IMG/VR virus record: IMGVR_UViG_3300021437_000102
Location: 1-20,741 of that record
DNA from: a virus
Direction: 5' to 3' (one strand)
DNA: 20,741 nt
A model generated the notes under the pieces. That model worked only from the letters and a program-made list of their open reading frames with translations, was not told the DNA's origin and ran no database searches. This document shows positions 1 through 20,741 of the stretch, piece after piece. A program made the translations under genes and the position numbers. The stretch's first letter is position 1; the number at the start of each line of letters is the position of its first letter.

Positions 1-2
1 AG

Positions 3-245
3 ATGGAGGCTCGTAGAATTGACCACAAAACCTATATTGACGCTAAGTGGTTGCTAGACCAGTACGACACCTTTAAAGACAAAGAAAAAGAAGAAGCGGT
101 ACTGGAGGCAATTAAAGGACTTTATAACTTCTTATACGACCATCGTACCGCCGATACTGAAACAGACCTTTTTGTGAGATTTAATAAAGAGGCGTTTTTG
201 GCACAGCTTAAGTATTTTTCTCCTGAAGATGACAAACTTATTTAA
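3..245 (+). CDS. hypothetical protein, possibly 5'-truncated
   Basis: An 80-residue reading frame beginning at the first ATG of the window and ending in TAA. I do not recognise the family. The protein is charged and looks mostly helical, with a Lys/Glu-rich stretch around residues 25-33 followed by an amphipathic helix and aromatic residues (GLYNFLYDH). No signal peptide, membrane segment or cysteine motif is visible. Only two bases lie upstream, so the true start may be to the left of the window. It is followed by a 74-base gap (246-319) in which I see no ORF and no clear promoter. It points the same way as all other genes, so it is probably the end of an upstream early-type operon. Confidence 0.55.
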   Translation: MEARRIDHKTYIDAKWLLDQYDTFKDKEKEEAVLEAIKGLYNFLYDHRTADTETDLFVRFNKEAFLAQLKYFSPEDDKLI

Positions 246-319
246 TCCGAAGATAGCTCCCACCTCCCTTACCAGAGAGCGATAAGATAGAGGATTTATC
301 AACCATTAAGAAGTAGTAC

Positions 320-550
320 ATGAAAATTGAACTAGATAAAGGAGGTTATGAAATCCACAACCGATGTTGCGTAAATAGTAACCATGTAGCCAGGTTTCTT
401 GCTGGTGATTCTGAAGACTGGTGCCAGTGTGGTTTTGGTGAGTGTAAGGTACGCGTGGCAATCTCATATAACGGACATTCGCCTTACACATATATCCTTA
501 CCGAAAAAGAAATTGCCAATTTACCAACTCTATCAACCCCTAAAGAATGA
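320..550 (+). CDS. hypothetical small cysteine-rich protein
   Basis: A 76-residue protein with clustered cysteines: a CC pair near residue 16 and a WCQCGFGEC segment near residue 35. This suggests metal binding or a compact disulfide-free zinc fold, but the spacing matches no named ribbon I can identify. The C-terminal half looks like beta strands (VRVAISYNG, YTYILTEKEI). Its TGA stop overlaps the ATG of the next gene by four bases (ATGA at 547-550), so the two are probably translationally coupled. No Shine-Dalgarno sequence precedes the start. Function unknown. Confidence 0.6.
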   Translation: MKIELDKGGYEIHNRCCVNSNHVARFLAGDSEDWCQCGFGECKVRVAISYNGHSPYTYILTEKEIANLPTLSTPKE

Positions 551-738
551 GTATGAACTACGAACTGGCAAAAGAATTGAAAGACGCAGGATACCCGCAA
601 AAAGAAGCACGTACTGTACAAAAAGGTATTACACCAAGCGGTAATAGGGGACCTTACTATTGCAAAGCACAAATAAAGAAAGGAGAAGTAAATGTTTGTG
701 CGTGTTATGGAGAAATTTATAAAAAGAAAAAAATATGA
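547..738 (+). CDS. hypothetical small phage protein (ELAKELKDAGYPQ start)
   Basis: A 63-residue basic protein. The N-terminal segment ELAKELKDAGYPQ resembles a short motif found at the start of many uncharacterised phage proteins. The rest contains CKAQIKKG and CACYG, and the tail is lysine-rich (YKKKKI). It is joined to both neighbours by ATGA overlaps (547-550 and 735-738), which supports it being a translated member of the same operon. The downstream-pointing AT-rich tail codons double as the leader of the next gene. I cannot assign a function. Confidence 0.6.
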   Translation: MSMNYELAKELKDAGYPQKEARTVQKGITPSGNRGPYYCKAQIKKGEVNVCACYGEIYKKKKI

Positions 739-1211
739 CAGAAATCACAAACAACGAATTTGTACGACAAACAATAGAATTGGTAAAAAGTATAGAAACC
801 CGTTTCCTAGAAGTGGGAGCAAGACTATACAAAATCCGTGAAGAACGACTATGGGAAGGCACTTACAATTCATTTGAAGACTTCCTTGCCGAGATTAAAA
901 TGACTAAAGGAAATGCTTCAATCCTAGCTAGTGTTCATAAAAACTACGTTCTTGAGGGTGGAATTGAACCAAAACAGCTTGCAGGTATTCCCTATAGTAA
1001 TCTTTATGAGGCAATCCCATTGATTGAAAAAGAAGGTGTAACCAGCGCAGCGGTCAAAGCAGAAACTCTTACACGATCAGAAATCAAAGACGAAGTACAA
1101 GAAAAGAAACTGGGTGTACACGAACACATTCCTAAAGATGACTCACGATGGGCAGTTTGTGAATGTGGTAAATTCATTAAAATCCATGAAGAAAGTTTAT
1201 CTCAAACGTAA
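735..1211 (+). CDS. putative DNA-binding phage/plasmid protein with C-terminal CxC segment
   Basis: A 158-residue protein. Residues about 25-70 contain the pattern 'LYKIREERLW...YNSFEDFLAE...KGNASILASVHKN'. This resembles the N-terminal region of phage and plasmid proteins of the form 'L-x-IR-x-x-x-LY...Y-x-SFEDY-x-x-E...S-x-x-x-AY', which are thought to hold a helix-turn-helix; the assignment here is by resemblance only. The middle is Glu/Lys-rich and helical. The C-terminus has a short WAVCECGKF segment that could hold a metal. The gene overlaps its upstream neighbour by ATGA and the downstream nuclease gene by 26 bases (1186-1211). The role may be regulatory or replication-related, but this is inference. 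Confidence 0.6.
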   Translation: MTEITNNEFVRQTIELVKSIETRFLEVGARLYKIREERLWEGTYNSFEDFLAEIKMTKGNASILASVHKNYVLEGGIEPKQLAGIPYSNLYEAIPLIEKEGVTSAAVKAETLTRSEIKDEVQEKKLGVHEHIPKDDSRWAVCECGKFIKIHEESLSQT

Positions 1212-1617
1212 ACCAATAAAGAAAGTTGCAAAGAAAAAAATAAAGAAAAAGCTAACAAGCCTTAAAAAGGCTGATACGGCTTTTTCTAAATGGGTACGAG
1301 ACCGTGATGGCAAATGTGTCCGTTGTGGTAAAACAGAACACCTCCAGTGTTCCCACTTTTGGCCTAGAGGGGCATCTAGAACAAGATTTGATCCAGAAAA
1401 TTGCGATACCCTTTGTTATGGTTGTCATTATGGGGACCGTTATCATGGTTGGGAATATTCAAAACAAGGAGAATACCGTGACTTCAAAATCAAACAATTA
1501 GGAGAAGAAGCCTATAAAAAATTAGAGGAGCGATACAATACTTTTATGCCTCAGCGTGAAGCAATAGAAAATGTTATGAACATGTTATCTATTACAAATG
1601 ACAAAGATGTCGTATAA
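1186..1617 (+). CDS. ninG-like: NinG/HNH-like recombination nuclease
   Basis: A 143-residue protein. It has a strongly basic N-terminus (Lys-rich residues 1-28), a first zinc pair C44-x-x-C47, the signature 'LQCSHFWPRGA' with H57, then RFDPEN and a second pair C77-x-x-C80, followed by a helical tail with 'KIKQLGEEAYKKL'. This order (CxxC, SH-x-x-R, RF-x-x-x-N, CxxC) is that of the lambda NinG (Rap) family, which acts on branched DNA in phage recombination and is related to HNH endonucleases. I chose the ATG at 1186 because the in-frame ATG at 1114 would add 24 residues lying wholly over the upstream gene, and the basic tail begins at 1186. A general HNH nuclease is the alternative. Its neighbours, a possible DNA-binding protein and a KH protein, fit nucleic-acid metabolism. 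Confidence 0.75.
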   Translation: MKKVYLKRKPIKKVAKKKIKKKLTSLKKADTAFSKWVRDRDGKCVRCGKTEHLQCSHFWPRGASRTRFDPENCDTLCYGCHYGDRYHGWEYSKQGEYRDFKIKQLGEEAYKKLEERYNTFMPQREAIENVMNMLSITNDKDVV

Positions 1618-1626
1618 TTAAATCCA

Positions 1627-1878
1627 ATGGAAGTCTCAGAATACCTCAGAACAATACTTACTCCAATGGTGAAACACCGTGACTCAATTACTATTGATGA
1701 ATCACAAGATGCAATGGGAGTACTACTGAAGGTAACCGTGCATAAAGAGGATATGGGTATAGTAATTGGCAAGTCCGGTGAAACAGCACAAGCAATACGT
1801 CATATTGTCCGTATTGTAGGCATTGCCGGTGATGCTCGCGTAAGTATCAAAATCAACGAACCTGTGAAAACAGGATAG
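1627..1878 (+). CDS. khpA-like: KhpA-like KH-domain RNA-binding protein
   Basis: An 83-residue protein that is essentially a single KH domain. The RNA-contacting GxxG loop is G48-K-S-G51 inside 'DMGIVIGKSGETAQAIRHIV', preceded by a beta strand (LLKVTVHKED) and followed by the last strand (RVSIKINEP). Length, an N-terminal helix with 'YLRTILTPMVKH', and the 'H-x-x-D-M-G-x-x-I-G-K-x-G-x-T-x-x-A-I-R' pattern all match bacterial KhpA (YlqC) proteins, which bind many RNAs and work with KhpB in Gram-positive bacteria. The gene sits between the nuclease and the chaperonin genes. It is unusual cargo for a phage. A role in protecting or remodelling phage or host RNA is inference. Family assignment is strong. 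Confidence 0.88.
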   Translation: MEVSEYLRTILTPMVKHRDSITIDESQDAMGVLLKVTVHKEDMGIVIGKSGETAQAIRHIVRIVGIAGDARVSIKINEPVKTG

Positions 1879-1906
1879 AAGTTTAATTAATATTAATGAT
1901 AAACAT

Positions 1907-2122
1907 ATGTCAGAACAACAGAAAACACCAGAAGATCGCGCAAAAGACTTTATTCAAGAATACGGGGAACTAGTAAAGAAGCACAATATTGATTTTGCTA
2001 CCTATCCACAATGGGTACCTGATGGTCAGGGTGGTTTTAGGACTGTCATTCAAAATCAGGCAATGGATGTAACTCCTAAAGAGGAGTCAATCCCTACCCC
2101 ATTCGTAGAAGAAGAAAAGTAA
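1907..2122 (+). CDS. hypothetical acidic protein
   Basis: A 71-residue acidic protein beginning MSEQQKTPEDRAKDFIQEYG. The first half is a predicted helix, the middle carries 'ATYPQWVPDGQGGFRTVIQN' with beta-like character, and the tail is Pro/Glu-rich. No metal, membrane or catalytic motif is seen. The 28-base gap before it (1879-1906) is very A/T-rich and contains the perfect 10-bp palindrome TTAATATTAA at 1887-1896; there is no Shine-Dalgarno sequence. The stop is followed after one base by the next ATG (2124). Family not recognised; probably a member of the KH-chaperonin transcription unit. Confidence 0.6.
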   Translation: MSEQQKTPEDRAKDFIQEYGELVKKHNIDFATYPQWVPDGQGGFRTVIQNQAMDVTPKEESIPTPFVEEEK

Positions 2123-2123
2123 C

Positions 2124-2291
2124 ATGAACCTGCTAAACAAGGTATTTGATTCAGTCACTAAGAAAATAGAGGAAGAAAAAGTCCCGAAGTTTTACAGTGA
2201 AACTGACAAGCCTAAAGGCAAAGCCACTATTGTAGAAGACGAACCATTACAAGACTTGTTTAACGAAGACGAACATGATCAAGCCAGTTAA
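2124..2291 (+). CDS. hypothetical small acidic protein upstream of GroES
   Basis: A 55-residue frame starting MNLLNKVFDSVTKKIEEEK. It has a short amphipathic helix, then a Lys/Asp-rich middle, and ends in acidic residues (EDEPLQDLFNEDEHDQAS). It begins one base after the previous stop (TAA 2120-2122, ATG 2124) and its end overlaps the GroES-like gene by 17 bases (2275-2291). Tight packing on both sides is the main evidence that it is real. No known domain. Whether it contributes to the chaperonin system next to it cannot be told from sequence. Confidence 0.6.
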   Translation: MNLLNKVFDSVTKKIEEEKVPKFYSETDKPKGKATIVEDEPLQDLFNEDEHDQAS

Positions 2292-2571
2292 TGGGCATTT
2301 GCTCATCGAACCACTACCCCAGGAGTCTTTTATCGCTTCAGACAGAGAAACCTACCAAGAGATTGGTGTAGTTATTGATTATGACGCTGACTTTGATGAC
2401 GACACAGCTGTCTGGACAGGCACTACGCTTAGTAAACCACCACAGTTGATTAACAAAGGAGACAAGGTTTATTTTGACTCGTGGTTGGCTGCTAAATTTC
2501 CCAAAGACCGCGACTCATTCTATTGGCTTGTAGAATGGTCAAACGTTCGCGCCGTGGAATATGCTGAGTAA
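2275..2571 (+). CDS. groES-like: GroES-like co-chaperonin
   Basis: A 98-residue protein with the layout of the 10-kDa chaperonin. Strand 'IKPVNGHLLIEPLP' at residues 2-15 corresponds to the N-terminal strand of GroES; 'IGVVIDYD' at 30-37 to the strand after the mobile loop; 'LINKGDKVYFDSW' at 58-70 to the 'GD-x-V-x-F' core strand; and 'WSNVRAVEYAE' at 88-98 to the C-terminal strand. Length equals the usual 95-100 residues. The mobile-loop region (about residues 16-29, QESFIASDRETYQE) lacks the classic GGIVL hydrophobic tripeptide context, so its contact with GroEL must use other residues. It lies 207 bases before the GroEL-like gene, separated by one small gene, which supports a phage chaperonin pair. 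Family assignment is by pattern, not by search. Confidence 0.82.
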   Translation: MIKPVNGHLLIEPLPQESFIASDRETYQEIGVVIDYDADFDDDTAVWTGTTLSKPPQLINKGDKVYFDSWLAAKFPKDRDSFYWLVEWSNVRAVEYAE

Positions 2572-2782
2572 GCGTTATCAAAACTCAGAATGTCGTAACA
2601 ACTACCTTCACGACTTCCGACAAATACAACAAACCAGTCAAGGCTACTTAGAACGCTGCACCAGATGTGGCAAACAGATACACTTCCCTTACAATATCTC
2701 AAACCATATTTATCTTAGTTGGCATATACGTTCTGCCTTACAACCTAATGACCCTTTATACGCTAGAGAATATAAACAATGA
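2561..2782 (+). CDS. hypothetical small zinc-ribbon-like phage protein
   Basis: A 73-residue protein wedged between the GroES-like and GroEL-like genes. It overlaps the first by 11 bases and the second by ATGA (2779-2782). It has H17, a C33-T-R-C36-G pair, an aromatic 'IHFPYN' segment, then 'YLSWHIRSALQPNDPLYAREY'. The order 'RC-x-x-CG...N-x-x-Y-x-x-x-H-x-R...LQP' recurs in small uncharacterised phage proteins. One CxxC plus nearby histidines could bind a single zinc. There is no evidence in the sequence that it takes part in folding, but its place inside the chaperonin pair means it is co-expressed with it. Confidence 0.62.
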   Translation: MLSKRYQNSECRNNYLHDFRQIQQTSQGYLERCTRCGKQIHFPYNISNHIYLSWHIRSALQPNDPLYAREYKQ

Positions 2783-4338
2783 AAGACAATTTACACTTTT
2801 CAGCCCAAGACAAACTAAAAGCAGGTATTGATAAAGTCGCCCAAGCCGTAGGTAATACTATGGGTACGGGAGGTAATAATGCCATTATTGAGGCTATTGA
2901 AGCTCCTGGCTACCTGACCACAAACGATGGGTACAGTATTGCAAATGCCGTACACCTTGCTGACCCTATTGAAAACCTAGGAAAGCAGATTCTCCTTGAG
3001 TCTATCAATCGTGCAAACAAAGCTAGTGGTGACGGCAGTAGTACAACTTGTGTCACTACAGCCGCTATCATTGAAGAAGGACTAAAATACATCAAAGACC
3101 ATCATCCTATGGATATCAAACGGTCTTTAGAGGATTGTATTCCCCTTATTGAAGAAAGCCTTGACCTTCAAACACAACACCTAGTGAAAGAAGATGGCAC
3201 ATTTGACGTAGTAAGGTTGAAACAAGTAGCTACTATTTCAGCAGAAGATGAAGAAATTGGTGCTACTATCGCTGAAATCTATAAAAAGATTGGACAAAAG
3301 GGTATTGTGTATTGGGATGTATCTAAGACAGGTAGCGATCATTACACAATTGGCTCAGGTATCACGGTAGAAGGAGCAACCTACGCTTCACCATACATGT
3401 GTGACGCTACTGAAACAGGACAGAATACTAACCAAATCCGCATTAAGAATCCGTACATTCTCCTTACTAAACAAAAGATTGCCAGCTCATCAGACTTCAA
3501 CAATATCGCTCAAAAACTGTTTGAAAAGGAGGTAAAGGACATTGTGGTATTTGCGGATGACTTTGAACCACTCATCATAAACGACTTAATTCTAACCAGA
3601 GCAAAGAAAGGTTTTAGAATTGTCCTTATAAAAATGCCTGTCCTTTTCAAAGATGTATGGTTTGAGGACTTAGCTTTAGCTACAGGCGCAAAAGTAGTAG
3701 ACGCAACCGCAGGTTTCCCCCTAAAGGACTTGTCTATAGAACATCTAGGACGTGTTGGAAATATCATCATAGACAAACAAGACACTTTCCTAGATGGTAT
3801 AAACGATGTCTCAGAGCATATTAAAGCACTAGAAGAAGACAAGACTGAAGAATCAGACTTACGAGTAGCTCGACTCAACACCAAGACCGCACGTTACTTT
3901 GTAGGTGCTCAAACAGAGTCAGCCCTATCATACCGTCGTCTTAAGGTAGAAGATGCCATTGCAGCGGCATTTCAGGCTCTTAACGGGGGTATTGTAGCTG
4001 GTGGTGGTGTGGCACTACTAAATACTACTCAAGTACTACCAATCACAATTGGTGGTAAAATCCTCTCTACAGCCCTTACAGCGCCTCTCAGGACTATCTG
4101 TAATAACAGTGGTATCGAAAATGCACCAGAGGTTGGAGGAACTATTGGTTTCAATACCAAGACAAGGGAGTTGGTGGATATGTTTGAGGAGGGAATCGTG
4201 GACCCTAAAAATGTCGTTCTCAACGCAGTGAAGAATGCAGTCAGCGTAGCGGCTACCGTGCTTACAGCCCCTACAATTGTATTGCTTCCTCGCATGGAAA
4301 TGCCGCAACAGGAACAGCAGACTCTCATTCAACGGTAA
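2779..4338 (+). CDS. groEL-like: GroEL-like group I chaperonin
   Basis: A 519-residue chaperonin subunit (E. coli GroEL has 548). Equatorial ATP-site elements are present: 'NTMGTGGNNA' at 26-35 (cf. TLGPKGRNV), TNDGYS with D50 (GroEL D52), SGDGSSTT with D85 (GroEL D87, Mg-binding), VEDAI with D392 (GroEL D398, catalytic), 'GGIVAGGGVALL' at 403-414, and IVDPKNV with D475 (GroEL D495 region). The apical domain, about 185-370, is strongly diverged, though 'YASPYMCDATETGQ' at 202-215 matches the GroEL 'YLSPYF...ETG' segment. The C-terminus ends in a Gln-rich tail and has no GGM repeat. All ATPase residues are kept, so an active ATP-driven ring is expected. With the GroES-like gene just upstream it should fold phage, and perhaps host, proteins in the cytoplasm. 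Start is fixed by the ATGA overlap. Confidence 0.95.
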   Translation: MKDNLHFSAQDKLKAGIDKVAQAVGNTMGTGGNNAIIEAIEAPGYLTTNDGYSIANAVHLADPIENLGKQILLESINRANKASGDGSSTTCVTTAAIIEEGLKYIKDHHPMDIKRSLEDCIPLIEESLDLQTQHLVKEDGTFDVVRLKQVATISAEDEEIGATIAEIYKKIGQKGIVYWDVSKTGSDHYTIGSGITVEGATYASPYMCDATETGQNTNQIRIKNPYILLTKQKIASSSDFNNIAQKLFEKEVKDIVVFADDFEPLIINDLILTRAKKGFRIVLIKMPVLFKDVWFEDLALATGAKVVDATAGFPLKDLSIEHLGRVGNIIIDKQDTFLDGINDVSEHIKALEEDKTEESDLRVARLNTKTARYFVGAQTESALSYRRLKVEDAIAAAFQALNGGIVAGGGVALLNTTQVLPITIGGKILSTALTAPLRTICNNSGIENAPEVGGTIGFNTKTRELVDMFEEGIVDPKNVVLNAVKNAVSVAATVLTAPTIVLLPRMEMPQQEQQTLIQR

Positions 4339-4339
4339 A

Positions 4340-4510
4340 ATGAAAGCCACACCATCACAGCCAGAATGTCATGGTAAAAAGAGATACACCAAAAATGAAG
4401 TTTACCGGACTAGAAAATACGTAGGCAGAGCCAGAGACAAAGATGTAAGGATTTATCAATGCCCAGACTGCCACGGGTGGCATGTCACTAAAAAAGGAAC
4501 CTATGAATAA
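4340..4510 (+). CDS. hypothetical zinc-binding microprotein (CPDCxGWH)
   Basis: A 56-residue basic protein starting one base after the chaperonin stop. It has C10-H-G-K-K-R-Y near the start and 'YQCPDCHGWHVTK' (C41, C44, H48) near the end. The pattern 'C-x-x-K-x-x-Y...Y-x-CP-x-C-x-x-WH' is common in tiny phage and bacterial proteins of unknown function and probably binds one zinc. I chose ATG 4340 rather than the in-frame ATG at 4277 because the earlier one would run 21 codons inside the chaperonin gene. The end overlaps the next gene by eight bases. Confidence 0.68.
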   Translation: MKATPSQPECHGKKRYTKNEVYRTRKYVGRARDKDVRIYQCPDCHGWHVTKKGTYE

Positions 4511-4697
4511 AAATACAGTAGATTACTTGAACTTGGTATATGACATTGACCAAAAACGTGGTCAATGTGACGAAGGATGTTATAAGTTCACTTTAGAAGA
4601 AGCAGAAAAAGCCATTGAGTTAGTCAAAGAACAACATGGTAACTTATCTCCAAAATTCCATGTTGACCATTATCACTTAGTGAAGTCCTATGAGTAG
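4503..4697 (+). CDS. hypothetical small protein
   Basis: A 64-residue protein starting MNKNTVDYLNLVYD. It has a C29-x-x-x-C33 pair (QCDEGCYKF), then an acidic helix (LEEAEKAIELVKEQHG) and a His-rich end (KFHVDHYHLVK). Start at 4503 is preferred over the in-frame ATG at 4482 because the latter lies inside the upstream gene, and the short eight-base overlap is typical here. The TAG stop overlaps the next gene by eight bases (4690-4697). Family not recognised. Confidence 0.58.
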   Translation: MNKNTVDYLNLVYDIDQKRGQCDEGCYKFTLEEAEKAIELVKEQHGNLSPKFHVDHYHLVKSYE

Positions 4698-4857
4698 TAC
4701 ATTTAAAATCAGAGGAAAGTGTGAAGGTTGTCGAAAGCAGAAGTGGTTTATACAGACCCGCAAGGTAATGTTACCTATTGGCAAAGTAGCCACTAGTCAC
4801 GACCTCTTTTGTAGTAGTTGTTATAAAGCAGTAAAAAAAGAAATATGCAAGAAATAG
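4690..4857 (+). CDS. hypothetical zinc-ribbon microprotein (two CxxC pairs)
   Basis: A 55-residue basic protein with C11-E-G-C14 and C41-S-S-C44, about 27 residues apart. This is the spacing expected of a four-cysteine zinc ribbon, with beta strands between (KWFIQTRKVMLPIG). The ribbon is followed by a Lys-rich tail containing one more cysteine. Such ribbons often bind nucleic acid or act as protein adaptors, but nothing here says which. It overlaps both neighbours (4690-4697 and 4845-4857), consistent with tight operon packing. Confidence 0.62.
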   Translation: MSSTFKIRGKCEGCRKQKWFIQTRKVMLPIGKVATSHDLFCSSCYKAVKKEICKK

Positions 4858-5009
4858 AACACAACCCTGAAAAGAACCACAAAGCAATCTCAATTATTCA
4901 AATGGAAGATGGCAACTGGAAAGGTTGGATGTGGCGATGGGGTAAACTTATAGAAGTACGTGAAGGAGACCCAAACACCGTATTGAATACCCTTTTAACT
5001 CATAGCTAG
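4845..5009 (+). CDS. hypothetical small Trp-rich protein, last gene before the terminator
   Basis: A 54-residue protein with a tryptophan-rich core (GNWKGWMWRWGKLIEVREG) that looks like a beta hairpin. No cysteine, signal or membrane segment. It overlaps the upstream gene by 13 bases. Its TAG stop shares its last base with the first copy of the 15-bp palindrome (5009-5023), and the terminator hairpin follows ten bases later, so this is the last gene of the left transcription unit. Function unknown. Confidence 0.58.
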   Translation: MQEIEHNPEKNHKAISIIQMEDGNWKGWMWRWGKLIEVREGDPNTVLNTLLTHS

Positions 5010-5023
5010 TTTCACCGTAAAAC
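5009..5023 (+). repeat. palindromic repeat GTTTYACNGTRAAAC, copy 1
   Basis: The sequence GTTTCACCGTAAAAC is 12/15 self-complementary around its centre. It begins on the last base of the stop codon of the preceding gene and its right part overlaps the left arm of the terminator hairpin. It is the exact reverse complement of the copy at 10740-10754. It may be a protein-binding site or part of the terminator region. Confidence 0.6.
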
Positions 5024-5045
5024 CCACTATCCACAGGTGGGTTTT
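5019..5045 (+). terminator. intrinsic terminator hairpin
   Basis: A perfect 9-bp inverted repeat, AAAACCCAC (5019-5027) and GTGGGTTTT (5037-5045), with a 9-base loop. The right arm ends in a T run, giving a GC core followed by U residues as expected for a rho-independent terminator. It lies just after the last gene of the left block and just before a promoter. The A/T ends would also make it partly bidirectional. Confidence 0.85.
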
Positions 5046-5052
5046 ATTGTAG

Positions 5053-5081
5053 TTGACAGCCAAAGCGGTTTGGTATAGTAT
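5053..5081 (+). promoter_or_regulatory. sigma70-type promoter
   Basis: A consensus -35 box TTGACA lies at 5053-5058. The -10 can be read as TATAGT at 5074-5079, preceded by TGG to form an extended -10 (15-base spacer), or as TAGTAT at 5076-5081 with the ideal 17-base spacer. Transcription would start near 5086-5090. It sits between the terminator and the gene at 5121 and is the clearest promoter in the window, so it probably drives the microprotein cluster and possibly the packaging genes beyond. Confidence 0.85.
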
Positions 5082-5089
5082 ATAGGTAA

Positions 5090-5110
5090 GCAAGGAGCTA
5101 ACCACCTTGC
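5090..5110 (+). promoter_or_regulatory. 5' leader hairpin at the transcript start
   Basis: A perfect 6-bp inverted repeat, GCAAGG (5090-5095) and CCTTGC (5105-5110), with a 9-base loop, begins within a few bases of the predicted transcription start. It contains AGGAG (5093-5097), but that lies about 24 bases before the ATG at 5121, too far for normal initiation. A 5'-end stabilising hairpin is the likeliest role. Confidence 0.6.
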
Positions 5111-5120
5111 ACCAACAAGT

Positions 5121-5324
5121 ATGAGTTACTCAGAGCAAGAAGCACGATGGGAACGCGAAGAAGAAATTGCCAAGGCAATGGAAACTTCAGACAGCGAAGC
5201 ACTTTACCAGCTCGCTGGACTAGAAAAAGAAGAAGGTAATGACGAAGTAGCAGCAGAACTTATCCGAGTAGCCCGCATGATAGATAACGCAGACTGGGCA
5301 TACGACAATGCCATTGGCAATTAG
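5121..5324 (+). CDS. hypothetical acidic helical protein, first gene after the promoter
   Basis: A 67-residue, Glu-rich, apparently all-helical protein (SEQEARWEREEEIAKAMET, then AGLEKEEGNDEVAAELIRVA). The two helices joined by a short turn recall a tetratricopeptide-like hairpin, but the match is too short to claim. It has no cysteines, unlike most neighbours. Being first behind a strong promoter with a protective leader hairpin, it is likely to be the most expressed product of this unit. One base separates it from the next gene. Function unknown. Confidence 0.65.
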   Translation: MSYSEQEARWEREEEIAKAMETSDSEALYQLAGLEKEEGNDEVAAELIRVARMIDNADWAYDNAIGN

Positions 5325-5325
5325 T

Positions 5326-5439
5326 ATGAAAAAATGTGATTGTAAATTACAAAACGGTAAATCGTGTGAACACGGTTACCGATTGAACACACCAAACGCA
5401 AGTAAATTATTAAAAGCATTGCGTAATATCAAAAAATAG
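5326..5439 (+). CDS. hypothetical Cys-rich basic micropeptide
   Basis: A 37-residue frame starting MKKCDCKLQNGKSCEHG. Four candidate zinc ligands (C4, C6, C14, H16) fall within 13 residues, followed by a basic helix (ASKLLKALRNIKK). It starts one base after the previous stop and ends one base before the next ATG, so the packing supports it despite its size. It could be a tiny zinc-knuckle-like nucleic-acid binder. This is inference from composition only. Confidence 0.5.
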   Translation: MKKCDCKLQNGKSCEHGYRLNTPNASKLLKALRNIKK

Positions 5440-5440
5440 C

Positions 5441-5587
5441 ATGTACGCCTACGAACTACTACCCCGCTTAACCTTTCTCACCCTAACAGTGGACAACACA
5501 CAAGAATATTGGGAAGAAAGATTAGAATGGATAGGTACAGACAAACAATGGTCTGAAGTTACCAAAATGGAAATGAAATTATCATGA
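5441..5587 (+). CDS. hypothetical micropeptide
   Basis: A 48-residue frame starting MYAYELLPRLTFLTLTVDN. A short beta-like hydrophobic start is followed by a charged helical part rich in Trp and Glu (EYWEERLEWIGTDKQW). It is joined to the following gene by an ATGA overlap (5584-5587), which is the best evidence that it is translated. No family recognised. Confidence 0.5.
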   Translation: MYAYELLPRLTFLTLTVDNTQEYWEERLEWIGTDKQWSEVTKMEMKLS

Positions 5588-5739
5588 AACATGAAATGAC
5601 AATCCTTCACCACAAGGACAACAAGAAAGCACTTAACGTGGCTATTCAAAACAAAACCAAACTCAACCGTTACAAACACAAGGAAATACCATCATTCAGT
5701 AAGATGGAACGTCTCCTTTCAAAAACAATGAAAGACTAA
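5584..5739 (+). CDS. hypothetical basic micropeptide
   Basis: A 51-residue, Lys/His-rich frame starting MKHEMTILHHKDNKKALNVA. Two helical stretches and a high positive charge suggest interaction with nucleic acid or with an acidic partner, but no domain can be named. It overlaps the upstream frame by ATGA, and its TAA is one base before the next ATG (5741). Confidence 0.5.
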   Translation: MKHEMTILHHKDNKKALNVAIQNKTKLNRYKHKEIPSFSKMERLLSKTMKD

Positions 5740-5740
5740 C

Positions 5741-5908
5741 ATGTCAGTAAATCAGATAGACGTCAACGCAGTAAACCAACGAGTAAAAAACGAAGCAGCA
5801 GTAGCTTTAGGCCGTCTAGGAGGGCTTAAAGGTGGCAAATCAACCAGTGAAGCAAAGAAACGTGCAGCTCGCCTTAATGGACTTAAAAATAAGAAAAAAA
5901 CAGCATGA
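5741..5908 (+). CDS. small GLKGGK-type basic phage protein
   Basis: A 55-residue protein. Residues 22-50 carry 'ALGRLGGLKGGKSTSEAKKR' and then 'AARLNGLKNKKK'. This Gly/Lys/Ala pattern (LGRxGGLKGGK...A) defines a widespread group of short phage and plasmid proteins without known function. The basic Gly-Lys turn followed by a basic helix suggests DNA or RNA contact. It shares an ATGA overlap with the membrane protein gene that follows (5905-5908). The frame overlapping it at 5832-6026 is a shadow. Confidence 0.62.
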   Translation: MSVNQIDVNAVNQRVKNEAAVALGRLGGLKGGKSTSEAKKRAARLNGLKNKKKTA

Positions 5909-6081
5909 AAGTAACAATAGCAATCCTCATCCTTTGGTTGGTAACAGGTGGTATCTACGCCTACGGAACAGTCAGAGACTTACAAGCAGACCTACGTATA
6001 GAAAAAGAACTATACAAAACCTGTGAAGCAGACCGTATGTGGAAGGAAATCCAAATCAAAGACTTACGTGTTTCACAGTAA
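5905..6081 (+). CDS. small single-pass membrane protein
   Basis: A 58-residue protein with one hydrophobic segment at residues 3-20 (VTIAILILWLVTGGIYAY), followed by a charged helix (residues 23-57, with one Cys at position 40). The layout, a short N-terminus, one membrane span and a soluble helix, is that of many phage inner-membrane peptides, including the inner subunit of spanins and Rz-like proteins. However, it is much shorter than usual i-spanins and no holin or lysin gene is beside it. A lysis role is therefore only a possibility. Its last codons (V-S-Q-stop) lie inside copy 2 of the palindromic repeat. Confidence 0.62.
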   Translation: MKVTIAILILWLVTGGIYAYGTVRDLQADLRIEKELYKTCEADRMWKEIQIKDLRVSQ

Positions 6082-6085
6082 AACT
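6070..6085 (+). repeat. palindromic repeat, copy 2 (left flank of a one-gene cassette)
   Basis: GTTTCACAGTAAAACT is identical over 16 bases to the copy at 6277-6292 and differs from copy 1 at one of the 15 palindrome positions. It covers the last three codons and the stop of the gene ending at 6081. Together with copy 3 it brackets the gene 6088-6288. Confidence 0.7.
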
Positions 6086-6087
6086 GT

Positions 6088-6288
6088 ATGCCATTAAGTA
6101 ATACATCACCTAAGATTCACTTACCTGAATGTGTTATAGATTTCAAGAACATACCAGACGAACTTGCTTACTGCTTTAAATGTAAAAAGGATGTAAGAAA
6201 TCCGCAAGGAAATGCTGAATATGGTATTCGATGGTACGTAACAGGATTTGAACATACACATTGCGAGAACACGAAGGTTTCACAGTAA
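6088..6288 (+). CDS. hypothetical Cys/His microprotein in a repeat-bracketed cassette
   Basis: A 66-residue protein with C15, the pair C29-F-K-C32-K-K and a C-terminal HTHC segment (residues 57-60), so a CxxC plus His/Cys zinc site is plausible. A single strand-rich core (YGIRWYVTGFEH) lies between. It ends in V-S-Q-stop encoded in the same repeat and the same frame as the end of the upstream gene. The gene lies exactly between two identical 16-base repeats 207 bases apart, so loss by recombination would remove it cleanly. Function unknown. Confidence 0.6.
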   Translation: MPLSNTSPKIHLPECVIDFKNIPDELAYCFKCKKDVRNPQGNAEYGIRWYVTGFEHTHCENTKVSQ

Positions 6289-6292
6289 AACT
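6277..6292 (+). repeat. palindromic repeat, copy 3 (right flank of a one-gene cassette)
   Basis: GTTTCACAGTAAAACT is identical to 6070-6085. It covers the last codons and stop of the gene ending at 6288. The 50 bases after it lead to the terminase small subunit gene. Confidence 0.7.
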
Positions 6293-6298
6293 AACACC

Positions 6299-6332
6299 TA
6301 TACACTAGATACATCACATGGTCTGGTGTATA
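6299..6332 (+). promoter_or_regulatory. inverted repeat upstream of the terminase genes
   Basis: A perfect 7-bp inverted repeat, TATACAC (6299-6305) and GTGTATA (6326-6332), with a 20-base spacer that contains a further CAC/GTG pair. It lies 11 bases before the terminase small-subunit start. It could be an operator, an RNA leader hairpin, or part of a packaging recognition site, since small terminase subunits often bind near their own gene. No clear -35/-10 pair is visible here. Confidence 0.4.
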
Positions 6333-6343
6333 TTTGTATGTAT

Positions 6344-6733
6344 ATGACTACTCTAAGACAGAAAAAGGTCGCTCATGAAATAGTAAATGATTTCAAAACA
6401 GGTAATGTTAGAAGTGCTGCTGAAGTGTTGGAAAGTGTGGGCTACGGCACTGGACTACAGAACTCACCAAAACGAGTATTAGAAAGTGAAGGCGTAAAAA
6501 ATGAATTTGAAAGACTTGGTTTTGATGAAGATAAAGCAAAAGAAGTAGTAGGTCAAATACTCACAAGTGAAGACGAGGAAGCAAAAGATAGATTAAAAGC
6601 AGCCGAAATGATATTTAAGGTTTTTGGTAGTTTTGCGCCAGAAAAAAGAGTTAATTTAAACATACAAGAAAAAGAAATAAGTCCAAAGGTTCAAGAATTT
6701 GCACGTAAATTGAATTATGGAATTACTGACTAA
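6344..6733 (+). CDS. terS: terminase small subunit (putative)
   Basis: A 129-residue protein directly upstream of, and overlapping by 17 bases, the large terminase gene. Residues 13-45 (FKTGNVRSAAEVLESVGYGT, then a helix ending in RVLES) follow the helix-turn-helix pattern of small terminase subunits: 'S-A-A-x-V-L-x-x-V-G-Y' then 'R-V-L-x-S-x-G-V'. The next part is acidic and helical, as in the oligomerisation region, and the end is short and charged. The role is to recognise phage DNA and feed it to the packaging motor. I chose ATG 6344 because the frame upstream to 6248 runs over the previous gene and the inverted repeat; ATG 6338 is an alternative. Confidence 0.82.
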   Translation: MTTLRQKKVAHEIVNDFKTGNVRSAAEVLESVGYGTGLQNSPKRVLESEGVKNEFERLGFDEDKAKEVVGQILTSEDEEAKDRLKAAEMIFKVFGSFAPEKRVNLNIQEKEISPKVQEFARKLNYGITD

Positions 6734-8411
6734 AGAAGAAATGATACAAGCCGCCAACTTGTATCCGTATAGTTGGACACTTCAGAATGAAATAAAGAAC
6801 GAGGTGGGTTTACCATTGGATTTTGATAAAAGACCGTGGCTTAAAGCTATATACAACGACCTAAGCCCACACCAAGCGTTCCTTAAACCTCCTCAAATTG
6901 GAGCAACCGTAATGAATACCCTTAAATCACTATGGGTAGCTAAAAACCTACGTAGACAAATCATTTATACTCTTCCCACTCAAGGAGACGTACAAGATAT
7001 GGTAGGAGGTTCTTTTAACCGTATCATTTCCCAAAACCCTATACTAATGGACTGGGTAAGAGACCACGACACTGTAGAACAAAAATCAGTAGGAGAGTCG
7101 ATGATATTCTATAGAGGTACGTTTACCTCAAAGCAGGCCATGATGATTCCATCAGGGCTTAATATTCACGATGAAGTAGACGCGTCAGATCCAAATGTTA
7201 TCGTGCAGTACGAGAACCGTCTCCAAGCTCAAGAAGATGGTGGCTGGCGGTGGTACTTTAGTCACCCTAGCCTATCAGGGCATGGTGTAGATGTATATTG
7301 GCAACAGTCAGACAAGAAAGAGTGGTATATAACTTGTTCTAAGTGTGACACAGAACAAACCCTACAGTGGCCACAGAATGTAGACATGGACCATAAACGC
7401 TTTATTTGTAGCCATTGTAAAGAGATTCTAAGTGAGGAAGATAGAGCGTATAAAGGATGCTGGAAGAACCAAGATGGTGTAGTGTGGACTGGAGAAATAG
7501 CAGGGGATTACCTATTCTCAGGCTGGCACGTAAGCCAGTTAATGCTGTACAACAAGACTGCCAAGCAGATAATAGACGCATACAATGACCCTCTAAAGGA
7601 CAAACAATACTTCTATAACTACGTACTGGGACTTCCATATGTAGACTCAGACGACCGTATTGACCCTGCGGTGGTACTGCGTAATTGTGTAGATACCGTA
7701 AACGACCAGACAGACCGTGTGGTTATTGGTGCAGATACAGGGCATGGCATTCACTTTGTGTGTATGAACAAGCAAGGTGTTTTCTACTATGAACACGCCA
7801 CGACTATCAGTGCCAGTCAAACACCGTATGACCGTGTCAAAGAACTATTGAAGCGCTGGCCTAAGTCTATAGCAGTCTTTGACCAAGGTGGTGACCTTAT
7901 TGGAGTGCGCCAGTTGCAGTCAGAGTATCCCGGCCGTGTATTCCTTTGTTTCTACAACAAAGACCGCAAGAGTATTGAACCTATTGAGTGGGGCAGTAAT
8001 GATGAATACTGGAAGGTACGAGTAGATCGTAACCGTATGATGACCCTAGTAGTAGAACAGTTACGTGATACAGGACGTATTCTACTCAATGGTACTAAAG
8101 ACGAATGGTATGACTTCGCAGCTATGTTTGGCAATATGTACCGTGAAAAGATTGTAGCTAAAGAACAAAAAGGTAAGGATGACCGTACACTCTATGGTAG
8201 TGAGTATGTATGGAAACGTAACGGACCAGACCACTTCGCACACGCTTTTCTTTACGCAATGGTGGGTATGCAGCGTTTCGGTGGCGGAGAAGCTAAGGTA
8301 GTAGGAGACAATGTATACACAGGTATGCAATCAGGACGTATCGTACAAGCACCAGTTATCAACAGTTTTGCACCTGACGCTTTTACAAAGGAGAATCAAG
8401 TGTTATTATAA
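6717..8411 (+). CDS. terL: terminase large subunit (packaging ATPase/nuclease)
   Basis: A 564-residue protein. The ATPase half has a degenerate Walker A 'LKPPQIGATVMNT' at 56-68, with Q60-I-G-A-T in place of the usual GKT, as in GpA-type terminases. It also has a motif 'YTLPTQGDVQD' at 84-94 and a Walker B-like 'GLNIHDEVDAS' at 147-157. A four-cysteine zinc site (C207, C210, C231, C234) is inserted in the middle, also typical of GpA-type enzymes. The nuclease half has an RNase H-like arrangement: 'VVIGADTGHG' with D340, 'IAVFDQGGD' with D389/D393, and 'NGPDHFAHAFLYAM' with D505. It pumps DNA into the procapsid through the portal and cuts it. Overlap with the small subunit and the downstream portal confirm the role. 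The last residues are non-conserved. Confidence 0.96.
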   Translation: MELLTKEEMIQAANLYPYSWTLQNEIKNEVGLPLDFDKRPWLKAIYNDLSPHQAFLKPPQIGATVMNTLKSLWVAKNLRRQIIYTLPTQGDVQDMVGGSFNRIISQNPILMDWVRDHDTVEQKSVGESMIFYRGTFTSKQAMMIPSGLNIHDEVDASDPNVIVQYENRLQAQEDGGWRWYFSHPSLSGHGVDVYWQQSDKKEWYITCSKCDTEQTLQWPQNVDMDHKRFICSHCKEILSEEDRAYKGCWKNQDGVVWTGEIAGDYLFSGWHVSQLMLYNKTAKQIIDAYNDPLKDKQYFYNYVLGLPYVDSDDRIDPAVVLRNCVDTVNDQTDRVVIGADTGHGIHFVCMNKQGVFYYEHATTISASQTPYDRVKELLKRWPKSIAVFDQGGDLIGVRQLQSEYPGRVFLCFYNKDRKSIEPIEWGSNDEYWKVRVDRNRMMTLVVEQLRDTGRILLNGTKDEWYDFAAMFGNMYREKIVAKEQKGKDDRTLYGSEYVWKRNGPDHFAHAFLYAMVGMQRFGGGEAKVVGDNVYTGMQSGRIVQAPVINSFAPDAFTKENQVLL

Positions 8412-8454
8412 AAACAATTTCCGGCATTCAGCTTAATAAATATATTTAGCGTAC

Positions 8455-10392
8455 ATGGCTGATGAGACTAGCCCGTTCTCACTTAACGTGAGAGGGGTAA
8501 CAGATTTGGTTGAAAACCAAACAAATAAAACACCATCAGGTGCTGGTGATTCTGTTGAAGGTGCAACGGGCGCAAAGTATGACGCCCTCAGTATTTCAAT
8601 GTCAGATGAGGAGTTGTTGAAACTACGCAATGACATAGAAGCAAAGTATGCACCATATGAAGCTAAGTTTAAGAAGTGGGCAGAACGCAACCTTGAGAGT
8701 TATTTAGGCAAGAAGAAGGACGGTCAATGGCTTACTGAAGGTGGTCCAATTGCCGCTAACCTTCAATTTGAATCAGAAGAAACCTTTCTTTCAGCTACCC
8801 TAGCCAAAAACCCAGAGCCTGTTGTATGGAGTGATAATTCAGAAGCAGGTAACGAGCTTGCTACCTCAGTTAAGACAATGCTTGCGTTCCATAGCGAACA
8901 GCTTGTCCTTAAGCGTAAGTTTGCCCTCATGGTACGCCAGTGGTCTATCTACCACTTAGGCGTTATTAAGTATGGTTGGAAGCCTGTAGACGGTGATGAT
9001 ACTAAGGGTGACGTAGAAGTAATGAACCGAAGGATTCAAAACTTTATCTTTGACCCTGAAGGGTATGTTGACGCCTATGGTGATTTTATTGGTACTCTTG
9101 GTGAACGTGTAGAAATTACCGCAGACAAGCTAATTGAAATGTTCCCTGAACACAAGGAATACATTGTTTTGCAGGTAGATGGCAAGCTAGGCACTAAGGT
9201 CACTTACACTGAATGGTGGAGTGCAGACAATACCTTTACGTTTGTAACCTTCAAAGAAAAGGTGCTAGATAAGCATAAAAATGAATACTTTAGATACCCA
9301 GAGCCAGAAGTAGATGTACTTACAGGTGAGCCAGTAATTAATGAGATGGGTGAGCCAACAATGAAGCAGCATTTAAACCATTTTGCTGCCCCTAAGAAGC
9401 CGTACACATTCTTTAGTGTATTTTCCCTACAGGAACAACCACATGATATTACAGGACTTGTAGAGCAGAACATTGCCAACCAGAAGAAGATTGCAGACCG
9501 TAGTGAACAGATTGACTATAACGTAGCAGCTTCTAATAACGGGTACGCCTACTCAGAAGATAACTTCACACAAGAAACAGCCAAGCAAGCTAGTAACGCT
9601 CGCCGTAAGGGCAATCCTATTCTTGTCCCTTCAGGTGGACCAATTGACCGTGCTATTCTTCCACTCCCAGCGCAAGACCTCCCAGCAGCTATCTTTAATG
9701 AGCTAGAAATAACCAAGAACGACTTACGTCAATCATGGGGTATTAATGGTATTGTGGCGCAAAAGCCAGACGAAGACCAGACAGCTCGTGGCATGATTAT
9801 CAACCAGTCAAACGATACGTCTCGTATTGGTGGTGGTATTGGTGATGCGCTTGAACAGGTAGCTTCAAGTACCTTTAACTGGTTAACTCAGTTGTATTAC
9901 GTCTTTTATGATGAACCACACTACGCGGCTATCATGGGTAACGCTAAGGCAGTAGAATTCATTACCCTTTCAAACCAAGACCTTAACCGTATTCTTATTG
10001 TTTCAGTATCACCTGATTCACTAAAGCCAAAAGATGAGGTAACTCAAATAAACCTAGCCCAAGCCCTATTTGATAAGGGTGCTATTGGACCAAAGACTCT
10101 TCTAAAAATGTTGGACTTCCCAGACCCAGACCAAGCAGCCGCAGATGGAGTCCTTTACAAGACTGACCCTATGGCATACATGCAATTAAACTTCCCAGAG
10201 GAATTCGCACGTATGCAACAGTCGCAGCAGATGCAAATGCAACAGCAACAAATGCAACAAATGGGCGGTGGCGCACCTCCCGAACAAATAAACGGAGAAC
10301 CACCACAGACTATCAGCCAAGACCCAGCCAGCGCAGCACTCAGTAACGTCCCCTTACCAGGTGTCCAACAATCAGGACCAGCATTAAGTTAA
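8455..10392 (+). CDS. portal protein
   Basis: A 645-residue protein in the usual place between terminase and scaffold. Residues 40-80 form an acidic helix-rich start; the middle contains the portal-like 'DITGLVEQNIANQKKIADRS' segment and a Gly-rich stretch ending in 'SNDTSRIGGGIGDALEQVAS'. This is followed by the long helical stem region with aromatic 'LTQLYYVFYDEPHY'. The last 60 residues are low-complexity: Gln/Met-rich 587-603, then Gly/Pro-rich. Length and layout fit P22-like portals that form a dodecameric ring at one capsid vertex, serving as DNA channel and connector for the tail. Which portal subfamily it belongs to cannot be told without a structure search. The leader 8412-8454 is A/T-rich with no Shine-Dalgarno sequence. 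Confidence 0.9.
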   Translation: MADETSPFSLNVRGVTDLVENQTNKTPSGAGDSVEGATGAKYDALSISMSDEELLKLRNDIEAKYAPYEAKFKKWAERNLESYLGKKKDGQWLTEGGPIAANLQFESEETFLSATLAKNPEPVVWSDNSEAGNELATSVKTMLAFHSEQLVLKRKFALMVRQWSIYHLGVIKYGWKPVDGDDTKGDVEVMNRRIQNFIFDPEGYVDAYGDFIGTLGERVEITADKLIEMFPEHKEYIVLQVDGKLGTKVTYTEWWSADNTFTFVTFKEKVLDKHKNEYFRYPEPEVDVLTGEPVINEMGEPTMKQHLNHFAAPKKPYTFFSVFSLQEQPHDITGLVEQNIANQKKIADRSEQIDYNVAASNNGYAYSEDNFTQETAKQASNARRKGNPILVPSGGPIDRAILPLPAQDLPAAIFNELEITKNDLRQSWGINGIVAQKPDEDQTARGMIINQSNDTSRIGGGIGDALEQVASSTFNWLTQLYYVFYDEPHYAAIMGNAKAVEFITLSNQDLNRILIVSVSPDSLKPKDEVTQINLAQALFDKGAIGPKTLLKMLDFPDPDQAAADGVLYKTDPMAYMQLNFPEEFARMQQSQQMQMQQQQMQQMGGGAPPEQINGEPPQTISQDPASAALSNVPLPGVQQSGPALS

Positions 10393-10399
10393 ATAAATT

Positions 10400-10570
10400 A
10401 TGTCACTAGATAAAGCATTGAAGAATAAGGTTCGGACTTTAAAAGTAAAATCTACACCTTCATCAGAATATACCCATTCTTTTCACAAGAAAAACAAAAC
10501 AGAAAATGAACGAGGGGAACATCAATCAAATTATAAGTACATTCCAAATAGTCGGAAAATAGAAAAATAA
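10400..10570 (+). CDS. hypothetical basic small protein
   Basis: A 56-residue, very basic and polar frame starting MSLDKALKNKVRTLKVKSTP, with His and Lys spread through it and a Tyr-containing end (NYKYIPNSRKIEK). It looks disordered. It starts eight bases after the portal stop and ends four bases before the next frame. Position between portal and scaffold suggests an internal or head-associated peptide, but this is inference. Confidence 0.5.
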   Translation: MSLDKALKNKVRTLKVKSTPSSEYTHSFHKKNKTENERGEHQSNYKYIPNSRKIEK

Positions 10571-10574
10571 CTTT

Positions 10575-10739
10575 ATGAAGCCAAACACAAGTGCATTCAC
10601 CCCAGCACTCAACAACATTAGGGGAACAAAGCCAAAATCAGCCCTTGATGAGGCATTGAAGAAAAAGGCAAAGCCAGCAATTAAACAGTACGGTGACAAA
10701 GGTTACAAACCTTCTAACGGTACCGGAGTCGGCTACTAA
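10575..10739 (+). CDS. hypothetical basic small protein
   Basis: A 54-residue frame starting MKPNTSAFTPALNNIRGTKP, with a Lys/Ala helix in the middle (ALDEALKKKAKPAIKQYG) and a Gly-rich end (NGTGVGY). It shares the motif '(L/A)-D-x-A-L-K-x-K' with the preceding small frame (LDKALKNK versus LDEALKKK), hinting at a common origin or a common partner. Its TAA is immediately followed by copy 4 of the palindrome. Confidence 0.52.
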   Translation: MKPNTSAFTPALNNIRGTKPKSALDEALKKKAKPAIKQYGDKGYKPSNGTGVGY

Positions 10740-10754
10740 GTTTTACGGTGAAAC
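10740..10754 (-). repeat. palindromic repeat, copy 4 (inverted)
   Basis: GTTTTACGGTGAAAC is the exact reverse complement of copy 1 at 5009-5023. It starts on the base after a stop codon and opens the 102-base leader of the scaffold gene. Confidence 0.65.
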
Positions 10755-10833
10755 ACGGGTTGTAAAGCTCCCGTCAAAAGCTTGAATATCAATACTAAAA
10801 GTCCTAGGAATAGGCGTAATCGCTAGAAATAGC
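10755..10833 (+). promoter_or_regulatory. structured leader of the scaffold-capsid genes
   Basis: This non-coding stretch holds two small hairpins. The first is ACGGG (10755-10759) with CCCGT (10770-10774), 10-base loop. The second is GCTA (10822-10825) with TAGC (10830-10833) closed by a GAAA tetraloop, ending eight bases before the ATG at 10842. No T run follows either, so they look like leader or mRNA-processing structures rather than terminators. A promoter may be present (TTGAAT at 10782 is a weak -35), but I cannot define one. Confidence 0.45.
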
Positions 10834-10841
10834 CAACACAT

Positions 10842-11570
10842 ATGAACGAATTAGAAGCATTCCTTAAAGGAACAGAAGAGCAGGATGATTTGCTTAACCA
10901 AAGCCTTGAAATTGAACCTGAAAAGGTAGAAGAGCAAGAGGAAGAGCAACATGAGGAAGATATAAGTCCAAAGACTCGCAGAGAGCGACGGCTTAAAGAG
11001 AAGTTGGAAGCTGAAAGACAATCAGCTATCGACCTCGCTAATCGTTTAGCACGACTAGAAGAAGCACGGGCAGTCCGTGACGAAGATGAAGAATATCTTA
11101 AGGGTATCGAACGCATTTACGGCACAGATTCACCTGAAGCTCAAATGGCTACCGAGTTACTCACTAAAGCTATTGTCGGGGCGCGTGATGACGCTGAACG
11201 CAGGGCATACGAACGTATACAGTCAGAACGTCAAAACGAGTCACAAGCAGTCCAACAGGCAGAATCAGAACTTGATTCCATTGTTGATGACATTGAAGAT
11301 AGCTACGGTGTAGAACTAACAGAATCCCAAGAGCGCAGTTACTTTGAACTCTTGCAAAAGATGTCTCCAAAAGACCGAGAAGGTAATGTCGTTAGTTTGG
11401 CAGACCCTTACGCAGTCTTTGAAATCTTTTCTGAAAAACTCCAAAAAGGAACGGATAATCGGGCAAAATCATTATCAAGCCGTTCGATGGTACAAAGTGG
11501 TGCTACTAAAGACAGCACACTTAAAGATGACGCAATGGAGCGTTACCTAGTCGAAAACGGCATAATTTAA
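10842..11570 (+). CDS. capsid scaffolding protein (putative)
   Basis: A 242-residue protein just before the major capsid gene. It is highly charged and helical: an acidic run at residues 23-40 (EPEKVEEQEEEQHEED), a basic/acidic coiled-coil region about 43-100 (RRERRLKEKLEAERQ), then Ala/Glu/Gln-rich helices to about 150, and a short C-terminal helix (DAMERYLVENGII). No cysteines. Composition, size and position match scaffold proteins of P22-like and similar phages, which fill the procapsid, guide coat assembly and leave before or during DNA packaging. No protease motif is visible, so release without cleavage is likely. It could alternatively be an inner head protein. Confidence 0.78.
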   Translation: MNELEAFLKGTEEQDDLLNQSLEIEPEKVEEQEEEQHEEDISPKTRRERRLKEKLEAERQSAIDLANRLARLEEARAVRDEDEEYLKGIERIYGTDSPEAQMATELLTKAIVGARDDAERRAYERIQSERQNESQAVQQAESELDSIVDDIEDSYGVELTESQERSYFELLQKMSPKDREGNVVSLADPYAVFEIFSEKLQKGTDNRAKSLSSRSMVQSGATKDSTLKDDAMERYLVENGII

Positions 11571-11583
11571 AAACTAAACTTAT

Positions 11584-12615
11584 ATGGCACCTAATGTAAC
11601 ACTTCAGGCTACCGTAAATCAGTACCTTGCACCCTACTGGGTAGATCAGGTACTTCGAGACAACCTCTTTTTCGGTAAACTGATGACTAAGACAAAGAAG
11701 TGGGATGGTGCTCAATACCTCATCCCAATGAAGTACCAGAAGGGCGTCTCTTCAGTAGCGTTCAATGGTTACGACCTACTTCCAATCACACAGCAGCCAA
11801 CTACTGTGAACATGACTTTTTACCCAACTTTCATTGCTACCAACGTTTCATTGTCTGGTTCAGACCTTTCGGTCAACGCTACTCCAATGCAGACTTTGAA
11901 TCTCATGAAGGTAACAATGGAAAGTCGTAAGCAGGATGCTGCTGACGATGTTGGTAACTTCCTACAGGGTGACGGTACTAGCTTCGGTGGTAAGGCTCCT
12001 AACGGACTCGCTAACACTATCGACGATGGTACAGTTGCTTCAACTTACGGTGGTCTTTCACGTACTACCTACTCAGGTCTTAACGCAACTAAGACTGCTT
12101 CAGGCGGTACTATCTCACTCGTAAAGGTACGTACTCTTTGGAACGCTATTGCAGATGGTCCAGTACAGCCTGACTTCATCATTACTGATTACACCACATG
12201 GGGTTACTTCGAGCAGCTTCAGACTCCATTCCAGCGAAACACTGCTGACTTTGGTCGTGACGCAGGTCGTACTGCTTCAACTTCTGGTTACAGCGCACAA
12301 ATGTGGGATGGTATGGAAATCAGCCGTGACAAGAAGGTAACTTCTGGTAGTTTCTACATGCTCAACATGAAGGACACACTTGACTGGTACGCACTCAAGT
12401 GGTGGGAAGGAGAGCGAGTTACTCCAAAGGCTAAGGACATTCAGGGTAACATTTACGAAGACCGAACTTACGCACCTTCTGATGCATTCACATGGACTGG
12501 CATGATCAAAGCTTACAACCAGGGCACTATCAATGGATTCATGATTCTTGGTGGACAGCTCATTTGTAAGGCTCCATTCCGTAACGGTGTTCTCACAGGC
12601 ATCACAGGTGTATAA
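11584..12615 (+). CDS. major capsid protein (HK97-type fold)
   Basis: A 343-residue protein. The start 'TLQATVNQYLAPYWVDQVLR' is followed by 'FFGKLMTKTKKWDGAQYLIP'. Then comes the strand-rich 'TFYPTFIATNVSLSGSDL' (about residues 79-96), the spine helix region with 'MESRKQDAADDVGNFLQGDG', and the A-domain segments 'PDFIITDYTTWGYFEQLQTP' and 'SGSFYMLNMKDTLDWYALKW'. This is the layout of a large group of phage capsid proteins with the HK97 fold. No N-terminal delta domain is evident, consistent with a separate scaffold gene. Codon use is markedly uniform (GGT, AAC, ACT, CGT), as expected of a very highly expressed gene. The start lies after AAACTTAT, with no Shine-Dalgarno sequence. Confidence 0.92.
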   Translation: MAPNVTLQATVNQYLAPYWVDQVLRDNLFFGKLMTKTKKWDGAQYLIPMKYQKGVSSVAFNGYDLLPITQQPTTVNMTFYPTFIATNVSLSGSDLSVNATPMQTLNLMKVTMESRKQDAADDVGNFLQGDGTSFGGKAPNGLANTIDDGTVASTYGGLSRTTYSGLNATKTASGGTISLVKVRTLWNAIADGPVQPDFIITDYTTWGYFEQLQTPFQRNTADFGRDAGRTASTSGYSAQMWDGMEISRDKKVTSGSFYMLNMKDTLDWYALKWWEGERVTPKAKDIQGNIYEDRTYAPSDAFTWTGMIKAYNQGTINGFMILGGQLICKAPFRNGVLTGITGV

Positions 12616-12620
12616 AGTTT

Positions 12621-12646
12621 ATAGGTAACTAATTCATAATACCTAT
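12621..12646 (+). promoter_or_regulatory. hairpin enclosing the start codon of the next gene
   Basis: ATAGGTA (12621-12627) pairs perfectly with TACCTAT (12640-12646) across a 12-base loop. The right arm includes the first two bases of the ATG at 12645. In the mRNA this would hide the start codon and could lower translation of the gene after the major capsid gene. Confidence 0.5.
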
Positions 12647-13004
12647 GACTCAATACATCGAGGACGTATTGCCTCCAATCCAGTCAGCTGGACTCAATAC
12701 GCAAAAGGCATTTAGTACTACAAGTACTCTTGCTTCAGGCGCACAAACTGTAACTGGTGCTGTTTCAGCAACAGGTACAACCACTTCACTTAGCGGTACT
12801 GCAACCACAGCCGGTGGTGCAACTGCTGCGGCATTCTCAATGGGTACTGCCGCAGTTGGTATTTACTTCGGTTCAGGCGCACCAACTATCTCAGCTGCAC
12901 AGGGTAGTCTCTACCTTCGTACTGATGGTTCAAGCACATCAACTCGACTATACGTAAATACCAATGGCTCTACTACTTGGACAAACGTAACTACTGCCGC
13001 TTAA
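12645..13004 (+). CDS. virion surface beta-module protein
   Basis: A 119-residue protein. Residues 1-25 form a polar lead (MTQYIEDVLPPIQSAG), 26-65 a Thr/Ser/Ala/Gly-rich low-complexity region (TVTGAVSATGTTTSLSG), and 70-116 a compact beta module: 'VGIYFGSGAPTISAAQGSLY' then 'LRTDGSS...RLYVNTNGSTTWTNV'. The 'GS-x-Y-x-RTDG...LY-x-N-x-N-G-x-x-x-W' module is seen in many phage fibre and decoration proteins. Sitting directly after the capsid gene, it may decorate the head. No cysteines or membrane segment. Confidence 0.65.
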   Translation: MTQYIEDVLPPIQSAGLNTQKAFSTTSTLASGAQTVTGAVSATGTTTSLSGTATTAGGATAAAFSMGTAAVGIYFGSGAPTISAAQGSLYLRTDGSSTSTRLYVNTNGSTTWTNVTTAA

Positions 13005-13005
13005 T

Positions 13006-13161
13006 ATGACTAAGGTTGTAGAGGCTGTAAAAAAGGCAGTAACGAAGAAGCCTAAAGTAGTAGAAGAAACCGTTACAACTTGTGAAAAGTGTAACGGTAC
13101 CGGACTACTCGACGTCAACAACATTTGTGTTGTCTGCGACGGTTCAGGAATGGTTTCCTAA
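13006..13161 (+). CDS. mini-protein with two DnaJ-type CxxCxGxG motifs
   Basis: A 51-residue protein. Residues 1-24 are a Lys/Val-rich lead; then C26-x-x-C29-x-G31-x-G33 (CEKCNGTG) and C41-x-x-C44-x-G46-x-G48 (CVVCDGSG). These two motifs, spaced 15 residues apart, are exactly one zinc centre of the DnaJ (Hsp40) cysteine-rich domain, where CxxCxGxG repeats bind zinc and help hold unfolded substrates. There is no J domain and no HPD motif, so it cannot activate DnaK itself. It begins one base after the previous stop and lies between two probable virion proteins. It may assist folding or assembly of head proteins; that is inference. Confidence 0.72.
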   Translation: MTKVVEAVKKAVTKKPKVVEETVTTCEKCNGTGLLDVNNICVVCDGSGMVS

Positions 13162-13178
13162 AAACCTATGACGCCGAC

Positions 13179-13215
13179 ACGGTGGCTGCCCACGTTTTAG
13201 GGGGAAAGAGACGTG
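13179..13215 (+). terminator. possible terminator or attenuator with two competing hairpins
   Basis: Hairpin A is GTGG (13182-13185) with CCAC (13190-13193), extended by A-C to G-T pairs around one bulged G, and followed by TTTT at 13195-13198. Hairpin B pairs CACGT (13191-13195) with ACGTG (13211-13215). The two share 13191-13195 and cannot form together. Hairpin A plus the U run looks like a weak terminator; hairpin B would prevent it. It would reduce transcription past the capsid genes. Confidence 0.42.
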
Positions 13216-13247
13216 AAGGGAATTAGTAAATTAAAGTTAAAACTTAT

Positions 13248-14015
13248 ATGTCTAGAATTACTCAACGAGCTGCCAATGGTCCACTTGCACTTGTGGCTAA
13301 CGGTGCTTTTCAGACTTCAACAGACGCTTCACTTAAGACTATGGTGGGAACACGATGGGACTTGAGCGATGGTCGTGAACTCCTTTTGGTTCGCGCTGGT
13401 GCAGTTGATGTTGCTGCTGGTAAGCTCTATCAGGATGCTGCTATTGTAGCTAACCACCAAAACCTTACTGTTACTGCGTACACTGCGTACTCAAACAACG
13501 GTAACGTACCTGCTTCTGTAGCAGTTACTCTTGGTGCAACCGCAGCAACAGCTAACCAGTACGCAGGTGGTCTCCTTATCGTGAACAGTTCAACTGGTCT
13601 CGGTCAGACACTACGTATTGCTTCACACCCAGCTGCAAACTCAGGTGCTGGTCTTGTACTTACTCTAGAAGAAGGTGCTGTTACAGCAATCACAACCTCT
13701 TCAAAGGTATGTCTCATCCCACCACACGGTGCTGATGTAATCATTAACCCAACTACACCAACTGGTGCTGTTGCGGGTATCGGTTTGTACATCGTACCAA
13801 CTACTACCTACGGTTTCCTTGTTTCTCGTGGTATTACCGCAGGTCTTGCAGATGGAACAATCACAGTCGGTACTCCAATTTCACCCTCTACTTCAGTAGC
13901 CGGTGCATTGGTACAGACACCATACGCAACAAACGTGGTCACTGCGGCTGTTGTTGGATACGCCAACCAAGCTGGTGTGACAACTGAATACCGTTCAGTA
14001 TTCATTAACGTCTAA
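13248..14015 (+). CDS. probable virion structural protein of the head region
   Basis: A 255-residue, Ala/Val/Thr/Gly-rich, cysteine-poor protein with regular beta-strand character (LTVTAYTAYSNNGNVPASVA; TPTGAVAGIGLYIVPTTTYG; FLVSRGITAGLADGTITVG). Codon use is the same highly biased set as in the major capsid gene, suggesting very high expression. It follows the capsid genes and precedes another conserved head-region gene, so a capsid decoration or head-completion protein is the best guess. The start at 13248 follows AAACTTATATG, the same eleven bases that begin the capsid gene. I cannot name its family. Confidence 0.65.
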   Translation: MSRITQRAANGPLALVANGAFQTSTDASLKTMVGTRWDLSDGRELLLVRAGAVDVAAGKLYQDAAIVANHQNLTVTAYTAYSNNGNVPASVAVTLGATAATANQYAGGLLIVNSSTGLGQTLRIASHPAANSGAGLVLTLEEGAVTAITTSSKVCLIPPHGADVIINPTTPTGAVAGIGLYIVPTTTYGFLVSRGITAGLADGTITVGTPISPSTSVAGALVQTPYATNVVTAAVVGYANQAGVTTEYRSVFINV

Positions 14016-14022
14016 CCTATCC

Positions 14023-14052
14023 GTAAGGCTCCCTAATACTAGGGGGTCTTAT
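14023..14052 (+). terminator. strong hairpin after the capsid module
   Basis: A 12-bp stem between 14023-14034 and 14041-14052 with a 6-base loop (AATACT), including three G-T wobble pairs and the core CTCCCT/AGGGGG. No long T run follows, so it may act as a 3'-end stabilising structure or a partial terminator for the capsid mRNA rather than a full stop. Confidence 0.55.
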
Positions 14053-14092
14053 CGGGTCTATTAGACTCGGAACTTTGTTAAAAAGTAATCTA

Positions 14093-14105
14093 GCCTGTTA
14101 AAGGC
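14093..14105 (+). promoter_or_regulatory. small leader hairpin
   Basis: GCCT (14093-14096) pairs with AGGC (14102-14105) across GTTAA, ending eight bases before the ATG at 14114. Its place relative to the start codon is the same as that of the GAAA-loop hairpin before the scaffold gene (10822-10833). Confidence 0.35.
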
Positions 14106-14113
14106 ACAAATAT

Positions 14114-14635
14114 ATGCCAGACGATAAGTCAATTATGAAGTATGAGTCAGTTCTCCCAGAGAACTTTGACGGTACATTCAAGTTTAGTAATTGGTCAGAC
14201 GAGGACTTTGTTGGAAAGTGGAATAGCAAGGAATATCGTTTCCCTGCTGGCACTACCGTACCAATGGTAATGCCAGAACACTCACCACTTGAAATCCAGC
14301 ACATCCGTAAGAAGTTTGCTAAAGACCTTGCTGAACGTGAGTTCTTCAAAACCAAGCGATACGAAACGTTCCGTAACCGTGAAGGCTTAAAGGATGATAT
14401 GGGTATGATCCAGCCACGAGGACAGGGAATGTCACACGCTGGTCAGTACACCATTGAAGACCTTACGCCATTCATTCTTAAGGGTCTTGAACCACTCCCG
14501 AACGGGACACTCACTACAGCACCAGTGGCTAAGGTACCACTAGAGGACATAATCCACCGGGATGACGAGGGTAATCTCGTAACCGAAGCGATTGATAAGA
14601 AAACCTCACTTAGAGACCGAGCCTTAAAGGGATAA
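14114..14635 (+). CDS. conserved phage head-region protein
   Basis: A 173-residue protein. The segment at about residues 14-75 (NFDGTFKFSNWSDEDFVGKW, then 'YRFPAGTTVPM' and 'IRKKFAKDLAEREFFKTK') resembles a conserved uncharacterised protein of many tailed phages that have this gene order, where it lies after the capsid genes. It has a beta-rich first third, a basic helix, and a disordered Pro/Gly-rich end. No cysteines and no membrane segment. It probably takes part in the head or head-tail junction. One base separates it from the next gene. Confidence 0.62.
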   Translation: MPDDKSIMKYESVLPENFDGTFKFSNWSDEDFVGKWNSKEYRFPAGTTVPMVMPEHSPLEIQHIRKKFAKDLAEREFFKTKRYETFRNREGLKDDMGMIQPRGQGMSHAGQYTIEDLTPFILKGLEPLPNGTLTTAPVAKVPLEDIIHRDDEGNLVTEAIDKKTSLRDRALKG

Positions 14636-14636
14636 T

Positions 14637-15341
14637 ATGAAACTACTAGCAAAATCAGATATACACCAGAAAAAGACTGCCGAACAAAAGCAGACTTTGG
14701 ATGAAGGTAAAAAACTTGCTAGTACGATTGACCGTCTGCGTGAAGTGGCAGCCCAAGAAGAAACCTCACTAGAAAAGTTTCGCAGTGAAACTCTCGCTAG
14801 TATCCATAAGGAGACTTCTGAAGCTGCTACAAAGCGTGACGCTCTATTAGGCGATGTACGCGAGCTACAGATAGCCCGCCAGAAGGCACTGGAGCCGCTC
14901 ACAAGCGAATTAAACCTCCTAGAAGTAACTAGAGAGGAATTGGCGCAAAAAGCCCAACACAACGTAGAAATAGCCGCCACGTTAGACGCGTGGGAGCAAT
15001 CACTCATAGAGAAGTATAAAGAGTTATCCGATACCCTCTTACGGGCAGAAACCAAAGAAGAAGCTGCTAGAGTTAAAATGGAAGAAATAATCCGATTAGA
15101 GGAGTCAACCAAACAATCTAGCGAAGAAACTCGCAAAGTTAGGGACGAAGTGGAAACTATCCGCAACACCCTACAGGGAGAGCTTGTACACAGAGAACAA
15201 ATGTGTACCAACAGGGAAACCAGTATTATACTTAGAGAGGAAACTCTTGAACAAGAAAGAAAGGCAATTCAGGAAGAAAAGATAAGGTTGGATGACCGTA
15301 GTCGCACGCTTGAAAGAGCATTTAATAGGCTAAATAAATAA
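14637..15341 (+). CDS. long coiled-coil protein
   Basis: A 234-residue protein that is almost entirely predicted coiled coil from about residue 15 to the end. It is rich in Glu, Lys, Arg, Leu and Ala with heptad-like spacing (AQEETSLEKFRSETLASIHK; QERKAIQEEKIRLDDRSRTL). One Cys near residue 184. No membrane segment or enzymatic motif. It resembles the later coiled-coil gene (15646-16128) in its 'RE-x-x-L/I...E-R-x-x-x...' repeats. Long trimeric coiled coils in this position usually form tail stalks, needles or inner-head rods. The tape-measure role is unlikely at this length. The - strand frame over it is a Ser-rich shadow. Confidence 0.68.
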   Translation: MKLLAKSDIHQKKTAEQKQTLDEGKKLASTIDRLREVAAQEETSLEKFRSETLASIHKETSEAATKRDALLGDVRELQIARQKALEPLTSELNLLEVTREELAQKAQHNVEIAATLDAWEQSLIEKYKELSDTLLRAETKEEAARVKMEEIIRLEESTKQSSEETRKVRDEVETIRNTLQGELVHREQMCTNRETSIILREETLEQERKAIQEEKIRLDDRSRTLERAFNRLNK

Positions 15342-15343
15342 CT

Positions 15344-15643
15344 ATGAATCCAACAGTCAGAACACAAAATGCCACCGTCACTCCAATCGCCAGTGCTGCC
15401 ACAGCCCTTGCCGCCAACAGCAAGCGTGTAGGCTTTATCCTACAAAATCTAGGTACTAACCCATTATTTGTAAAATACGGAAGCGCAGGGTCGTCTTCTG
15501 ATTTTTCAGTAGTATTGAAAGGCTCGTCAGTACAGGATGATGGTACAGGCGGTGTTATTACTGCAGATTCTACCCTGTACACGGGTATTATCACCATTGC
15601 AGGAACTTCACCACGTTACACAGTAACTGAACTAGCACCATAA
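15344..15643 (+). CDS. hypothetical beta-rich virion protein
   Basis: A 99-residue protein with strand-rich sequence: 'VGFILQNLGTNPLFVKYGSA', then SSDFSVVLKGSS, 'GTGGVITADSTLYTGIITIA' and a final strand RYTVTELAP. The 'R-V-G-F-x-L-Q-N-x-G-T-x-P-L-F-V-K-Y-G' pattern is familiar from small phage proteins found near tail or head-fibre genes; no biochemical role is known to me. It lies two bases after one coiled-coil gene and two bases before another, so the three probably act in the same virion appendage. Confidence 0.62.
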   Translation: MNPTVRTQNATVTPIASAATALAANSKRVGFILQNLGTNPLFVKYGSAGSSSDFSVVLKGSSVQDDGTGGVITADSTLYTGIITIAGTSPRYTVTELAP

Positions 15644-15645
15644 GT

Positions 15646-16128
15646 ATGGTAGTAGACAACTCAGGCGCAACATATGTATTTGACGCCAATACCACACAAG
15701 CCATTGAAGAAGGCAAAAACCGCATTACTTTATTGCAGGTAGAGGAGCTTCGACTCAGTAATCTCAAGTCTTCACTTGAAAGCCAAATCATTACAGCTGA
15801 AAACTCACTTACATATAAAACCGAACAGTTGGACAAGCTAACTGTTGAAGTAGAGACAACCAATATTAAACTCAGTGACTTAAATGATGCTGTAGCTGGG
15901 AAACAGTCTGAATATGACAATCTTGTAAAGACAATACAAGACCGTACTGCATCCTTAGAGGTACTAGAGACTCAAATTACTGATCGTGAACAAGCAATAA
16001 TGGAACGAGAAAACGCAGTGACAGTACGTGAACAGAAGTTAAACGACTTAGAGAACACCGTTTCACAAGACGCTGAAATTATTTCAGAAAAAAGACAAAA
16101 AATAGAAGACTTCCTTAAAGAACTATGA
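15646..16128 (+). CDS. coiled-coil protein
   Basis: A 160-residue protein. After a short polar lead (VVDNSGATYVFDANTTQAIE), residues about 25-160 form continuous coiled coil with regular Leu/Ile/Val spacing and no cysteines (LETQITDREQAIMERENAVT, then VREQKLNDLENTV). The repeat 'RE-x-A-I-x-E-R-E-x-A-V-x-x-R-E' echoes the end of the 14637-15341 protein, suggesting the two are paralogues. Its stop overlaps the next gene by ATGA (16125-16128), coupling it to a beta-domain protein. A stalk linked to a head domain is a reasonable model. Confidence 0.65.
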   Translation: MVVDNSGATYVFDANTTQAIEEGKNRITLLQVEELRLSNLKSSLESQIITAENSLTYKTEQLDKLTVEVETTNIKLSDLNDAVAGKQSEYDNLVKTIQDRTASLEVLETQITDREQAIMERENAVTVREQKLNDLENTVSQDAEIISEKRQKIEDFLKEL

Positions 16129-16544
16129 AAGTAACTATTCCCGGAGCTTCATCATTTACACAATTAAGTGACGTACCTCACACCTATTTAGGTGCGGCCA
16201 GTAAAGTTGTTGGTGTAAATGTTACAGAAACAGGATTAGAGTTTAATACAGGTGGTCCGGGTGGCTCAGGTATTACACGTACCGTAACTAATATTACAGG
16301 CAATACAAATGCAGGTTCAACTGCTTCTACTGATTATGTTTACAATTGTACCGGTCCACTTATACTCACCCTTCCCACTGCAGTAGGGAATACTAACCAG
16401 TACACAGTAAAACGTGTATCGGGTGCAGTAACCATAGCTACTACTAGCGCGCAGACCATTGACGGGAGCGCTAGTGCAAGCCTAACAGTAGATAATATGT
16501 CGCTTGATCTAGTATCAAATGGCTCTAATTGGAATGTTGTATGA
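16125..16544 (+). CDS. fibre-type beta-domain protein
   Basis: A 139-residue protein. Residues 7-42 (ASSFTQLSDVPHTYLGAASK, then VVGVNVTETGLEF) are the short 'F-x-x-L-S-D-x-P...Y-x-G-x-x-x-K-x-x-x-V-N-x-x-E-T-G-L-E-F' module common in phage tail-fibre and receptor-binding proteins. After a Gly-rich linker, residues 58-139 form a beta domain (ILTLPTAVGNTNQYTVKRVS; SLDLVSNGSNWNVV). It resembles the C-terminal third of the 606-residue protein at 18303. ATGA overlaps on both sides tie it to its neighbours. Confidence 0.7.
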   Translation: MKVTIPGASSFTQLSDVPHTYLGAASKVVGVNVTETGLEFNTGGPGGSGITRTVTNITGNTNAGSTASTDYVYNCTGPLILTLPTAVGNTNQYTVKRVSGAVTIATTSAQTIDGSASASLTVDNMSLDLVSNGSNWNVV

Positions 16545-18022
16545 CATATGTACCTCCTAATCCTAACGGGCAAGCTACGATGGCAAATAGTTCGCCAGTG
16601 GTTTTACCTAGTAATCAAACTGTAGCAATAACAGGAACTGTAGACACCGAACTACCTGCTGCTGCTGCACTCGCCGATGGCGCTGCTAATCCAACCACAC
16701 CTACAGTCGGTGCGGCCATTTCTGGTTTTAATGGTACAACGTGGGATAGAGTAAATATTGAAGGTACAAATGTAGACGCAGAGGCAGTTATGACTACTGG
16801 AGCGCTTGCTGTAGAAAACTACAACATGCTCTTTAACGGCACGACCTGGGATAGAGTGCGCGGTGATATTACAAATGGTCTTGACGTGGATGTTACACGC
16901 CTTCCTGCACTGGTAGCTGGTTCAGCGGTAGTGGGAAAGGTGGGTATTGACCAAACAACACCGGGAACTACTAATAAAGTCACTCTTGGTAGTGATGTGG
17001 TACACACTATTGTTGACTCAGGTTCAATGACGGTAAATGCCGGAACTAATCTAGACACTTCAGCTCTTGCTCTCGACGCTACCCTTACAGGTGGAACTCA
17101 AAAAGCTATTACTCGCGGAGGTGCTAAAGGTACAACTACAGCCGCAGACATTACCTCAAACCCTATTGACGCAAATACTCAAGCACTTCATGTTGATGGC
17201 TCAAAGGTAACTCAGCCTGTATCTATCGCCACCATGCCTACCACACCCGTTACAGGTACATTTTGGCAAGCGACACAGCCGGTATCTTTGGCTACCAATA
17301 CACCAACTCTACAATCTGGTTCTACTACGGCAGTTACTCAGGCTACAGCAGCCAACTTACAAGCAACTGCTACGCAAGCATTGGGTTCAGCAGCAACAAG
17401 ATGGTTTTCCCAAATATCAGATGGTACTAACTCACCAGCAGTAAAAGCAGCATCAACGGCTTCGGCGTTTACTGACCCAGCATTTACAGTTTCTATCAGA
17501 CCCGGTGAATTGCTAGGTTCGACGGCAGCTTTGGCTGACGCAACAGCTAACCCAACTGAACGAAGAGATGCAGCAGACAACTTTCTCTTTAACGGTACTT
17601 CATGGGACAGACAAAGAGGTATGTCAGTAGCCACCACAACAGGTGATACAGGTGCCAAAACAGCCACAGGTAACGGTGCAACTCAAACAAACGTAGGAAA
17701 TAAAGGTATTCAAGTAGTAATTGTTATTGGTACAGTTTCAGGAACTACTCCAACCTGTGTATTCAAGCTTCAGAACTCAGTTGATAGTGGTACTACATGG
17801 GTAGATATTCCGGGAGCTGCGACAGCTTCACTTACAGCAACAGGTAACTTCGGTATTTCAGTTTACCCAGGTCAGGTTGTTACCGCTGGTACAACTACCT
17901 CCAACACAACCGCAACAGCAAACGGTATTTTGGCACGCTCTTGGCGTGTTGTGTGGACAATTGGTGGAACTACTCCTTCATTTACCATTACTTCAATTAC
18001 GTATAACTACATTCCAAACTAA
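16541..18022 (+). CDS. modular tail/fibre-like virion protein
   Basis: A 493-residue Thr/Ala/Gly-rich protein. The motif FNGTxWDR occurs three times (residues 63-70, 98-105, 350-357); two of these are preceded by 'ALAD-x-x-A-N-P-T' (43-52 and 330-339), so a unit of about 28 residues is repeated. The middle contains short strand repeats (TQPVSIATMP, TQPVSLATNT). Residues 380-493 form a separate beta-sandwich-like end (CVFKLQNSVDSGTTWVDIPG; SWRVVWTIGGTTPSFTITSI). I start at 16541, giving an ATGA overlap with the previous gene, rather than at 16529, which would lie four codons inside it. Such proteins form fibres or surface coats. Receptor binding is likely but not shown. Confidence 0.68.
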   Translation: MTYVPPNPNGQATMANSSPVVLPSNQTVAITGTVDTELPAAAALADGAANPTTPTVGAAISGFNGTTWDRVNIEGTNVDAEAVMTTGALAVENYNMLFNGTTWDRVRGDITNGLDVDVTRLPALVAGSAVVGKVGIDQTTPGTTNKVTLGSDVVHTIVDSGSMTVNAGTNLDTSALALDATLTGGTQKAITRGGAKGTTTAADITSNPIDANTQALHVDGSKVTQPVSIATMPTTPVTGTFWQATQPVSLATNTPTLQSGSTTAVTQATAANLQATATQALGSAATRWFSQISDGTNSPAVKAASTASAFTDPAFTVSIRPGELLGSTAALADATANPTERRDAADNFLFNGTSWDRQRGMSVATTTGDTGAKTATGNGATQTNVGNKGIQVVIVIGTVSGTTPTCVFKLQNSVDSGTTWVDIPGAATASLTATGNFGISVYPGQVVTAGTTTSNTTATANGILARSWRVVWTIGGTTPSFTITSITYNYIPN

Positions 18023-18023
18023 T

Positions 18024-18299
18024 ATGGCAAACGCAAAAAAAGACAATAACGGAATATCCACATTACTAGGGGTGCTAGACACTAACGGTTCAACCCTAGT
18101 TCGTGTTAAAGTAAATGCAAGTAGCAATAATGCGCTACAAGTAAGCAACGGTTCTACAGGTACAGATAGAGGTCCCAGCATTGCGCCACGGGACGAAAAT
18201 TTTGTTCCTGCCCTTATAGCAGTTTCCAGTGTTGATGGTGTGACGCCAGTAGTCGTGTATGCAGATACGAACGGTAAATTATTAATCAATAGCAACTAA
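18024..18299 (+). CDS. double adaptor-module protein
   Basis: A 91-residue protein made of two copies of one motif. Copy one, residues 1-40, is 'ANAKKDNNGISTLLGVLDTN' followed by GSTLVRVKV. Copy two, residues 53-91, is 'APRDENFVPALIAVSSVDGV' followed by TPVVVYADTNGKLLI. The same motif starts the next protein (ADAKRDQNFVPTLLGVSNAD). It is small, has no cysteines and looks like an all-beta attachment piece. I start at 18024; the frame upstream lies inside the previous gene. It probably links a fibre to another virion part; inference. Confidence 0.66.
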   Translation: MANAKKDNNGISTLLGVLDTNGSTLVRVKVNASSNNALQVSNGSTGTDRGPSIAPRDENFVPALIAVSSVDGVTPVVVYADTNGKLLINSN

Positions 18300-18302
18300 C
18301 AT

Positions 18303-20123
18303 ATGGCGGACGCTAAAAGAGACCAGAACTTTGTACCCACGTTGCTTGGTGTTTCAAACGCTGACGGAGTTACCCCCGTGGCAGTATATGCTGATCCAGT
18401 AACTCACCGCTTACTTGTAGATTTACCAACAGGCACAGGAACCGTTACATCAGTTTCCGTAGTCTCAGCTAATGGCTTCGCTGGTACAGTTGCAACCGCG
18501 ACCTCAACCCCCGCTATTACTCTTTCCACCACTATTACTGGTGTCCTTTACGGTAACGGTACTTCTATCTCAGCACTTACAATTGGTTCAGGGCTTCAAT
18601 TAGTTGGTACGACTCTATCAACTACTGGGGGCGGCTCTGGTGATGTTGTTGGTCCAGCTTCTGCTACTGACAATGCTATTGCACGATTTGACCTTGCTAC
18701 CGGTAAGCTCATACAAAACTCTGCTGTACTTATTGCAGACACTACTGGTGTTATCTCAGGTACGCAGGGTGTCACTTTCTCAGGCGCTACAAGCGGCACT
18801 ATTGCACTTATACCTACGGCTGTAGCAGGCTCTAATACACTTACCCTTCCTGCTTTGACAGACACAGTGGCAGTACTTGGTGCCGCTCAAACATTTACGG
18901 GTGCTAACACTTTTAGTGGTTTAAATGCAGTGCTTGTTTCTTCTTCAGGACTTACAGTACGCAATCCAGCCAACACATTCAAATATACTATTACAGGCGC
19001 AGCAATAGCCGCAGATCGTACTCTAAACCTACCTCTCATTACTGGTACAGATACTTTAGCTTCACTTGGTTTAGCGCAGACATTTACTGCTACACAGACG
19101 TTTGGAACACTTGTTGCCACAACAGTGAATGGTAATACGTTCACTACAGGTACATATACCCTCACTGGTGCAGCCGGGAAAACCCTTACTTTCAATAACT
19201 CAATTACTTTTGCGGGTACAGATGCGACAACAATGACGTTTCCCACAACGTCTAAAACAATTGCTGCCAATGATGGCAGCAACATGACACTAGCATCTCA
19301 AGCTATCGGCGACCTCATTGTGGCGACAAGCACCACAGCAATTGGCCGCGTAGCCGATGTCGCAGTTGGACAAGTACTTGTTTCAGGGGGGGTTGGTGTA
19401 GCACCATCTTATTCAGCTAACCCACAAGTCACCACAATTGAACTTGGTGCTGCAACTGATACAACCCTCGCTCGAGTCGCTGCTGGAATTATCTCTGTAG
19501 AAGGTGAAGTGATGAATGGTTACGCTACCACCGCTACTGCAGCTGGTACTACAGCACTTACTATTGCAAGCGCTCAAACTCAATTCTTTACAGGTTCTTC
19601 AACTCAAACTGTAACACTTCCAACTACTTCAATTATTGTCGGACAAACATACAGAATCGTAAACAATTCTACTGGTAGTGTTACCGTACAATCTTCAGGA
19701 GCTAACACTATTCAAATCCTTGGGGCAGGAATGTCAGCTACCTTTACAGCAATTGTGGCCACACCAACCACAGCCGCTAACTGGAGTTGTTCTCTGATTT
19801 CTTCAACAGGTGAAAATATTGCCCAGACAGCTTCTGCTAACGCAGCAACAGTAAACCTTGCGTATGTCACGAACACAATCACAAACAACTCAGCTGCTAC
19901 TCTTACCATAACCATCCCAACTGCCGGAGCCATTGATGGCGAACGTAGAATGGTACGAGTACTAGATTTCTCAGCAGTAGCTCAAACACTGACTCTAGTA
20001 AATACAGAAAACTCGACAGTCACACCAGCAGCTACAACAAATGGATCAACGACATTGCCTTATACCTTTGGTGTTCAATACAACGCAGGTACAAGTAAGT
20101 GGCGTGTAATAGCTTCAGCATAA
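18303..20123 (+). CDS. large tail-fibre-like protein
   Basis: A 606-residue Thr/Ser/Gly-rich protein. Residues 1-40 are the adaptor module shared with the previous gene. Residues 44-100 (TGTVTSVSVVSANGFAGTVA, then TPAITLSTTITGVLYGNGT) are a module found in many fibre-like proteins of uncultured phages. Residues 110-150 carry the 'GDVVGPASATDNAIARFDLA' module. AQTFT repeats (195-199 and 258-262) are followed by repeated 'T-L-x-L-P' strands. The C-terminal third has a beta domain (TVTLPTTSIIVGQTYRIVNN) like the 16125 gene product and ends with VQYNAGTSKWRVIASA. No cleavage chaperone is visible. Receptor-binding or decorative fibre is likely. Three bases separate it from the gene before. Confidence 0.75.
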   Translation: MADAKRDQNFVPTLLGVSNADGVTPVAVYADPVTHRLLVDLPTGTGTVTSVSVVSANGFAGTVATATSTPAITLSTTITGVLYGNGTSISALTIGSGLQLVGTTLSTTGGGSGDVVGPASATDNAIARFDLATGKLIQNSAVLIADTTGVISGTQGVTFSGATSGTIALIPTAVAGSNTLTLPALTDTVAVLGAAQTFTGANTFSGLNAVLVSSSGLTVRNPANTFKYTITGAAIAADRTLNLPLITGTDTLASLGLAQTFTATQTFGTLVATTVNGNTFTTGTYTLTGAAGKTLTFNNSITFAGTDATTMTFPTTSKTIAANDGSNMTLASQAIGDLIVATSTTAIGRVADVAVGQVLVSGGVGVAPSYSANPQVTTIELGAATDTTLARVAAGIISVEGEVMNGYATTATAAGTTALTIASAQTQFFTGSSTQTVTLPTTSIIVGQTYRIVNNSTGSVTVQSSGANTIQILGAGMSATFTAIVATPTTAANWSCSLISSTGENIAQTASANAATVNLAYVTNTITNNSAATLTITIPTAGAIDGERRMVRVLDFSAVAQTLTLVNTENSTVTPAATTNGSTTLPYTFGVQYNAGTSKWRVIASA

Positions 20124-20125
20124 GT

Positions 20126-20533
20126 ATGAAACCAAACGTTCAACCAGTAACAAGACAACTTACTCAACGTACCTACTTAGGTGTTGGGTATGTTCATTGT
20201 TTCTTGAATGAAAGTTCTGGTGAAGATGAGTTTTTTCCTTGTAGTGAAGCTGAATATTTAAAACTGGGTGAAGTAGGTGGAAATGCACACAATCCTGTAC
20301 GTGCTGGTTATACATGGAAATATTCACTTGGAGGTACTGACAAAGTAGATACTCCAAACACCCTACTTGGTGTAGATGAATATTGTATTAGAAATGGCAA
20401 GGCAGTTTCGCTCTTAGCAGATGCCAATGGTATAGATACAGCCTACCTTGAATTACCCTTGTCTGCAGTTGACAGTAAAGGGCTTTTAAACGAAACAGTG
20501 GTAACAGAATTAGGATATGGCAATAGCATTTGA
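20126..20533 (+). CDS. hypothetical virion-associated protein
   Basis: A 135-residue protein starting MKPNVQPVTRQLTQRTYLGV. It is unlike its neighbours in having a normal mixed composition with aromatic residues and three cysteines (HCFLNESS, PCSEAEY, EYCIRNG). The start at 20126 is chosen because the in-frame ATG at 20099 lies inside the preceding gene. The last 17 bases overlap the next gene. Family not recognised. It lies among fibre genes and may be part of the tail tip or a fibre-associated factor, but this rests on position only. Confidence 0.6.
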   Translation: MKPNVQPVTRQLTQRTYLGVGYVHCFLNESSGEDEFFPCSEAEYLKLGEVGGNAHNPVRAGYTWKYSLGGTDKVDTPNTLLGVDEYCIRNGKAVSLLADANGIDTAYLELPLSAVDSKGLLNETVVTELGYGNSI

Positions 20534-20741
20534 CGCAAAAACAAAAGCAACACCAACAGGAGCTGGCAGTAGTTCCATTACTTTTTCTCATACAGTAACT
20601 GGAACTAATCCATTCCTTATCTTGGGTGGTCAAACCTATAACTTTTCTACTGGCACACCTACCCCAACTGCTACTTACAACGGGACCACTATGACAGTAG
20701 TGGCTCAAGATATTAAGGACTATTCGTTAAATAACTATAGA
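20517..20741 (+). CDS. surface beta-sandwich protein, 3'-truncated by the window
   Basis: An open frame of 75 codons that runs off the right edge. Residues 1-60 show 'MAIAFDAKTKATPTGAGSSS' then 'ITFSHTVTGTNPFLILGG' and YNGTTMTVVAQD. The pattern 'A-F-D-A...S-x-T-F-S-H-T-x-T-G-x-N...V...YNG-x-x-MT-x-V' is a well-spread phage tail-associated beta domain, often found in proteins with concanavalin- or Ig-like repeats. It overlaps the previous gene by 17 bases. Total length and further domains lie outside the window. Confidence 0.7.
   Translation, partial: MAIAFDAKTKATPTGAGSSSITFSHTVTGTNPFLILGGQTYNFSTGTPTPTATYNGTTMTVVAQDIKDYSLNNYR

Follow-up and report, generated by a model that had tools for sequence, protein, structure and literature searches.

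Why a phage should bring a full chaperonin although its host already has one is a question on which the locus described here bears. The stretch analysed (the window) comprises 20,741 bases of a virus record. In it, genes for a GroES-like co-chaperonin (Cpn10) and a GroEL-like chaperonin (Cpn60) shortly precede those for packaging and the head. A sequence-only reading of this DNA had suggested that the two are a private pair that does not mix with host subunits and folds particular phage clients. Both open reading frames are present as described, and the observation was confirmed overall; the interpretation was supported in part, as set out below.

Gene context and the three-gene cassette

Besides the chaperonin genes and a NinG-like endonuclease, the window encodes a KhpA-type RNA-binding KH-domain protein (1627..1878, plus strand), the terminase large subunit (TerL; 6717..8411, plus strand), a portal protein with a TM7 phage as its nearest match (8455..10392, plus strand) and the major capsid protein (11584..12615, plus strand), the last being a candidate client. 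A small KGG-motif protein (5741-5908) lies upstream of the terminase genes, and an annotated KGG-repeat protein is similarly placed in the TM7 phage. Relatives were collected by scanning viral contigs with Cpn60, the small protein described below, Cpn10 and terminase as queries, which led to about 26 distinct contigs; since several of these are 41-43 kb long, a genome size of about 41-43 kb is suggested for the lineage. The 23.3 kb contig L280 (IMGVR_UViG_3300022745_000144) encodes terminase, portal and capsid proteins 100% identical to those of the window and therefore probably belongs to the same phage population. Between GroEL and terminase, the close relatives L002 (5099-6343) and L003 (8088-9311) carry a gene for a ParB-like/DNA methyltransferase protein of 407-414 aa, whereas the window has small ORFs only. 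In a close sister phage, L282 (IMGVR_UViG_3300047479_000037), the terminase (2099-4654) is split by an intein-like stretch of about 272 aa with a CFIAGT start, a TGDHPI motif and a VSN/C end (Pfam Hint_2, 1.8e-8), inside which a 193-aa HNH endonuclease (3880-4461; HNH_3, 2e-14) is encoded in a different frame; the window terminase is free of this insert.

When cassette order was scored with HMMs built from the first set of relatives, Cpn10, a 73-aa protein and Cpn60 were found in this order in 25 of 25 related viral contigs spanning the region, a recurrence that argues against a chance arrangement. The earlier statement that both partners lie in one unit is thus borne out with respect to linkage, but not as direct adjacency, because the third gene (2561..2782, plus strand) always lies between them. 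In the window it shares 11 bp with the end of the Cpn10 gene and 4 bp with the beginning of the Cpn60 gene, the ATG of the latter overlapping the preceding stop codon (ATGA). The Cpn10 gene and the small gene overlap by 4-65 bp in 23 of 25 contigs, abut in one and are separated by 533 bp in another. In 22 of 26, the small gene either overlaps Cpn60 or is at most 67 bp away from it, and insertions of 176-559 bp separate them in the remaining 4. Insertions of 176-559 bp that interrupt the cassette were observed in contigs L009, L017, L043, L046 and L071. All six contigs that were selected by TerL (at least 65% identity) and have enough upstream DNA contain the cassette, which is therefore core to the lineage. 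With the patterns used, a survey of 84,980 species, each represented by one genome, yielded neither a relative nor a prophage copy of the cassette.

The 73-aa protein has the residues C11, H17, C33 and C36, invariant in 13 members, which possibly form a zinc site. Weak similarity to phrog_2670 (unknown function) was detected for 10 of 13 members (best 7.7e-5), no match exceeded the threshold in PDB, Pfam or NCBIfam, and the protein was not found in the TM7 phage, in phage MW202566 or in the phage collection. Its distances correlate with the Cpn10 distances at r=0.60 and with the Cpn60 distances at r=0.57. A role in the folding machine is hypothetical; a three-part machine in which it would act as a dedicated adaptor or regulator, for example in head-protein handover or lid gating, and in which the capsid of a Patescibacteria phage lineage would need a private chamber, is a speculative proposal to which we give rather low credence.

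The Cpn60 and its candidate lid

The Cpn60 gene (2779..4338, plus strand) encodes a full-length group I, GroEL-like chaperonin of 519 aa, identified by Pfam PF00118 (112.7 bits against a cut-off of 34.3, residues 20-501) and by a match to the PHROG 'chaperonin groEL' (2.5e-87). The thresholds of the NCBIfam GroEL models were missed (TIGR02348, 276 against 582; best PRK12849, 315 against 352), so that the protein is classed as a GroEL-type Cpn60 and not as an orthologue of bacterial GroEL. A monomer model (pLDDT 80.7) led to GroEL with a Foldseek E-value of 3.1e-36. As the earlier reading had claimed, the ATPase residues are kept: D50, D85, D392 and D475 align with E. coli D52, D87, D398 and D495, of which the first three are invariant in 26 of 26 relatives and the fourth is retained in 22 and replaced by N in 4. 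All 26 have changes at several conserved neighbours of the ATP site, with P33 replaced by T, S or A, K51 by N and T89-T90 by S-S, and all have lost the T-state salt-bridge residues (A for R197, K or R for D83); the ATPase cycle may therefore differ. The missing GGM tail was likewise confirmed, as none was found in any relative.

The apical domain (about E. coli 191-376; 3358..3888, plus strand) is only 22% identical to that of E. coli, compared with 36% and 39% for the two equatorial parts, and the resulting apical/equatorial identity ratio of 0.59 lies below the 0.70-1.16 of ten other GroELs. Within the family this ratio is 0.93, and because it is low outward and close to one inside, the domain appears to have shifted once and to be conserved now. 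The strong apical divergence reported before is thus correct as a distance to E. coli, but not as a continuing process, and the groove is altered but mostly hydrophobic: at positions 199, 203, 204, 234, 237, 259, 263 and 264, seven of eight residues are hydrophobic in the window and five to seven in the family, with L234 and V264 polar or charged in many relatives. No large insertion interrupts the alignment of the window's apical region with E. coli, so that no built-in lid is present.

The candidate lid is a very diverged Cpn10 of 98 aa (2275..2571, plus strand), assigned from family profiles and a structure model. Taken alone, the window sequence scores below the threshold of Pfam Cpn10 (14.4 bits against a cut-off of 21.1) and gave no match in PDB or the phage collection, but nine of its 12 relatives match Cpn10 (best E 4.3e-6), and in a profile-profile comparison the family aligns with 49 cellular Cpn10s, almost exclusively from Patescibacteria, with an hhalign probability of 97.4 (E 1.2e-11); in a control, the real sequences mostly outscored their own shuffles. 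The top Foldseek matches of the model (pLDDT 73.6) are all Cpn10 (probability 1.00, TM about 0.55-0.6, E 2.4e-3). Its predicted strands stop at residue 13 and resume at 29, flanking a mobile loop of residues 14-28 (2314..2358, plus strand) that is of low confidence at residues 20-24. In the profile alignment this loop is about six residues shorter than usual, with the deletion before F19-I20-A21 (2329-2337, plus strand), which falls on the alignment columns of V-L-P in canonical GIVLP loops. Nearly all family members show FIA, FMA, FVA, FIP, FLP, YLP or LLP at this site, with F-[IMVL]-[AP] as the pattern. No GGIVL motif or other anchor of the G-G-I-V-L type is present in the window Cpn10, in agreement with the sequence-only reading; judged from the aligned sequences, however, the mobile loop is altered rather than lost, with F-[IMVL]-[AP] seemingly standing in for the IVL anchor. 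It is unlike every sampled Patescibacteria Cpn10 loop; these follow the canonical pattern G-[IL]-x-[ILV], from which only GRIIL in L240 deviates slightly. Matched changes of lid loop and groove were considered as independent evidence and discarded, as the FLP, YLP and LLP loops fall mostly within one clade.

Origin, probable host and proposed use of the pair

In a tree of 74 rows, obtained by a short search, the family Cpn60s form one clade (SH-aLRT 100) on a stem of 2.88 substitutions per site; the clade lies outside bacterial and Patescibacteria GroELs, and its exact attachment, beside other long phage branches, is unreliable. Cpn10 and Cpn60 distances are correlated with r=0.54, and with 0.51 after removal of the terminase distance (Mantel p=0.0005), while the correlation of Cpn10 with terminase given Cpn60 is 0.01. 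The co-divergence that had been suggested for the pair was thus recovered, and it exceeds what TerL accounts for. This shows that the cassette moves and diverges as a single block; it fits co-evolution of lid and chamber, but linkage alone also predicts it. What is supported of the earlier interpretation is therefore a linked, co-diverging pair with its catalytic residues kept, and exclusivity toward host subunits is a point that we infer.

The host is probably a patescibacterium, one of the ultra-small bacteria, as judged from terminase, portal and capsid comparisons. MW202566 and the TM7 phage DolZOral124_53_65 are the only phage records covering most of the capsid query, and portal matches were limited to the same two; both carry a Cpn60 gene, and one of them a Cpn10 gene. 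With E-values of 1e-78 to 1e-87, the terminase profile matched five of the 380 Patescibacteria genomes scanned; the best match among 379 genomes from a different phylum was 1.8e-31. In three of those Patescibacteria contigs a KH gene (42-48% identity) precedes TerL in the same order, as it also does in relatives of the window. The cassette was not found within about 10 kb of these five TerL loci. A host lacking GroEL was rejected as the cause of the cassette: 217 of 240 Patescibacteria genomes encode their own Cpn60 and 215 of 240 their own Cpn10, with about 90% having both, so that missing host GroE is not its general cause.

We consider it probable that the phage has a working GroES-GroEL pair of its own, which would operate apart from host GroEL/ES and fold phage proteins, most plausibly those of the head; the ring, the docking, the exclusivity and the client are the parts of this proposal that we infer. 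The pair would be produced from one translationally coupled unit. Cpn60 subunits are expected to assemble into an ATP-binding and ATP-hydrolysing ring, the catalytic residues being kept, and a Cpn10 heptamer would serve as the lid, docking through its short loop with an F-I-A(P) anchor in place of I-V-L onto an apical groove that may have changed together with the loop. The chamber would then act separately from host GroEL/ES on phage proteins. Head proteins of this lineage are the most plausible client, because all three phage groups that share the capsid and portal carry Cpn60, whereas Patescibacteria loci sharing TerL only show none within about 10 kb (a small sample).

Mixed use of phage and host parts, with the phage Cpn10 also capping host GroEL and the phage Cpn60 mixing with host subunits or borrowing host parts, would mean that the pair is not private. 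Such use is conceivable given that most Patescibacteria have both host proteins, that the phage groove is still mostly hydrophobic and that T4 gp31 substitutes for host GroES (by annotation), but we regard it as unlikely: every phage member has its own Cpn60, the phage loop is six residues shorter than host loops and differs in its anchor, and mixed rings are improbable, as the identity of Cpn60 to bacterial GroEL is only about 30%. A lidless chamber, perhaps a single ring as in phiEL and OBP, with another role for the small upstream protein, is less likely still. In every contig spanning the region the Cpn10 gene is linked to Cpn60, and it co-diverges with it, whereas phiEL and OBP have no such gene and function as single rings without a co-chaperonin (PMC5934643, PMC7185714). 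Ring-ring contact segments are indeed shortened or variable in the family, in that the window lacks E. coli 462-467, 21 of 26 sequences have no E434 and A109 is replaced in nearly all, but the same sites also vary in ordinary GroELs; the model superposes best on a single-ring Hsp60 (TM 0.87), which is weak evidence. That the phage took these genes from a host only recently, or that they are passengers in decay without a particular function, is very improbable and already largely refuted, for although phages commonly acquire host genes and the KH gene is a host-like gene in the same region, the frames are open and the catalytic residues invariant across the clade down to about 50% identity, the cassette is core to the lineage, and Cpn60 is not nested in host GroELs. 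The private pair thus remains the preferred reading.

Comparison with known chaperonin systems

Phages with a lid only, with lid and chamber, and with a chamber only are known, according to a passage of PMC7185714 that cites Marine et al. 2017, and soil viral GroELs have been described as expressed and phylogenetically distinct (PMC8390657). The earlier view that a linked ES/EL pair is uncommon in such a phage did not hold, since pairs of this kind are known in phi40:1, immuto, MW202828 and MW202566. Matches to GroEL of 'Listeria', 'Enterococcus' and 'Salmonella' phages and of MT835992 were set aside as phage evidence, as they look like bacterial contamination.

With E. coli GroEL/GroES the family shares the domain layout, the ATPase aspartates and the position of the lid gene upstream of the chamber gene, and differs from it in the low overall identity of Cpn60 (about 30%), in FIA replacing IVL in a shorter loop and in the third gene in between. 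The Cellulophaga phages phi40:1 and phi38:1 (Callevirus, 72.5 kb) also encode both partners, separated by a single small gene, but their loop is G-M-T-F and their Cpn60 about 30% identical to that of the window; the small gene, tried as a homologue of the 73-aa protein, was rejected because the Cys pattern is absent. Homologous capsid and portal proteins are found in Manatee Spring phage MW202566 (39 kb), which has a Cpn10-GroEL pair upstream of terminase, and in the TM7 phage DolZOral124_53_65 (39 kb, Saccharibacteria host), which has a Cpn60. The GroEL of the former is near canonical models (528 bits, above one cut-off), whereas the Cpn60 of the latter is very diverged (23%) and its upstream 100-aa ORF is doubtfully a Cpn10; both are without the C-H-C-C gene. 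Flavobacterium phage immuto (160 kb) and Manatee Spring phage MW202828 (61 kb) have adjoining Cpn10 and GroEL genes, but with canonical-type loops (SIII, GILL) and without a third gene. T4 gp31 is likewise a phage-specific diverged co-chaperonin; it relies on host GroEL and has a canonical-type G-L-I-I loop, whereas all members of the present family encode their own Cpn60 in the same unit. The phiEL gp146 and OBP gp246 proteins share a strong divergence of the phage Cpn60, but they belong to giant phages and have no co-chaperonin, whereas a Cpn10 gene is linked to Cpn60 in the family.

New in comparison with these systems are the fixed three-gene cassette, the shortened lid loop of FIA type and the probable Patescibacteria phage lineage, which adds a concrete group to phages that are poorly known. 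In this small-genome lineage the cassette is fixed, its parts diverge together, the lid anchor is re-engineered and a third gene is conserved, so that it offers a compact natural pair for tests of specificity between lid and chamber.
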